DNA from: Rhodomicrobium sp. R_RK_3 | GTDB lineage: Bacteria > Pseudomonadota > Alphaproteobacteria > Rhizobiales > Rhodomicrobiaceae | Direction: 5' to 3' | Length of the DNA: 64,000 bases | NCBI RefSeq assembly: GCF_002198715.1 | Contig: NZ_MWLK01000006.1 | Coordinates: 62,001-126,000, forward strand | Notes under the pieces: generated by a model | What the model saw: the letters and a program-made list of their open reading frames with translations, nothing else | The model's database searches: none | What the model was told of the DNA's origin: nothing | Shown: in pieces, positions 1 through 64,000 of the stretch | Layout of the letters: each line of letters begins with the position of its first letter | How positions within the stretch are numbered: position 1 is the stretch's first letter | Program-made: the position numbers and the translations under genes

Positions 1-2
1 CC

Positions 3-1193
3 GGCTCGGGCGACCGCTCTGCCATCGGCACCCTCGTTTATGACGCGCTGCGCAAGCGGGCCTCGCTCGGCTGGCGTATGGGCGACGATTCTCCGCGCGG
101 CCTCGTTCTTGGCGCGCTGCGCCATGTCTGGGGCCTGCCCGCCGAAGAGATCGCCGCTCTGTGCGACGGCTCCGAGCACGCGCCGGCCGCCTTGTCCGAC
201 GCGGAGAGGGATCGGCTGAGCGCCGATGCTGAGGCGGCTGGCGACATGCCCGGCTGGATCGCCGCCGACGTGCCGGAATGGCTGTTTCCCGAATTCGAGG
301 CCGCTTTCGGGGCGAATGCCGTCGCCGAAGGCCAGGGCCTCGCCGAACGCGCGCCCATTGACCTGCGCGCCAACACGCTGAAAGCCGACCGGCCCCGCGT
401 GCTGAAGGCGCTCGAGAAATACCGCCCCGCCGCCACCCCGATCTCGCCGCTCGGCATCCGCATCGCCGCGCCCGGCTCGCAGGAAAAGAACCCCAATGTC
501 GAGGCGGAAGCGGCGCACGGCAAAGGCTGGTTCGAGGTCCAGGACGAGGCCTCGCAGATCGCCGTGGCGCTGTCGGGCGCGGGGCCTCGCCTGCAGGTGC
601 TCGATCTCTGCGCCGGTTCCGGCGGCAAGACGCTCGGCATGGCGGCGCTGATGCAGAATACCGGCCAGATCCACGCCTTCGACTCGGACAAGCTTCGCCT
701 GCGGCCGATCTTCGAGCGGCTGAAGCGGGCCGGCGCGCGCAACGTCCAGGTGATCCCGGCGGGCGAGGAAGCCGCGCTCGACGCGCTGACCGGACGGATG
801 GACGTCGTCTTCGCCGACGCCCCCTGCTCCGGCTCCGGCGTCTGGCGCCGCCGCCCCGACGCGAAATGGCGGCTCACTCCGGAGGCGCTGGCGCTGCGCA
901 TCGAGGAACAGCGCCGGGTGCTCGAACGCGCCGCCCCCTTGGTGCGGCCGGGCGGACGGCTGGTCTATGCCACCTGTTCGGTGATCGCTGCCGAGAACGG
1001 GGCGCAGACGCGCTGGTTCCTGGAGCATTTCCCCGAATTCGCCGAACGGGCGTGGACGGAGGTTTGGAAGGACTCGCCGCTTCCCTCACCGCCCCCCGCC
1101 GTAGCCGGAAATAGCGGCGCGGCGTTGCAATTGACGCCGGCCAGCCATGGAACCGATGGCTTCTATATCAGCGTTTTAGAGCGGCGGGCTTAG
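3..1193 (+). CDS. RsmB/NOP-family rRNA cytosine-C5 methyltransferase (5' end outside the window)
   Basis: SAM-dependent RNA m5C methyltransferase of the RsmB/Sun family, expected to modify a cytosine of 16S rRNA. The reading frame is open to the left edge and the residues before the first internal ATG (position 78) read like the family (GSGDRSAIGTLVYDALRKR), so the true start lies upstream; 396 residues are visible. Motif I is DLCAGSGGKT, motif IV is DAPCSGSG with the catalytic/release cysteine, and motif VI is YATCSV with the second cysteine of the two-cysteine mechanism. An rsmB-like gene just before guaA is common in alphaproteobacteria. The exact target nucleotide is inferred from family only. 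Confidence 0.9.
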   Translation, partial: GSGDRSAIGTLVYDALRKRASLGWRMGDDSPRGLVLGALRHVWGLPAEEIAALCDGSEHAPAALSDAERDRLSADAEAAGDMPGWIAADVPEWLFPEFEAAFGANAVAEGQGLAERAPIDLRANTLKADRPRVLKALEKYRPAATPISPLGIRIAAPGSQEKNPNVEAEAAHGKGWFEVQDEASQIAVALSGAGPRLQVLDLCAGSGGKTLGMAALMQNTGQIHAFDSDKLRLRPIFERLKRAGARNVQVIPAGEEAALDALTGRMDVVFADAPCSGSGVWRRRPDAKWRLTPEALALRIEEQRRVLERAAPLVRPGGRLVYATCSVIAAENGAQTRWFLEHFPEFAERAWTEVWKDSPLPSPPPAVAGNSGAALQLTPASHGTDGFYISVLERRA

Positions 1194-1419
1194 TTCGGGC
1201 GTCAATCGGACACGCATTGTTGAGAATTGGGGCGGTTCCGCCCCAATCTCGCCGTTCTGTCTGTGTTGTGTGGCCCTGCCGCTGGACATAGGGCGGCTGA
1301 TGTGAAAGACCCATGCCAGTCGGCAGTGTCAATCATGCGTCACACGTTTCTGCCTATGCTCCGCGGCTTCCTGCGGGTGTTTCGCGTTCCGCGACGCACA
1401 GGCCTCATCAATAGCGAGA

Positions 1420-1650
1420 ATGAATATGGGTGCAATTAAGACACTTTTGGGGATCGTCATTTTGGCGGCGATCATCGTCTTTGGTTATTGGCTCTATGCG
1501 ACCTACACGATCGCTTCGGGCGACGACAAGATCTGGGTCGAAGTGAACAGCCGTCTGCCAGAGCCGCTTCGCAAATGGTCCTGCAACGAGGTGAAGAACC
1601 GCGTTGCCGCCGCGCAGGCCCCGACCGGCTGCTCCGACGCGTGGAACTGA
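1420..1650 (+). CDS. Small single-span membrane protein, function unknown
   Basis: A 76-residue protein with one hydrophobic segment at about residues 7–28 (LLGIVILAAIIVFGYWLYA) followed by a short, soluble, probably periplasmic tail holding two cysteines (WSCNEV and TGCSDAW) that could form a disulfide. Start at ATG 1420; a second in-frame ATG two codons later is equally possible. It stands alone between the rsmB-like gene and guaA on the same strand, with about 225 bases of upstream sequence in which I see no other gene. I do not recognise the family. Confidence 0.6.
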   Translation: MNMGAIKTLLGIVILAAIIVFGYWLYATYTIASGDDKIWVEVNSRLPEPLRKWSCNEVKNRVAAAQAPTGCSDAWN

Positions 1651-1770
1651 CCTGTCTTACGGGACAGCGGTAAACCCACGGTAAATTTCCAGGCGGGCGC
1701 GGCGCGAGCGCTGCATCCGCCCGGGTTCTGCTTTGCTTCGCGCGCCCCGCCTTGACGGAGGCCGGATCTG

Positions 1771-3333
1771 ATGCTACCGGCAGCCATGACGGACAGCATT
1801 CTCATCATCGATTTCGGCAGCCAGGTGACGCAGCTTATCGCGCGCCGCGTGCGCGAGGCCGGGGTCTACTCCGAAATCGTTCCCTTCCAGCACGCGGAAA
1901 AGGCTTTTGCAGCGCTCAAGCCGAAAGCGGTGATCCTCTCCGGCGGACCGGAATCCGTGCATGAGGAGGGCACGCCGCGCGCGCCGCAAGCCATTTTCGA
2001 GGCGGGCGTGCCGGTGCTCGGCATCTGCTACGGCCAGATGCTCATGGCGGCGCAGCTCGGCGGCCAGGTCGAGGGCGGCCATCATCGCGAATTCGGCCGC
2101 GCCGATGTCTCGGTGCAAAGCGACAGCCCACTTTTCGAAGGCGTATGGCGACCGGGCGAGAACCATCCGGTGTGGATGAGCCATGGCGACCGCATCACAC
2201 AAATCCCGGAAGGTTTCGAGGTGGTCGGCGTCTCCGGCAACGCGCCCTTCGCCATCATCGCCGACGATGCGCGCCGCTATTACGGCCTGATGTTCCATCC
2301 CGAAGTGGTGCACACGCCCGATGGCGGTCAGTTGCTGTTCAATTTCGTGCGCAAGATCGCCGGCTGTGAAGGCGATTGGACCATGGGCCGCTTCCGCGAG
2401 GCGATGATCGCGAAAATCCGCGAGCAAGTCGGCGGCGCCAAGGTGATTTGCGGCCTGTCGGGCGGCGTCGATTCAGCGGTCGCGGCGGTGCTCATCCACG
2501 AGGCCATCGGCGAGCAGCTCACCTGCATCTTCGTCGATCATGGCCTGCTGCGGCAGGCCGAGGCCGATGAAGTCGTGTCGTTGTTCCGCGGCGCCTACAA
2601 TATCCCGCTCGTCCATGTCGATGCTTCCGAGCGCTTTCTCGCCGCCCTCGCCGGCGTCACCGATCCCGAGCGGAAGCGCAAGACCATCGGCGGCCTGTTC
2701 ATCGACGTCTTCGACGAGGAAGCCTCTAAGCTCGGCGGCGCCGATTTCCTCGCCCAGGGCACGCTTTATCCCGACGTCATCGAAAGCGTCTCCTTCACCG
2801 GCGGCCCATCGGTCACCATCAAGTCGCACCACAATGTCGGCGGCCTGCCCGAGCGGATGAAGCTGAAGCTGCTCGAGCCCTTGCGCGAGCTGTTCAAGGA
2901 CGAGGTCCGCCTGCTCGGCCGCGAACTCGGCCTGCCCGAGCATTTCGTCGGCCGCCATCCTTTCCCTGGCCCGGGCCTTGCCATCCGCATCCCCGGCGAA
3001 GTCACCCGCGAGCGCCTGGACATCCTGCGCAAGGCCGACGCCATCTATCTCGACGAGATCCGCAAGGCGGGCCTCTACGACGCGATCTGGCAGGCTTTCG
3101 CCGTGCTGCTGCCGGTGCGCACCGTCGGCGTGATGGGCGATGCGCGCACCTATGATTTCGTCTGCGCGCTGCGCGCCGTCACCTCGACCGACGGCATGAC
3201 CGCCGATTATTTCGGCTTCGGCCACGATTTCCTCGGCCGCGCCGCCACCCGCATCATCAACGAGGTCAAAGGCATCAACCGCGTCGTCTACGACATAACG
3301 TCGAAGCCGCCGGGGACGATCGAGTGGGAATGA
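1771..3333 (+). CDS. guaA: GMP synthase (glutamine-hydrolysing)
   Basis: Converts XMP, ATP and glutamine to GMP, the last step of guanylate synthesis, in the cytoplasm. Residues about 6–200 are a class I glutamine amidotransferase with the nucleophile cysteine in GICYGQ. Next comes an ATP-pyrophosphatase domain with P-loop [10 protein letters not shown]. The C-terminal dimerisation domain ends KPPGTIEWE, the usual GuaA terminus. Full length at 520 aa. The family-typical start would be the ATG at 1786 ([13 protein letters not shown]). The only good Shine–Dalgarno (GGAGG, 1757–1761) is 9 bases before the ATG at 1771, so I prefer a five-residue longer product. Confidence 0.97.
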
Positions 3334-3422
3334 CGCGGCAGAGACCACGCGACAGCAAGACCACCCGGTACCCGTCCGCGGCGATCGGATCGGCGGCAGC
3401 CCACGCAAGGGACATCCAGCGT

Positions 3423-4169
3423 CTATCTCGCTGTGGGCCCCGCCAGTAAAACATGTTCGATGCCGGCGAGAACGCAGTCGAGGCCGCGTTCGAACTCAAT
3501 CTCGGGAGGCGGATGCGTGGCCTCGCCGACAATCCTTGCCATCATCGGAAAGCGGCCGGTGGCGATCAGCCGTTCCAGATAGGGCCACAAGGCCGCCTGC
3601 CACGCCGCCGGATCCAGGCCGCTCTCGCTTTGGGCCCGAAGCTCATTGGCTTCGTTGCGTAAAGCTCCGAGAACATAGGCGTTGACGGTGCCGAGGGCCT
3701 GCATGATGGCGTCCATGTCCTTGAACACGCGCGCTTCGGCGAGCGCCGCGTAAGACGCCTCGAGATAGGCAATCGCGTTGGGTCCGAAATGGGGCCTGCC
3801 GCCCAGCAGTTCGATGAACCAGGGGTGTTGCCGGGTGGCTTGGCGCATCTGGCGGGCGATGGTCCGGAGCGCCTCGCGCCAGCCCCGTTGTCCCAGCGCG
3901 CCGGCCGCCAGCATCTCTCCGTAGACGGCGTCCACCATCAGCTCCAGCAGATCCTCCTTGGTGGATAGATAGCCGTAGAGCCGCATCGTGGTCGCATCAA
4001 GGGAAGCCGCGACCTTTCTCAGCGATACGGCAGCCAGTCCTTCCTTGTCGGCGAGCGCGATCGAGCCCCTCGTGATGATCTCGCGGCTCAGCGGAGAGAG
4101 GGGGCCTTTCGGCTCGGGTCTCTCCCAAAGCACTCCGGCGATTTCGGCTGATTTGCGGGGATTTCTCAT
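3423..4169 (-). CDS. TetR-family transcriptional regulator
   Basis: A 248-aa repressor of the TetR/AcrR type. An N-terminal helix-turn-helix at about residues 40–75 (LRKVAASLDATTMRLYGYLS, then TKEDLLELMVD) is followed by an all-helical ligand domain resembling the C-terminal domain of TetR itself. It is transcribed divergently from the FAD monooxygenase starting at 4255. The 85-base gap holds a perfect 6-bp inverted repeat inside the monooxygenase promoter, and its own -35-like TTGTCA (4199–4204, minus strand) overlaps the partner's -35. The arrangement suggests autorepression plus repression of the monooxygenase until a substrate-like ligand binds. The ligand is unknown. Confidence 0.88.
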   Translation of the reverse strand: MRNPRKSAEIAGVLWERPEPKGPLSPLSREIITRGSIALADKEGLAAVSLRKVAASLDATTMRLYGYLSTKEDLLELMVDAVYGEMLAAGALGQRGWREALRTIARQMRQATRQHPWFIELLGGRPHFGPNAIAYLEASYAALAEARVFKDMDAIMQALGTVNAYVLGALRNEANELRAQSESGLDPAAWQAALWPYLERLIATGRFPMMARIVGEATHPPPEIEFERGLDCVLAGIEHVLLAGPTAR

Positions 4170-4197
4170 GCAGCGAAGCTAACCGCAGTGCGTATGG

Positions 4198-4227
4198 TTG
4201 ACAAGCGACGCATGGAATGCGTACGAT
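4198..4227 (+). promoter_or_regulatory. Promoter of the FAD monooxygenase with embedded TetR-type operator
   Basis: A perfect -35 hexamer TTGACA (4198–4203) is separated by 18 bases from a -10-like TACGAT (4222–4227). The spacer contains the 15-base inverted repeat ACGCAT-GGA-ATGCGT (4208–4222), the expected size and place for a TetR dimer to block RNA polymerase. Transcription would begin near 4234, so the in-frame TTG at 4198 cannot be the start codon of this transcript; the ATG at 4255 can. Seen directly: the hexamers and palindrome. Inferred: repression by the divergent TetR protein. Confidence 0.65.
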
Positions 4228-4254
4228 GTTATGTGGAAATACAGCGTTATATCC

Positions 4255-5382
4255 ATGAGCGAGAAAATCATCATCGTTGGAGCAGGTGTGGCTGGGCTCA
4301 GCCTCGCCATCATGCTCGCGGAACAGAACATCGAAAGCCAGGTTCTGGAAGCAAGGCAGCGTTTCGATGGCCCGACGAGCGGCGTGCGGATATCCGCCGA
4401 AGGCGTCAAGCTCCTGAGATTTATGAAGGTGGATGCGATCGGTGAGGAAACGCAGAGACTCGACCTGCGTTTTGGCACTCTGTCCGCCAGCTTTTCCGCC
4501 CCTCAGCGCGACGCCACGGCAATCGTGGTCACACGGTTGGCGCTTCATGAGCAACTGATGAAGCGGGCACTCTCCCTGGGGATTCGCGTGGTGACCGGCT
4601 TCAACGTTGCGGCCATGAGTGAGTCAGCCCACCGAGTCGAGGTGACATCGGACTCGCGTGAGACGGTGACTGGAACCGTTCTCGTCGGGGCTGATGGAGT
4701 GGGCTCAAAGCTCCGACACAGGCTGAACCCGGCGCAGGGTTCAACGAAGACCTATGCCGGGTATCTGGGCGTGGGGTTCATCACCGGGGACGACACCAAA
4801 ACCGAAATGACGCTGCACAATTATCCTGGTCATCGGGTGGGCATCGCCTCTTGCGGGAAAGTGCACGAGGCGGCGAGGAAGAAAAGCATCTTCATGTGGA
4901 CGCACATTGCCATGCCCGAAGCGGATGCGAAACTGGCGTCGCGGGCGAGCGTCGAGGCAGAGCTGGCGAGACGAGCAGAACGATGGAGTCCCGAGCTCGG
5001 AAGCAAATACAGGCAGTACGCCAAGGATGCGGAAGCCATACTGGCCTACGGTCCCATCTACAATGGGACGCCCCCCGGCCGGTGGTACAGCGACCGAATG
5101 ATCTTGATCGGGGACGCAGCCCATCCCTATGGACCTGGCGGACAAGGAATCAGCATGGCGCTGAAGGACGCCAAGGCGCTATGCGCTGTCATTGCGTGCG
5201 GCTTTGCGGAAGATAACAAAAGGGAATTCCAGCGCAGTCGGGCTCAGGAGTCCCGGACCCTTGGAGAGGCTGCCGAGAAGAGGAACGCCAAAGGCCCACC
5301 CTCCACCAAGTGGGGTATACTCGCCGAGGGCCTCACCATGAAGGCCGCGGAAATCTTCACTCGCGGAAGACTAGAGTTCTGA
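4255..5382 (+). CDS. FAD-dependent aromatic-ring-type monooxygenase (PHBH fold)
   Basis: A 375-aa class A flavoprotein monooxygenase. It has the Rossmann FAD motif VGAGVAGLSLA at the N-terminus, the DG motif GADGVGSKLR and the GD motif GDAAHPYGPGGQG that contacts the FAD ribityl chain. Such enzymes hydroxylate aromatic or polyketide substrates with NAD(P)H and O2; the TetX tetracycline-inactivating enzymes share this fold, but nothing here fixes the substrate. The start is set at ATG 4255 because the promoter identified at 4198–4227 excludes the longer frame. Control by the divergent TetR gene suggests an inducible detoxification or catabolic role. Confidence 0.85.
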   Translation: MSEKIIIVGAGVAGLSLAIMLAEQNIESQVLEARQRFDGPTSGVRISAEGVKLLRFMKVDAIGEETQRLDLRFGTLSASFSAPQRDATAIVVTRLALHEQLMKRALSLGIRVVTGFNVAAMSESAHRVEVTSDSRETVTGTVLVGADGVGSKLRHRLNPAQGSTKTYAGYLGVGFITGDDTKTEMTLHNYPGHRVGIASCGKVHEAARKKSIFMWTHIAMPEADAKLASRASVEAELARRAERWSPELGSKYRQYAKDAEAILAYGPIYNGTPPGRWYSDRMILIGDAAHPYGPGGQGISMALKDAKALCAVIACGFAEDNKREFQRSRAQESRTLGEAAEKRNAKGPPSTKWGILAEGLTMKAAEIFTRGRLEF

Positions 5383-5540
5383 GTCTTGCCGGGCGCATTC
5401 AGTTGCGTCACGATTCGTGAGCTCGACGCTCGCCGCCGTTGTCCCCAACGGCGGCGTTGCGCGCATGTCGCCAAAGCGCAGCGCCAGAGTGCGCGGTTTG
5501 AGCCAATAGGTGTCGAGCGAACGGACCCGCCGGCCTGCCC

Positions 5541-5954
5541 TCAAGCCGGCATCGTCTCGAATTTCGGCAGGGCCGGATCGACATGGTCCCAAGCGTGGGC
5601 CCGCACGCCGTAAGTCACCGCTTGCGGCGCGTAGCGGCTCGGATCGTCGAGGCTCGCGGCGTGGATGGTGAACAGATCGGGCATGGCCGCGAAGGTCAAA
5701 TAGACGGGCGACCCGCAGGCGGGACAGAAAGCGCGCGTCTTCACATTGCCGCTGTCGCCGACCATGCCCCAGCGCGCCGCTTCGCCCGCGACCTTCACCT
5801 GCGCCCGCGACGGGAAGGTCAGGTAGGATCCATGCCCGGTGCCGCTGGCACGCTGGCAGTCGCGGCACTGGCAGTCGTTCATGAAGATCGGCTCGGCGGC
5901 GATTTCATAGCGGATCGCGCCGCAGGCGCAGCCGCCGGTAAAAGGATCGCTCAT
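5541..5954 (-). CDS. GFA-family (glutathione-dependent formaldehyde-activating-like) zinc protein
   Basis: A 137-aa protein of the GFA/CENP-V fold. Zinc-site cysteines are visible as GCACGAIRYE near the N-terminus, QCRDCQRASG at about residues 29–38 and CPACGSP at about 77–83, in the order and spacing usual for the family. Despite the family name most members have no proven formaldehyde or glutathione activity, so the reaction is uncertain. It lies 75 bases downstream of the SRPBCC gene on the same strand and may be co-transcribed with the ArsR–SRPBCC pair. Confidence 0.85.
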   Translation of the reverse strand: MSDPFTGGCACGAIRYEIAAEPIFMNDCQCRDCQRASGTGHGSYLTFPSRAQVKVAGEAARWGMVGDSGNVKTRAFCPACGSPVYLTFAAMPDLFTIHAASLDDPSRYAPQAVTYGVRAHAWDHVDPALPKFETMPA

Positions 5955-6029
5955 TCTACTCTCCCTTGATGAAGCGTCTGTGGGTCGGATTGCTGGCCGG
6001 GGCGATCGGGTCCGTCTCCGAGTGCCCGG

Positions 6030-6488
6030 TCAGTCCTGCTCGCCGGCGATGGCGCCGATGCCCGGAATGATCTTCTTCCAGCCATTGCCCATGGTCTCGA
6101 GAGCGGACCGGTTTCTCGGCACCACGAAGCCGGCATGCACGAGGCGAAGCCGCGTGCCGTTCGCCGTCCGGGCGAGCGTCCAGGTGACCACCGAATTCAG
6201 CAGCGAGCCGTAGCCGGTGTTCCCCTCGTGGCCGCCCTTCCAGCTATAGGCGAGGCGCTCATTCGGGATCACCTCCAGCACCTGGCAATGAATGACGCCG
6301 TCCCAGGCGCCGGCGGGTTTGGTCTGGAAGGTGAAGCGCTTGCCCTGCACCGCCTCGAACCCCGCCGGCGCCATCAGCCAGCGGCCGATCAGTTCGCCGG
6401 TGGTCAGCGTCTTCCAGATCGTCTCCGGCGCGTGCGGGAAGTCCTCCTCGACCACGATCTCCCTGGTGCCGGACGCGGCGTCTTTCAT
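6030..6488 (-). CDS. SRPBCC / AHSA1-like ligand-binding domain protein
   Basis: A 152-aa START-like (SRPBCC, Aha1-type) protein. Typical signatures are REIVVEEDFPHAPETIWKTL at the N-terminus and LRLVHAGF near the middle of the last third, with a C-terminal helix WKKIIPGIGAI. The start codon overlaps the stop of the preceding ArsR gene (ATGA), so translation is probably coupled. ArsR–AHSA1 pairs are widespread and generally autoregulated; the ligand of the SRPBCC cavity is unknown in most cases. Confidence 0.85.
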   Translation of the reverse strand: MKDAASGTREIVVEEDFPHAPETIWKTLTTGELIGRWLMAPAGFEAVQGKRFTFQTKPAGAWDGVIHCQVLEVIPNERLAYSWKGGHEGNTGYGSLLNSVVTWTLARTANGTRLRLVHAGFVVPRNRSALETMGNGWKKIIPGIGAIAGEQD

Positions 6489-6814
6489 GGATCGATCTCC
6501 TTGAGCAGGGCGCGGAGGCCGGCGAACCGGTCGCGCCAGAAGGCGCCGTAATGACCCATCCAGTCCGCCAAAGGTTCGAGACCTTCGGGCCGGGCGCGGT
6601 AATAGACCTTGCGGCCCTCGGGGCGTTCTGAAACCAAACCGGCCTGTTTCAACGACTTCAGATGCTGCGAAATGGCTCCCTGAGTCACGCCGCTCCCCCG
6701 GGTCAGCTCGACCACGGTGATCTCGCCGGACTGGATGACCCGCTCGAACACGGCCCGCCGTGTCGGAACGGCAAGCGCCTGGATGACGGCGTCGATGGGA
6801 ATGGGAGCGGGCAT
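6485..6814 (-). CDS. ArsR-family winged-helix repressor
   Basis: A 109-aa regulator from the ATG at 6814 (MPAPIPIDAVIQALAVPTRR). The winged helix includes the recognition helix region VTQGAISQHLKSLKQAGLV and the wing RPEGRKVYYRARPEG. No cysteine pair typical of metal sensing (ELCVCD) is present, so it is probably not an arsenic or metal sensor; this subgroup usually sits with an AHSA1/SRPBCC gene, as here. A longer frame reaches 6949, but the candidate promoter and operator at 6831–6857 lie inside it and the extension does not resemble the family. Confidence 0.87.
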   Translation of the reverse strand: MPAPIPIDAVIQALAVPTRRAVFERVIQSGEITVVELTRGSGVTQGAISQHLKSLKQAGLVSERPEGRKVYYRARPEGLEPLADWMGHYGAFWRDRFAGLRALLKEIDP

Positions 6815-6824
6815 GAAAGATCCA

Positions 6825-6857
6825 ATAGCACCCGCTAATGAATTAGTCAACGCTAAT
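6825..6857 (-). promoter_or_regulatory. Candidate autoregulatory promoter/operator of the ArsR–SRPBCC operon
   Basis: Read on the minus strand, TTAGCG occurs twice (plus-strand CGCTAA at 6833–6838 and 6851–6856), 18 bases apart, and the interval holds the palindrome CTAAT-GA-ATTAG. A -35-like TTGACT lies between the two copies and a weak -10-like TATTGG would place transcription initiation almost at the ATG 6814, so the mRNA may be leaderless. Repeats are seen directly; promoter function is inferred. Confidence 0.4.
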
Positions 6858-7407
6858 CTATTCTGCCGCTTCCGCATCGGCACCCCTCCGCCTGCCGCGT
6901 CCCGCGTGATGACGGGGCAATCGCGGCGGATCGCTACATGCGATGTCACGGGATGAGCAGCAACATGCCCGTTGTCAAACCGATTGGCCGGAAGCGGCCC
7001 GGTAAGAACGCACGGCAGCAGGTGGAGGTCGACGATCCGTTCACTGCGGCGCGTTGGAGCGGCAGATTGCCTGGGGACTGCGATGGGACCGGGTTCGAGG
7101 GCATTGGCTTGGCGTTATCATCATATGCGTCGCCATGAAGGCGGCCTGAATCTGCCTTCAGCGCTACCCGAGAATCGAATACCTTAAGCATCACAGCGGC
7201 GGTTGCGACCACGGGAACTCGGTCACACCGGTTGCGTGCGTCGGCCCCACAGGGCCGTATCAAAAAGGCCAGTCTCTTGCTTGGCCGGTCACGCCGTTAA
7301 GGCGTGAATATACGCTCGCGATTGCGCGGACGCATCGTTGTCGGCTCGTCGTCACGGGGCCGGCCTTCCGCTATCCTCAGCCATCGAATCATTCCAGAGG
7401 CGCGACG
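6858..7407. other. 550-base intergenic stretch without a supported gene
   Basis: Several short frames are open on both strands, but none has a good ribosome-binding site or a recognisable protein. A small stem (TCACGCC-GTTAA-GGCGTGA, 7290–7308) has no following T-run. I see nothing else that I can name. Confidence 0.5.
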
Positions 7408-7832
7408 ATGACCGCCGATTTGATTTTCCAGGCCGCCAATCTCACCGCTCTCGTCGGCTGGCGCTGCTTGCCTCGCCCTGGTTTCCGCTTGCGGCCGACC
7501 GCATCGCGGGACTGGCGCTCCCTTTGTTGCTTTCCCTGGTCTACGGCGCGCTGCTGATCGCGTACTGGCAACCCAGCGACGGCGGCTTCGACACGCTCCC
7601 CAATCTGATGCGCCTGTTCCAAGGGCCAGAGGTCGTGCTGGCGGGCTGGCTGCATTACCTCGCCTTCGACATGCTGGTCGGCGCCTGGGAGGTACGCACC
7701 GCGCGCGCCGAGCACATCCCGTTCCTCGCCGTGCTGCCCTGCCTCGCATTGACCTTCGTGCTGGGACCGGCCGGTTTTCTAGCCTTCAATCTCCTGCGCG
7801 CCGGCCGAGCCCTGGTGGCGCGGCCGGCATGA
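7408..7832 (+). pseudogene. DUF4281/ABA4-like integral membrane protein, apparently frameshifted
   Basis: From ATG 7408 the protein begins MTADLIFQAANLTALVGW, a typical start of the DUF4281 (plant ABA4-like) family. It then runs out of frame, and the remainder of the family sequence (LALLASPWFPLAADRIAG, GGFDTLPNLMRLFQGPEVV, LAGWLHYLAFDMLVGAWEVR) continues in another frame to the stop at 7832. The break is at about 7455–7462, in GGCTGGCG. One extra CTGG unit there (GGCTGGCTGGCG) would restore a single about 142-residue four-helix protein. Either a real slipped-strand deletion has inactivated the gene or there is a sequencing error; I cannot separate these from the sequence. Confidence 0.75.
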
Positions 7833-7876
7833 GTGCCGGATGCGGCGACCGGTCGGCGAGACGGATCCGACTTAAG

Positions 7877-8344
7877 TCACACCGCCGCCGCCTGTGTCTC
7901 GCCGCGATAGGCGTCGATCTGGATGCCGCTCCGCTTGATCACGGCGGGAACTCCGACCGCGAGCGAAAATGGCGGCACATCGTGCAGCACCACGGCATTG
8001 GCGCCGATGACACTGCCGCGTCCGATGCGGACCGGGCCGATGATCTTGGCGCCGGCGTGGACGATGACGTCCTCCTCCAGCACGGGACCGCCTTCTAGCG
8101 GCCAGCGGCTGCCGAGCAGCACATGCATGCCGATCAGGCAGCGGGCGCCGATTTCGGATTCCTTGGTGACGACGACCGCGAGCGCATTATGGCTGAAATG
8201 CACGCTCGGATCGATGTCGGCCTCGGCGGGAATGCGTGCCGCGAACAGCACGCGGATCACGCCGTCGATGATGCGCGAGGGCATTTTGAGGCGATGCCGA
8301 AGCAGCCAGCGGGAGAGTTTGTGGAGGCGCAGGAGCGACTGCAT
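7877..8344 (-). CDS. Serine-acetyltransferase-like hexapeptide-repeat O-acetyltransferase of the polysaccharide cluster
   Basis: A 155-aa left-handed beta-helix acyltransferase. Hexapeptide-type repeats run through about residues 70–130 (IGARCLIGMHVLLGS, VLEEDVIVHAGAKIIG, IGRGSVIGANAVVL) with the family ending VPAVIKR. It resembles the CysE-like enzymes that acetylate exopolysaccharide sugars rather than true serine acetyltransferase, because it lacks the large N-terminal helical domain. It is the last gene of the minus-strand polysaccharide operon, 20 bases after wecC. Role inferred: O-acetylation of a glycan subunit. Confidence 0.8.
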   Translation of the reverse strand: MQSLLRLHKLSRWLLRHRLKMPSRIIDGVIRVLFAARIPAEADIDPSVHFSHNALAVVVTKESEIGARCLIGMHVLLGSRWPLEGGPVLEEDVIVHAGAKIIGPVRIGRGSVIGANAVVLHDVPPFSLAVGVPAVIKRSGIQIDAYRGETQAAAV

Positions 8345-8364
8345 GATGGATGTCCCCCGGACGT

Positions 8365-9702
8365 TTACTGAAGCCGCATGGTCGCGGCATTGCGGCGGGG
8401 CGGGGCGGAGCGTTCGGCGCGCACGGGCTGATCGGCGGTCGGCGGCAGGCTGTCCCAGATGCCGCGCGTGTCGTAAAGCACGGCGCCGGCGAGCCGGCTC
8501 TCATCGACCTGACGGAAGGCCTCATGATCGACGAGCAGGATCAGCAGGCCCTTCGCCGCGACCGCTTGGTCCAGCTCCTGCAGCCGGACGCCGAGGCCTG
8601 TTAGCGTGTCCGGCAAGCGGTCGATGAAGGGCTCGACGACGCCGATGCGGTCGCCATGGATTTCGGCGAGCGTCTCGACGATGGAGAGGGCCGGACTTTC
8701 GCGCAGGTCGTCGACATTGGCCTTGAAGGCAAGGCCAAGACAGGAGACGGGGCGATCCGGATGCGCCTCGATCAGCGTGCAGATCTTCTCCAGCACGTAA
8801 TGGGCCTTGTCGTCATTGACCTCGCGCGCCGTGCGGATGAGCTGGGCTTCGTCCGGACAGGCGTCGACGATGAACCAGGGATCGACAGCGATGCAATGGC
8901 CGCCGACGCCGGGACCCGGCTTGAGGATCTCCACGCGCGGATGCAGATTGGCGAGTTCGATCAGCTCCCAGACATTGATGTCGAGCCGGTCGCAAATCAT
9001 CGACAGCTCGTTGGCGAAGGCGATGTTGGTGTCGCGGAAGGCGTTTTCGGTGAGCTTGACCATTTCGGCGGTGCGGGCGCCGGTCTCGATGCAATTGCCG
9101 CGCACGAACAGCTCGTAGAAGCGCCGCGCCTTGGCGGTGCAGTTGGGACTCATGCCGCCGACGCAGCGGTCGTTTTCGACCAGTTCCTTAAGGATGCGGC
9201 CGGGCAGCACGCGCTCGGGGCAATAGGCGACGGCGAGATCGGTTTCGCCCGTCCGCCGGCCGCCGAGCGGAAAGGTCAGGTCCGGCCGGCGGTCGGCGAG
9301 AAGCTGGCAGATGCGCTCGGTGGTGCCGACCGGCGAGGTCGATTCCAGAATGACGAGGTCGCCGGGTTTCAGATGCGGCGCCAAGGCGTGGGCGGCGGAA
9401 AAGACATAGTCGAGCACGGGCTTCTTGCCGCTCGAAAGCGGGGTCGGCACCGCGATCATGAAGACATCGGCGGGCTCCGGCGTCTCGCGCGCGGTGAGAC
9501 AGCCCGATTGCACGGCGCGGCGGACCTCCTCGGCAAGATCGGTCTCGACGATGTGAATATTGCCGGCGCCGACAGTCGCCACCACGGCGGCGTTGACGTC
9601 GACACCGGTGACTTTCAAGCCGCGGCCGGCGATCAGCGCGGCGGTCGGCAGGCCGATATAGCCGAGGCCGAGAATGCAGACTTTGGGGAAATCAGGACGC
9701 AT
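8365..9702 (-). CDS. wecC: UDP-N-acetyl-D-mannosamine dehydrogenase
   Basis: Oxidises UDP-ManNAc to UDP-ManNAcA with two NAD+. The 445-aa product has the Rossmann motif ILGLGYIGLPTAALIAG at the N-terminus, a central helical domain with KLTENAFRDTNIAFANELS and the catalytic-cysteine segment GPGVGGHCIAVDPWF. The C-terminal substrate domain has GLAFKANVDDLRESPA. The ATG at 9702 is preferred over a TTG at 9717; the gene overlaps the end of wecB by 11 bases. Adjacent wecB and a WecG-type transferase make the ManNAcA specificity more likely than UDP-glucose dehydrogenase activity. Confidence 0.9.
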   Translation of the reverse strand: MRPDFPKVCILGLGYIGLPTAALIAGRGLKVTGVDVNAAVVATVGAGNIHIVETDLAEEVRRAVQSGCLTARETPEPADVFMIAVPTPLSSGKKPVLDYVFSAAHALAPHLKPGDLVILESTSPVGTTERICQLLADRRPDLTFPLGGRRTGETDLAVAYCPERVLPGRILKELVENDRCVGGMSPNCTAKARRFYELFVRGNCIETGARTAEMVKLTENAFRDTNIAFANELSMICDRLDINVWELIELANLHPRVEILKPGPGVGGHCIAVDPWFIVDACPDEAQLIRTAREVNDDKAHYVLEKICTLIEAHPDRPVSCLGLAFKANVDDLRESPALSIVETLAEIHGDRIGVVEPFIDRLPDTLTGLGVRLQELDQAVAAKGLLILLVDHEAFRQVDESRLAGAVLYDTRGIWDSLPPTADQPVRAERSAPPRRNAATMRLQ

Positions 9703-10855
9703 GGCGCAATCTCTCAATGGGCGTTGATAAAAGGGATTTGGCTTCGGCTTTCAGGATGTCGCGAATGCGCAAGGCGGCCTTGCCGTCGCCGAAGGGATTA
9801 TGGGCCCGGCTCATGCGCTGATAATGGGCCGGGTTGTCGAGCAGGCGTGTCGCCTCGTGGACGATCTTCTTGGTGTCGGTGCCGACAAGGATGGCCGTGC
9901 CGGCGTCGATGCCTTCCGGGCGCTCCGTGGTGTCGCGCATGACCAGCACCGGCTTGCCGAGCGCGGGCGCCTCTTCCTGGACGCCGCCGCTATCGGTCAG
10001 CACCAGATGGCAGCGCGACAGCACGCGCACGAAAGGCACGTAATCGAGCGGCGGCAGCAGGCGGATGCGCGGATGCTGGCCGAGCGCGGTCCGGACCGGT
10101 TCCTGCACATTGGGGTTCGGATGAACGGGGAAAAAAATGAAGCAGTCCTCCCGCTGCGCGAGTTGCTTGACGGCGGTCAGGATGCGCTGGATGCCGCCGT
10201 CGAAATTCTCGCGGCGATGCGAGGTGACGAGGATGAGGCGCCGGTCGTCGCCCGCCTCGAGCAGCGGCCCGTCGATCGCGTCATGCACCCAGCCGTAGCT
10301 CTCGGTACGCTGCTTGACGTCGAGCAGCGCGTCGATGACGGTGTTGCCGGTGACGAAGATGCGGTCGCGCGGCAGGTTCTCGCGCATCAGCGCCTCGGCG
10401 GCGCGGCGGGTGGGGGCGAAATGCAGCGAAGCGATCGAGCCGACCACCTTGCGGTTCATTTCCTCCGGCCAGGGGGAATAGATATCGCCCGAGCGCAAGC
10501 CGGCCTCGACGTGATCGACGGGAATGCGCCGGTAGAAGGCGGACATGGCGCCCGCCATGGCGGTGGTGGTGTCGCCCTGGACCATGACCCGGTCGGGCCG
10601 GCAATCGTCGATGACCTTGCCGACGCCGCCGATGATGCGGGCGGTGACGTCGGTGAGGCTTTGGTTGGGCTTCATCAGATCGAGGTCGTAATCCGCCGTC
10701 AGCCCGGCGATGTCGAGCACCTGGTCGAGCATCTGGCGATGCTGGGCCGTGGCGCAAATCTTGACGTCGAAAAGCGGGTCGGTTCTGAGGGCGTAGATGA
10801 CCGGAAACAGCTTGATGGCTTCGGGGCGGGTGCCGAAGACGACGAGGATTTTCAT
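9692..10855 (-). CDS. wecB: UDP-N-acetylglucosamine 2-epimerase (non-hydrolysing)
   Basis: Interconverts UDP-GlcNAc and UDP-ManNAc, supplying the substrate of WecC. The 387-aa product begins MKILVVFGTRPEAIKLFPVI and contains DRVMVQGDTTTAMAGA, HVEAGLRSGD, TSHRRENFDGGI and the UDP-binding segment LTDSGGVQEEAPALGKPVLV, then RDTTERPEG. These are the standard motifs of bacterial WecB/MnaA. It starts 3 bases after the stop of the WecG-type transferase and overlaps wecC, so the three genes form one translational unit. Confidence 0.95.
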   Translation of the reverse strand: MKILVVFGTRPEAIKLFPVIYALRTDPLFDVKICATAQHRQMLDQVLDIAGLTADYDLDLMKPNQSLTDVTARIIGGVGKVIDDCRPDRVMVQGDTTTAMAGAMSAFYRRIPVDHVEAGLRSGDIYSPWPEEMNRKVVGSIASLHFAPTRRAAEALMRENLPRDRIFVTGNTVIDALLDVKQRTESYGWVHDAIDGPLLEAGDDRRLILVTSHRRENFDGGIQRILTAVKQLAQREDCFIFFPVHPNPNVQEPVRTALGQHPRIRLLPPLDYVPFVRVLSRCHLVLTDSGGVQEEAPALGKPVLVMRDTTERPEGIDAGTAILVGTDTKKIVHEATRLLDNPAHYQRMSRAHNPFGDGKAALRIRDILKAEAKSLLSTPIERLRHAS

Positions 10856-10858
10856 GGC

Positions 10859-11635
10859 TCAGCCCTCCGCCCGGATTTTGCTCGGCACGGCGCGCGGAGA
10901 GAAGGCGCGCGCGGCGACGGCCCTTGCCACCAGCCCGGCGAAGACGGCATTGGTGCTGGCATAGCGCCACCACATGCGGCCGGGCTCCTGATAGATGCGG
11001 TAGAGCCATTCGAGGCCGGATTGCTGCATCAAGGCGGGCGCGCGGCGGACATGGCCGGCGAGCACGTCGAGGCCGCCGCCGACGCCCATGATGAAGGGCA
11101 CGTCCAGCGCGTCGCGATGGCGGTGCAGGAAGCGCTCCTTTTGCGGCGTCGGCATGCCGATGAACAGGCAATCGGCGCGGCTGTCGCGGATGGCGGAGAC
11201 GACGGCGCGTTCCTCCTCCGGCCCGAAATAGCCGTCGCGGGTTCCGGCCATAACGAGGCCCGGCCAGCGGCGCTTGGACTCGGCGACGGCGCGGTCGAGA
11301 ACGGGCTGGCGGGCGCCGAGGAAATAGGGCCGGTAGCCTTTGTCGGCGCATTCCCGCAGCAGCGCGAGCATCAGATCGACGCCCGCGACCCGTTCGGGAA
11401 CCCGGATGCCGAGCAGCCGCGCCGCCCAGACGATGCCCATGCCATCGATGCCGACAATATCGCTGCCGGCAATGTCGCGCCGCAGCTCTGGATCGTGCCT
11501 AGCCTTGACCAGCTTGGCGGCGTTGATGGCCACATGCTGTGTCAGCCGCCTCTCGCGCATGGCCTCGATGGCGCGGTCGCGCGTTTCCTGAAATGTCAGG
11601 CAGTCGATAGGGAGGCCCAGTAATTCTCGCCGCAT
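10859..11635 (-). CDS. WecG/TagA/CpsF-family glycosyltransferase
   Basis: GT26-family membrane-associated transferase that adds a sugar such as ManNAc or ManNAcA to an undecaprenyl-diphosphate-linked acceptor. From ATG 11635 (MRRELLGLPIDCLTFQET) the product is 258 aa, the family length. Motifs include AKLVKARHDPELRRDIAGSD, GIDGMGIVWAARLLG, GMPTPQKERFLH and the end region VGGGLDVLAGHVRRAP, then GLEWLYRIYQEP. A longer frame reaches 11941 but adds unrelated sequence. With WecB/WecC encoded next to it, UDP-ManNAcA is the likely donor. HfsJ of the Caulobacter holdfast pathway belongs to this family, so an adhesin role is possible. Confidence 0.9.
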   Translation of the reverse strand: MRRELLGLPIDCLTFQETRDRAIEAMRERRLTQHVAINAAKLVKARHDPELRRDIAGSDIVGIDGMGIVWAARLLGIRVPERVAGVDLMLALLRECADKGYRPYFLGARQPVLDRAVAESKRRWPGLVMAGTRDGYFGPEEERAVVSAIRDSRADCLFIGMPTPQKERFLHRHRDALDVPFIMGVGGGLDVLAGHVRRAPALMQQSGLEWLYRIYQEPGRMWWRYASTNAVFAGLVARAVAARAFSPRAVPSKIRAEG

Positions 11636-11949
11636 AGACTTTATCCATTTTTTGCACCGACCGCTCGACCCCACGCAGCCGCATCCATCCGGCGCAGCGG
11701 CCGGGGCGGCAGTCGGGCTTTCGAAGTCCGATCGGTTCTTGTTTGACGAAAAACAAATCCTTTCGGCGCATGGCGTCAGCCACGCCCGTTGCAGTGATCG
11801 GCTCCCCAGTGCCCTATGAAATGGTCTGCCAGTCCGAGCCGGCCTGGCCGGGTGGTGTGATTGGCGCGTCGCGATCCTCGGTAAAGCCGGTTGAATGAAC
11901 AGTCTGGATCGATCGCGAATCGAATGGGGTGCAATGATCAATTTTCATA
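11636..11949. other. 314-base gap inside the polysaccharide cluster
   Basis: Separates the priming transferase from the WecG–WecB–WecC set. No gene is supported. A short stem (TTGTTT/AAACAA around 11747–11763) is the only structure noticed. The gap is large for an operon, so an internal promoter for the wec genes may lie here, but no convincing -35/-10 pair is seen. Confidence 0.4.
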
Positions 11950-13575
11950 TCAATAAGCATTCTTGTAAGATTTAAGGGAGAATATTGTCATGAATAAAAT
12001 GAGAATATCGAACAATAAAGACCAATTATCGATGTAATAAACGTCGAACTCAACTCTTTTTTGCATCTTTTCAAGCTTTTCCGTCTCTCCGCGATAGCCG
12101 TTGATCTGACTCCAGCCGGAAATGCCGGGCTTGACATTGTGCCGCTTGGCATAGAGGCGGATCTTCTCCTCGAACTCATGGTTGTGAGCGACGGCGTGGG
12201 GCCGAGGCCCGACCAGCGACATCTGACCGGTCAGGACGTTGATGAGTTGGGGCAGCTCGTCGAGATTGGTGCGGCGAAGGAAGCGGCCGACGCGGGTGAT
12301 GCGCTTGTCGTCGCGCGTGGCCTGGCGGACCAGATGACCGTCGTCGAGGGTGGTCATGGTGCGGAATTTGAAGATGCGGAATTCGCCCTGGTTGAAGCCG
12401 TGCCGGCGCTGACGGAAAAACACAGGGCCTTTGGAATCGAGCTTGATCATCAGCCCGATGACCACGAAGATCGGCAGGGCAACGGCCAGGAAGACGCTGC
12501 CGACCGCCAGGTCGAAGATACGCTTCAGGATACGGTCGCGCAGGGTCAGCGGGGCGCGGGACAGTTTGAGCGTCGGCAGCGATCCGACGCCGGCGGAGCT
12601 GAGATGGTGGGCCCAGGCGGCGCTGGCGTCGGGCGCCAGATGGATGGTCGCGGGGACGACGGATAATTCTTCGACGAATGTGCGGATGCGGGCCGGATCG
12701 GACCAGGGCAGCGACAGCACGACCTCGTCGAGCTCGGTGCCGCGCGCGATCTCTTCGACGGCTGCGAGGGCGCCTTGCAGATCCTGCCCCGCCTCGCCCG
12801 CCCGGCCGTGGGTGCCGCGCTCGACCGATGGCAGTTTGACGGTGCCGACCACATCGACGCCGCGCGCATCGACACGGAGCCGCCGGGTGATATAGGCAAC
12901 GCTCGCCGCGTCGCCGACAACGATGATCCGCTTGCCGCCGAGCGCGCCGCGCTGCAGGCCCCATGCGATGAGGCGCCCCAGCACGAGGCGCAGGGCGAGC
13001 GCCGCCAGGATGCCCGCCACATATTGCGCGACGATCGAGCCGCGCGAATAGAATTCGGTGGCGTGGCTGATGAAGAGGGTGAAGGCGAAGAGTAGATAGG
13101 CGGTGTTCCAATGCAGGAAGACCGAGCGCAGCTGCTCGCGGCCCTGCGGCAGGCGGGAGATGGAATAGTCGCGGTTCAGCCCGCAGGGAACGACGAAGAT
13201 CGCGGCCAGCAGTAAGGTGGCAACGAGATATTCGCTGGCGTTCGGCAGGTAGCCGACGATCGCCATATGATAGGCATCGCCCGCCGCAAAGATCGCCGCC
13301 GCGACCAGCATGAATTCGAGCGCGATGGCGATAATGGGAACCGTGCGCGCGTTCAATATCCTCGCCAGCCGACGCCGGCGCTTGGAAAAATTGGCGACCG
13401 CGACCTTGCCCGGCAGGCCATAGGTCAGAATATCCGCGCTATGCGCCGCAACGCTTGACGGAGCGGCGTCACCGAGCGCTCCGGCGGCGTCGGCCATGGC
13501 GCGGCTGTTTGCCGGTTCGCTGGCCGGGATCAACAATTTCGATTGCGACGGGTTCTGCTTGACGGGGTTTTTCAT
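11950..13575 (-). CDS. Undecaprenyl-phosphate glycosyl-1-phosphate transferase (polyprenyl glycosylphosphotransferase)
   Basis: Primes polysaccharide synthesis by moving a sugar-1-phosphate onto undecaprenyl phosphate. The 541-aa protein has several N-terminal membrane segments (residues about 80–200), a cytoplasmic nucleotide-binding-like CoA_binding_3 domain (GGKRIIVVGDAASVAYITRR) and the C-terminal catalytic domain. That domain begins LKRIFDLAVGSVFLAVALP and contains PVFFRQRRHGFNQGEFRIFK, RRTNLDELPQLINVLTGQMS and GISGWSQINGYRGETE. This is the WcaJ/ExoY/HfsE type. It starts 2 bases after the stop of the downstream-numbered kinase gene, so the two are co-transcribed. The sugar is not determinable. 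Confidence 0.93.
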   Translation of the reverse strand: MKNPVKQNPSQSKLLIPASEPANSRAMADAAGALGDAAPSSVAAHSADILTYGLPGKVAVANFSKRRRRLARILNARTVPIIAIALEFMLVAAAIFAAGDAYHMAIVGYLPNASEYLVATLLLAAIFVVPCGLNRDYSISRLPQGREQLRSVFLHWNTAYLLFAFTLFISHATEFYSRGSIVAQYVAGILAALALRLVLGRLIAWGLQRGALGGKRIIVVGDAASVAYITRRLRVDARGVDVVGTVKLPSVERGTHGRAGEAGQDLQGALAAVEEIARGTELDEVVLSLPWSDPARIRTFVEELSVVPATIHLAPDASAAWAHHLSSAGVGSLPTLKLSRAPLTLRDRILKRIFDLAVGSVFLAVALPIFVVIGLMIKLDSKGPVFFRQRRHGFNQGEFRIFKFRTMTTLDDGHLVRQATRDDKRITRVGRFLRRTNLDELPQLINVLTGQMSLVGPRPHAVAHNHEFEEKIRLYAKRHNVKPGISGWSQINGYRGETEKLEKMQKRVEFDVYYIDNWSLLFDILILFMTIFSLKSYKNAY

Positions 13576-13577
13576 GA

Positions 13578-15884
13578 CTAAGCAACTTTGTTAAAAGATT
13601 TATATTCCAAATAATTATGGGCAAAATCGTCGACGACACGGTTCATCACCGCGCCCAGAATCTTGGGCTCCAGCCCCGGCGTTTCCTGCAAGGCGGCGCG
13701 GACGGCGCTGCGGCCGGTCCGCTCCGAGGCGACGACCAGGGCGACGGCGTCGGCCTGATTGACCAGGAAGCGGGAATCCGCCACAGGCAGCAGCGGCGAG
13801 GCATCGATCAGCACCAGATCGTAGATTGCGCGGACATCGGCGATCAGCCGGCCGAGATCGCGGGAGGCGAGCAGCGTGAGCGCCTCGGCGCCGGAGGCGG
13901 CGCTGGCCCCGGCCATGACATGCAGGTTGGTGGCCTGATCGCGCAGTATCGCGCCCTGGAATTCGCAATTGCCCCGCACCACGCCGATCAACCCCGGCGA
14001 CGGCACCAGTTCGAGCCGCGCGGCGACGCTTGGCCGGCGCAGATCGGCGTCGATCAGCAGCACGCGGTCGCCATACATGGCGCAGGCCCGAGCCAGATTG
14101 ATCGCGACCGTCGACTTGCCTTCGCTTGGCAGCGCCGACGTCATCAAGATCACCGAAATCTGCCGCTCGGCCGCCGCCTGCCGCAGGGTGAAGCGGAGTG
14201 AATGAATGCTTTCGGCAAAGGGCGAATCCGGCTCGCGGATGACGAGATCGGCGAGGCGCCGCTCCTCCGCCCCGGGATCATTGGGCACCAGCCGGGCCAG
14301 CCGCGCCGCGCCGGCCCTCAGCGCCACCGGCTGGGCCGCGCCGGCATGCCGCGCGTTCAAGGGCTCGACCAGCGGGATGGTCGCCAGCGGCCTGAGGCCG
14401 AATGCGCTCTGCAGGTCGCTCGCGCGGCGGAAGCCTTCGCTCAGCATGCCGCGTGCCAGCGCCAGGAACAGCCCGGCGGCGAGGCTGCCGAAAAAGCCAA
14501 GGCCGATCATCAGGCTCTTGCGCGGATAGCTCGGCGAGAGCGGCACGGTGGCGGCCGAGAGGATGCGGGAATCGGGGAGCTGCATATGGAGCTGGGCGGC
14601 GGTTTCCTTGGCGCGGGCCAGAAAGGCCTCGAAAAGCGCCCGGTTCGCCTGCGCCTCGCGCTCATATTCATGCAGCTTCACCGCCTTCTGGTTGAAGGTC
14701 GCGGCGCTGAGCTTCAGCTCTTCGAGGCTGGCATTCAGCGAGGCATGATTGCTCTTGGCCATCTCATATTCGGTGCGGGCGCTGGCGACGATGCGGTCCA
14801 GCTCGTCGCGGATCTGGCTGCTCAGATTGATCAGCTCGGCATTGACGCTGATGACTTGCGGGTGGCGGGCGCCGTAGCGGCTGGTCAGCTCGGCCTGCTT
14901 GCGGGCGACATCGGCATATTGATTGCGCATATTGGTGAGCACGGCCGATTGCAGCACGTCGGGCGAGGCGGCACCGGAGCGCAGCTTGTCGGCGTTGATC
15001 TCGCGCAGCTGCTCGAATTTCGACTGGGCCTCGGCGGCGCGGGCGCGGGCCATGACGAGCTGCTCGTTGAGCTGGGAAATCTGACGGTCGGCGAGGTTCT
15101 GCCCATCGGGATTGAAAAGCCCGGCCTCGGCCTTGAAGGATTCATAGGTGTTCTCGGCGGCGAGGAGCTTGGTGCGCAGCCGTTCCACTTCGTCATTCAG
15201 CCAGCCGGTGGCCTGACGCGTGGCGGCGTTCTTGGCGCCGATCTGGTCGGCCAGATAGGCGTCGGCGATGCTGTTGGCCAGCAATGCCGCCTTCGGCGCG
15301 CTTTCCGACCAGACGCTGAGCTCGATGACATAGGTCAGATTGCGGCGCGCGGCGTTGATCTTGCCGCTGAGCGCCTCCGCCGCCAGCGCCAGCCGGTCGA
15401 CCGGCACGGCCTCCTCGGAGGGGTTGAAAACCGCGCTGAAGGGCGCGATCAGCATGGTCTTCAGCCAGCCGACAAGGCTCGGCGAGCCCATGAATTCGGC
15501 ATCCTGGTCGAGATGAAGCTGCTCGGCGACCTTGCGCAGGATGGCCGGCGATTTGATCATCTCCGCTTCGCTTTCGATGGCGCTGTTCTCGGTGCCGGGC
15601 CGGCCGATCACCTCCTGATCCTTGAGGATCTGGGTCTTCCGGCTGTCCACCAGCAGCGTTGCCGTCGCCCGCGATTGCGGCGTCATGCCGAGCACGACGA
15701 TGGCGCTGACGCCTGCCGTGCCGATCAGGGTGGTGAGCGCGATCAGCCGCACATTGCGCCGAAGGCTTTGCAGGATCGCGCCCAGCGCCTCGCGCTCGGC
15801 GTCCATTTGCGTCTTGGCGGGGCCTTGCGCGCCGGGCAGCGCCCGGACCGGCTGGCGGCCGCGCTCAATATTGTGCTGTAACAT
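13578..15884 (-). CDS. Wzc/GumC-like chain-length determinant fused to a bacterial tyrosine kinase
   Basis: A 768-aa inner-membrane polysaccharide co-polymerase. An N-terminal Wzz domain with a first transmembrane helix (LIALTTLIGTAGVSAIVVLG) is followed by a long periplasmic coiled-coil (about residues 210–440), a second helix (SLMIGLGFFGSLAAGLFLAL) and a cytoplasmic BY-kinase. Kinase motifs are Walker A SALPSEGKSTVAINLA, Walker A' LLIDADLRRPSV and Walker B LVLIDASPLLP. The C-terminal tyrosine cluster is sparse, only two tyrosines (NYLEYKSF). It controls chain length and export with the Wza-like lipoprotein. The start overlaps the end of the barrel gene by 20 bases. Confidence 0.92.
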   Translation of the reverse strand: MLQHNIERGRQPVRALPGAQGPAKTQMDAEREALGAILQSLRRNVRLIALTTLIGTAGVSAIVVLGMTPQSRATATLLVDSRKTQILKDQEVIGRPGTENSAIESEAEMIKSPAILRKVAEQLHLDQDAEFMGSPSLVGWLKTMLIAPFSAVFNPSEEAVPVDRLALAAEALSGKINAARRNLTYVIELSVWSESAPKAALLANSIADAYLADQIGAKNAATRQATGWLNDEVERLRTKLLAAENTYESFKAEAGLFNPDGQNLADRQISQLNEQLVMARARAAEAQSKFEQLREINADKLRSGAASPDVLQSAVLTNMRNQYADVARKQAELTSRYGARHPQVISVNAELINLSSQIRDELDRIVASARTEYEMAKSNHASLNASLEELKLSAATFNQKAVKLHEYEREAQANRALFEAFLARAKETAAQLHMQLPDSRILSAATVPLSPSYPRKSLMIGLGFFGSLAAGLFLALARGMLSEGFRRASDLQSAFGLRPLATIPLVEPLNARHAGAAQPVALRAGAARLARLVPNDPGAEERRLADLVIREPDSPFAESIHSLRFTLRQAAAERQISVILMTSALPSEGKSTVAINLARACAMYGDRVLLIDADLRRPSVAARLELVPSPGLIGVVRGNCEFQGAILRDQATNLHVMAGASAASGAEALTLLASRDLGRLIADVRAIYDLVLIDASPLLPVADSRFLVNQADAVALVVASERTGRSAVRAALQETPGLEPKILGAVMNRVVDDFAHNYLEYKSFNKVA

Positions 15885-17151
15885 TGACCATCACCACATG
15901 TCGGCTGAAGGAAAATTCGGAGAGGGTCGAATCCCGGTCGTAATAGGAATAGTCGAGCCCGAAATTGAGGTTGCGGTTGAGCGAGTAATCGATCCCGGCG
16001 CCGAGCTGCAGGACATCGTCGCGCCGGTCCGAGCCGGAGAAATCCTCGTCGGTGAAGCTGCCGCGCAACGTCGCGATGAGGTCGCGGCGGATCTCATAGT
16101 CGAGGCGCAGGCCGCCGGTGACATCGATGCGCGAATCCTGATTTTGCGCCGCCATCTCGGCGATGGAGCGCGAGCCGAAAGCCGTCACCGTCATCAAGGG
16201 CGTCATCAGCCAGGTCAGTTGCCCGTTGGCCGCGAGCCCGTTGGTCTCCGGGATTTCCGGATTGGTGTAGCTCTGCTCGAGGATGCCGGCATCGACCGAG
16301 CCGAACAGCATCGGTGTCAGCAGGAATTCGACCCCGGCCCGTGCGTCATAGCCCTCGGAATCGCGGTTAAGGTCGCCGGTCCCTTCATAGTCGCGCTGAT
16401 TGACCTGAAAGCGGGTGAAGGCGCGGTAACCGGGCGAGAAGTCGTAGAAGGGCCTGACGCTGGCGGTCGCGATGGTGCCGTCGCGGAAGGATTGCTCGAT
16501 GGTCGCGCCGGAAAAGGTCTCGCCATTCTGATAGGTCAGGTCGCGGATGCTGCCGCCGACGGTGACGCCCAGCCGGTTGAACGTCTTGGTCACATAGGCT
16601 TCGGCGGTCAGGTCCTCATAAGGAATCGGCCCCAGGCTGTCCCCAGGAGAAAAGCCGTCGCCGGGGAGCTCGAAGCGGCGCGCCGCCTCGAAACGCGTAT
16701 CCAGTTGCAGATCGTTCCGGATCTGGCGCGCGGAGGCGAGGCTCGCATGGGCCTCGGTCCGGTCCTGGCTGTCGAAGCGGTCATATTGAAAATGGCGGGC
16801 GCCGGCCTCGAAAGTATGGCGGACAATCTCGCTTGCGCTGCTGACGGTCAGCTCGGGCGCGATGACCAGGGCCATGTCGCTGACAGGGTCGTTCGGCGCG
16901 GCGAAGATGTTGCTGTCATAGGCACCGCCGACCGTAACGCGCGGATAGAAGAAGATGTTGTCGTAATAGAGCCCGGCCGGTGCCAGATAAGGGCGCGCGC
17001 GCTGCCGGACCGGCACGTTCGCCTCGTCCTGGACGCTGTCGCCCGCGAGGCTGGCGTGAGAGCCGAGAGCGCTGAACAGGAGCATCGCGATGCCGATCGG
17101 CAAGAGCGCGAACTGCGCCTCCACTCCGTGACTCGAACATTGCACCAACAC
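15865..17151 (-). CDS. Outer-membrane beta-barrel protein of the polysaccharide export cluster
   Basis: About 428 residues, predicted outer-membrane barrel: after a signal peptide (FALLPIGIAMLLFSALGSHA) come alternating beta-strand segments such as YPRVTVGGAYDSNIFA and LNFGLDYSYYDRDSTLSEF. The protein ends in an aromatic residue (VNVTAQY), as barrels do. It resembles the BBP2-type barrels found beside Wza-like proteins in alphaproteobacteria. The longest frame begins at 17256, but a Shine–Dalgarno GGGAG (17157–17161) 5 bases before GTG 17151 gives a protein that starts just before the signal peptide, so I prefer it. It may form or stabilise the outer-membrane exit for the glycan. Confidence 0.78.
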   Translation of the reverse strand: MLVQCSSHGVEAQFALLPIGIAMLLFSALGSHASLAGDSVQDEANVPVRQRARPYLAPAGLYYDNIFFYPRVTVGGAYDSNIFAAPNDPVSDMALVIAPELTVSSASEIVRHTFEAGARHFQYDRFDSQDRTEAHASLASARQIRNDLQLDTRFEAARRFELPGDGFSPGDSLGPIPYEDLTAEAYVTKTFNRLGVTVGGSIRDLTYQNGETFSGATIEQSFRDGTIATASVRPFYDFSPGYRAFTRFQVNQRDYEGTGDLNRDSEGYDARAGVEFLLTPMLFGSVDAGILEQSYTNPEIPETNGLAANGQLTWLMTPLMTVTAFGSRSIAEMAAQNQDSRIDVTGGLRLDYEIRRDLIATLRGSFTDEDFSGSDRRDDVLQLGAGIDYSLNRNLNFGLDYSYYDRDSTLSEFSFSRHVVMVNVTAQY

Positions 17152-17321
17152 ACAAACTCCCTCTCGCGGAAAGATCCAGACCCACGGGCCCGATCGTCCG
17201 GTACTCTGTCGCGGAAAATGATCGATTCCTGTCGCCGCAAGCATGAGCACCGACAATCCTCTCAGTTCACCCGGCGCCTTGATTGTCTTGCCTCAGGAGA
17301 TTTTGAAATGATGGGATGACA

Positions 17322-17894
17322 TCAAAAGAAACGCTCAGGGATCTTGATGCTGTCCCCGGGCAGGATTGGGAAATGACCGTCATCGACTTTCACCGGAATA
17401 GGATTTTTGCTGGAATTGCGAATGATATAAATCGTCGATTCATTTGCTCTGTAAGTATATCCGCCTGCGATCGCGGCAATGTCTTGCGCAGAAATGCCTG
17501 GCCGGTACGGGAATTGTCCGGGATTCTTGACCTCGCCGATAATATTGATCGGCCGGTAGTTCAGAATATCGATGGTCACGCGCGGATTGCGCACATAACC
17601 GCCCTTCAAGTGCTCGATCAGGCTGAGCCGGAAATCGTCGAGCCCGAAGCCGCCGGCGCGAATTTCACCGACCAGCGGGAAGGCGATCTTGCCGTTCTCG
17701 TCGATCTGGAATTCACCTGTGAGGTTCGGCTCATCGAAGACATTGATCTTCAGCCTGTCACCCGGCGCCAGCGCATAGGCGGTGCCGGGAAGGGCGGAGG
17801 TTGTGGTGGTATCGCCGGTCTCGGCCGTCCCACCGCAGGCGGCCAGACCTGATACGGCGGCCACCATCGCAACGATTTTCAACGCCCCAAGCAA
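17322..17894 (-). CDS. Wza-type polysaccharide export lipoprotein
   Basis: A 190-aa outer-membrane export protein. The signal peptide ends in the lipobox LAACGG at about residues 17–22. The Poly_export domain follows (YALAPGDRLKINVFDEPNLT, FQIDENGKIAFPLVGEI), then one SLBB domain (NIIGEVKNPGQFPYRPGI). It is short compared with Wza (about 380 aa), as is common for alphaproteobacterial export proteins paired with a separate barrel. Start codon is TTG 17894, supported by GGAG 6 bases before it; no ATG or GTG in frame suits better. It is the first gene of the minus-strand polysaccharide operon, followed by the barrel and the Wzc-like kinase. Confidence 0.9.
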   Translation of the reverse strand: MLGALKIVAMVAAVSGLAACGGTAETGDTTTTSALPGTAYALAPGDRLKINVFDEPNLTGEFQIDENGKIAFPLVGEIRAGGFGLDDFRLSLIEHLKGGYVRNPRVTIDILNYRPINIIGEVKNPGQFPYRPGISAQDIAAIAGGYTYRANESTIYIIRNSSKNPIPVKVDDGHFPILPGDSIKIPERFF

Positions 17895-18245
17895 AACACA
17901 CTCCGCAGTAGCTAAACGACAAATTGCACCAACCAGTTGCGCTACCTGATCTCATAATCGCTCAACGTGCAGAAGCTGTTTTTACCTTTTATCAAGAGTT
18001 TTCACCCCAGCCGTGGCTTTACGGCATCGGTTTCGCGGGACGGAATTGGGCGCAATGCGCTTGCCAGGGGCCGGTTCGCGGGCAAGAATGACCTCGAATC
18101 GGAGCCTTTGGGCAGCGTGCGGGCGGAGTGGATCGTGCCCCGTTTCGGTGCGATTTCCACAGGCTCCATGGCGCGCGAAGGCCGGCCTGATGCCCGCAAT
18201 GCGCGAATCGCCCAGCGGGGTGCCAGGCCATACGGAGATGCGTGG
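17895..18245. other. Divergent intergenic region, polysaccharide operon / quinone oxidoreductase
   Basis: About 350 bases separating the divergent export lipoprotein and quinone oxidoreductase genes; it must carry both promoters. A frame continuous with the oxidoreductase is open through most of it but is unlike the family. The part nearest the lipoprotein (17930–18000) is AT-richer and is the likely promoter area, but I cannot fix hexamers. Confidence 0.4.
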
Positions 18246-19244
18246 ATGAAGGCGATGTTGAGCAAGATTGCGGGCGGCCCGGAGACGCTGGTTCTGGAGG
18301 AGATCGCCGATCCGCTGCCGGCACCGGGCGAAGTCGTGCTCGACGTCAAAGCCTGCGGCGTGAATTTTCCCGACAGCCTCATCATCCGTGATCTCTATCA
18401 GTACAAGCCGGAGCGGCCGTTCGCGCCGGGTGGCGAAGTCAGCGGGGTGGTCACCGCCGTGGGCGAGGGCGTGAAGCGGCTGAAGGCGGGCGACCGGGTG
18501 ATCGGCTCGGTGGGCTGGGGCGGCATGGCGGAGAGGCTGGCGGTGGCGGAGAACCGCTGCATTCCGATCCCCGACATGATGCCGTTCGATCAGGCCGCGG
18601 CCTTCATCATGACCTATGGCACCTCCTATTACGCGCTGAAGCAGCGGGCGTCGCTGAAACCGGGCGAGACGCTGCTGGTGCTCGGCGCGGCCGGCGGCGT
18701 GGGGTTGGCGGCGGTGGAACTGGGCAAGGCGATGGGGGCGCGGGTGATCGCGGCGGTGTCGTCGGAGGAGAAGCTGGCACTGACGGAGGCGCATGGGGCC
18801 GATGCCGGTGTCGTCTATCCGTCCGGCCCGTTCGACAAGGAGGGGCAGAAGGCGCTCGCCGACCTGTTCAAGGGCGTCTGCGGCAAGGACGGCGCCGATG
18901 TGATCTACGATCCGGTCGGCGGCGATTATGCCGAGGCGGCGCTACGTGCGATTGCCTGGGAGGGGCGGTTCCTGGTGGTCGGATTTCCGGCGGGCATTCC
19001 GAAACTGCCGCTCAATCTGACGCTGCTCAAATCCTGCCAGGTGGTTGGCGTATTCTGGGGTGAGTGGACGCGACGCTTCCCGAGCCAGAACGCGGAGAAT
19101 ATCCGCGAACTGCTGGAGTTTTACGCCAAGGGTGCGATCAAGCCGACGGTTTCGGCGCATTTCCCGCTGGAGCGGGCGGGCGAGGCGATTTCCTGGCTCA
19201 CCGACCGCAAGGCGATGGGCAAGGTCGTGGTGACGATCGATTAG
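18246..19244 (+). CDS. NADPH:quinone oxidoreductase-family protein (zinc-free MDR)
   Basis: A 332-aa medium-chain dehydrogenase/reductase of the quinone reductase branch. It starts MKAMLSKIAGGPETLVLEEI at ATG 18246, with a Shine–Dalgarno GGAG 8 bases before it; longer in-frame sequence upstream is unlike the family. It carries GROES-like N-terminal residues ACGVNFPDSLIIRDLYQYK, PGGEVSGVVTAVGEGV and the NADPH-binding motif LGAAGGVGLAAVELGKA. Catalytic-zinc cysteine and histidine ligands of alcohol dehydrogenases are absent. It probably reduces quinones or enoyl/enone substrates. No operon partner is evident. Confidence 0.88.
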   Translation: MKAMLSKIAGGPETLVLEEIADPLPAPGEVVLDVKACGVNFPDSLIIRDLYQYKPERPFAPGGEVSGVVTAVGEGVKRLKAGDRVIGSVGWGGMAERLAVAENRCIPIPDMMPFDQAAAFIMTYGTSYYALKQRASLKPGETLLVLGAAGGVGLAAVELGKAMGARVIAAVSSEEKLALTEAHGADAGVVYPSGPFDKEGQKALADLFKGVCGKDGADVIYDPVGGDYAEAALRAIAWEGRFLVVGFPAGIPKLPLNLTLLKSCQVVGVFWGEWTRRFPSQNAENIRELLEFYAKGAIKPTVSAHFPLERAGEAISWLTDRKAMGKVVVTID

Positions 19245-19399
19245 GACGGCGCGGCAATGACTGATGGCGGCATGGGCACAACCGATGAATTGGACAGCGG
19301 CTTTTTCATGAAGCGGGCGCGGATGTGCCGGCATCTATTCGGCGCCGCCGATTTCCGGGCGGAAGCCCTCGCCAGATCGAGCGCCTATTGAGTCCCCGC

Positions 19400-19876
19400 A
19401 TGACAGAGCTGGACGCGCACGCCGTCATCGGCGTGATCTCCGACACGCATGGCCAGATGCGGCCTTCCGCGCTCGCGGCATTGCGGGGCTCCGATTTCAT
19501 CATCCATGCGGGCGATGTCGGCCAACTCGATGTGCTGGACAGCCTGCGGTCGATCGCGCCTGTCCTCGCGGTGCGCGGCAATGTCGATCCGAACGGAGCG
19601 GACGCTTTGCCGATGAGCGCGATCGTCTCGCTCGGCGGACACAGGATTTACGTGCTGCACATTCTCGCCGATCTGGCTCTCGACCCGGCCGCGGCGGGTT
19701 TCGCGGCCGTCATCTACGGCCATAGCCACAAGCCCGGCATTGCGGAGAAGAACGGCGTGGCCTATTTCAATCCGGGCGCCGCCGGACCGCGCCGTTTCTC
19801 CTTGCCGGTAACGGTCGGCAGGCTGCGGCTCGCCGGCAGCCTGCTGAAGCCGGAGATCATCCCTATCGAGGGCTAG
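19400..19876 (+). CDS. YfcE/MJ0936-type metallophosphoesterase
   Basis: A 158-aa calcineurin-like phosphodiesterase of the small YfcE class. Metal-binding motifs are seen in order: SDTHGQ (D-x-H), HAGDVGQ (GD), RGNVD (GN), VLHI and GHSHKPG (GHxH). The usual glycine after the penultimate motif histidine is isoleucine here (VLHILAD), but all ligand residues are kept. Start ATG 19400 places the first strand directly at the N-terminus. Substrate unknown; family members hydrolyse phosphodiesters in vitro. The stop overlaps the stop of the convergent small gene by two bases. Confidence 0.87.
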   Translation: MTELDAHAVIGVISDTHGQMRPSALAALRGSDFIIHAGDVGQLDVLDSLRSIAPVLAVRGNVDPNGADALPMSAIVSLGGHRIYVLHILADLALDPAAAGFAAVIYGHSHKPGIAEKNGVAYFNPGAAGPRRFSLPVTVGRLRLAGSLLKPEIIPIEG

Positions 19877-20079
19877 GCAGGGATGAAGATGCCGAGCACG
19901 AGCGCGGCGAGGATCGAGAACAGGATCAGGTAGAAGGCGGCGGCCGCACCCTTGCCGGAATCGAGCGGCTGGGCCGGCGCCGGGCTCGCGGGCGCCTCGC
20001 TGGCATGATCGGAGGCCTCGCCGAGGGCCGGGATGGTCAGCAGGGTCGGGCGTCTGGAGACTGCGTTCGCACCGTGCAT
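19873..20079 (-). CDS. Small membrane protein, function unknown
   Basis: A 68-aa protein: a proline/alanine-rich soluble part (SEAPASPAPAQPLD) followed by one hydrophobic C-terminal segment (AAAAFYLILFSILAALVLGI). Start ATG 20079 is supported by GGAG about 9 bases before it; a longer frame to 20205 exists but has no ribosome site. It looks like a tail-anchored peptide. I do not recognise the family. Confidence 0.55.
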   Translation of the reverse strand: MHGANAVSRRPTLLTIPALGEASDHASEAPASPAPAQPLDSGKGAAAAFYLILFSILAALVLGIFIPA

Positions 20080-20225
20080 GGCTGATTCTCCGCAAAAACC
20101 GCGCCGCTCGCGCAGTGTTTCCGTCTGTCGCGATGGAGATCGAAGGGGTTCAATCTGGCGTGTAACGCGCCATGATGGCGAAAGTTCGCACGGGACTGCA
20201 TTCATGCATCGGGGCGTGGCAAAGC

Positions 20226-20275
20226 CCCCTCACCCGGGCCCTCGCGCGCCCGCCCTCTCCCGCGAGGGGAGAGGG
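20226..20275. repeat. REP-like GC-rich hairpin
   Basis: Intergenic stem with arms CCCTCTCCC (20253–20261) and GGGAGAGGG (20267–20275) around a loop of about five bases, preceded by a CCCTCACCCG stretch. This composition is typical of short extragenic palindromes in many Proteobacteria. I saw only one copy here. Confidence 0.5.
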
Positions 20276-20385
20276 CAAAAAACAAACGCGCACGCTGGAA
20301 AGACTTCAGATAGTGGCGAATGACCACCGCTTTCCAGCCCTCTCCCTTGTGGAGATCGTTGCGTATGCCACGGGCCGCTCCCCTC

Positions 20386-20492
20386 CGTCGTCCCGCGCGG
20401 CCGTCGGGCCGACCGGGATCCATCGCCGCACAGCGAGCACCGTGCTTGCTGAGAAGCGAGTGGGCCCCGGCTCTGACGGCCGGGGCGACGGA
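20386..20492 (+). repeat. Intergenic palindromic repeat, copy A
   Basis: About 107 bases related to the copies at 24006, 41400 and 45371. The right half (AGCGAGTGGGCCCCGGCTCT, then GACGGCCGGGGCGACGG) is almost identical to copy B. The left half keeps CGTCGTCCCG but is diverged. It forms a GC-rich stem from GGCCCCGGC/GGCCGGGGC. Confidence 0.7.
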
Positions 20493-20527
20493 ATAAATTG
20501 CTGAATTTTGCAGAGGTCCCCTGTGGG

Positions 20528-20569
20528 AGAAAAAAAGCCGCCGCGCGGGGAGGTCCCGCGCGGCGGCTT
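20528..20569 (-). terminator. Rho-independent terminator of the catalase gene
   Basis: A perfect 15-bp stem (AAGCCGCCGCGCGGG, 20535–20549, with its complement at 20555–20569) has a 5-base loop. On the minus strand it is followed by a run of seven T residues (plus-strand As at 20530–20536). It lies 27 bases past the catalase stop codon. Confidence 0.9.
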
Positions 20570-20595
20570 CTTGCTGAAGGGTGCCCCCTCCGCGA

Positions 20596-22074
20596 CTACT
20601 CTGCGGCAACCGCGCTCGGCAGATCGGCGGCGCTGAGGCCAGTCCGCTTCGCCACGCCTTCGCCATAGGCAGGGTCGGCCTTGTAGAAATGCGCCACCTG
20701 CCGCTTGATGATCTCGACCGGCACGCCGGCCATGGCTTCGGCGATATTGTCCATCAGCCGCTCCTTGGCATCGGGGGCCATCAGCCGGAACAGGTCGCCC
20801 GGCTGCTTGTAATCGTCATTGCCGAGCCGGTGATTATAGCGGTCGGCATCGCCGGAAATCTTCAGCGGCGGTTCGGCCGCGCTCGGGTCCTGCACCGCCC
20901 CGCCGAAGGAATTCGGCTCGTAATAGGCGTCGAGGCTCCCGGTCAGCGGCTCGAAGAAGCGCATTGAGCCGTCCTTATGATAGTGATGCACCGGGCATTT
21001 GGCACGGTTCACCGGCAGCGCCTCGTAATGGGTGCCGAGCCGGTAGCGATGCGCATCGGCATAGGAGAAGATGCGGGCCTGCAGCATCTTGTCGGGCGAG
21101 AAGGAGATGCCCGGCACGATGTTCTTCGGCGCGAAGGCCGCCTGCTCGATCTCGGCGAAATAATTGTCCGGATTGCGGTTCAGCTCCATCACGCCGACTT
21201 CGATCAGCGGATAATCGCCATGCGGCCACACCTTGGTCAGGTCGAACGGATTGTACCAATGCTGGCCCGCCTCGGCCTCCGGCATCACCTGCACGAACAC
21301 CGTCCATTTCGGGAAATCGCCGCTCTCGATCGAGCCGAACAGATCGTCCTGATAGGATTCGCGCGTCTTGCCGATGATGGCTTCGGATTCGCGGTTGGTG
21401 TGGTAGGCGATGCCCTGCTGGGTGCGGAAATGGAATTTCACCCAGAAGCGCTCGTTCGCCGCGTTCAGGAACGAATAGGTGTGCGAGCCGAAGCCGTGCA
21501 TGAAGCGCGGGCTGGTCGGGATGCCGCGATCGCTCATCAAAATGGTGACCTGATGCAGGCTTTCCGGGCTCAGCGACCAGAAATCCCACATCGCCGTCGT
21601 CGAGCGCATATTGGTCTTCGGGTGCCGCTTCTGGGTGTGGATGAAGTCGGGGAACTTATAGGGGTCGCGGACGAAGAACACCGGCGTGTTGTTGCCGACG
21701 AGGTCCCAATTGCCGTCTTCGGTGTAGAATTTCAGCGCGAAGCCGCGCACGTCGCGCTCATGGTCGGCGGCGCCCATCTCGCCGGCGACGGTCGAGAAGC
21801 GGGCCAGCATTTCGGTCTTCTTGCCGATGGCGGAGAAGATGTTCGCCTTGGAATATTGGCTGATGTCCTTGGTGACGGTGAAGGTGCCGAACGCGCCCCA
21901 GCCTTTGGCGTGTACGGTGCGCTCCGGGATGCGCTCGCGGTTTTGATGCGCCAGCTTCTCGATGAGCTGGTAATCCTGGATCAAAAGCGGCCCGCGCTCG
22001 CCGGCGGTGATGGAGTTTTGATTGTCCGGGACGGGCGCGCCGGCCGTCGTGGTCAATTTGGGCTTATCGGTCAT
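20596..22074 (-). CDS. katA: Monofunctional haem catalase (small-subunit clade)
   Basis: Dismutates H2O2. The 492-aa product has the active-site segment [16 protein letters not shown] with the essential histidine, [20 protein letters not shown] and [20 protein letters not shown]. The haem-ligand region is [14 protein letters not shown], whose tyrosine is the proximal iron ligand. The length matches clade 3 small-subunit catalases, without the C-terminal flavodoxin-like domain. ATG 22074 has GGGAG 6 bases before it. It is transcribed divergently from an OxyR-like gene, the classic arrangement for peroxide induction, and ends at a strong terminator. Confidence 0.95.
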
Positions 22075-22174
22075 GGCTGTCTCCCGATGGTATGAAATCC
22101 GATGCAGCATGATCCTTGCAAAGCATGATAAGGTCCAAGACGATTAACTGAAAGAGTGATAAGCAAAACTGATA
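22075..22174. promoter_or_regulatory. katA–oxyR divergent promoter region
   Basis: One hundred AT-richer bases between the divergent catalase and OxyR genes, with repeated GATAA elements (near 22127, 22159 and 22172). OxyR binds extended ATAG-like half-sites, so the GATAA repeats are candidate contacts. I cannot define the four half-sites with confidence. Confidence 0.45.
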
Positions 22175-23098
22175 ATGCGCGTCACCTTGAAGCAATTGCG
22201 CTATTTCAATACGCTTGCGCGCGAGCTGCATTTCGGCCGTGCCGCGGAGCTTTGCGCCGTCTCGCAACCGGCGCTTTCCATGCAGATTCAAGATCTTGAG
22301 CGGGAGCTTGGCACCGCGCTGATCGAGCGGCGGCACTCCGGCGTTACGCTCACCGAGCAGGGCCGTGAGGTGGCGGCGCGCGCGGCGCGCATCCTCTCCG
22401 AAGTCCATGATCTTGTGGATTACACCCGGCACCAGAGCCGGCTGCTCAGCGGCCCCTTCCATCTCGGCGTCATCCCGACGGTCGCGCCCTATCTGCTGCC
22501 GCTGCTGCTGCCGCGCCTGCGCGCGGATTTCCCTGATCTCGAGCTGCATCTGCGCGAGACGCAGACCTCGAGCCTGCTCGCCGAGCTCTCCGGCCAGTCG
22601 CTCGACGCGGTGCTTTTGGCGCTGCCGGCGGGCCTGCCGGAGATCGAGACCATGCCGCTGGTCGAGGACCGCTTCGTGCTGGCCATCCCGCCCGGCACCG
22701 GCCGCCGGGGCAAGGCCGCACGCGCGGAAGATCTGATCGCTAGCGAGCGGCTTCTGCTGCTGGAGGAAGGCCATTGCCTGCGCGATCAGGCGCTCAGCTT
22801 CTGCCGGATGCAGCAGGTCGACGGCGTCTACACGTTCGGCGCCTCGAGCCTGTCCACCCTGGTGCGCATGGTCGCCAACGGCCATGGCGTGACCTTGCTG
22901 CCGGAGATCTGCCTGCCCGCCGAAGTGCGCGGCGGCGAAGTCCGCATCATCCGCTTCCCCGACCCGCCCCCGAGCCGGACGCTGGGCCTTGCCTGGCGCG
23001 CCAGCTCGCCGCGCAAGCAGGATTTCGCCGCGCTCGGCCGGCTGATGGGCGAGCTTTTGGCGGGAGAAACCGCTCCGCCCGCCGCGCGCAAGAACTGA
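22175..23098 (+). CDS. oxyR: OxyR-type LysR-family peroxide sensor
   Basis: A 307-aa LysR-family activator. An N-terminal winged helix (LKQLRYFNTLARELHFGRAA, VSQPALSMQIQDLERELG) is followed by a substrate-binding-like regulatory domain. That domain has LLLEEGHCLRDQALSFC, where the two cysteines are nine residues apart, matching the redox pair Cys199/Cys208 of E. coli OxyR. This makes peroxide sensing by disulfide formation very likely. It sits back-to-back with the catalase gene, its probable target. Start ATG 22175. Confidence 0.93.
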   Translation: MRVTLKQLRYFNTLARELHFGRAAELCAVSQPALSMQIQDLERELGTALIERRHSGVTLTEQGREVAARAARILSEVHDLVDYTRHQSRLLSGPFHLGVIPTVAPYLLPLLLPRLRADFPDLELHLRETQTSSLLAELSGQSLDAVLLALPAGLPEIETMPLVEDRFVLAIPPGTGRRGKAARAEDLIASERLLLLEEGHCLRDQALSFCRMQQVDGVYTFGASSLSTLVRMVANGHGVTLLPEICLPAEVRGGEVRIIRFPDPPPSRTLGLAWRASSPRKQDFAALGRLMGELLAGETAPPAARKN

Positions 23099-23172
23099 CA
23101 TCTCCGTCATCGCCAACCCGCGCGCGATCGGGCAAGCTGGACGGCAAAGCAATGCGACCAGGGAGGATGACG

Positions 23173-23958
23173 ATGGCCGGCGGCATGTTCGATCTGAGCG
23201 GCAAGGTGGTGCTGGTGACGGGCGGCAATGGCGGCATCGGCCTTGCCATGGCCGACGCAATGGCGCAAGCAGGCGCGGGCCTTGCGATCTGGGGCACCAA
23301 TGCCGGCAAGAACGCCGCTGCCGAAGCGCAACTTGGCGCGCATGGCGTAAAGGCGAAGGCTTATCTCTGCAATGTCGCCGATGCGGACGCGGTGAATGAG
23401 ACGTTCGCCGCGACGCTCGCCGATTTCGGCCGCGTCGATGGCTGTTTCGCCAATGCCGGGGTGATCGGGCGCGGCGAGCGGTCGTTTCTTGACATCACCC
23501 GGGAGGAATGGCGGCGAGTCATGTCGGTCAATCTCGACGGCATCTTCCACACCTATCAGGCCGTGCTGCGCCACATCGTCGAGCGCGCGGGACGCGGCGA
23601 TCCGGGCGGACGGCTGGTCGGCATCTCGAGTCTGGCCTCGATCTCGGGCGCGGCCCGCAACGAGCATTATGGGGCGACCAAGGGCGCGCTCAACGCGATG
23701 ACCTACGCGCTGGCGGTGGAGTTTGCCCGCTTTGGCGTCACCGCCAACGCCATCCTGCCCGGCTGGATCGAGACCGAGATGACGCAAGCGTCGATGGCGA
23801 ACGAGAAATTCGCCTCGGCGATCATGGCCCGCACGCCGATGCGCCGCTGGGGCCAGCCCGCCGATTTCGCGGGGCTCGCGGTCTACCTGATGAGCGACGC
23901 TTCAGCCTTCCTGACCGGCCAGGGCATCCTCGTCGACGGCGGCTATTGGCGGTTTTGA
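23173..23958 (+). CDS. SDR-family oxidoreductase
   Basis: A 261-aa classical short-chain dehydrogenase/reductase. The NAD(P) motif is VTGGNGGIGLAMADAMAQAG (TGxxxGxG), then FANAGVIG (NAG), the catalytic serine in GISSLASISG and YGATKGALN (YxxxK). The C-terminus is FLTGQGILVDGGYW, as usual. GGGAGG at 23161–23166 touches the ATG at 23167 but stands 6 bases from the ATG at 23173, so the latter is the start. Substrate unknown. A 75-base gap separates it from oxyR. Confidence 0.9.
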   Translation: MAGGMFDLSGKVVLVTGGNGGIGLAMADAMAQAGAGLAIWGTNAGKNAAAEAQLGAHGVKAKAYLCNVADADAVNETFAATLADFGRVDGCFANAGVIGRGERSFLDITREEWRRVMSVNLDGIFHTYQAVLRHIVERAGRGDPGGRLVGISSLASISGAARNEHYGATKGALNAMTYALAVEFARFGVTANAILPGWIETEMTQASMANEKFASAIMARTPMRRWGQPADFAGLAVYLMSDASAFLTGQGILVDGGYWRF

Positions 23959-24005
23959 GGGGCTTTTCGTCCGGTTGGCGCTGACGGTCCCAGATCCTCT
24001 CCTTT

Positions 24006-24117
24006 CGTCGTCCCGGACACCGCGAAGCGGTGAGCCGGGACCCAATCATCGATCCGCAAGCACTGCGGCAAGCGGAGAGGCGAGTAGGCCCCGGCTCTGA
24101 CGGCCGGGGCGACGGAG
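24006..24117 (+). repeat. Intergenic palindromic repeat, copy B
   Basis: About 112 bases between the SDR and AsmA-like genes. The left stem comes from CGTCGTCCCGGAC and GCCGGGACCCAAT around CGAAGCGG. The right stem comes from GGCCCCGGCTCT and GACGGCCGGGGCGACG. It aligns along nearly its whole length with the reverse complements of copies C (41400–41510) and D (45371–45480). Confidence 0.8.
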
Positions 24118-24179
24118 AATTCTTGGAGTTCACAGAAGCCACCCGAGGCCGTGCGCTAGGCGCCGCAGCGAGGCGTCGA

Positions 24180-27100
24180 CTACCGGGGCACGCTGCTCGG
24201 GCGGCCTTCGCTGCGCTTTTGCTCCGGCGGGATGACGCGCGGGGGCTCGGTCTGGTCGAATTCGAAGAGCTGGCGCAGGAAGCCCGGCGCCACCATCGAC
24301 ATTGGATTGACCAGCACGTCCGGGTTCGACGTTGCCCCCTTCACCGCGAAGGTGATGCCGAACAGGCCCTCGCCATTGCGGCTGACCAGGAGGTCGCCGA
24401 GGATCGGCACGAGGCCGATGGCGCCGTTCAGGCCGTAGAAGGGCACATAGGTGCCGGACACGTTCACCCGCTCGCGCTTGAAATCGATATTGCCGCGCAA
24501 AGTCGCGCCGAGCACCGGGCCGTTGATGGCGGCGTCCTGCAGGATGAACTGGCCGTTGCCGACCGAGAAGGCGACGCGCAGACGGTCGAATTGGAGCTGG
24601 TCGTAGAAATTGGCCGGAGGCTGCTGCTGCGCCGCGGGCGGGCGCTTGCCGCCGCCCTTGGGGCCGGACAGCACCTCCTCCACCACCTGGTCGTTGGCGA
24701 TGGAGAAATTGCGCGCGTAAAGCGTGCCCGACGTCTGGGTGTCGCCGGTGCCGTCGAGATTGACCTTGATCGAGACCTCGCCGCCCCGCGCCGACGGGTA
24801 GAAGCCGACGAGGCGGAAAGCGGCGCCGGCATCGGTCGCCTCGGCGAGGATCTGGCGGGGCTGGCCCTTCTTGGCATCGACGCGCGCCGCGAGCGGGCTC
24901 TTGCCGTTGAGCTGGCCGTGCAGGTCGAGATAGCTCAGCCGGTTGTTGCGCCGCTTGGCCGTAATCGAGACGGTCTTCAGCGTGGTGTCGAAAAAGCCGA
25001 TGACGTTCTCGATATCGACCTGGGCGTCGAGCCCTTGCGCGTCCTTGGGCGGCTCGGGCTGGTCCTCGGCGATCTGGCCGGCCGAGAACAGCGAGCGGAA
25101 GAACTGGCGCCCGTCGAAGGTCTTGCCCTTCACCCGCACCTGCCAGACATTGCTGCGGTCGAGCTCGCCGCTCAGTTCGAGCTGGGTCTGCTGGTTGAGC
25201 ATGACCTGGGGCAGGCTGAAGGCGATGGGCTTGTGCTTGTCATTGACCTTGAGGCTGCCGCGAACCGCCAGATCATCGCCCGTCAGGTTGATGTTCTTAA
25301 CCTCCAGCCCGCTGTCGGACGGCTCCAGATCGAGGCTGAGCGAGGCGCGCTGGCCGGGCGCCTTGCGCCAGCCCATGCTCGGCATCAGCACGTCGGCATC
25401 GGTCAGATTGGCATCGAAATGCAGGCCGGGCGTCGCCTTGCCGTTGAAGGTCACCATCAGCTCGGTGGGCACGCCGCCGCGCAGCAGATGGTTGACGTCG
25501 AGCCCCATGCCCGCGCGGGCGTTCTCGTCGATGATGGCGCGCAGCCGCAAGGGAGGCTGGCGATCCGGCGCGGCGTCGAAGATGCGCTGCCAGCCGAGCA
25601 GCACGGGCACGCCGTTGACGACAAGCTCGCCGCGCGCCTCGAGCGCCTTCTCGGAGACGTCGAAGTCCAGCGAGCCGCCCTTGACGCTGACGCCGCCCGG
25701 CAGGTCGTTCGCCTTGATGTCGGCGAGCGTGGCGCGGCCGGTCAGCTTCATGTCCTTGAATTTCAGATCGGCGATCAGCGGCAGGCCGATGCTGAAGCTG
25801 GTCGTCGTGGTGCCGATGACTTCAGGCACTTTCATATCCAGCGCGCTGATATAGCCGAGCGAGGGCTGGTCGAGCAGCTCCATGACGCTGGCGGCGGTGC
25901 CGGTGCTCTTGAAATGCACCTCGCCGGTCGGCACGCGCGGGCGCAGATCGCCGATGATGAACTGGCCGTCGGTGAAGGTCACGGCGGCGCCCGATGGCAG
26001 CGCGATCTTGCTCTCCGGCACGGTCAGGAAGAAGCGCTGCCCGGCGACGACGGCGGTCGCCTTTTGCGTGCGGATGGGCGGCAGCGACTTGACGAAGTGG
26101 ATTTCCATATCTTCCAGCTCGAGCCGGAAATCCACCGCTTCGGGCGGCAGATGCGCGCCGTCATGCAGGCTGGCGAGGAGATCGGTCGGGATGTCGATAT
26201 TGACGGTGCCGCCGGAAATGCGTCCGGACGGGATGCGCAGCCCGATCCATTCCCAGGCGCCATGGGCGATGAATTTCGGCCAAATCAGCTTGAAGAAGGC
26301 GACCGGCATCGGGCTGACGGTGCCGGTGAGCTTGATGGCGGGCGAGGTGCGGCCCTGGGTGAAGGCGCCGGTCAGGCTGATCTGGGCATCCGCCGCCTGC
26401 AGGAAGAAGCGGTCCAGCCGGACCTCGCCGAGGCGCGGATTGTACTCGCCCTTGGCGACCATGCCGTCCAGCGGAATTGAGGGCACGCCGAATTCCTCGG
26501 CGCCGAGAACCAGTTCGTCGGCGCCGAAATGGAACGCCCAATGGCCGGTATCACGCTGGCGCTCGATCAGCCCGCGCATCTTGATGCGGCTCTCGCCCCA
26601 GACGATGTCCGATTGCGTCAGCCGGATGATGCCCTGCTCGCGCGAATAGGTGAGCTGCAGGGTGCCATTGTCGATCTGGGCGGGGAAGCGCTGCTCCCAG
26701 GGCGCGTAGAAATTGCCTTTCTTCAGCGAGGCGCGCACGGTGCCGCTCTGAATGTCGCCATTGCCGGCCAGTTGCAGGTCGGCGGCGAGCGTCACCGGCA
26801 TGTCCCACATCTTGGGGAGCTGGAAGGCGGGAAATTCGTCGCTGAAGGCGCGGGGCACGATGTCGGCGATGCCGACGCTGAGGCTGATCTGGCCGGTGCC
26901 GCGATTCTGCCCGGCGCGGAACTGGAAGCTAAAGGCGTCGGCCGGCGACTGCACCGAGACATTGCCGACGACCGAGCTGGTCTCGTCGCTATGCACCACG
27001 TCGATCTCGACCGAGGGCACCGCCCAGCGGGTGATCTGATCGCCGCGATCGAAATAGACGCTGGCGTCGCGAATGGCGAAGCTGGTGAGATAGGCGGACT

Positions 27101-27875
27101 CGCCGCGCCGCGTGGCGGAGAACAGCTCCTTGAACGCCTGGGTGAGGTTCACCGCCCGCCCGCGCGCCTGCCGGATCATGCCCTCCGACAGGGGCTCGGC
27201 GGGGCTCGCGCCAGGGGCCGCGCTGGCGGTCTGATCGGGTTCGATGGGCGACACCGCCCAGCCCTGCGCGCCATCCTTCCTGGGCGGGCTGCTGTCGCCC
27301 TTGGCGTCGCGCGGATCGGCGAAGGAGAGCGAGAGGCCGCGATCCTCGGAATATTGCAGGAACAAGCGTGGGCCGATCAGGTCGATCTCGCCGGCGGCCA
27401 GGCGTCCCGACATCAGGGCGCGCAAGCTGACATTGGCGGAGGCGAGCGGCGATTCGACGATCGGATTGTTGCCAGCGTCCACGAGACTGACCTTGGTCAG
27501 CCGGAACTCGATGCCGAGGCCGCTATCGGCGCGGCGCAGCACCGCGTCGCCGATATCGAAATGCATGCCGGTCAGGGTCCGGTTCACCGCCTTCTCGATC
27601 GGCGGCACCAGGAAGCTCATCGACATCGGCGCGTAGACGAGGCGGGCATAGAGCGCGGCAAAGCCGATCAGCCCGATCAGCGCCAGCGTAATGGCGAGCC
27701 GGGTGATGATCGACGCGCATTTCTGGGTGACGGTCGCGCCGATCCGCAGCGCCTCGGGCCGCAGCCCCTGACGACCGACCGGCACAAGGGCCTTCGATTG
27801 TCCGGCGGGGGGACGGGGCGGCGGAGAGGATGTGAGCGCCCGTCCTCGCGAATTCATTGCTTTGCCGCCTGACAT
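24180..27875 (-). CDS. Very large AsmA/YhdP-like protein (DUF3971 and AsmA-like C-terminal domains)
   Basis: A 1231-aa envelope protein. One transmembrane helix at about residues 57–80 (ITRLAITLALIGLIGFAALY) follows a cytoplasmic proline-rich N-terminus. The rest is a long periplasmic beta-rich region of the AsmA-like superfamily (repeating-beta-groove proteins). The C-terminal part resembles the YhdP/AsmA_2 domain (YGLNGAIGLVPILGDLLVSR, GLFGITFAVKGATSNPDVLV). YhdP, TamB and relatives are implicated in phospholipid transport between the membranes, so that is the likely role. The start could be ATG 27875 or the in-frame ATG at 27857. It is a single-gene unit. Confidence 0.85.
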   Translation of the reverse strand: MSGGKAMNSRGRALTSSPPPRPPAGQSKALVPVGRQGLRPEALRIGATVTQKCASIITRLAITLALIGLIGFAALYARLVYAPMSMSFLVPPIEKAVNRTLTGMHFDIGDAVLRRADSGLGIEFRLTKVSLVDAGNNPIVESPLASANVSLRALMSGRLAAGEIDLIGPRLFLQYSEDRGLSLSFADPRDAKGDSSPPRKDGAQGWAVSPIEPDQTASAAPGASPAEPLSEGMIRQARGRAVNLTQAFKELFSATRRGESAYLTSFAIRDASVYFDRGDQITRWAVPSVEIDVVHSDETSSVVGNVSVQSPADAFSFQFRAGQNRGTGQISLSVGIADIVPRAFSDEFPAFQLPKMWDMPVTLAADLQLAGNGDIQSGTVRASLKKGNFYAPWEQRFPAQIDNGTLQLTYSREQGIIRLTQSDIVWGESRIKMRGLIERQRDTGHWAFHFGADELVLGAEEFGVPSIPLDGMVAKGEYNPRLGEVRLDRFFLQAADAQISLTGAFTQGRTSPAIKLTGTVSPMPVAFFKLIWPKFIAHGAWEWIGLRIPSGRISGGTVNIDIPTDLLASLHDGAHLPPEAVDFRLELEDMEIHFVKSLPPIRTQKATAVVAGQRFFLTVPESKIALPSGAAVTFTDGQFIIGDLRPRVPTGEVHFKSTGTAASVMELLDQPSLGYISALDMKVPEVIGTTTTSFSIGLPLIADLKFKDMKLTGRATLADIKANDLPGGVSVKGGSLDFDVSEKALEARGELVVNGVPVLLGWQRIFDAAPDRQPPLRLRAIIDENARAGMGLDVNHLLRGGVPTELMVTFNGKATPGLHFDANLTDADVLMPSMGWRKAPGQRASLSLDLEPSDSGLEVKNINLTGDDLAVRGSLKVNDKHKPIAFSLPQVMLNQQTQLELSGELDRSNVWQVRVKGKTFDGRQFFRSLFSAGQIAEDQPEPPKDAQGLDAQVDIENVIGFFDTTLKTVSITAKRRNNRLSYLDLHGQLNGKSPLAARVDAKKGQPRQILAEATDAGAAFRLVGFYPSARGGEVSIKVNLDGTGDTQTSGTLYARNFSIANDQVVEEVLSGPKGGGKRPPAAQQQPPANFYDQLQFDRLRVAFSVGNGQFILQDAAINGPVLGATLRGNIDFKRERVNVSGTYVPFYGLNGAIGLVPILGDLLVSRNGEGLFGITFAVKGATSNPDVLVNPMSMVAPGFLRQLFEFDQTEPPRVIPPEQKRSEGRPSSVPR

Positions 27876-28275
27876 GATCCGCGCTTACCGCCTTGCCTTC
27901 CCTGATTGGCCCATTCCCGGTCCGGGCGGACCGGATGCCCGACAGTCCCGCCGGCGTTTTGATTTGGGTGGGCTCGCGCCCGACCAGCGTTTTGGATCGA
28001 CGGGCTCCCGCCCCCTAAAATCTACCCGCCGGCCAGGGACCTCAGCCCCAAAAACCTTTTAGCAGGCCCAGCTTGCGCCTTGCTGACGCGCCGTCCCCGG
28101 CGGGCCGGGGACCGGTGCCCGAAACGCCGCGCCGCCCGCCCCGGCGGCATCAGCTCTGCACGACAATCCCCAGGAAAACCAGCTCAAACTTTGGACTTGA
28201 TGATAAAGCCGCGTCGCCTAACTATGTGCGCGCATTCCAATGCGGAAAAGCGACAAAAGGAAGGCCGTTGCGACA
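27876..28275. other. 400-base intergenic stretch without a supported gene
   Basis: Lies between the divergent AsmA-like and peroxiredoxin genes. It holds a GC-rich stem GTCCCCGG-CGGG-CCGGGGAC (28093–28112) and an AT-richer patch at 28180–28260 that probably carries the peroxiredoxin promoter. Short open frames here have no ribosome sites. Confidence 0.45.
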
Positions 28276-28737
28276 ATGCTGAGCGAAGGTGACAAGGCTC
28301 CGGACTTCGAGCTGCCGCAGGCCGGCGGCGAGAGCGTCAAACTAAGCGGCTTCAAGGGCCGTCCGGTGGTGATTTTTTTCTATCCGAAGGACGATACATC
28401 GGGCTGTACCAAGGAAGCGCTCGACTTTACGGAGCGGCTCGATGCGTTCGGCGAGGCCGGCGCGCAGGTGATCGGTATCTCTCCTGATAGTGTTAAATCG
28501 CATGGCAAATTCCGCGACAAGCACGGGCTGACGGTCACGCTGCTGGCGGATGAGGAGAAAACCGCGATCCAGGCCTACGGGGTCTGGGCGGAGAAGAAAA
28601 TGTATGGCCGCGCCTATATGGGCGTCGACCGCTCGACCTTCCTCATTGGCAACGACGGAACCATCGCGCGCATCTGGCGCGGGGTGAAGGTTCCGGGCCA
28701 TGTGGATGAGGTGCTGGCGGCCGTGAAGGCGCTCTGA
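28276..28737 (+). CDS. bcp: Peroxiredoxin Q / Bcp, one-cysteine form
   Basis: A thiol peroxidase of 153 aa starting MLSEGDKAPDFELPQAGGES at ATG 28276, the usual family start. The peroxidatic cysteine is in DDTSGCTKEALDF. In most PrxQ proteins a resolving cysteine follows five residues later (CTKEACDF); here it is leucine and the protein has no other cysteine. It must therefore work as a one-cysteine enzyme resolved by an external thiol. A longer frame to 28240 is possible but unlike the family. It is convergent with the phosphatase gene. Confidence 0.92.
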   Translation: MLSEGDKAPDFELPQAGGESVKLSGFKGRPVVIFFYPKDDTSGCTKEALDFTERLDAFGEAGAQVIGISPDSVKSHGKFRDKHGLTVTLLADEEKTAIQAYGVWAEKKMYGRAYMGVDRSTFLIGNDGTIARIWRGVKVPGHVDEVLAAVKAL

Positions 28738-28786
28738 AGGACCGCGCCGAGCGGCAGGGCTTCCCAGCCGTGCGGCTCGGCGTGGG

Positions 28787-29539
28787 CTATTCGCGATTGA
28801 TGATGCGGTTGACCATCAGATTGGCCCAGCCCTCGGCCCGGAACCGCTGCGCGATGATGCGCTCGTCGTAATGGCGGTCGACCCAATCCAGGAAAGCGAT
28901 CGGCTCGCGGCTGGAATGGGCGAGATAGCTGTCGAACACCAGATCGAGCACGCCGGTATCGGCCTGCCTGATATGCCCATAGCGCAGGCTGAGCTGGCGC
29001 CGCGCTTCCGCGACCGGCCGCCCCTCCTTGAGGATCATGTAAAGCACGCTCATCAGCCCGACGCGGTCGGCGCCGGATTTGCAATGCAGCAGGATCGGGT
29101 ATTCGACGCTGTCGAACAGCTCCTTGGCCGCGCGGAATGTATCCTTCGCCGGCGCCTGTCGCGACTTGACCGAGAAATCGACCAGCTTGACGCCATATCG
29201 GCGGCAGGCTTCGGTCTCGAGCCGGTAGCTGCCGCAATCGCGGTCGCCGCGCAGATTGACGATGGTCTTGAGGCCGCCGCGCCGCGCCATCCGCCTGATA
29301 TCGCGCGGCGATGGCTGGCTCGACCGCCAGGCGTGCGCCGCGAGCCGGTGGCGGTTGGGATAGATCATTCGGAAAATGCCGTGATCGACCAGGATGAGGT
29401 CGACGTAATCGAGCATCGGATCGAGCCGGCGGCTCAGCCAGGGCGGAGATTTCTCCGAAATGGAATGCCGCATCGAACGGTAGCCGCCCTGGACGGCCCT
29501 CACATATGGCCGCGTCAGCCGCTTGGTATATTTGATCAT
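28787..29539 (-). CDS. Dual-specificity/tyrosine-phosphatase-like protein
   Basis: A 250-aa protein with the cysteine-phosphatase P-loop HCKSGADRVG (HCxxGxxR) at about residues 156–165. It is preceded by a DSP-like core: RSSQPSPRDIRRMARRGGLK, then TIVNLRGDRDCGSY. The C-terminal third (FLDWVDRHYDERIIAQRF) is helical. This resembles the DSP/PTP-like family annotated beside envelope genes in alphaproteobacteria; whether it acts on proteins, lipids or inositol phosphates is unknown. Start ATG 29539 is chosen over the longer frame because a G-rich run precedes it directly. Confidence 0.83.
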   Translation of the reverse strand: MIKYTKRLTRPYVRAVQGGYRSMRHSISEKSPPWLSRRLDPMLDYVDLILVDHGIFRMIYPNRHRLAAHAWRSSQPSPRDIRRMARRGGLKTIVNLRGDRDCGSYRLETEACRRYGVKLVDFSVKSRQAPAKDTFRAAKELFDSVEYPILLHCKSGADRVGLMSVLYMILKEGRPVAEARRQLSLRYGHIRQADTGVLDLVFDSYLAHSSREPIAFLDWVDRHYDERIIAQRFRAEGWANLMVNRIINRE

Positions 29540-29661
29540 GCCCCCCCGGTTTCTACCACCGATGCGCCGCATCCAACTCTAGCGCTGGAATATAAGCCTT
29601 CGGCCGCCGGATCAAGCGCGCAAATCCGGCCGGACGCAAAACCGTTAATCCGTCCAGCCGC

Positions 29662-29931
29662 TTAATGCAGCACAAACTTGCCGTCGATGAATTGGAATTC
29701 GGCGGGCGCCACCAGCTTCTTATGCGAGACCCTCACCCGGTAGAGCGGCCCTTCGATATAATCGGTCCAATATGTGAGAAACGCCTCAAGCCGGGGAAAT
29801 CGGGGGGCGAGGTCGTATTCCTGCCAGACGAAACTTTGCAGGAGGCCGGGATGATCCGGCATGCGGTAGAGAATTTCCGCGGTCGTCAGGCTGTAGCCCC
29901 GCAATTGCGACAGCAAATGTTGGTCCGTCAT
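29662..29931 (-). CDS. usg: Usg-family protein
   Basis: An 89-aa protein of the small Usg family known almost only from alphaproteobacteria. The family is recognised from SLTTAEILYRMPDHPGLLQS, FVWQEYDLAPRFPRLEAFL, then YWTDYIEGPLYRVRV near the middle and IDGKFVLH at the end. Start ATG 29931 follows GAAGAGG by 5 bases. The name comes from a gene upstream of other loci; biochemical function is not established. Confidence 0.85.
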   Translation of the reverse strand: MTDQHLLSQLRGYSLTTAEILYRMPDHPGLLQSFVWQEYDLAPRFPRLEAFLTYWTDYIEGPLYRVRVSHKKLVAPAEFQFIDGKFVLH

Positions 29932-30190
29932 CCACACCTCTTCCGTTGACGAAAGCACCGTCTGGGATTATAGCGTGCTTTCTTTAACGGACGCAATTTC
30001 CAATAAAAACAATTGCTTAGCAGCAAAGCTTGGACAGTGCTGCCAAAATGCGGCGATCCGCAAGCCACACCCGCTCCGGGAAATTCCTAGCTCCCATGCT
30101 TACCTGTGGAAGTTGTGCATGCCGCGCATTGCACCCAGCAATCCTTGCGGGTATCCAGGAGCGATACGCGCAAAGATTGCGGAGCATCCG

Positions 30191-31009
30191 GTGGCACTAC
30201 CCATCTCGGCATTCATCATCACCAAGAATGAAGAGGCGCGGCTTGCGCGCTCGCTCGCCGCGCTGAGGCCATGGGTCGACGAGATCGTCGTGGTCGACAG
30301 CGGCAGCACCGACCGGACCGTGGACATCGCCCGCTCGATGGGCGCGCGCGTGTTGCACCGGGACTGGTCGGGCTACGGCGGCCAGAAGCGCTTTGCCGAG
30401 CAGCAATGCCGCAACGACTGGGTGCTTAATGTCGATGCCGACGAGGTGGTGACGCCCGAGCTGGCCGACGAAATCCGCGCGCTGTTCCGCGGCCGGACCG
30501 TACCCGAGCCGGGCGCCTACCGGCTGCGCATCCTCACCGTCTATCCGGGCGATGAAAAACCCAGACCCTTCGCCAAGGATTACAACATCGTCCGGCTCTA
30601 TCACCGGTCAGCCGGCAGCTACCGCGATCATCCGGTCTTCGATCGCGTGGTGCTCAACCATACGGTCCCCAAGCAATTGCGCGGCCCGGTGTTCCATCAT
30701 TCCTACCTGTCCTTCGCCCATATCATCGAGAAGAACAACCAGTTCAGCAGCTTCCGCTCGCGCCACTCCAAGAGCCGGGCGACGTCCTATTTGGTGCCGC
30801 GCCTCGGCATCGAATTCCCGCTGAATTTCCTCAAATATTACATCTTCCGGCGGCATCTGACCGGGGGCTGGAAGGGCTATTATTTCTCGCTCTGCCACGC
30901 CTTCATGCGCACCAGCCGCGTGGCCAAGATGCTCGAGGCCGGCAATGCCGATGCCCACCGCACTGGCCCGGCCTTGAAACGCGCCCGTCCTGACGTCACC
31001 CGCGCCTAG
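30191..31009 (+). CDS. Family 2 glycosyltransferase (WaaE/KdtX-like)
   Basis: A 272-aa GT-A transferase from GTG 30191, which has GGAG 6 bases before it. The domain starts at once with PISAFIITKNEEARLARSL, then VVVDSGSTDRTVDIA and the metal-binding motif NVDADEVV. The C-terminal part is the conserved tail of LPS-core beta-glucosyltransferases (HHSYLSFAHIIEKNNQFSSF). An upstream ATG at 30119 also has a plausible ribosome site and would add 24 residues without family similarity. Its stop overlaps that of a related transferase on the other strand. Likely role: LPS or surface-glycan core assembly. Confidence 0.88.
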   Translation: MALPISAFIITKNEEARLARSLAALRPWVDEIVVVDSGSTDRTVDIARSMGARVLHRDWSGYGGQKRFAEQQCRNDWVLNVDADEVVTPELADEIRALFRGRTVPEPGAYRLRILTVYPGDEKPRPFAKDYNIVRLYHRSAGSYRDHPVFDRVVLNHTVPKQLRGPVFHHSYLSFAHIIEKNNQFSSFRSRHSKSRATSYLVPRLGIEFPLNFLKYYIFRRHLTGGWKGYYFSLCHAFMRTSRVAKMLEAGNADAHRTGPALKRARPDVTRA

Positions 31010-31827
31010 CGGCGCATGTGCCGCTCGTACATTTTGACGTCGCGGAGCCAGCGGCCGAAGGCGAGCGCGCAGGCATAGGCAAAGCCATAGACGCCGCCCC
31101 GGATCAGGCCGTTGACGATATAGGCTTTGAAGAAATAGGTCGGGAAGCCGAACAGGATCCGCAGCACCACCAGCCAGAGCGGCTTCAGCTTGAGCTCCCG
31201 CGCCCGCACCGAGCTGGCCCGGTTGAGCTTCGTCATCACGTGCTCGATGCCGGTGAAGGCATAGTGCATCAGCGGACCGCGCAGTTTGCCCGGGCGCTCG
31301 CCTGGCGGGATCTCGAACTGGTCGTAGGCGGCATGATCGGGGATGCGGATATGGCGCTTGTCGTAGAGCTTGATGCGCTCGGCATGCTTGAAGTTCCACC
31401 ACGGCTCGCCGAAAGGCGGCACCGTGATCAGCGTCAGCTCATACATGCGGTGGCGCGGACCGGCGGCGAATAGCGCACGAATTTCTGCGGCGAGCTCGGG
31501 GCTGACCACCTCATCGGCGTCGAGGTCGAGCACCCAGTCATGGCGCGCCGCGTCTTCCCCGGCCCGCTTCTGCCGCCCATTGCCGAGCCAGGGCTGATGG
31601 ACCACCCGCGCCCCCTCGGCCGCTGCGATGGCGAGCGTTGCGTCCTTCGACCCGCTGTCGATGAGCACGACTTCGTCCGCCACCTGCAGCGCGGCCCGGA
31701 TCACCTCGCCGATGCGGCGCTCCTCGTTCAGCGTGCGGATATAGCAGGAGATCGGCGTCGCGGCGTCCCGGCCGGCGCCCGCTGGTCTCTCCTCGGCGCG
31801 CGCCGGCGCCAAATCGTGCTTACTCAT
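31006..31827 (-). CDS. Family 2 glycosyltransferase, paralogue of the convergent gene
   Basis: A 273-aa GT-A transferase from ATG 31827 (MSKHDLAPARAEERPAGAGR). It has PISCYIRTLNEERRIGEVIR, VVLIDSGSKDATLAIAAAEG, RHDWVLDLDADEVVSPELAA and a long basic C-terminal region ending MYERHMRR. It matches its convergent neighbour in order of motifs and much of the wording (DSGSxDxT, WVLxxDADEVVxPEL), so they are related transferases, although diverged. Both probably act on LPS or a surface glycan. A longer frame to 32025 adds unrelated sequence. Confidence 0.87.
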   Translation of the reverse strand: MSKHDLAPARAEERPAGAGRDAATPISCYIRTLNEERRIGEVIRAALQVADEVVLIDSGSKDATLAIAAAEGARVVHQPWLGNGRQKRAGEDAARHDWVLDLDADEVVSPELAAEIRALFAAGPRHRMYELTLITVPPFGEPWWNFKHAERIKLYDKRHIRIPDHAAYDQFEIPPGERPGKLRGPLMHYAFTGIEHVMTKLNRASSVRARELKLKPLWLVVLRILFGFPTYFFKAYIVNGLIRGGVYGFAYACALAFGRWLRDVKMYERHMRR

Positions 31828-32037
31828 CACCCTACCCGCGAAATGCTGCGCAACGCCCTTTCGCTTGCCCTCGGAATGGCGTGTCTGGCAAGAGAAATCC
31901 GGCTTTCGGTGCGGGATCGGAGTTTTTTCGGCGCGGCAAACGCGGCCCTCGCCGCTTACGCGGGAGGGCCAGGAAATCGCGGAGGCGCCGCGGCCCGGCG
32001 GCAAGGCCATCGAAGCCAAGAACAAAGTCTGAGCAGG

Positions 32038-35737
<3,700 letters not shown>

Positions 35738-35846
35738 CCAAAAGCCGGTTCCCGCATGCTCCGGATCGTCACTTCATTTCGTGTCGCAAGGGCAAAGCGC
35801 GCCTCGCTTTGCCGGACAATGCATGCAACCGGCCAAGCGGCGCGGC

Positions 35847-36965
35847 TCAGACACGCATCGGCATCAGGACGAAGAGGGCAGAAGCGTCGTTTTCGTCTTG
35901 AAGCACCGTCGGCGCGCTGGGATCGGAGAGGCTGAAGACCGACCGGTCCCCTTCGATATGCGCCGAGATATCCAATAGATAGCGAGCGTTGAAGCCAATT
36001 TCCAGGGGTTCGCCGCTATATTCCGTCTCCAATTCCTCGGTCGCCGAGCCCGATTCGGGGTTGTTGACCGACAAAACCAGCTTGCCGTCTGAAATATTCA
36101 GTTTGACCGCCCTGCCCTTTTCGCTTGAGAGGGTCGAAACGCGGTCGACGGCCTTCGTGAATGCCGCATTGCCGACGCGCATGTTCTTGTCGTTGTTTTG
36201 CGGAACCACGCGCTGATAGTCGGGAAAGGTGCCGTCGATCAGCTTGGACGTCAGCACGACATTGCCGGCGGTGAACCGGATCTTGTTGGGCGAGAGATGG
36301 ACAAAAACCTCGTCGGAATGGTCGGCGAGAAGCTTGGCCACTTCCTGCACCGTCTTGCGCGGCAGGATGATGCCGGGCATGCCCATGCCGCCATCGGGGA
36401 GCGCCACATCCATGCGGGCGAGGCGGTGGCCGTCGGTGGCGACGGCACGCAGGCGCCAGCCTTCGTCGGTTTCGGTGGCGTGCAGGTAGATGCCATTGAG
36501 ATAATAGCGGGTTTCGTCGGTCGAGATGGCGAAACGGGTCTTTTCGATCAGCCGGGCGAGATCGCGCGAGGCAAGCTGGAAGCTGTGCGACATGCCGTCG
36601 AGCCCGAGATCGGGGAAATCATCGGCCGGCAGGCAGGCCAGCAGGAAGCGCGACGGCCCGGCGGTGATGGCGAGCCGGCCCTCATCGCCCTTGCTGGCGA
36701 GCTCGATCTGTGAGCCGTCGGGCAGCTTACGGACGATATCGTGCAGCGTATGGGCCGGAACGGTGGTGCCGCCGGGCGCCGTGGTCTCGGCCCTGGCGGT
36801 CTCGGTGACTTCGATATCGAGGTCGGTGGCTTTCAGATGCAGGCTCTCGCCGTCGGCACGGAGCGAGACATTGGCAAGGATCGGTATGGTGTTGCGCCGC
36901 TCGACCACGCTGGTCACATGCTGCAATGCCTTGAGCAAGGCACTTTTCTCGATCAACAATCGCAT
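35847..36965 (-). CDS. dnaN: DNA polymerase III sliding clamp (beta subunit)
   Basis: Ring-forming processivity clamp, 372 aa, the normal length. It begins MRLLIEKSALLKALQHVTSV and ends DASALFVLMPMRV, the conserved C-terminus (MPMRV/L) of DnaN. Other conserved stretches are RNTIPILANVSL and YYLNGIYLHATE. It is about 300 bases downstream of dnaA and 109 bases upstream of recF, all on the minus strand. Confidence 0.98.
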   Translation of the reverse strand: MRLLIEKSALLKALQHVTSVVERRNTIPILANVSLRADGESLHLKATDLDIEVTETARAETTAPGGTTVPAHTLHDIVRKLPDGSQIELASKGDEGRLAITAGPSRFLLACLPADDFPDLGLDGMSHSFQLASRDLARLIEKTRFAISTDETRYYLNGIYLHATETDEGWRLRAVATDGHRLARMDVALPDGGMGMPGIILPRKTVQEVAKLLADHSDEVFVHLSPNKIRFTAGNVVLTSKLIDGTFPDYQRVVPQNNDKNMRVGNAAFTKAVDRVSTLSSEKGRAVKLNISDGKLVLSVNNPESGSATEELETEYSGEPLEIGFNARYLLDISAHIEGDRSVFSLSDPSAPTVLQDENDASALFVLMPMRV

Positions 36966-37178
36966 CGGTACATCCCCTTACTGCGCTGCCCCTGACCGCT
37001 GCGATGCCCTGATGGGCGTGAAAAGCTTGTCATATGCTGATCGCAGCCGATTCGGCCTTACACGCAAGGCGAATTTGCAATCCGGCAATTTCGCTTGGTG
37101 AAGCCCGTTTGACAAGCGCTTCCTCCCACGCAGGAGCGGGCGCGCATTTTCCTTGCCATTCCAGTGCCTTGAATGGAG

Positions 37179-37215
37179 ATGCCAGGCCCGGCTCGATTTG
37201 GCCCGGACCTGGCAT
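37179..37215. terminator. Stem-loop between dnaA and dnaN
   Basis: Arms ATGCCAGG (37179–37186) and CCTGGCAT (37208–37215) enclose a second GC-rich pairing (CCCGG/CCGG). No T-run follows, so it is at best a factor-dependent terminator, attenuator or processing site in the dnaA–dnaN gap. Confidence 0.35.
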
Positions 37216-37262
37216 GGCGTAAGGCGGCTCGCGGCACGGAGGCGACAAGCCGCCGCACGCGA

Positions 37263-38708
37263 CTACTCTTTCAGAAGCCGCTTCAAGACTTCGATCTCGT
37301 CCTTCAGCACGGCGTCGGCGGCCAGCAGCGACTCGATCTTGCGGATGGCGTGCAGCACCGTGGTGTGGTCCCGCCCGCCAAAGCGCCGGCCGATCTCGGG
37401 CAGCGAGCGCGCGGTCAGGGACTTGGCCAGATACATGCCGATCTGGCGCGGCCGGACGATCGAGCGGTTGCGCCGCGAGGACAGCAGATCGCCGCGATTG
37501 ACGCCGAAATGCTTCATGACGACGCGCAGGATGTCGTCGATCTTGACCCGGCGCGGCTCCTTGCCGCGGATCAGATCGCCGATGATCTGCTCGGCGCTCT
37601 CGACGGTGATCGGCTGCGCGGTGAGCTGGAAGGCCGCATGGATGCGGGTGATGGCGCCTTCGAGCTCGCGCCCGCTCTCGGTGAGCTGCGAGGCGAGGAA
37701 TTCGATCACCGGCTCGGGGATGCCGAAGCCGCGCTCCTGCTCGGCCTTTTCCGCCGCGCGCCGCTTCAGCACCTTGCAGCGCAGATCATAATCCAGCGCG
37801 CCGACTTCGGCGACGAGACCGCCGGACAGCCGCGACCGCATGCGCGCATCGAAGCTTTCGAGCTGCATGGGGGGGCAATCGGCGGCGACGACCACCTGCT
37901 TGCCGCCGTCGATCAGCGAGTTCAGCGTGTGGCAGAATTCCTGCTGGAAGGTGCGGCCCTGCAAAAACTCGATGTCGTCGATCAAGAGGATGTCGATGGC
38001 GCGGATCATGTCCTTGTAAGCCACCGCGTCACGCGTCTGCAGCGCCTCGGCGAAGCTGTACATGAAGCGCTCGGCCGTCAAATAAAGCAGCTTGGCCTTC
38101 GGCTTGCGCCGCCGGACTTCCCAGGCAATCGCATGCAGCAGATGGGTCTTGCCGAGCCCGACCTTGGCATGGAGATAGAGCGGGTTGTAGCGCAGCGGAT
38201 GATCGGCGACCGCCTCGGTCACTTGCAGCGCGGCCGCATGGGCGAGCCGGTTCGAGGCGCCGACGATGAAGGACGAGAAGGTGAAGCGCGCTTCGAGCGG
38301 CGAGCCTTCGAACCCGTCCCAGCCCGTGCGGCTGTCCCGGCTTGCGGGTTCGTCATGGCGCGTCGAGCCCGGTTTCGGCGCGTCGAGCTTGGGCGCGGGC
38401 CGCTCGGCGGCGCGGCGTTCGGCGACCGCCGCGTCATGCGGCTGGCGAACCCGGAATTCCAGGCGCTCGACCCCGGCCAGCTCGGCGCTGCAGCAGGCCA
38501 AAAGCCGCTCGGAATAATGCGACTGCAGCCAATTGCGCAGGAATTTGGTCGGTACGGAGACCTGAACGAGACCGTCATCGCAGGCTTCGAGTTCCACCCG
38601 TCCGAACCAACTCGTGAATACGTCTTCGCCCAGCTCGGCGCGCAGCCTCGCCTGGACCCGCCGCCACTTGCCTTCGATAGCATTGGCGCTCAGTTCTAAT
38701 GTCGTCAC
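37263..38708 (-). CDS. dnaA: Chromosomal replication initiator DnaA
   Basis: AAA+ initiator that opens oriC. Domain I begins ANAIEGKWRRVQARLRAELG, then DVFTSWFGRVEL. Domain III has Walker A LHAKVGLGKTHLLHAIAWEV and Walker B IDILLIDDIEFLQG. Domain IV has the DnaA-box signature RRFGGRDHTTVLHAIRKIES. From GTG 38708 the product is 481 aa, a normal length. A longer frame reaches ATG 38789 but adds an arginine-rich stretch with no ribosome site. An unknown gene ends at 38818, just upstream on the same strand, and may be co-transcribed. Confidence 0.96.
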   Translation of the reverse strand: MTTLELSANAIEGKWRRVQARLRAELGEDVFTSWFGRVELEACDDGLVQVSVPTKFLRNWLQSHYSERLLACCSAELAGVERLEFRVRQPHDAAVAERRAAERPAPKLDAPKPGSTRHDEPASRDSRTGWDGFEGSPLEARFTFSSFIVGASNRLAHAAALQVTEAVADHPLRYNPLYLHAKVGLGKTHLLHAIAWEVRRRKPKAKLLYLTAERFMYSFAEALQTRDAVAYKDMIRAIDILLIDDIEFLQGRTFQQEFCHTLNSLIDGGKQVVVAADCPPMQLESFDARMRSRLSGGLVAEVGALDYDLRCKVLKRRAAEKAEQERGFGIPEPVIEFLASQLTESGRELEGAITRIHAAFQLTAQPITVESAEQIIGDLIRGKEPRRVKIDDILRVVMKHFGVNRGDLLSSRRNRSIVRPRQIGMYLAKSLTARSLPEIGRRFGGRDHTTVLHAIRKIESLLAADAVLKDEIEVLKRLLKE

Positions 38709-38817
38709 TGGAATACCCCGCTGTTGAGCTCCGCGACAGCTAGAAGCCGCGCGAAATCGTTCACGCCGTCTCTGATGGACGGTCGTCATGCATGCTTTGA
38801 AATCAGCGTCGACGGAC

Positions 38818-39270
38818 TTAGGCCGCCTTTGACTTTATGGAGAGAAGGACCGCGCTGCGACGCTCGGGCTGATCCGCGAGTATCGCTTTCAAAATCCGCG
38901 CTTTGTCGACCCGCGGCGGACCTGCATCCTTGGCTTGCGCCGTGCAATAGGACGGCAAGGCCGGGCTCGCCGATCTCTCGGCAATGGCTTGCGCGCTCCG
39001 GCTTTGCCAGGCGTAAAGGATGGAAAGGTCGTAGAACTGGTCGCAAACTTGTCGCGCCAGGTCACGGTGGGTGATTGCGGCCAAACTGTCCCGCCAATTG
39101 GCGGTCTCTTCGCCCGAGCTGCAGTCGCTCGTTAATAGAACGCTGGTCGTCAGCTTCGCATGTGAGGGCGTAGGCCGGTTATTGATGATGCCGCGAGCCT
39201 TGATCCAGGCCCATGCGACACTTCGCTGACGGCGCAAAGCCGCTCGCTCTCGCTCTAACCCGCTAAACAT
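38818..39270 (-). CDS. Protein of unknown function immediately upstream of dnaA
   Basis: A 150-aa basic, cysteine-containing protein that I do not recognise. It is probably real: ATG 39270 is preceded by a full Shine–Dalgarno AGGAGG with a 5-base spacer, and the base composition is AT-richer than neighbours but coding-like. Segments are LERERAALRRQRSVAWAWIK near the start, LARQVCDQFYDLSILYAWQS in the middle and DKARILKAILADQPERRSAV near the end. No signal peptide or membrane span. Its place between a CtrA-box-containing gap and dnaA makes a link to replication control possible, but that is only position-based. Confidence 0.65.
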   Translation of the reverse strand: MFSGLERERAALRRQRSVAWAWIKARGIINNRPTPSHAKLTTSVLLTSDCSSGEETANWRDSLAAITHRDLARQVCDQFYDLSILYAWQSRSAQAIAERSASPALPSYCTAQAKDAGPPRVDKARILKAILADQPERRSAVLLSIKSKAA

Positions 39271-39820
39271 AAATACCTCCTGCTCGCCGACCGCATTCGC
39301 GCTTCATGGCTTCTTTATTTTACGCCGCACAATTCGAAGCTCAGTCCAGGCGTGAAAGCAGTCTCCTTATGAACCACAAAAACCTTCGACAAATTCATTC
39401 CGCGCGCTCGCAAATGCCATTTTGCAAACGTTGAGAATGGCGGTACGCATTACAAAGGAAGAATATATCAGGAGGGGAAACTGTCCCCGTTCGGATAGCC
39501 AGAACTATACACGCGCGGCCCATGGCTTGCAATCTGCCCGCCCGCGGAAGGGGCCGGAGAGGGGCCGATCGGCCACGCTGCCCGGCGAGAGCGCCCATTG
39601 CATCCGACTCAGCGACTGACAAGTAAGTCTTTGATTTCATTCTACAAAACAACGACAGTGTGAGTCGGCAATCTTGGGGTAGGGGTCAACACGAATCCGG
39701 CGCTGATGCCCAATTTTTTACTTGATTGCACAATCTTAACTGTCGCAACCATAGATTGAAAACGGTTAATGAACCGTTAATTCCTTGATTCAAAACGCGA
39801 AGTTAGAAGCAAGCGCAAAA
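39271..39820. other. AT-rich gap between rpsT and the dnaA-upstream gene: candidate replication-control region
   Basis: About 550 bases, clearly AT-richer than the window (runs such as CAATTTTTTACTTGATTG near 39711). It contains one perfect CtrA-type box (39766–39780) and four GANTC sites (GACTC 39606, GAGTC 39662, GAATC 39693, GATTC 39787). It also has TGAACCACA (39370–39378), one base from the TGATCCACA DnaA G-box. No perfect TTATCCACA box is seen. It must hold the promoter of the unknown gene and perhaps dnaA. Origin function is a hypothesis. Confidence 0.45.
39766..39780. promoter_or_regulatory. CtrA-type box near dnaA
   Basis: A perfect TTAA-N7-TTAA (TTAA-TGAACCG-TTAA). It also forms part of an inverted repeat AACGGTT-AATG-AACCGTT. 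CtrA, the cell-cycle master regulator of alphaproteobacteria, binds this motif. It lies downstream of the rpsT terminator, on the side facing the dnaA genes. Confidence 0.6.
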
Positions 39821-39850
39821 ACGAAAAACGCCCAGCAAATGCTGGGCGTT
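39821..39850 (-). terminator. Rho-independent terminator of rpsT
   Basis: A perfect 10-bp stem AACGCCCAGC (39827–39836) / GCTGGGCGTT (39841–39850) has a 4-base loop. On the minus strand it is followed by TTTTTCGTTTTTG. It lies 45 bases past the rpsT stop. Confidence 0.92.
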
Positions 39851-39895
39851 GCAGAAAAATCACAGCGTGCGCGCGAGTCGCGATTGGGCCGCGCG

Positions 39896-40162
39896 TCAGG
39901 CCCCGAGGACGCGAATCCGGGCCGAAAGACGCGAGATTTTGCGGCTCGCGGTGTTCTTATGGATGATGCCCTTCTGCGCACCGCGCATGATCTCGGGCTG
40001 TGCGTTCTGCAGAGCGGTCGCGGCCGCGGACTTGTCGCCGGTCGCAATCGCTTCCTCGACCTTGCGGATGAAGGTGCGCATGCGGCTGCGGCGGTTCTTG
40101 TTCATGGCGGTGCGTCTTTCGATCACACGAACCGCCTTTTTGGCAGATTTGGTATTGGCCAT
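39896..40162 (-). CDS. rpsT: 30S ribosomal protein S20
   Basis: An 88-aa, strongly basic ribosomal protein that binds the 5' domain of 16S rRNA. It begins [20 protein letters not shown] and has [16 protein letters not shown] and [20 protein letters not shown], all typical of S20. It has its own terminator. Placement upstream of dnaA is conserved across Hyphomicrobiales and Caulobacter. Confidence 0.98.
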
Positions 40163-40364
40163 TTGTCCCTAAAACCTTAGAAAAACGGATCTTCAGCTCG
40201 TCCCGTGCCGGCCGCGAAAGCGTGCCCGACAAGATAGCGGCGCTACGGCGGGGGATTGGAAACGTGATCGCGTGTATAATCCCGGTCGCGGTAGACGTCA
40301 ATCAGAGAGCGCCCGGCCCCATGGCCTCACCCTCATCTTCCTGCCTAAATCTTGGAGCCCGCCC

Positions 40365-41372
40365 ATGAAGGTTCTGGTGACGGGCGCCGCCGGATTCATC
40401 GGCTTCTTTACCGCGAAAAAGCTGCTCGACCTCGGCGCCGAAGTGGTCGGTCTCGATAATCTCAATCATTATTACGACCCGTCGCTGAAGAAAGACCGCC
40501 TCGCCCAGCTTCAGGGCCGCAACGGCTTTCACTTCATCGAAGCCGATCTCGCCGACCGCGCCACCATCGAGGCGCTGTTCGCCGCCGAGCGTCCAAACCG
40601 CGTCGTCAATCTGGGCGCGCAGGCCGGCGTGCGCTATTCGCTGACCGATCCGCACGCCTATATCGCGTCGAACATCACCGGATTCCTGCACATCCTCGAA
40701 GGCTGCCGCCATTACGGCGTCGAACACCTGGTTTACGCCTCGTCCTCATCCGTTTACGGCGCCAACAGCGCGATGCCGTTCAGCGTGCATCAAAATGTCG
40801 ACCACCCCTTGAGCCTTTACGCGGCGACCAAGAAGTCCAACGAGCTGATGGCGCATAGCTACGCCCATCTCTACCGGATGCCGGTGACGGGGCTCCGCTT
40901 CTTCACGGTCTATGGTCCGTGGGGCCGGCCGGACATGGCGCTGTTCACCTTCACCAAGCGCATCCTGGCCAGCGAGCCGATCGACGTCTTCAATCAGGGC
41001 AATCACGCCCGCGATTTTACCTATATCGACGATATCGTCGAGGGCATCGTCCGTGTGCTCGACCGCGTGCCGGAGCCGAACCCGGCCTGGGACGGCGCGG
41101 CGCCCGATCCGGGGACCTCGCCCGGACCGTACCGGCTTTATAATATCGGCAATCACAATCCGGTGGCGCTGCTGGACTTCATCGCCGCCATCGAAAAGGC
41201 GACCGGGCGGACGGCTGAGAAGAACTTTTTGCCGATGCAGCCGGGCGACGTGCTGGCCACCTATGCCGATGTCGACGATCTCGCCCGCGACGTAGGGTTC
41301 GCCCCGAATACGCCGATCGAAGAGGGCATCGGGAAATTCGTGGAATGGTATCGGGACTATTACGGAGTCTGA
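40365..41372 (+). CDS. NAD-dependent nucleotide-sugar epimerase (UDP-glucuronate 4-epimerase type)
   Basis: A 335-aa extended SDR that probably interconverts UDP-glucuronate and UDP-galacturonate. The NAD motif is [20 protein letters not shown], then [19 protein letters not shown], the catalytic serine region [28 protein letters not shown] (YxxxK) and [15 protein letters not shown]. These are the hallmarks of the CapI/LspL branch. Start ATG 40365 has GGAG about 8 bases before it. It is a single gene divergent from rpsT and may supply sugars for LPS or the exopolysaccharide. Confidence 0.92.
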
Positions 41373-41399
41373 GAGGCGGGGCAGGGAATTCGTATCCCC

Positions 41400-41510
41400 C
41401 CGTCGCCCCGGCCGTAAGCGCCGGGGCCCAGTCGCATCTCATCTTGCCGCAGCATTCGCGGATCGGCCATTGGGTCCCGGCTCGCCGCTTCGCGGCGTCC
41501 GGCACGACGA
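41400..41510 (-). repeat. Intergenic palindromic repeat, copy C
   Basis: About 111 bases between the convergent epimerase and FkbM-like genes, in reverse orientation to copies A and B. Recognisable parts are CCGTCGCCCCGGCCG, GGGTCCCGGCTCGCCGCTTC and GCGGCGTCCG. The two stems and the linker containing TTGCCGCAGC align with copy D. Confidence 0.78.
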
Positions 41511-41515
41511 GGCTT

Positions 41516-42316
41516 TTAAGCCCCGGCCGGATTGGTCAGCTTCGGCGATGCAGGCCAGTGGCCGTGGCGGAAGGGGGCGAAATAGTTGGGGGGCTGGTAG
41601 TGCTTTTCGGCGGTGAAGGGAGCGACGAACTCGGTTAACGGCTCGTCGGCGGCGGCGAAGAAGGCGTTCACGCCGTAGAAATCGCAGCCGACCAGTTCGT
41701 AGCCCTGGCTCTTGCCCAGCAGTTCCAGCGATTTCAGCCCCGCGCCATACCAGGTCGAGCCGTCCCAGACCGCCCACGGGTCATAGGGCACGACGAACTC
41801 CCAACTCGGCGGGATCGAGGCGTTATATTCGATGCAGGCCGTCCGCGCACGGTAGCGGCCGAGCGCCTGCCAGACATAATATGTGTTCATGTCGAGGTCG
41901 ATGCTGAGATAGTCGAAGCGCTCCGGCGCGCCGGCCTCGACCAGCAGCGCCTCGATATTTTCCGCCGTCACCATGGCCTCGATCAGCCGCAGCCGGCCCG
42001 CGGCGATCGGACCGGCGAAATCGCGGCGGATGGCGGTGCAGCTTGCCGGGCTGCCCTCGATCCAGATGCCGGACCAGCCGAGCGTCAGCAGCAGCCGCGT
42101 GGTGTTCTCGCGCCCGTCCCCCGCGCCGATCTCGACGAAGAAGCGGTCGCGCACTCCGATGCGCCGGAAGATCTCGGCGATGACGCCATCCTCCGGACCC
42201 TGGCTGAAGCATTGCGCCGTGAACAGGCACAATTCGCGCGGGTCGCGGGCGGCGGTGAGGCGGGCCCGCGCCAGCTCATAGGCGAGCGCCGTCAACTCTT
42301 TGCGTTTTTCGTCCAT
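41516..42316 (-). CDS. FkbM-like SAM-dependent methyltransferase domain protein
   Basis: A 266-aa protein resembling FkbM-type methyltransferases. A glycine-rich SAM motif FFVEIGAGDGRENTTRLLL is followed by an acidic motif FDYLSIDLDMNTYYVWQALG, the equivalent of the FkbM D-x-E segment. FkbM proteins O-methylate polyketides, lipids or glycans; the substrate here is unknown. It is on the minus strand, upstream-numbered to an enoyl-CoA hydratase with a 6-base gap, so it is the last gene of the mutM–enoyl-CoA hydratase group. Its end abuts repeat copy C. Confidence 0.72.
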   Translation of the reverse strand: MDEKRKELTALAYELARARLTAARDPRELCLFTAQCFSQGPEDGVIAEIFRRIGVRDRFFVEIGAGDGRENTTRLLLTLGWSGIWIEGSPASCTAIRRDFAGPIAAGRLRLIEAMVTAENIEALLVEAGAPERFDYLSIDLDMNTYYVWQALGRYRARTACIEYNASIPPSWEFVVPYDPWAVWDGSTWYGAGLKSLELLGKSQGYELVGCDFYGVNAFFAAADEPLTEFVAPFTAEKHYQPPNYFAPFRHGHWPASPKLTNPAGA

Positions 42317-42322
42317 GAAACC

Positions 42323-43096
42323 CTAGCGGTGCTTGAAATTGGGCGGGCGCTTGGCGACGAAGGCGGCCATGCCCTCTTTCTGGTCTTCGGTCGCGAAGAG
42401 CGACTGGAACACGCGCCGCTCGAAGCGCACGCCTTCCGCCAGCGTCGTCTCGAAGGCGCGGTTGATGGCTTCCTTGGCGGTCATCACGGCGGGGAGCGAC
42501 AGTCCGGCGATTTGCTCGGCCGCCTTCATCGCCTCGGGCAGAACCTCGGCATCCGGCAGCACGCGGGCGACCAGACCGCAGCGCTCGGCCTCTTCGGCGC
42601 CCATCATGCGGCCGGTCAGCACCAGATCCATCGCCTTGGCCTTGCCGACGGCACGGGTCAGGCGCTGGGTGCCGCCCGCGCCGGGGATGACGCCGAGCTT
42701 GATCTCCGGCTGGCCGAATTTGGCGCTCTCGCCGGCTAGGATGATGTCGCACATCATGGCGATCTCGCAGCCGCCGCCGAGCGCAAAGCCGCGCACTGCC
42801 GCAATGACCGGCTTGCGGCAGCGGCTCAGCCGCTCCCAGGGGGCGATGAAATCTTTGTTGGTCACGTCGATGAAGCTTTTCGACTCCATCTCCTTGATGT
42901 CGGCGCCGGCGGCGAAGGCGCGGTCGGAGCCGGTCAGCACGATACAGCCGATGCCCTCATCGGCCTCGAAACCGTCCAGCGCGGCGTTCACCTCGGCGAC
43001 CAGCGCGGCGTTCAGCGCGTTCAGCGCCTCGGGCCGGTTCAGCGTGATGAGGCCGACGCGGCCGCGCGTTTCGACGTTGATGGTGGCGTAAGCCAT
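42323..43096 (-). CDS. Enoyl-CoA hydratase
   Basis: A 257-aa crotonase-superfamily enzyme hydrating trans-2-enoyl-CoA in beta-oxidation. From ATG 43096 ([25 protein letters not shown] before it) the oxyanion-hole segments are [10 protein letters not shown] and [18 protein letters not shown]. The two catalytic glutamates lie in CEIAM-adjacent and [20 protein letters not shown] segments as in rat mitochondrial hydratase. The C-terminus [12 protein letters not shown] is the usual one. A longer frame overlaps mutM and is not used. Location between mutM and the rpsT–dnaA side is conserved in many rhizobia. Confidence 0.93.
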
Positions 43097-43118
43097 GGGG
43101 TTCTCCCTTATGGACCGC

Positions 43119-44015
43119 TTATGTCTGACAGACGGGACAGAAAAATGTCGAGCGGCCGCTTTGCACCTTGCGGGCGATGATGCCCTTGCATCCGGCCCGG
43201 AGGCAAGGCTCGCCCTCGCGACCATAGACGCAGAAGCGGTGCTGGAAATAGCCGAGCGAGCCGTCCGCCTGGCGATAGTCGCGTAGCGATGAGCCGCCCG
43301 CCTCGATGGCGTCTTCGAGCGTGGCGCGGATGGCGGGCGCGAGCCGTTTCGCCGCCGCCGAGGGCGCACCGCTGGCCAAGGTGAGGATGGAGGCGGGACG
43401 GTCGGGCAAGAGCTTGGCGCGGTAGAGCGCTTCGCAGACATAGATATTGCCGAGCCCGGCGATCACATGCTGGTCGAGCAGAAAGGCTTTCAGCGGCGTC
43501 TTGCGCCCCTTGGCCTTGGCGGCGAGGAAGACCGGGTTCATCTCCGGCCCCAGCGGCTCCAGGCCCAGATCGCGGAAATGCGGATGGGTCTCTATCTCGC
43601 CGGGCGCGAGCAGCGCCATGTAGCCGAAGCGGCGCGCGTCATTGTAGCGGATGACGGCGAGGTTGCTCATCTCGAAGATGACGTGGTCGTGCTTGTCGTC
43701 GCCACCGGTTTCGTGGAGGAAATCGCCGACCACGGCATTGCCGCCCGCTTCGGTTTTGACCAGACCGCCGATCAGAAAGCGCCCGGTCATGCCCAGATGC
43801 ATGGTCAGGATCTGCCCGTCATCGAGCTCGGCGAGCAGATATTTGGCGCGGCGGGTCAGGTGCTCGACTCGGCGGCCTTCGAGGCGCTTGGCGAAATTGG
43901 CCGGAAGCGGGAAGCGCAGATCGGCCCGGCGCTGCTCGACGCGGGCAAAACTTGCCCCTTCGAGCACCGGCGCAAGGCCGCGCCGCACGGTTTCGACTTC
44001 GGGCAATTCGGGCAT
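43119..44015 (-). CDS. mutM: Formamidopyrimidine-DNA glycosylase (Fpg)
   Basis: Removes 8-oxoguanine and formamidopyrimidines, with AP-lyase activity. The start is ATG 44015, giving [16 protein letters not shown]; after methionine removal the N-terminal proline is the catalytic nucleophile, and Glu3 follows. The helix-two-turn-helix has [17 protein letters not shown]. The C-terminal zinc finger uses C-x4-C (PCLRAGCKG) and CPVC, a spacing common in alphaproteobacteria. It has 298 residues and all catalytic residues are visible. A GTG at 44021 would break the N-terminal proline and is rejected. Confidence 0.97.
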
Positions 44016-44219
44016 CGGCACTCATCATCCGCTCTATGCGGGCGGACCATAGCCCCCTGCCCCCTCGCGCGAAACCGAAACTTGGCTGTCGCCCACCCTT
44101 AGACATGCTGCGCTGCAGCATAACGTCGCGCTTATATTGCACCGCCGCATAATGGCATGCCACTTGCTTTGATTAGCGTGGACGCGTTGCCCCTGCGCGC
44201 CATTAAGCGGAGACTTATT

Positions 44220-44474
44220 GTGTTTCAGATTCTGATCCTTGTTTGCTCTATAGGCACCGCACAGCCGGATTGCCAATCCGACACGGCGCTCGACGTGGTT
44301 CGCGGCCCCGTAGTCGCCAATGAAATGCTGTGCGGGCGCGACGGCCAAGCCTATCTGGCCCAAACCTCGATCGCGCCGCAAAGCGCGAATGATTATGTTA
44401 AAATCCAGTGCCTGCGGACCCAGAACCACGGCGAGCTGTCAAAGGCTCCAAGACGAACCGGCGCCGTGAACTGA
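44220..44474 (+). CDS. Small secreted cysteine-containing protein, function unknown
   Basis: An 84-aa protein from GTG 44220, supported by CGGAG 6–7 bases before it. The start VFQILILVCSIGTA is a short signal peptide with a cleavage site before QPDC. The mature part has three cysteines (PDCQS, EMLCGR, KIQCLR) and a hydrophilic end. A frame extends upstream to 44157 without a better start. It precedes ubiE on the same strand by 90 bases. I do not recognise a family. Confidence 0.6.
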   Translation: MFQILILVCSIGTAQPDCQSDTALDVVRGPVVANEMLCGRDGQAYLAQTSIAPQSANDYVKIQCLRTQNHGELSKAPRRTGAVN

Positions 44475-44561
44475 CGGCTCCTCTCGGCTAAATCCATAGT
44501 CGCGCTGGCAAAGGGCCACAGGCTTATGGCGGCGGTCATGCAAACGCGATAGGTTCGCGCC

Positions 44562-45314
44562 ATGAACGACACGCCACAAACCAGCTTCGGTTTCCGCAAG
44601 ATCGACCAGAACGAGCGGCAAAGCCTCGTCAACGACGTGTTTTCGCGCGTCGCCAACCGCTATGACGTCATGAACGATCTGATGTCGGGCGGCCTGCACC
44701 GGCTGTGGAAGCGCGACATGATCAACTGGCTGGCGCCGTCCAAGGTCGCGCCGCTGGCGCTGCTGGACGTGGCCGGCGGCACCGGCGACATCGCCCGCCG
44801 CTTCCTCGACGCAACCGGCCCGCAATCGACGGCGACCATCTGCGATATCAGCGCCGAAATGCTCGAGGCCGGGCGCGGCAAACTGGCCTCGCGTTACGGA
44901 CAGCGGCTGCGCTTCGTTCAGGGCAATGCCGAGATCCTGCCCTTCCCCGACCGCAGCTTCGACGCCTACACCATCGCCTTCGGCATCCGTAACGTCACCC
45001 ATATCGAGGCCGCGCTCGCCGAAGCCTTCCGCGTGCTGAAGCGCGGCGGCCGTTTCCTGTGCCTGGAATTCTCCGAGGTGCAGACGCCGATGCTCGACCG
45101 CGTCTATGACAGCTATTCCTTCCACGTCATCCCGCGCCTAGGCGAACTCGTTGCCAAGGACGGCGAGGCCTATCGCTATCTGGTCGAAAGCATCCGCCGC
45201 TTCCCCGACCAGGAGCGCTTCGCCGGCATGATCCGGGCGGCAGGCTTCGAGCGGGTGCAATACCGCAACCTCACTGGCGGCATCGCCGCGCTGCATTCGG
45301 GCTGGCGGATTTAG
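44562..45314 (+). CDS. ubiE: Ubiquinone/menaquinone C-methyltransferase
   Basis: SAM-dependent C-methylation of the demethyl-quinol ring. The 250-aa product has [23 protein letters not shown] motif [58 protein letters not shown] and the C-terminus [15 protein letters not shown]. These are complete UbiE signatures. It is followed by ubiB with repeat copy D between them, and is part of the conserved mutM–ubiE–ubiB neighbourhood. Confidence 0.97.
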
Positions 45315-45370
45315 CGGGACGGGGCGGCTTCAGCGGGCAATCTGCTTTTCAAAACACCGCATACATTCCT

Positions 45371-45480
45371 CGTCGCCCCGGCCGAAGAGCCGGGGCCTAC
45401 TAGCTTCACCCCTTGCCGCAGCGCTCGCGGATATATGATTGGATCCCGGCTCGCCGCTTCGCGTCGTCCGGGACGACGAA
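45371..45480 (-). repeat. Intergenic palindromic repeat, copy D
   Basis: About 110 bases between ubiE and ubiB. CGTCGCCCCGGCCGAAGAGC and GGATCCCGGCTCGCCGCTTC mark its two stems. Its reverse complement matches copy B over almost the full length, with only scattered substitutions. Confidence 0.8.
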
Positions 45481-45594
45481 AGAGGAGCCGCGAGGCACCG
45501 ATAGGGCCATCCAACCCGGATAAAATCCCGTGGCGTTTCGCCCTCGGCGAAGAATGAGGCTCTCTATTTACGCGCGCCTTGCTATATAGCGCGC

Positions 45595-47178
45595 ATGGTA
45601 AACGGCCTCGTCAATCTCTTCAGGCTCGCGCGTGCGGGCACCGTCCTCGTCTGGCATGGCGTGCATGTGGTGCCCGAGGGCATCGACGCGCCGGCGCCCG
45701 CGCGCCTGCTGCAGCGGCTCACGGCGCCCTTTCGCGACAAGCGGGCGGGCAAATCGGCGCGGCTGTCCAAGGCGCTGACGACGCTCGGGCCGAGCTACAT
45801 CAAGCTCGGCCAGTTCCTCGCCACGCGCCGCGACGTGATCGGCCCGGAACTCGCCGGCGATCTCGCCAGCCTGCAGGACCGGCTGCCGCCCTTCTCGATG
45901 GAAGAAGCGCGCCAGACCATCCGCGACTCGCTCGGCGCCGATGCCGGCACGCTCTACGCCACTTTCGGACCGCCGGTCGCCGCCGCATCCATCGCCCAGG
46001 TCCATAAGGCCAGCGTCCGCCAGCCTGACGGCAGCGCGCGCGCGGTCGCGGTCAAAATCCTGCGGCCGGGCATCGAAAGGCGCTTCCGCAGCGACCTCGA
46101 CAGCTTCTATTTCGCCGCCCGGCTGATCGAGCGCTTCCATGCGCCCTCGCGCCGCCTGCGCCCGGTCGCCGTGGTCGATACGCTCGCGGAATGGACGCGG
46201 CTCGAGATGGATTTGCGGCTGGAAGCGGCCGCCATGTCGGAGATGGCCGAAAACATCGCCCGCGCCGGCGACAAGGGCTTTCGCGTGCCCAAGGTCGACT
46301 GGACCCGCACCTCCGCCCGCGTCATGACCATCGAATGGGTCAACGCCATCCCGATCGCCGATCTCGCCGCCATCGACCGCGCCGGCATCGACCGCGAAAC
46401 GCTCGGCAATCACGTCATCCGCTCCTTCCTGCGTCACGCCATGCGTGACGGCTTCTTCCACGCCGACATGCATCAGGGCAATCTCTTCGTCGAGCCGGAC
46501 GGCACGCTGGTGCCGGTCGATTTCGGCATCATGGGACGGCTCGGGCCGCCGGAAAAACGCTTCCTCGCCGAGATCCTCTACGGCTTCCTGACCCGCGATT
46601 ACCGGCGCACCGCGCGCATGCATCTGGAGGCCGGCTACGTGCCCCCGCATCACAGCGTCGAAAGCTTTGCCCAGGCGCTGCGCTCCATCGGCGAGCCTTT
46701 GATGGACCGCACCGCCGAGGAAATCTCGATGGCCCGGCTTTTGTCGCAGCTCTTCGAAGTGACCGAGCTGTTCGACATGCGCACGCGGCCGGAATTGCTG
46801 CTTTTGCAAAAGACAATGGTGGTGGTCGAGGGCGTCGCCCGCTCGCTCGACCCGCGGCTGAACATCTGGACCGCCGCCGAGCCGGTGGTGAAGGGCTGGA
46901 TGGAGGACCAGATCGGCCCGCGCGCGCGGATCGCCGAGGCGGTCGAGGGGGTCGGCGCGCTCGCCGGGCTGGTCGCCGAGGCGCCGAAACTGGCCGAGCA
47001 GGCCCGGCGCGTGAGCGCGGCGCTGACCGAGGCCGGCGAAACGGGGTTCCGGCTGGATGATTCGACGGTCGAGCGGATGGCTGCGGCGCAGACCGCCGGA
47101 AGCTGGCCCGCCCGCGCGGCGCTCTGGCTTGGCGCGGTGGCGCTGGCGGCGATTGCGGTGAAAATATGGGTGGCGTAG
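45595..47178 (+). CDS. ubiB: UbiB-family ABC1/ADCK-like protein of ubiquinone biosynthesis
   Basis: Atypical kinase-like ATPase needed for aerobic ubiquinone synthesis. The 527-aa product has the KxGQ motif (GPSYIKLGQFLATRRDVIGP), the alanine-rich loop AAASIAQVHKASV in place of a P-loop, lysine in AVAVKILRPG, catalytic-loop HADMHQGNLFVEPDG and VDFGIMGRLG (DFG). One hydrophobic C-terminal helix (AALWLGAVALAAIAVKIW) anchors it in the membrane, fewer than the two usual in E. coli UbiB. ATG 45595; upstream AT-rich patch at 45560–45590 is the likely promoter. Confidence 0.95.
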   Translation: MVNGLVNLFRLARAGTVLVWHGVHVVPEGIDAPAPARLLQRLTAPFRDKRAGKSARLSKALTTLGPSYIKLGQFLATRRDVIGPELAGDLASLQDRLPPFSMEEARQTIRDSLGADAGTLYATFGPPVAAASIAQVHKASVRQPDGSARAVAVKILRPGIERRFRSDLDSFYFAARLIERFHAPSRRLRPVAVVDTLAEWTRLEMDLRLEAAAMSEMAENIARAGDKGFRVPKVDWTRTSARVMTIEWVNAIPIADLAAIDRAGIDRETLGNHVIRSFLRHAMRDGFFHADMHQGNLFVEPDGTLVPVDFGIMGRLGPPEKRFLAEILYGFLTRDYRRTARMHLEAGYVPPHHSVESFAQALRSIGEPLMDRTAEEISMARLLSQLFEVTELFDMRTRPELLLLQKTMVVVEGVARSLDPRLNIWTAAEPVVKGWMEDQIGPRARIAEAVEGVGALAGLVAEAPKLAEQARRVSAALTEAGETGFRLDDSTVERMAAAQTAGSWPARAALWLGAVALAAIAVKIWVA

Positions 47179-47194
47179 GGAACGACGTCTAAAT

Positions 47195-48145
47195 TCAGTT
47201 ACATCGATGGAAGTAGTAGATCTCCGGGACGTAGATATAACCCGTCCTGTTAAGCGCGCCGAACGGGTCCGCAAACTTAATATCCACAGTTATCCCTTCT
47301 ATAGGCCCCCGGAACAGGAGTGGAATACCAGCCAACACGATTATAGTTGCCTGCCCTCGATCGGTATCATCGGCGGCGATGTTTACTGGAATGATCTCGG
47401 TGGTCGGGGCAGAATCATCCTCATCTGAAGCATTTGCTCCGCTCGCTCTTGGATGTATTAGCCAGCAAAGAGCTATGCCGTTGCCGCAGGTGAATTGCGC
47501 CTGATGTGTCCATTCCAAGGCCCCGTCTCGTCCGAAACTGCGCAAGGTTACGCCATCGGGAGAGTCAATCGCCGAGAACTGCACCTCCGTGTACATACCT
47601 TCATGAGCACTTGAGCGAAATGATGCGGCTGTCCAATCGCAACGCAGTTTCGACTTGGTTTCTTGGCCTATATTTTGTTGGCGGATTTGAGGGGCACAAT
47701 CAATCCTTTGATAAACCTCGGTAAAGCGCGTCGGCTTCTTCCGAGGGCGCGCCATAGATGTCTCTCGGACGTCCGCAACGAGTAAATCTCCAAAGCGCGA
47801 AAACGAGTAGGTTCGGTGCATTTGATCGCCTTGAATGCCGCAACTCGTGCGCAACACGATGCTCTCTCCGCGCCGGATAACACCGCTATCGATATAGCAG
47901 CTAAACTCATACCCGCTTAGCCGGCGCCCTTTAATGAATATCCCGGTCTCCTCACCAATTTGCCAATCATCCCCTTTGCGGGCAAAACCATTGCACGCAT
48001 CGTGCGCGGGCGCTTTTATCGACCTTACGTTTGGTCCGACGTAAATCCAGGTCCCCTCTATGTCGCTATAGGCGATTTTCTTTCGCGCCGCATTCGCGTC
48101 AGAGATCGTGCAAAGACACAAGAGGACAAAACAAAGGGTACGCAT
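47195..48145 (-). CDS. Secreted protein of unknown function, AT-richer than neighbours
   Basis: A 316-aa protein with a cleavable signal peptide (MRTLCFVLLCLCTISDANA), then a charged mature chain with seven or more cysteines (DACNGFA, FSCYIDSG, RTSCGIQ, RIDCAPQ, LRCDWTA, FTCGNGIALCW), suggesting disulfides. The N-terminal half (YSDIEGTWIYVGPNVRSIKA) resembles small lipocalin-like 'extracytoplasmic' domains only loosely. The DNA is visibly lower in GC than genes on both sides. It occupies the place where the second half of split methionine synthase is often found. Family not recognised; possible recent acquisition. Confidence 0.7.
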   Translation of the reverse strand: MRTLCFVLLCLCTISDANAARKKIAYSDIEGTWIYVGPNVRSIKAPAHDACNGFARKGDDWQIGEETGIFIKGRRLSGYEFSCYIDSGVIRRGESIVLRTSCGIQGDQMHRTYSFSRFGDLLVADVRETSMARPRKKPTRFTEVYQRIDCAPQIRQQNIGQETKSKLRCDWTAASFRSSAHEGMYTEVQFSAIDSPDGVTLRSFGRDGALEWTHQAQFTCGNGIALCWLIHPRASGANASDEDDSAPTTEIIPVNIAADDTDRGQATIIVLAGIPLLFRGPIEGITVDIKFADPFGALNRTGYIYVPEIYYFHRCN

Positions 48146-48236
48146 TGCTCATCACGAAGAAGACGGCCCTAAGCCTTCGATCTTCGCGGCAAAACATTAG
48201 CGATGCACTGAAACGCTCTCCCAACTTGGCTGAGCC

Positions 48237-49298
48237 TCAGGCGTGCACGAACGGCTCCAGCCCCGACAGCCGCATTTTCGGCTCGACTCTTGCCAGCTTG
48301 CGCGGGGCATATTTCTCCACATGCTCGCGGATATGCGCGATGTGCGCCGGCGTCGAACCGCAGCAGCCGCCGACGATGTTCAGCAACCCGTCGCGGGCCC
48401 AGTCCTCCATCTTGCAGGCCATTTCGTGGGGCGTTTCGTCGTACTCGCCCATGGCGTTGGGCAGGCCGGCATTGGGATAGGCCGAGACGTAGCAGCTCGC
48501 CACCGCCGCGATCTCGGCCACGGCCGGGCGCAGGGCTTCCGCGCCGAAGGAGCAGTTCAGCCCGACCGAGAACGGCCGCAGATGGCGCATCGAATACCAG
48601 AAAGCTTCCGGCGTCTGGCCGGAGAGGTTGCGGCCGGACAGATCCGTGATCGTGCCGGAGATCATGATCGGCAGCGTCACGCCGGTCGCCTCGAACGTTT
48701 CCAGAACGGCAAAGCCCGCCGCCTTGGCGTTCAGCGTGTCGAACACCGTCTCGATCATGACGGCATCGACCCCGCCCTCGATCAGCGCGCGGGTCTGCTC
48801 GGAATAGGCGGCGACCAGCGCGTCGAAGGTGACGTTGCGGAAGCCGGGATTGTTGACGTCGGGCGAGAGCGATGCGGTGCGGTTGGTCGGGCCGATGGCG
48901 CCGGCGACGAAGCGCGGACGGTCGGGCGTCTTGGCGGTCCAGGCGTCGGCCGCCGCGCGGGCGATCCTCGCCGCTTCCAGATTGATCTCGTAGCTCAGGC
49001 TTTCCATGCCGTAATCGGCCATGGAAATCGCCTGCGCATTAAAAGTGTTGGTCTCGATGATGTCGGCGCCGGCTTCCAGATAGGCCTCGTGGATCGAACG
49101 GATGATCTCCGGCTGGGTCAGCACCAGCAGATCGTTATTGCCCTTGATGTCGGAGGGCCAGTCGGCGAAGCGTGCGCCGCGATAATCGGCCTCGCCGAGC
49201 CGGTAGCCCTGGATCTCGGTGCCCATCGCGCCGTCGAGGATCAGGATGCGCTCGGCGGCGGCGGCCTTCAGGGCCTCGATACGGGTTTCGCGTGTCAT
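48237..49298 (-). CDS. Homocysteine S-methyltransferase domain of a split methionine synthase (MetH N-terminal part)
   Basis: Binds homocysteine and zinc for transfer of a methyl group from cobalamin. The 353-aa product starts at ATG 49298 (GGAG 6 bases before it) and has [57 protein letters not shown] and zinc ligands in [10 protein letters not shown] and [11 protein letters not shown]. It ends at [12 protein letters not shown], exactly where full-length MetH continues into the folate domain, so it is the first half of a two-gene MetH. The second gene is not next to it here. metF lies 13 bases upstream. Confidence 0.93.
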
Positions 49299-49311
49299 GA
49301 TAGTCTCCAAA

Positions 49312-50253
49312 CTATGCGAGCGCCGGGCTGATCGAAGCGGCGATATGCGAGCCGTTCTCCCCCGCCGGCCGGATGCCGAGCAGATGGCAGATGGCGTAGA
49401 CGAGATTGGCGCGGTTCAGCGTGTAGAAGTGGAATTCGCGCACGCCCTGCTCGGCAAGGCCCAGAACCTGTTCCGCCGCGACGGTCGCGGCCATCAGATG
49501 GGTGGTCTCGGCGTCCTGGTCCAGCCCCTCAAAACGCTCGGCCATGCGGGCCGGGATGGTCGCGCCGCATTGGGCTGCGAAGCGCGCGACCTGCGCGAAA
49601 TTGTGCACCGGGATGATGCCGGGCACGATCGGCACCTCGATGCCGGCGGCGCGGACGGCGTCGAGATAGCGGTAAAAATGCTCGTTGTCGAAGAAGAACT
49701 GGGTGATGGCCCGGTTGGCGCCGGCATCGACCTTGGCCTTCAGCATGGCAATGTCGGCGGCGATGCTCGGCGAATCCGGATGCTTTTCCGGATAGGCGGC
49801 GACGGAGATTTCGAAGCCGCCGATGGCCTCGATGCCCGCGACCAGCGCCGCCGCATTGGCATAGCCGCCGGGATGCGGCGCATAGGGCTCGCCCGCGCCG
49901 CTGGCCGCATCGCCCCTCAGCGCGACGATGTGGCGGATGCCGGCGGCCGAATAGGACCGCACCACCTCGTCCACCTCCGCGCGCGTCGCCCCGACGCAGG
50001 TCAGATGGGCGGCCGGGCGCAGATCGGTCTCCCGCGCGAGGCGGGCGACGGTCGCATGGGTGCGCTCGCGGGTCGAGCCGCCCGCGCCATAGGTGACCGA
50101 GACGAATTCCGGGTTTAGCGGCTCGAGGCGGCGCACGGCCTCCCAGAGGCTGGCCTCCATCTTGGGCGTCTTCGGCGGAAAGAATTCGAAGGACACCCGC
50201 ATCGGCGCCGCTTTCCTGCCCGCGCCTTCAGCCTTTTCATCATCGCCGTTCAT
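49312..50253 (-). CDS. metF: Methylenetetrahydrofolate reductase
   Basis: Reduces 5,10-methylene-THF to 5-methyl-THF for methionine synthesis. The 313-aa product is a flavoprotein TIM barrel with [57 protein letters not shown] and [23 protein letters not shown] 50253; the extra N-terminal stretch ([14 protein letters not shown]) before the conserved start is typical of alphaproteobacterial MetF. It lies between the ArsR–methyltransferase gene and metH, an arrangement known in several alphaproteobacteria. Confidence 0.96.
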
Positions 50254-50258
50254 AGGCT

Positions 50259-51269
50259 CTAGCCTTCCAAAACCGTTTCCGCCGCTTCGCGCTTTTTCCT
50301 CGACCGCTCCGGCGGCTTGACCGCCATCCAGAGCGACACCGTCAGCTTGCCCTCCGCCTTCTTGGCGGGCCGGATCGCCTCGTAATGGCCCGATGTCAGC
50401 CCCTCGCGCTTCAGCCAGTCCTCGACCAGTTCGCGCTCGAAGCCGAGGCGGCGATGGGCGTAATCTTCGCGCATGGACTCAAGGTCATGCGGCGCGAAAT
50501 CGACGATCAGCAGCCGCCCGCCCGGCTTCAGCAGCCGCGCCGCCTCCGCCACGGCCTTGGCCGGCTCCTCCAGGAAATGCAGCACCTGATGGATGACCAC
50601 CGCCTCCGCCGCGCCAGTTTCGAGCGGAAGGTTGAAGATATCGCCAAGCCGGAGCTGGGCATTGCGGACGCCGCCCGCCGCGAGGCGCGCCCGCGCATGG
50701 GCGAGCATCTCCCGGTTGACGTCGAAGCCGGCGAGGCGGGCCGCGCGTGCGGCGAACAGCTCCAGAATGCGGCCCGTGCCGGTGCCGAGGTCGATCAGCA
50801 GCTCGAAAGGCCCCTGGCCCATCGCTGTGAGCATGGCGGCCTCGACGGCGGCTTCAGGCGCATGGTGCGAGCGGATCTCGTCCCAGGCGGCGGCGTGGGC
50901 CTCGAAATAGGCCTGGGCGGCGGCGCTCTTTTCCTGGCGCAGGCCATCGGCGCGGGCAAGGTCGCGGCCGATCAGGGCATCCTTGGGGTCGATGGCAGCG
51001 AGAAGCTGGGTCAGGATGGCGGCACCGGGGCCGTGCTCGGCGAGGCGGTAAAAGACCGAGCTACCCTCCTGGAAGCGCTCGATCAGCCGGGCCTCGGCCA
51101 GCAGCTTGAGGTGTCGGCTGAGGCGCGGCTGGCTCTGCCCGAGAATCTGGGTCAAATCCTTGACGTTGAACTCGCCATGGGCGAGGAGCATCAACAGGCG
51201 CAGCCGCGTGGTCTCCCCCGCCGACCGCAGGATCTCGACCAGTTCCGCCGCGGGGATCGCCCCTTGCAT
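50259..51269 (-). CDS. ArsR-family regulator fused to a SAM-dependent methyltransferase (SahR-like)
   Basis: A 336-aa two-domain protein. Residues about 1–100 are an ArsR winged helix (RSAGETTRLRLLMLLAHGEF, GQSQPRLSRHLKLLAEARLI). Residues about 130–310 are a class I methyltransferase with SAM motif LLIDLGTGTGRILELFA and LKPGGRLLIVDFAPHD. Such fusions sit beside metF/metH in alphaproteobacteria and belong with the SahR-type regulators that sense S-adenosylhomocysteine. Control of the metF–metH operon by the SAM/SAH state is the natural reading. A 20-bp near-perfect palindrome lies 16 bases upstream of the start. Whether the methyltransferase fold is active or only a sensor is unknown. Confidence 0.9.
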   Translation of the reverse strand: MQGAIPAAELVEILRSAGETTRLRLLMLLAHGEFNVKDLTQILGQSQPRLSRHLKLLAEARLIERFQEGSSVFYRLAEHGPGAAILTQLLAAIDPKDALIGRDLARADGLRQEKSAAAQAYFEAHAAAWDEIRSHHAPEAAVEAAMLTAMGQGPFELLIDLGTGTGRILELFAARAARLAGFDVNREMLAHARARLAAGGVRNAQLRLGDIFNLPLETGAAEAVVIHQVLHFLEEPAKAVAEAARLLKPGGRLLIVDFAPHDLESMREDYAHRRLGFERELVEDWLKREGLTSGHYEAIRPAKKAEGKLTVSLWMAVKPPERSRKKREAAETVLEG

Positions 51270-51284
51270 TACGAATTCGTCCTC

Positions 51285-51304
51285 ATATAAACATATCTTT
51301 ATAT
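51285..51304 (-). promoter_or_regulatory. Candidate operator of the ArsR–metF–metH operon
   Basis: A 20-base near-perfect palindrome, ATATAAAGAT on the minus strand followed by ATGTTTATAT, with a single mismatched pair. It overlaps a -10-like TATAAA; a -35-like TTGACT lies upstream on the minus strand with a long (about 19-base) spacer. AT-rich palindromes of this form suit ArsR dimers. Seen directly: the symmetry. Inferred: autorepression of this operon. Confidence 0.65.
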
Positions 51305-51348
51305 CCTTCTATCGGCGGCAAAAGTCAAGGCCCCAGACCGGCACGCCG

Positions 51349-51388
51349 TTAAGCCGGCATTAACCCCGTCCGCTTAATTTCGACTTAA
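51349..51388 (+). promoter_or_regulatory. Two CtrA-type boxes upstream of ccrM
   Basis: Box 1 is TTAA-GCCGGCA-TTAA followed by C (51349–51363), the full TTAA-N7-TTAAC consensus. Box 2 is TTAA-TTTCGAC-TTAA (51374–51388). They are 25 bases apart, centre to centre. In Caulobacter CtrA activates ccrM late in the cell cycle from such sites. The pair lies 115–155 bases before the ccrM ATG. No GANTC site is seen in this intergenic region. Confidence 0.75.
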
Positions 51389-51491
51389 GACAGCTTTGAG
51401 TTGTGCCGATCCGGCACTCGTGGCACCGTCGTCCCCGCGCCCTGGAGCCCGATTTCCGGTTTCCGGCCGCCTCGTCGAGGTTGCGTTTTAG

Positions 51492-52905
<1,414 letters not shown>

Positions 52906-53181
52906 TCCAAGTCCTCCATTCTTCTTAAACGCTCGTTATTGATTTTGCTTACGCGAATAAAAAGTCGGGTTGCAGAAGCCTCGCGGCACCCGCCTAGATG
53001 TACCACTAACATTAGGAAAGGGATAAAGGCCATCCCGCAATACGAGATGTCCCACCAAAATCATCATAGCATCGCGAGATCGCCAAATTTGTGGCAATTT
53101 TGCAAATCTAGGTGCGAACACGTATTGAGCTCCCCTTTACACCTATGGCTTGTGGAGAGTACGTAGCGTCACTCTGCAAGC
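52906..53181. other. AT-richer intergenic stretch before rnpB
   Basis: About 275 bases with no supported gene or tRNA. Composition is noticeably AT-richer than its surroundings (e.g. around 52930–52960 and 53080–53110). The promoters of the zinc-ribbon gene (minus strand) lie at its left end. Confidence 0.4.
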
Positions 53182-53210
53182 TTGACTTGGACAGACGTTT
53201 TCCCCTTATC
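53182..53210 (+). promoter_or_regulatory. Promoter of RNase P RNA
   Basis: TTGACT (53182–53187), a 17-base spacer and CTTATC (53205–53210), the -10 form common in alphaproteobacteria. Predicted transcription start near 53217 coincides with the first base pair of the RNA's P1 helix at 53218. Confidence 0.75.
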
Positions 53211-53212
53211 AG

Positions 53213-53603
<391 letters not shown>

Positions 53604-53613
53604 TTCCCTCCCC

Positions 53614-54477
53614 TCAGATCGCGGGCTTGATCTCGATGGTGATCTCGTCGGCATAGAGCCCGGCGCGTTTGTTGGCGATGTCGCCGATGGTGAAGACGAT
53701 GTCGAGCTCGTGGCCCGCGAGGCCGGTGCCGTTGAAGGGGCCGAGGCTGGCGGGGAAGGCAACCGCCGCGCCGTTCAGCGTCATCGCATAGGGCACGCGC
53801 CAGCTTTGCAGCGGCGGCGCCATCGCCATCGCGCCGCCATTCTGCGACGTGGCAGCCAGCGCGAAAGGCTGGTTGCTGCGCGTCGCGATGCGGACATGCC
53901 TCGTCGCGCCCTCGGCCAGCACGCCGAAATCGATGGTGGTGCGGGTGCCCGCTCCGGCGATGTTGATGCTGAGATAGCGCTGCACCAGGCAGCTCAGCCG
54001 CAAGGGCCGGGTGTCGAGGATCTGGGGGGCGCCGGACGCCCCCCGCAGGCGCAGCTCGAACATCTGCTGATAGTCGCCCGGCGGCGTCACCTGTCCCGCC
54101 GGGACCGATACGCTGTAGACGAAATCGAAGCTCTCATCCGGCGCCAGCGGACGGCTGGTCAGGCCCGCGGCGCTGGCGGATGATGGCGCGGCAGCGGCCA
54201 GCACTTCCCCCGAGACGCCTTTGATCGTGAAGTCCAATCCGCCGAGCCCCTGCCCGGCATGGTCGAGCCGCGCGAAATCGAGCTGGAATATGCAGGCCTC
54301 GCCGCCATTGTTGCGGACCGTCACCCGTTGCTCGGCGGCGGCCCCGGCCACCTCGAACGGCTGATAGGTCAGCCTCGGCTCGGGGGCGGCGGTGATCTGC
54401 CCGGCGCACGCCCAGGCCGGGCCCTGGCCGAGCGCAAGGGCGGCGGCGGCAAGCAGCGCGGCACGCATCGCCCGCAT
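53614..54477 (-). CDS. Spore-coat-U-domain protein, probable tip adhesin of the Csu-type fimbria
   Basis: A 287-aa secreted protein: signal peptide LLAAAALALGQGPAWA, then an N-terminal beta domain (QRVTVRNNGGEACIFQLDFA) and a C-terminal SCPU domain (STRTTIDFGVLAEGATRHVR-like region: TTIDFGVLAEG, ADEITIEIKPAI). It is the last gene after the usher, the place of the two-domain tip adhesin CsuE. The usher stop overlaps its start as TGATG, giving translational coupling. GGAGGGGAAG precedes the ATG at 54477. A longer frame through the usher end is not used. Confidence 0.83.
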   Translation of the reverse strand: MRAMRAALLAAAALALGQGPAWACAGQITAAPEPRLTYQPFEVAGAAAEQRVTVRNNGGEACIFQLDFARLDHAGQGLGGLDFTIKGVSGEVLAAAAPSSASAAGLTSRPLAPDESFDFVYSVSVPAGQVTPPGDYQQMFELRLRGASGAPQILDTRPLRLSCLVQRYLSINIAGAGTRTTIDFGVLAEGATRHVRIATRSNQPFALAATSQNGGAMAMAPPLQSWRVPYAMTLNGAAVAFPASLGPFNGTGLAGHELDIVFTIGDIANKRAGLYADEITIEIKPAI

Positions 54478-57014
54478 CACTTCCCCTCCCGCAGTGGCCG
54501 CAACGGCTCGGCCCGGTAGAAGCCCACCGTATCGGGCGGGACCGTCAACTGGAACAGCGTCCTCGGCTCGCTCGCCATCTCGATCAGCCAAATGCCCGGC
54601 GCGAGCCCTTGCGCGCTGAACCGGCCCTCCCGGTTGGTGAACAGCTCGACGCGGCGTGCCGGGTCCTTCTCCTCGATGGCGACGCCGGTGAGCAGCGCGA
54701 CCGGCTCGCCATCCGCGCCGATCAGCGTGCCGAGCGCGGTGACGGTGTAGCTCGAGCCGACGGTCAGCTTGTAGCCGGAGCCGTTTTTCGGCATCAGGTC
54801 GAACAGCCCGTCGCCCAGATCGTAGCCCGATGGGAGGTCGGCGACGTCGTAATCGACGCGGGTCAGACGGTAGGGCGCGACGCTCGGCACCAGTGCCGGG
54901 CCGAGCCAATCCGTATGCGCGACAACGCCCGAGCCGTCGCCGCCGATGGTAATTTCGTTGGCGGCCAGATTGTCGGCCGGCGAGACGATGGCGAAGCCGC
55001 CCGAGACCGGCCGCCCGACCGCCATCCTGCCATCGGCGAAGGCGATGCCGGTCTCGACGCGGAGTGAGGTCCGCTGGTCGATCCGCGCGGCGTCCAGCCC
55101 GGCGAAGCGGCTGTCCTGGCTGAGCGAAACCGTGCCGCGATTGCCGGTATAGCGGAGTGACGCATTCACCGAATTCTCCTCGCTTCCCTCATAGGAGGCC
55201 GTGTGCTCGGGCATCTGGTGCGTGACATCGACGGTCGTCTCCCAACTGCCGACGCCCTGGCCGACCTGCCGGTCATAGACGAGGCTGCTGCGCCGGCCGG
55301 GCGCATCGAAGCTGGCGGACAGGCTGGAATTTTCATCCGGGCGGTATTGCAGCCTCAGACTCAGGCTCAGATCGGCGTCCAGCGCGCGGTAATAATAGCC
55401 CCCGCTCAACCCCAGGCTGAGTTTGCGGCCGAGCGGCCGGGAGAGGCTGAGATCGGCATGATAGCTGTCGTCACAGGGCTCGAAGCCGAAACCGAAGCCG
55501 CCGGACAGCGCCGCCGAAACCTCGAAAGGCAGCGTCGTGGCGTAGCTCGCCGACAGCGCCAGCCATTCGGAGCGGATGGCGTCATCGTCCAGGCGAAAGG
55601 CCGGGTGCGGTGCGCCGAAATCGGCCGTGCGCGCCTTCGCCGACAGGCGGAGGCTGTGCATGCGGCCGCCGCCGTCGGCGATATCGGCCAATGCGTAATC
55701 GCCGTCGAAGGCCGCGCCCCAGCGGTCCTCGTCGACGCTCGCCGCGCCCTCCAGCGCCACGAAGCCGAGCCGGCCGCCAAACATCACGCCCAAACCGCTC
55801 ATCAGCCGCGCGCCGTCGCCTTGCAGATGCGCCTCGCCGGTGACGCTCTCCGAAAGGCCGCGCCGGTAAAAGCCCGTGACAAACAGCGCATCGGTCTGAT
55901 AGTCGGGCTCGCCGCCGGTGAAGCCGGCCGGGACGCCCGCCGCGAAGGACCATTCAGAAAGGCCCGGCGGCAGCAGCGCCGCGTCGGAAAAGCTGGTGAA
56001 TTCGAGCCGCTGGCGAGAGCCAAGATCGTCCTCGATGAGCAGCACCATGTCGTTGGCGCCCTGGGCGACGGGCAGGTCGCTCAGATTGTAGTCGCCGGCA
56101 TCGAGCCGGAGTTTGCGCACCGTCAGGCCGTTGACGACGATATCGACGCTGGACGGGCGCTCCAGCCGGAAGGAGCGGCGGCCGGTCGAGCGCATATTCC
56201 GGCCGGGCTGCAATTTGCTGTAGGAGCGCTCGAGCGACAGGCCGAGCAGATCGGGGGCGTATTGCAGGCCGGTGCCGATCGGGTAGACGTCGCCCAGGCT
56301 GGCGCGCACCGCATCCTCCTCGAAATCCCGCACGAGACGGGTGCCGCGGCGCCGGAACCCGTCGCCGCGCTCGCCGAACCAGGAGAAATCGTCCGGCTCG
56401 TAGGTGCCCTCGGCTTCCAGCACCAGGCTTTGCCAGCGGATCGCGCCCTCCAGGTCGAAGGCCGGCGCGCGAAGTCCTGCCCAGCCGGACGGGCTGTCGC
56501 CGATATAGTCGACAGCCGAGCGCAGATTGAGGAACGCGGACAGGTCCGCCGCCTCGGCGGCATTGGGGCTTTCGGTGATCGCGCTGTCGGCCTGGACGCG
56601 AATATCGCCCTCCGCTTTCTGATCGAGCGAGGGATAGACGATGATCGCGACCGCCGCCGGGTCGAAGCGGAAATCGAAGCCGGCATCGCGCAGGCGGGCG
56701 AGATTGCAATGGTCGCCCGCGCAGGTGGCGCTCGCGGCGGCGAGAGCCTCATAGACCTTGGCGCGCAGCAGCGGCTTGACGGCGGCCAGCAGCGCCGCCT
56801 TCGGCACCTCGACCTCCTGGCTGGGCAGAATGCGGATGGCGAGATCGCCGAGGGAATATGGGCCGAAATTGAGCGGTGCGATCATCTCCAGCACCCGGCC
56901 GGTCGGATTGAGCACCGCGGCGTCGTCACCAGCATGGGCGTGCATGCCTCCGGCGAGGCAGAGGCCGGCGAGCAGCGCCGCGCGCCGCAGGCATATCCCA
57001 TAGGCGAGGACCAT
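54477..57014 (-). CDS. Fimbrial outer-membrane usher (Csu/archaic type)
   Basis: An 845-aa usher that secretes and orders chaperone-bound pilins. A signal peptide (LLAGLCLAGGMHAHA) is followed by an N-terminal periplasmic domain, a large barrel with the plug, and C-terminal periplasmic domains. Recognised pieces are GLSLERSYSKLQPGRNMRST, IDIVVNG-type plug-edge segment RPSSVDIVVNGLTVRKLRLD, GDYNLSDLPVAQGANDMVLL, YRLTRVDYDVADLPSGYDLG and the plug-out end FSAQGLAPGIWLIEMASEP. It lies between the chaperone (43-base gap) and the tip adhesin (1-base overlap). Confidence 0.92.
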   Translation of the reverse strand: MVLAYGICLRRAALLAGLCLAGGMHAHAGDDAAVLNPTGRVLEMIAPLNFGPYSLGDLAIRILPSQEVEVPKAALLAAVKPLLRAKVYEALAAASATCAGDHCNLARLRDAGFDFRFDPAAVAIIVYPSLDQKAEGDIRVQADSAITESPNAAEAADLSAFLNLRSAVDYIGDSPSGWAGLRAPAFDLEGAIRWQSLVLEAEGTYEPDDFSWFGERGDGFRRRGTRLVRDFEEDAVRASLGDVYPIGTGLQYAPDLLGLSLERSYSKLQPGRNMRSTGRRSFRLERPSSVDIVVNGLTVRKLRLDAGDYNLSDLPVAQGANDMVLLIEDDLGSRQRLEFTSFSDAALLPPGLSEWSFAAGVPAGFTGGEPDYQTDALFVTGFYRRGLSESVTGEAHLQGDGARLMSGLGVMFGGRLGFVALEGAASVDEDRWGAAFDGDYALADIADGGGRMHSLRLSAKARTADFGAPHPAFRLDDDAIRSEWLALSASYATTLPFEVSAALSGGFGFGFEPCDDSYHADLSLSRPLGRKLSLGLSGGYYYRALDADLSLSLRLQYRPDENSSLSASFDAPGRRSSLVYDRQVGQGVGSWETTVDVTHQMPEHTASYEGSEENSVNASLRYTGNRGTVSLSQDSRFAGLDAARIDQRTSLRVETGIAFADGRMAVGRPVSGGFAIVSPADNLAANEITIGGDGSGVVAHTDWLGPALVPSVAPYRLTRVDYDVADLPSGYDLGDGLFDLMPKNGSGYKLTVGSSYTVTALGTLIGADGEPVALLTGVAIEEKDPARRVELFTNREGRFSAQGLAPGIWLIEMASEPRTLFQLTVPPDTVGFYRAEPLRPLREGK

Positions 57015-57057
57015 CCCGAAACGACCTCTTGAGCGGATGCGGGCGGGAAGGCGACGG

Positions 57058-57795
57058 TCAGCGGCCCTCGGGCTGCAGCTTCACGCTCGCCTGGATCGCC
57101 GAGACCGCGCCCGGCACCTCGATGGGCAAAAGGAAACGCCGCTCCTTGCCCGGCTGCACGATGCCCAAGCCGATTTTCTGCGCGATCTCGCCGGCGCTGA
57201 GCTGCGCCGACCAGCCATTGCCGGTGAGGCTGAGCGTGGCGTTACGCAGATAGGCATGCTTGTTGCCCGGGTTCTTGAGCGTCACCGAGGCGACGCGCTT
57301 GCCGTCCTTGCCGGTCACCGGCGCGGCCTGGGTGATGACGAGATCCGATGTCCCTTGCGGCGGCGAGACATTCACCGTGACGCCAAAGCTCATCACGATC
57401 TGGATGCCGCTTTCCCCCTTGGAGGGTTTGACTGGGACTTGCAAGACGCTGAGTTTGTAGCTTTCGCTCTTGGAGATTGCCGGATCGCCTATCCACTGCA
57501 CGCGGAATACTTGCGATGCTCCGGGAGGGATCATCGCCTGCACGGGATAGACCATCACCCCGTCCGCCACCTTCACCAGCTTCTGTTCCCCGTCGAGGCC
57601 CAAATCGAACTTCGACACTTGGATTTCGATGGGGAGTGGCGCGGGACCGTCATTCACGACCTTGAAGGATTGCTGGGTGGTCCGCCCGCTGGATGAAATC
57701 TCAAGCAGCATGGGTTCTATGGACATGGCGTGTGCCGGCGCCGGTCCGTAAAAGACGGTCAATGCCAAAAACGCAATCGAGACTAATCTTGACAT
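57058..57795 (-). CDS. Fimbrial periplasmic chaperone
   Basis: A 245-aa PapD-like chaperone with two immunoglobulin-like domains that donates a strand to fimbrial subunits. Signal peptide FLALTVFYGPAPAHA; N-terminal domain MLLEISSSGRTTQQSFKVVN, then PIEIQVSKFDLG and the conserved edge GASQVFRVQWIGDP; C-terminal domain VTLKNPGNKHAYLRN. The ATG 57795 has GGGAG 8 bases before it. Standard position between subunits and usher. Confidence 0.9.
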   Translation of the reverse strand: MSRLVSIAFLALTVFYGPAPAHAMSIEPMLLEISSSGRTTQQSFKVVNDGPAPLPIEIQVSKFDLGLDGEQKLVKVADGVMVYPVQAMIPPGASQVFRVQWIGDPAISKSESYKLSVLQVPVKPSKGESGIQIVMSFGVTVNVSPPQGTSDLVITQAAPVTGKDGKRVASVTLKNPGNKHAYLRNATLSLTGNGWSAQLSAGEIAQKIGLGIVQPGKERRFLLPIEVPGAVSAIQASVKLQPEGR

Positions 57796-57852
57796 GCTGA
57801 ACGCTCCCGAGCGCTCCCAATATGTTTAATACCGGGAGCGCGGGTTCAATTA

Positions 57853-58401
57853 TTAGATCGGATCAATGTCGAGTTTTAACGTCCCCAAATAACTTCCAGG
57901 CAACAATGTTTTTCCGGAAGGCGTTGCTGCAATCGTTATTTTGAGAGTTATTGCATCCGATGCAATGCCGGAGTTTGCTGAACTGCTAGCAGTATTATTA
58001 GCGGTATTTACCGCCACAATCTGCTGGTTGGCGCTAGTTTTTACTTCTGCAGTATAATCTATTCTATTGATATTGTTTCCGCTCGGCATCGCAATGCTAT
58101 TCACAATCGCGGTGCCGAGGGGATCCAGAGTCGCCTTGATATTTCCTCCGGTACAAACAACCGAGGGGAACGTAATTGTCCCTATTGTCGACTGCGCGAT
58201 CCCGTTTACCACGGTAGCAGCAAAATTCGAGCTGGCGAGGGTTGGATTTGTAAAGCCGGAGCCAGAAATCGTGGGCGTGCCGGTAACACTGCAACTTGCC
58301 GCTACCAATGCAGAAAGTGACACCGAATGTTGGACCGCGCCGACCTGGGTCGTTCCGGCCAACGTGGCAATCGCTGCCGCAAGAATAAGCGAACGTTTCA
58401 T
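57853..58401 (-). CDS. Csu-type fimbrial subunit (spore-coat-U domain), probable major pilin
   Basis: A 182-aa secreted subunit: signal peptide MKRSLILAAAIATLAGTTQV, then SVSLSALVAASCSVTGTPTI with one cysteine of the disulfide and FPSVVCTGGNIKATLD with the other. It ends in the donor-strand-complemented pattern GSYLGTLKLDIDPI. By sequence it resembles CsuA/B-like major pilins. The gene is AT-rich (I estimate near half GC) amid a GC-rich operon, which suggests surface-antigen exchange or selection on low-GC codons. The next gene is the chaperone, 57 bases away. Confidence 0.85.
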   Translation of the reverse strand: MKRSLILAAAIATLAGTTQVGAVQHSVSLSALVAASCSVTGTPTISGSGFTNPTLASSNFAATVVNGIAQSTIGTITFPSVVCTGGNIKATLDPLGTAIVNSIAMPSGNNINRIDYTAEVKTSANQQIVAVNTANNTASSSANSGIASDAITLKITIAATPSGKTLLPGSYLGTLKLDIDPI

Positions 58402-58493
58402 GGTATTGCCCCTATGTTATTAATTTGCTGATTGATTACACAAAAGATTGTCTTGAAGCGGCTGTGTTCTCCTCTCGTTGCTTGCCGTTGGCG

Positions 58494-59039
58494 CTAATCG
58501 CGCGGGTTCAAGCCCAGGCGCAGCTCGTCCCGGTAGCGCCCCGACAGCAGCGCCGCCGGGACCGGCCCCCAGCTCAGCAGCAGGAGCGCGTCCTTGCCGA
58601 CGGCGCTGCGCTCGCCGGAATCGCCCTGGCACCCGGGGCCAAGCTGGACGCTGGCGCAGTCCAGACGCAGCGGCGTGCCCTCGTCGGTACCGAAGATAAC
58701 CGCCGCGCTATAAGGCAGCCGGGTCGCGAGTCCGGCTCCAGCTTCGCCCGCACTCTCATGGCGCAAACCGTCATGCAGCGAGACGAGGCGATAGGCGAAT
58801 GGCGTGTTGCAATTGATGGAGAAATTCAGCTCGCGCAGACCTTGCGGGGCCGACGGCGACAGCGTGCCGAGATCGAGCGAGGCCCCAATTCCGGCCATCT
58901 CGCATTTCGGCAAAATGGTGCCGCGCAACGCGATCTCGATCCGGTCCGCCGGCGCCGTCTGGGCCAGCACCGCGGCGACCGGCTGGGCGATCAAAGCGGC
59001 GAGAAACGCATGCGCGGCAGAGGGTCGAAAACAGGCCAT
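58494..59039 (-). CDS. Spore-coat-U-domain fimbrial subunit (first gene of the Csu operon)
   Basis: A 181-aa secreted subunit with signal sequence AFLAALIAQPVAAVLA, followed by RIEIALRGTILPKCEMAGIG and the LNFSINCNTPFAYRLVSLHD strand, then LLLLSWGPVPAALLSGRYRD. Cysteines are placed for the pilin disulfide. It is the most upstream gene of the minus-strand fimbrial operon. No clear Shine–Dalgarno precedes ATG 59039 (the upstream sequence reads CTCCTCC instead), so translation may be weak or start elsewhere. Confidence 0.8.
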   Translation of the reverse strand: MACFRPSAAHAFLAALIAQPVAAVLAQTAPADRIEIALRGTILPKCEMAGIGASLDLGTLSPSAPQGLRELNFSINCNTPFAYRLVSLHDGLRHESAGEAGAGLATRLPYSAAVIFGTDEGTPLRLDCASVQLGPGCQGDSGERSAVGKDALLLLSWGPVPAALLSGRYRDELRLGLNPRD

Positions 59040-59076
59040 GGAGGAGATACTCTTACGCTACACTGACAGAAACGAA

Positions 59077-59151
59077 ATGATTTACGCAGTTTTGCTTAGT
59101 CGTTTGATTCGACATTCAAATATCGGCGCGACGGCGGCAGAATTTATTTGA
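59077..59151 (+). pseudogene. Possible remnant of a TadE/Flp-type gene (N-terminus only)
   Basis: A 24-codon frame (MIYAVLLSRLIRHSN, then IGATAAEFI and stop). It ends in GATAAEF, which matches the processing/membrane-entry motif of TadE-like pseudopilins and Flp pilins (GAxAxEF/Y), but stops just before the hydrophobic helix. No continuation is found in other frames. It lies upstream of the Tad operon where a pilin gene would be expected. Short similarity could be chance. Confidence 0.3.
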
Positions 59152-59310
59152 TTAAAATGCTCACGAATTCCTGCAGGCATCTATCAGTGGAAATCCTATT
59201 TTTGGCATTCGGGCATCGCGTCTGTGTCATTTCTGCATCAAGACGCCCCAGGTCAAAGCCTTGCCCCATAAGGAACTGCCGCCGAATCCGTAGTGATGCC
59301 TAGGCGGAAA
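59152..59310. other. Gap upstream of the Tad operon
   Basis: About 160 bases with no supported gene. It carries the AT-richer patch TTTGATTAAAATG near 59147 and leads into the candidate CtrA box at 59311. Confidence 0.4.
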
Positions 59311-59325
59311 TTAACCATTCGTTGA
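59311..59325 (+). promoter_or_regulatory. Degenerate CtrA-type box upstream of cpaB
   Basis: TTAA-CCATTCG-TTGA, one base from TTAA-N7-TTAA. It is also a direct repeat of the half-site TTAACCATT / TTGACCATT (11 bases apart). TTAACCAT is a known CtrA half-site form. It lies about 57 bases before the cpaB start, a suitable distance for control of the Tad operon. Confidence 0.5.
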
Positions 59326-59381
59326 CCATTGCCGGCCGATGCTGAGCGGCGAAATTGCTCTTTGGAATGGGGGGATATGTG

Positions 59382-60125
59382 ATGCGCTGGGCACGCGGCC
59401 TGGTCTTGGCGCTTGCGGCCGGTGCCGCCGCCGGCTCGGCGGCGATCGCGCGCAACGCCGCGAAGGCGCCGTCTCCCGAGCCGCGCCAGACGGCCGGCGA
59501 AGTGCTCGTGCTGGGTCGGGCGATCGCCGCCGGCGAGCGGGTCGAGGCGGGCGATCTGCGCTGGCAGCCATGGCCGGCCGCGGCGATCCCGGAGGCTGCC
59601 ATCGCGCGCGGCCCAGGGCGGCCTGCGCCGGATTTCGCGCCGGGCCTTGCGCGCTTCCCGCTGCTGGCGGGCGAGCCGGTGGCGGAGGCCAAGCTCATCC
59701 GTCCCGGCGACGGCGGCGCCATGGCGGCGTCGATCGCGCCGGGGATGCGCGCGGTCGCCATCGCCATGAAGGACGAGAGCGCGGCAGGCGGCCTGATCCA
59801 AGCCAATGACCGGGTGGATGTGCTTTGGACGCGGCAGGCGCAGAACGGGCCGCCCGCGGCGCGCACCATCCTGCACGGCGCCAAGGTGCTCGCCACCGGC
59901 AAGGGCGGCGCGCGGACGGCGACGCTCGAACTGACGCCCGAACAGGCGCGCCGCCTCGCGGCCAGGCGCACCGGCGGTGAGATTTCGCTGGCGCTGATGG
60001 CGACCGCCGACCTTGCGCAAACGGCATCGGCGGATGAAGCGGACGAGGCGCCGGGCGAACCGGTCAAGATCATGAAATTCGGCCGGCAGGCGAGCGGCTC
60101 GTCCGGCGACAGGGGCCCCCGATGA
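59382..60125 (+). CDS. cpaB: Tad pilus assembly protein CpaB (RcpC)
   Basis: A 247-aa periplasmic protein of the Tad/Flp pilus secretion system. An N-terminal signal anchor (GLVLALAAGAAAGSAAIA) is followed by a SAF domain at about residues 35–100 (VLVLGRAIAAGERVEAGDLR, FPLLAGEPVAEAKLIRPGDG) and the C-terminal RcpC domain (NDRVDVLWTRQ, ILHGAKVLATGKGG, LELTPEQARRLAARRTGGEI). ATG 59382 follows a G-run and starts the family-like region. It overlaps cpaC by 4 bases (ATGA). Confidence 0.92.
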   Translation: MRWARGLVLALAAGAAAGSAAIARNAAKAPSPEPRQTAGEVLVLGRAIAAGERVEAGDLRWQPWPAAAIPEAAIARGPGRPAPDFAPGLARFPLLAGEPVAEAKLIRPGDGGAMAASIAPGMRAVAIAMKDESAAGGLIQANDRVDVLWTRQAQNGPPAARTILHGAKVLATGKGGARTATLELTPEQARRLAARRTGGEISLALMATADLAQTASADEADEAPGEPVKIMKFGRQASGSSGDRGPR

Positions 60126-61519
60126 GCCGGAGAGCAAGGCGTTGCGCATTGATCCCGGCCCTAGCCATGCTGATGCTCGCCATCGGCGTTCAGGCGGCGG
60201 GCGCCGAGCCTCCCCAGCAGAGCGAGACCGCCCGCTCGGTCTCCGTCGGGCTGAACAAATCCACGCTGATCGAGTTGCCGGGCGATGTCCGCGAAGTCGT
60301 CGTCTCCGACCCGCGCATCGTCGAGGCCGTGGTCCGGACCATGCGGCGGGTGCATCTGATCGGCCAGCAGGTCGGGCAGGCGGGCGTCAGCTTCGTCGCC
60401 CGCGACGGCAAGCCGATGCTGAGCCTCGACGTCTCGGTCGAGCGCGATCTGGCTCCCGTCACGCGGATGATCCGCCGCCTCGTTCCCGGCGCCGACATCC
60501 GCCTCGAGGCCATGAACGACACCATCATCGTCACCGGCAGCGTCGCCAGCCCGCTCGAGGCGGCCCGCATCGCCGACATCGCCGGGCGGTTCGTGGGCAA
60601 GCGCGAGCAGGTGCTCAATCTGGTCAATGTCGAGGCCAAGGAGCAGGTGCTGCTGCGCGTCAGCGTCGTCGAGATGAATCGCAGCGTCATCCGGCGGCTC
60701 GGCGTCGACATCCGCGAGGCGCTGGCGAGCGGCAATGTCGCGGCGGCGGCGCTGGCCGAAACCGCCTTTCCGGTCTCGGGCGCCATGGTGGCCGGGGCGA
60801 CGCTCGACAGTCTGGCCGGCGAGGCGGGCATGCCCGGCGCGGGCCATGCGCTGGCGGGAAGCTGGGGCAACGGCAAGGCGCGCATCGATGCCATCCTGCA
60901 GGCGCTGGAGCGCAATGGCCTTGCCCGCACCCTCGCCGAGCCGAACCTGACCTCGGTCTCGGGCGAGACCGCGAAATTTTTGGCGGGCGGCGAATATCCG
61001 GTGCCGACGGGCAGCGACCGCGACGGGCCTGCGATCAGTTTCAAGTCCTTCGGCGTGGGCTTGTCCTTCACGCCGGTGGTGCTCTCCGAAGGGCGGATCA
61101 GCCTGCAGATCGCGACCGAGGTCAGCGAGCTGACCAATGAGGGCGCGGTGACGGTGAATGAGATCAGCATCCCGGCGCTCCGGGTGCGCCGCGCCAGCAG
61201 CACGCTGGAGCTGCCGAGCGGCGGCTCGCTGGTCATGGCCGGGCTGATCTCATCGCAGACGCGGCGCAATGTCGATGGGCTGCCCGGCCTCAGGACGCTG
61301 CCGGTGCTCGGCGTGCTGTTCGAGAGCCGGGATTTCGTCCGCTCCGAAACCGAACTGGTGGTGATCGTGACGCCGATCCTGGTGCGCGGGACGCAGGCGC
61401 GGGCCCTGTCGCAGCCGCAGGGCGAAGGGCTGGCCGATCCGCCGGCCTTGCTGGCCGGGGCGGCGGGGGCCGAAGCGATGGCGGGCGCCGGGCGCGACTA
61501 CGGCTTCATCGTGGAATAG
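60122..61519 (+). CDS. cpaC: Tad pilus secretin CpaC (RcpA)
   Basis: Outer-membrane secretin channel for the Flp pilus, 465 aa. Signal peptide LAMLMLAIGVQAAGAEP; N-terminal N0/BON-like domain SVGLNKSTLIELPGDVREVV and VSDPRIVEAVVRTMRRVHLI; secretin core GETAKFLAGGEYPVPTGS, FKSFGVGLSFTPVVLSEGRI and ELPSGGSLVMAGLISSQTRR. The C-terminus has the conserved VIVTPILVRG. Order and overlap with cpaB match other alphaproteobacterial operons. Confidence 0.94.
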   Translation: MSRRARRCALIPALAMLMLAIGVQAAGAEPPQQSETARSVSVGLNKSTLIELPGDVREVVVSDPRIVEAVVRTMRRVHLIGQQVGQAGVSFVARDGKPMLSLDVSVERDLAPVTRMIRRLVPGADIRLEAMNDTIIVTGSVASPLEAARIADIAGRFVGKREQVLNLVNVEAKEQVLLRVSVVEMNRSVIRRLGVDIREALASGNVAAAALAETAFPVSGAMVAGATLDSLAGEAGMPGAGHALAGSWGNGKARIDAILQALERNGLARTLAEPNLTSVSGETAKFLAGGEYPVPTGSDRDGPAISFKSFGVGLSFTPVVLSEGRISLQIATEVSELTNEGAVTVNEISIPALRVRRASSTLELPSGGSLVMAGLISSQTRRNVDGLPGLRTLPVLGVLFESRDFVRSETELVVIVTPILVRGTQARALSQPQGEGLADPPALLAGAAGAEAMAGAGRDYGFIVE

Positions 61520-61527
61520 GCGGCGGC

Positions 61528-61791
61528 ATGAGACGGGGTGTTGCAAGGATTTTCGCCATGGCGGCGCTGGCGCTGCTAGCCGGCTGCGGTGCCGAGCCGG
61601 AGGCAGGGTGGCGTCCTGGCGCCGCGACCGCGCGCAATGTCGCGGCGCTGGCCGGGAACGGCGACGATCTCATTCTGCCCCGCCGCGAATCCCCGCGCGA
61701 TGCCCTCCGCCGCGACGCCGCCATCGGACAATATGCGCAGAGGCGGGCGGACGCGCCGGCCGAAGCCGAAACCGTGAGGCCGAAACCATGA
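61528..61791 (+). CDS. Miniature CpaD-like lipoprotein
   Basis: An 87-aa lipoprotein with signal peptide and lipobox LALLAGCGA, located between cpaC and cpaE where CpaD (about 200 aa) normally lies. It keeps only a CpaD-like C-terminal segment (ARNVAALAGNGDDLILPRRE, then SPRDALRRDAAIGQYAQRR), comparable to the 'NLAAMVADPxDLxxPRxxxPxDAxRR' end of full-length CpaD. It lacks the N-terminal domain entirely. Either a true reduced CpaD or a degenerate copy; intact signals and coupled start of cpaE (ATGA) favour function. Confidence 0.72.
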   Translation: MRRGVARIFAMAALALLAGCGAEPEAGWRPGAATARNVAALAGNGDDLILPRRESPRDALRRDAAIGQYAQRRADAPAEAETVRPKP

Positions 61792-63023
61792 ACGCCGCCC
61801 CGCCAGGACGCCCGGAGGCCGAACAGGGCATCGGCGTGCACGCCTTCTGCGAGGACACCGGCACGGCCAAAACCGTCTCCGACGCCTTTGCCGAGCGGCG
61901 CTTTGCAAAGCTGCATCTCACCCTGCAGATGGGCGGCGTCCATGCCGCGCGCAATGTCTTCGCCGCCGCCCCGACGCCCGGCCTGATGCTGGTCGAATCG
62001 CTGCTCGACAGCGCCACGATGCTGGCCGACCTGGAAGCGCTGGCCGAGGTTTGCGACGCGGGCACGAAACTGATCGTCATCGGCCATGTCAACGATGTCC
62101 GGCTCTACCGCGAGCTGCTGCGCCGCAATATCAGCGATTATCTGGTGGCCCCGATCCAGCCGCGCCAACTCGCCGACAGCGTCTCCGCCGCGCTGTCGGG
62201 CCAATCCGCCGAGCCGCTCGGGCGGGTGATCGCCTTCATCGGTGCGAAAGGCGGCTGCGGGGCGAGCACGATCTGCCACAACACCGGCTGGACGCTGGCC
62301 GAACAGCTCAAATCCGAGACCGTGATCGCCGATTTCGACCTCGCTTACGGTACGCTCGGCCTCGACTTCAACCAGGACCCCGGCCACGGCATGGGCGAAG
62401 CGCTGGCCGCCGGCGAGCGGCTCGACGCAGCCATGCTCGAAAAGCTGATGACACGCTGCTCCGAGCGGCTTGGCCTGCTGACGCCGCCCTGCACGCTCGG
62501 CGCGGCCGACGAGATTGCGCCCGACAGCGCCGAGCACCTCGCCGACCTGCTCAGCCAGACCGTGCCCTTCACCCTGCTCGACCTGCCGCGCGACTGGCGC
62601 GGCTGGGCGCGGGCGCTGGTCGCGCGGGCCGACGACATCGTCATCGTCGCCGAGCCGGATCTGGCCAACCTGCGCAACGCCAAGAACATCATCGACGCCG
62701 CCCGCGCCCTGCGCATGACCGACAAGCCGCCGATCCTGGTGCTGTCGAAGGCGGGCACGCCGCGCCGTCCGGAGATTTCCGCGCGCGATTTCGCTGCCGC
62801 CGTCGATCTGGAACCGGCGGCGATCGTCGAATTCGACGCCCAGCTTTTCGGCGCGGCGGCCAATAACGGCCTGATGATCGGCGAGACGTCTCCGAAGGCG
62901 AAAGTGTTGGAGCTGTTCCGCGCGCTCGCCGCGACGCTCGGCGGCAAGGCCCCGGCGGCGGGGCAGTCCTCCGGCCTGATCCGGCCGCTGATCGAACGGC
63001 TCGGCCGCCGACGCGCGCTATGA
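61788..63023 (+). CDS. cpaE: Tad pilus ATPase-like protein CpaE (TadZ)
   Basis: A 411-aa MinD/ParA-like localisation factor. An N-terminal receiver-like domain (TLQMGGVHAARNVFAAAPTP, DAGTKLIVIGHVNDVRLYRE) lacks the phospho-acceptor pattern. The C-terminal ATPase has the deviant Walker A AFIGAKGGCGASTICHNTGW and VIADFDLAYGTLGLDFNQDP. In most CpaE proteins the Walker region reads KGGVGAST; here the valine is cysteine. It places the Tad machine at the cell pole in Caulobacter. The start overlaps the mini-cpaD stop and the stop overlaps cpaF (both ATGA). Confidence 0.93.
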   Translation: MNAAPPGRPEAEQGIGVHAFCEDTGTAKTVSDAFAERRFAKLHLTLQMGGVHAARNVFAAAPTPGLMLVESLLDSATMLADLEALAEVCDAGTKLIVIGHVNDVRLYRELLRRNISDYLVAPIQPRQLADSVSAALSGQSAEPLGRVIAFIGAKGGCGASTICHNTGWTLAEQLKSETVIADFDLAYGTLGLDFNQDPGHGMGEALAAGERLDAAMLEKLMTRCSERLGLLTPPCTLGAADEIAPDSAEHLADLLSQTVPFTLLDLPRDWRGWARALVARADDIVIVAEPDLANLRNAKNIIDAARALRMTDKPPILVLSKAGTPRRPEISARDFAAAVDLEPAAIVEFDAQLFGAAANNGLMIGETSPKAKVLELFRALAATLGGKAPAAGQSSGLIRPLIERLGRRRAL

Positions 63024-64000
63024 GCCGCGCGGCGTTCGGAAAGCGGCTGGGGCAGATGGCGCCCGCGCCGGAAGCTGTGAAACCCCGCGCCGCCGGACGC
63101 GGCTTTGTCCGCTCGGACCGGCATCACGCGATCAAGAAAGCCACCTTCGAGGCGCTGATCGACGGCATCGATCTCGGCGAGCTGGCGTCACTGGCCGCCC
63201 CCGAGGCGCGCAAGGAGATCCGCGAGCTGGCGGGCGACATCCTGCGCGGCGGGACGGCGGTGCTGACGGCCACCGAACGCGATGACATCCTTGAGGACAT
63301 CTGCAACGACGTGCTCGGCTTCGGCCCGCTCGAGCCGCTGCTGGCGCAGGACGCCATCACCGACATCATGATCAACGGCGCCCGCGAGTGCTTCGTCGAG
63401 ATCGACGGGCGGGTCAGCCCCGCGCCCGTGCAATTCGCCGACAACCAGCAGCTCGCCAATATCTGCCAACGCATCGCCAGCCGCGTCGGCCGCCGGGTCG
63501 ACGACACCGCGCCGATCTGCGACGCGCGGCTCCCCGACGGCAGCCGGGTGAACATCATCTTCCCGCCCCTCGCCCTCGACGGCCCGGCGCTGACCATCCG
63601 CAAATTCCGCCGCGAGCGACTGACTCTCGGCCAGCTCGTTGCGCTCGGCGCGCTGTCGGCGGAGGCCGAGGCGCTGCTCGGCATCATCGCCCGCTGCCGC
63701 TGCAACATCCTGATCTCCGGCGGCGCCGGCTCGGGCAAGACCACCCTGCTCAATTGCCTGACCGCCCATATCGACCCGGCCGAGCGCATCATCACCTGCG
63801 AGGACGCCGCCGAATTGCAATTGCAGCAGCCGCATGTGGTGCGGCTCGAAACCCGCCCGGCGAATCTGGAAGGCGAGGGCGCCGTGACCATGCGCGACCT
63901 CGTGCGCAACTGCCTCCGGATGCGGCCGGAGCGGATCATCGTCGGCGAGGTGCGCGGCGCCGAGGCGTTCGACCTGCTCCAGGCGATGAACAGCGGCCAT
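63020..64000 (+). CDS. cpaF: Tad pilus motor ATPase CpaF (TadA), 3' end outside the window
   Basis: Secretion ATPase that drives Flp pilus assembly; 327 residues are visible. The N-terminal all-helical part (EDICNDVLGFGPLEPLLAQD) leads to the ATPase with DIMINGARECFVEIDGRVS, Walker A LISGGAGSGKTTLLNCLTAH, aspartate box ITCEDAAELQLQQPHVVRLE and Walker B MRPERIIVGEVRGAEAFDLL. The sequence reaches the window edge in the conserved LLQAMNSGH segment, so the C-terminus (His box) is outside. ATG 63020 overlaps the stop of cpaE. Confidence 0.95.
   Translation, partial: MSRAAFGKRLGQMAPAPEAVKPRAAGRGFVRSDRHHAIKKATFEALIDGIDLGELASLAAPEARKEIRELAGDILRGGTAVLTATERDDILEDICNDVLGFGPLEPLLAQDAITDIMINGARECFVEIDGRVSPAPVQFADNQQLANICQRIASRVGRRVDDTAPICDARLPDGSRVNIIFPPLALDGPALTIRKFRRERLTLGQLVALGALSAEAEALLGIIARCRCNILISGGAGSGKTTLLNCLTAHIDPAERIITCEDAAELQLQQPHVVRLETRPANLEGEGAVTMRDLVRNCLRMRPERIIVGEVRGAEAFDLLQAMNSGH

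What the first reader, a model, noticed from the sequence alone, without database searches (positions are those of the whole stretch)
51349..51388. Two perfect CtrA boxes in tandem upstream of ccrM
TTAA-N7-TTAA(C) occurs twice with starts 25 bases apart in the only intergenic space upstream of ccrM. In Caulobacter, CtrA activates ccrM, closing the GANTC methylation loop of the cell cycle. The sites are exact, but they lie unusually far (115–155 bases) from the ATG and no GANTC is seen in the gap. The negative feedback by methylation reported for Caulobacter ccrM may therefore be missing or placed differently.
Basis: partly seen in the sequence, partly recalled or inferred. Interest (0 to 1): 0.68.

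Follow-up and report, generated by a model that had tools for sequence, protein, structure and literature searches.

The report
Twin CtrA sites before ccrM
Just before the gene for the DNA-methylating enzyme CcrM lie two exact copies of the binding site of the cell-cycle regulator CtrA; this is an unusually clean example of a control arrangement already known in related bacteria, with a site spacing that turns out to be shared across the group.

Summary
TTAA-N7-TTAA occurs exactly at 51349-51363 and 51374-51388, 155 and 130 bp before the ccrM ATG. The whole 5.8 Mb genome has only 24 such boxes, and this is the only close pair. The most likely reading is a CtrA-activated ccrM promoter, as shown experimentally in Sinorhizobium (PMC4433202).
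Conservation is mixed. The closest relative (81% CcrM identity) keeps the upstream box but not the downstream one as an exact site. Across 163 non-redundant alphaproteobacterial ccrM upstream regions, a second, usually degenerate box recurs about 24 bp after the first (33 regions at 18/24 or better; none in shuffled sequence). So the tandem layout is shared; exactness of both copies and the 25-bp spacing are local.
Distance to the ATG is within the order's range. Lack of GANTC near the start is usual in this order (71 of 106) but rare in Caulobacteraceae (1 of 22). Ordinary circuit, good example, modest novelty.

The parts
51349..51363 (+). CtrA box 1, TTAAGCCGGCATTAA(CC), exact TTAA-N7-TTAA
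   Evidence: aligns with the single exact box TTAACGCTCGGTTAACC of the closest relative L003
51374..51388 (+). CtrA box 2, TTAATTTCGACTTAA, exact TTAA-N7-TTAA, starting 25 bp after box 1
   Evidence: not an exact box in L003, but a degenerate second box ~24 bp downstream recurs in ccrM upstream regions
51385..51399 (+). overlapping one-mismatch box TTAAGACAGCTTTGA sharing a half-site with box 2 (weak)
51504..52613 (+). ccrM, GANTC DNA adenine methyltransferase (N6_N4_Mtase + RAMA), ATG at 51504
   Evidence: start codon supported
51285..51304 (.). near-palindrome ATATAAACATATCTTTATAT, putative SahR-type operator of the divergent operon
   Evidence: identical in L003; second genomic copy (1 mismatch) lies before a gene read by eye as metE; SahR motif is a 20-bp palindrome (PMC4239095)
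50259..51269 (-). divergent gene: ArsR-type regulator fused to a SAM-dependent methyltransferase domain (SahR-like by context)
   Evidence: next to ccrM only in the window genome and L003
49312..50253 (-). metF, methylenetetrahydrofolate reductase
   Evidence: PF02219
48237..49310 (-). homocysteine S-methyltransferase (MetH-type domain)
   Evidence: PF02574

Best explanation
The two boxes are binding sites for phosphorylated CtrA in the ccrM promoter. CtrA dimers most likely bind both sites side by side and activate ccrM late in the cell cycle, when CtrA~P is high, so that CcrM remethylates the chromosome after replication. The transcript would start a few tens of bases downstream of box 2 and carry a leader of roughly 70-100 nt. 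With no GANTC in the promoter or leader, timing would rest on CtrA and on CcrM turnover rather than on methylation of ccrM's own promoter. Shown here: the sites, their rarity, the genes, the CtrA ortholog, conservation of box 1, and a class-wide recurrence of a second box about 24 bp downstream. Inferred: binding, cooperativity, activation, transcript start and timing.
For: Exact sites against 0.01 expected; only close pair among 24 in the genome. Other exact boxes in the genome lie before plausible CtrA targets: a DUF1153 protein (the SciP family, from my own knowledge), an FtsB/DivIC-like protein, a LysM protein, a YkuD transpeptidase and dnaA. Closest relative keeps box 1. Half-sites peak at +24 and +35 from the main box (25/126 and 15/126, mean 0.7% at other offsets). 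At a box spacing of 24, 25 of 163 regions score at least 19/24, against 0-5 at other spacings from 17 to 33 and none in shuffles. A four-half-site pattern gave 20 matches in 198 genomes of the order against 1 for the reversed control, at least 4 of them before ccrM (with places; L219). Literature: CtrA binds and activates ccrM in S. meliloti (PMC4433202); ccrM is often preceded by CtrA sites in Rhizobia and Caulobacter CtrA binds the Brucella ccrM promoter in vitro (PMC2877005).
Against: Box 2 is not an exact site in the closest relative. Several same-family genomes show no exact or one-mismatch box within 350 bp (L011, L012, L013, L015, L016). The spacing here is 25, not the common 24. No clear -10 element could be picked out by eye. 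Exact single boxes are not enriched genome-wide over the control pattern, and about half of the exact boxes in the genome have no obvious link to the cell cycle.
Confidence: 0.82

Rival explanations
1. Only box 1 is functional; box 2 is a local, possibly accidental AT-rich match, and the promoter works with one CtrA site.
For: The nearest relatives have a single exact box at about -114 to -139, and the sequence aligned with box 2 in L003 is not a box.
Against: A second exact box at 25 bp is very unlikely by chance, and degenerate second boxes at ~24 bp recur across ccrM upstream regions.
Confidence: 0.2
2. The conserved elements at +24/+35 are core promoter elements (-35/-10) positioned relative to one CtrA box, so the 'tandem' is partly a promoter signature.
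For: The +35 element (TTTACC/TTCACC) lies about 17-18 bp from the box's downstream half-site, a -35/-10 spacing.
Against: The +24 peak is higher than the +35 peak and has no such spacing; both match the CtrA half-site TTAACC.
Confidence: 0.12
3. CtrA represses rather than activates here, or the boxes serve the divergent ArsR-methyltransferase/metF operon instead of ccrM.
For: The intergenic space is shared with a divergent operon whose own operator lies 45 bp from box 1.
Against: Boxes before ccrM are found in genomes where the neighbour is rnhB rather than this operon, and CtrA activates ccrM in Sinorhizobium.
Confidence: 0.05

Closest known systems
CtrA-activated ccrM promoter of Sinorhizobium meliloti (PMC4433202)
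   Same: ccrM preceded by CtrA sites; ChIP-seq and lacZ fusions show direct positive control there
   Different: no experiments here; both boxes here are exact TTAA-N7-TTAA
ccrM promoter of Caulobacter
   Same: a CtrA box followed 24 bp later by a degenerate second box in the C. vibrioides loci L081 and L083; CtrA-activated
   Different: Caulobacteraceae almost always have GANTC within 120 bp of the start (21 of 22) and ccrM is reported to fire only from hemimethylated DNA (PMC2217572); the window has none
Predicted CtrA sites upstream of ccrM in Rhizobia (PMC2877005)
   Same: same regulatory link predicted by motif search
   Different: tandem spacing not mentioned in the passages I read

Membership tests
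CtrA-activated ccrM promoter | TTAA-N7-TTAA box upstream of ccrM | tested here: met
   two exact boxes
CtrA-activated ccrM promoter | downstream gene is a CcrM ortholog | tested here: met
   Pfam N6_N4_Mtase and RAMA; best NCBIfam hit is the CcrM model at 613.9 bits, below that model's curated cut-off of 830; 60-81% identity to alphaproteobacterial homologs
CtrA-activated ccrM promoter | CtrA encoded in the genome | tested here: met
   80% identity, E 3.9e-122
CtrA-activated ccrM promoter | box conserved in close relatives | tested here: inconclusive
   box 1 yes and box 2 no in L003; none in some same-family genomes
CtrA-activated ccrM promoter | CtrA binding and CtrA-dependent transcription | not testable with these tools
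   needs ChIP, footprint or reporter assays
Caulobacter-type methylation-gated ccrM promoter | GANTC in promoter or leader | tested here: not met
   no GANTC between 51147 and 52091
SahR regulon (divergent operon) | ArsR-family regulator with a 20-bp palindromic operator at methionine/SAM-cycle genes | tested here: met
   ArsR domain, metF and homocysteine methyltransferase, 20-bp near-palindrome conserved in L003, second copy before a metE-like gene
SahR regulon (divergent operon) | response of the regulator to S-adenosylhomocysteine | not testable with these tools
   needs a binding assay

The most novel reading that the evidence does not exclude
A tandem pair of CtrA boxes spaced about 24 bp is a conserved control module of alphaproteobacterial ccrM promoters and some envelope and flagellar genes, acting as a cooperative CtrA switch; in lineages that lack promoter GANTC sites, as here, this switch alone sets late timing and stands in for the methylation gate described in Caulobacter.
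Probability: 0.25. Interest if true: 0.5.

Novelty: new member of a known kind. Interest (0 to 1): 0.3.

Why it matters
CcrM and CtrA form a core loop of the alphaproteobacterial cell cycle. A shared spacing of paired CtrA sites would give a testable rule for how sharply ccrM is switched on, and the contrast in GANTC content between orders makes it possible to ask whether methylation feedback on ccrM is ancestral or a Caulobacteraceae feature.

Tried and rejected
A riboswitch or structured RNA leader: Rfam found nothing credible in 47000-53000, and the leader folds no better than shuffled sequence (z 0.36). An alternative ccrM start codon: no other in-frame start. The other exact box in the window (39766) as part of an origin of replication: no exact DnaA box in the window, and one-mismatch boxes do not cluster there, so it is read as the dnaA upstream region. 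A strict four-half-site pattern at spacing 24 has no match in the own genome, because the spacing here is 25. A first script to find rnhB neighbours failed and was rerun.

Full report
Observation. The window carries exact TTAA-N7-TTAA at 51349-51363 and 51374-51388. They lie 155 and 130 bp upstream of the ATG of ccrM at 51504. A third exact box in the window is at 39766. Shuffled windows contain 0.01 boxes on average. In the whole 5,785,296-base assembly there are 24 exact boxes, against 34 for the reversed control pattern; single boxes are therefore not enriched, but this is the only place where two lie close together. TTAA occurs only 39 times in the window and four of these make up the pair.

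Genes. The gene at 51504-52613 has the N6_N4_Mtase and RAMA domains, and its best NCBIfam model is CcrM, at 613.9 bits against a curated cut-off of 830. Its ATG is the only in-frame start before the conserved region. Upstream of ccrM, pointing away from it, lies an ArsR-methyltransferase fusion followed by metF and a homocysteine methyltransferase. In this set that neighbour occurs only in the window genome and in L003, while rnhB was found in 58 of 129 ccrM loci (some loci are cut too short to show it). The near-palindrome ATATAAACATATCTTTATAT at 51285-51304 is identical in L003. Its only other genomic match, with one mismatch, lies before a gene whose translation I read by eye as metE. This fits the SahR regulon of methionine genes, whose operator is a 20-bp palindrome (PMC4239095); the regulator's response to SAH is untested.

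Conservation. In the closest relative, L003 (81% CcrM identity), one exact box aligns with box 1 and the stretch aligned with box 2 is not a box. Of 107 ccrM upstream regions of up to 350 bp, 12 have an exact box and only the window has two; 56 have a box with at most one mismatch, against 11 for a control pattern. I then added 19 loci from a second search of the order and 60 regions fetched by place, giving 184 usable regions, 163 of them non-redundant. Relative to the main box, half-sites like TTAACC are enriched at +24 (25 of 126) and +35 (15 of 126), and at -13 and -24, over a mean of 0.7% at other offsets. These four offsets are what a second box 24 bp away predicts. Scoring four half-sites together, spacing 24 gives 25 regions with at least 19 of 24 matches; other spacings from 17 to 33 give 0 to 5, and shuffled sequences give none. 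By group, 12 of 21 Caulobacteraceae, 15 of 90 genomes of the own order and 6 of 52 others reach 18 of 24, with spacing 24 in 30 cases, 25 in two (the window among them) and 23 in one. The spacing, the score and the thresholds were chosen after seeing the alignments, so these counts describe the set and are not a test fixed in advance.

Specificity. A four-half-site pattern searched in 198 genomes of the order gave 20 matches against 1 for the reversed control. Three of them are at the ccrM places listed (G195, G008, G067), and a fourth lies next to a ccrM gene on a contig containing N (L219). Judged by eye from translations, without a family search, others lie near flagellin, OmpA/Pal-like lipoprotein, L,D-transpeptidase and cell-wall hydrolase genes. 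So the arrangement is not confined to ccrM.

Distance and GANTC. In the own order the best box starts 56-227 bp from the ATG (median 92), so 130-155 bp is on the long side but within range. There is no GANTC between 51147 and 52091. Within 120 bp of the start, 35 of 106 own-order genomes have a GANTC, against 21 of 22 Caulobacteraceae (start codons assigned by rule). Caulobacter ccrM is reported to be activated by CtrA only from hemimethylated DNA (PMC2217572), and methylation most probably affects ccrM itself (PMC3973325). Absence of this gate is thus the common state in the window's order, not a local loss.

Interpretation. CtrA control of ccrM is established in Sinorhizobium by ChIP-seq and reporter fusions (PMC4433202) and predicted widely in Rhizobia (PMC2877005). 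The window is a clean instance of it. What the comparison adds is a recurring second box about 24 bp downstream. I found no statement of this spacing in the papers I searched, but I read passages rather than whole papers, and I could not read the original promoter studies. Binding, cooperativity and activation in this organism remain inferred.

Noticed in passing
window 39600-39920: Upstream of dnaA (37263-38789, minus strand) lie an exact CtrA box (39766-39780) and six GANTC sites within about 312 bp, where about 0.45 per 320 bp would be expected from the window average. This suggests CtrA and methylation control of dnaA.
   Followed up: partly
window 1-64000: GANTC is strongly depleted: 91 sites against about 310 in shuffled sequence, in a genome that encodes CcrM.
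   Followed up: no
window 51285-51304: A putative SahR operator sits 45 bp from CtrA box 1, so methionine/SAM-cycle control and ccrM share one intergenic region in this genome and in L003. CcrM uses SAM and makes SAH, so cross-talk is conceivable but untested.
   Followed up: partly
L048: A contig labelled Solirubrobacteraceae carries a ccrM 70% identical to the window's and an rnhB-ccrM order like Hyphomicrobium; probably a misbinned contig.
   Followed up: no
window 52606-52905: A small gene on the minus strand with a weak Lar-like zinc-ribbon match overlaps the 3' end of ccrM by 8 bp.
   Followed up: no
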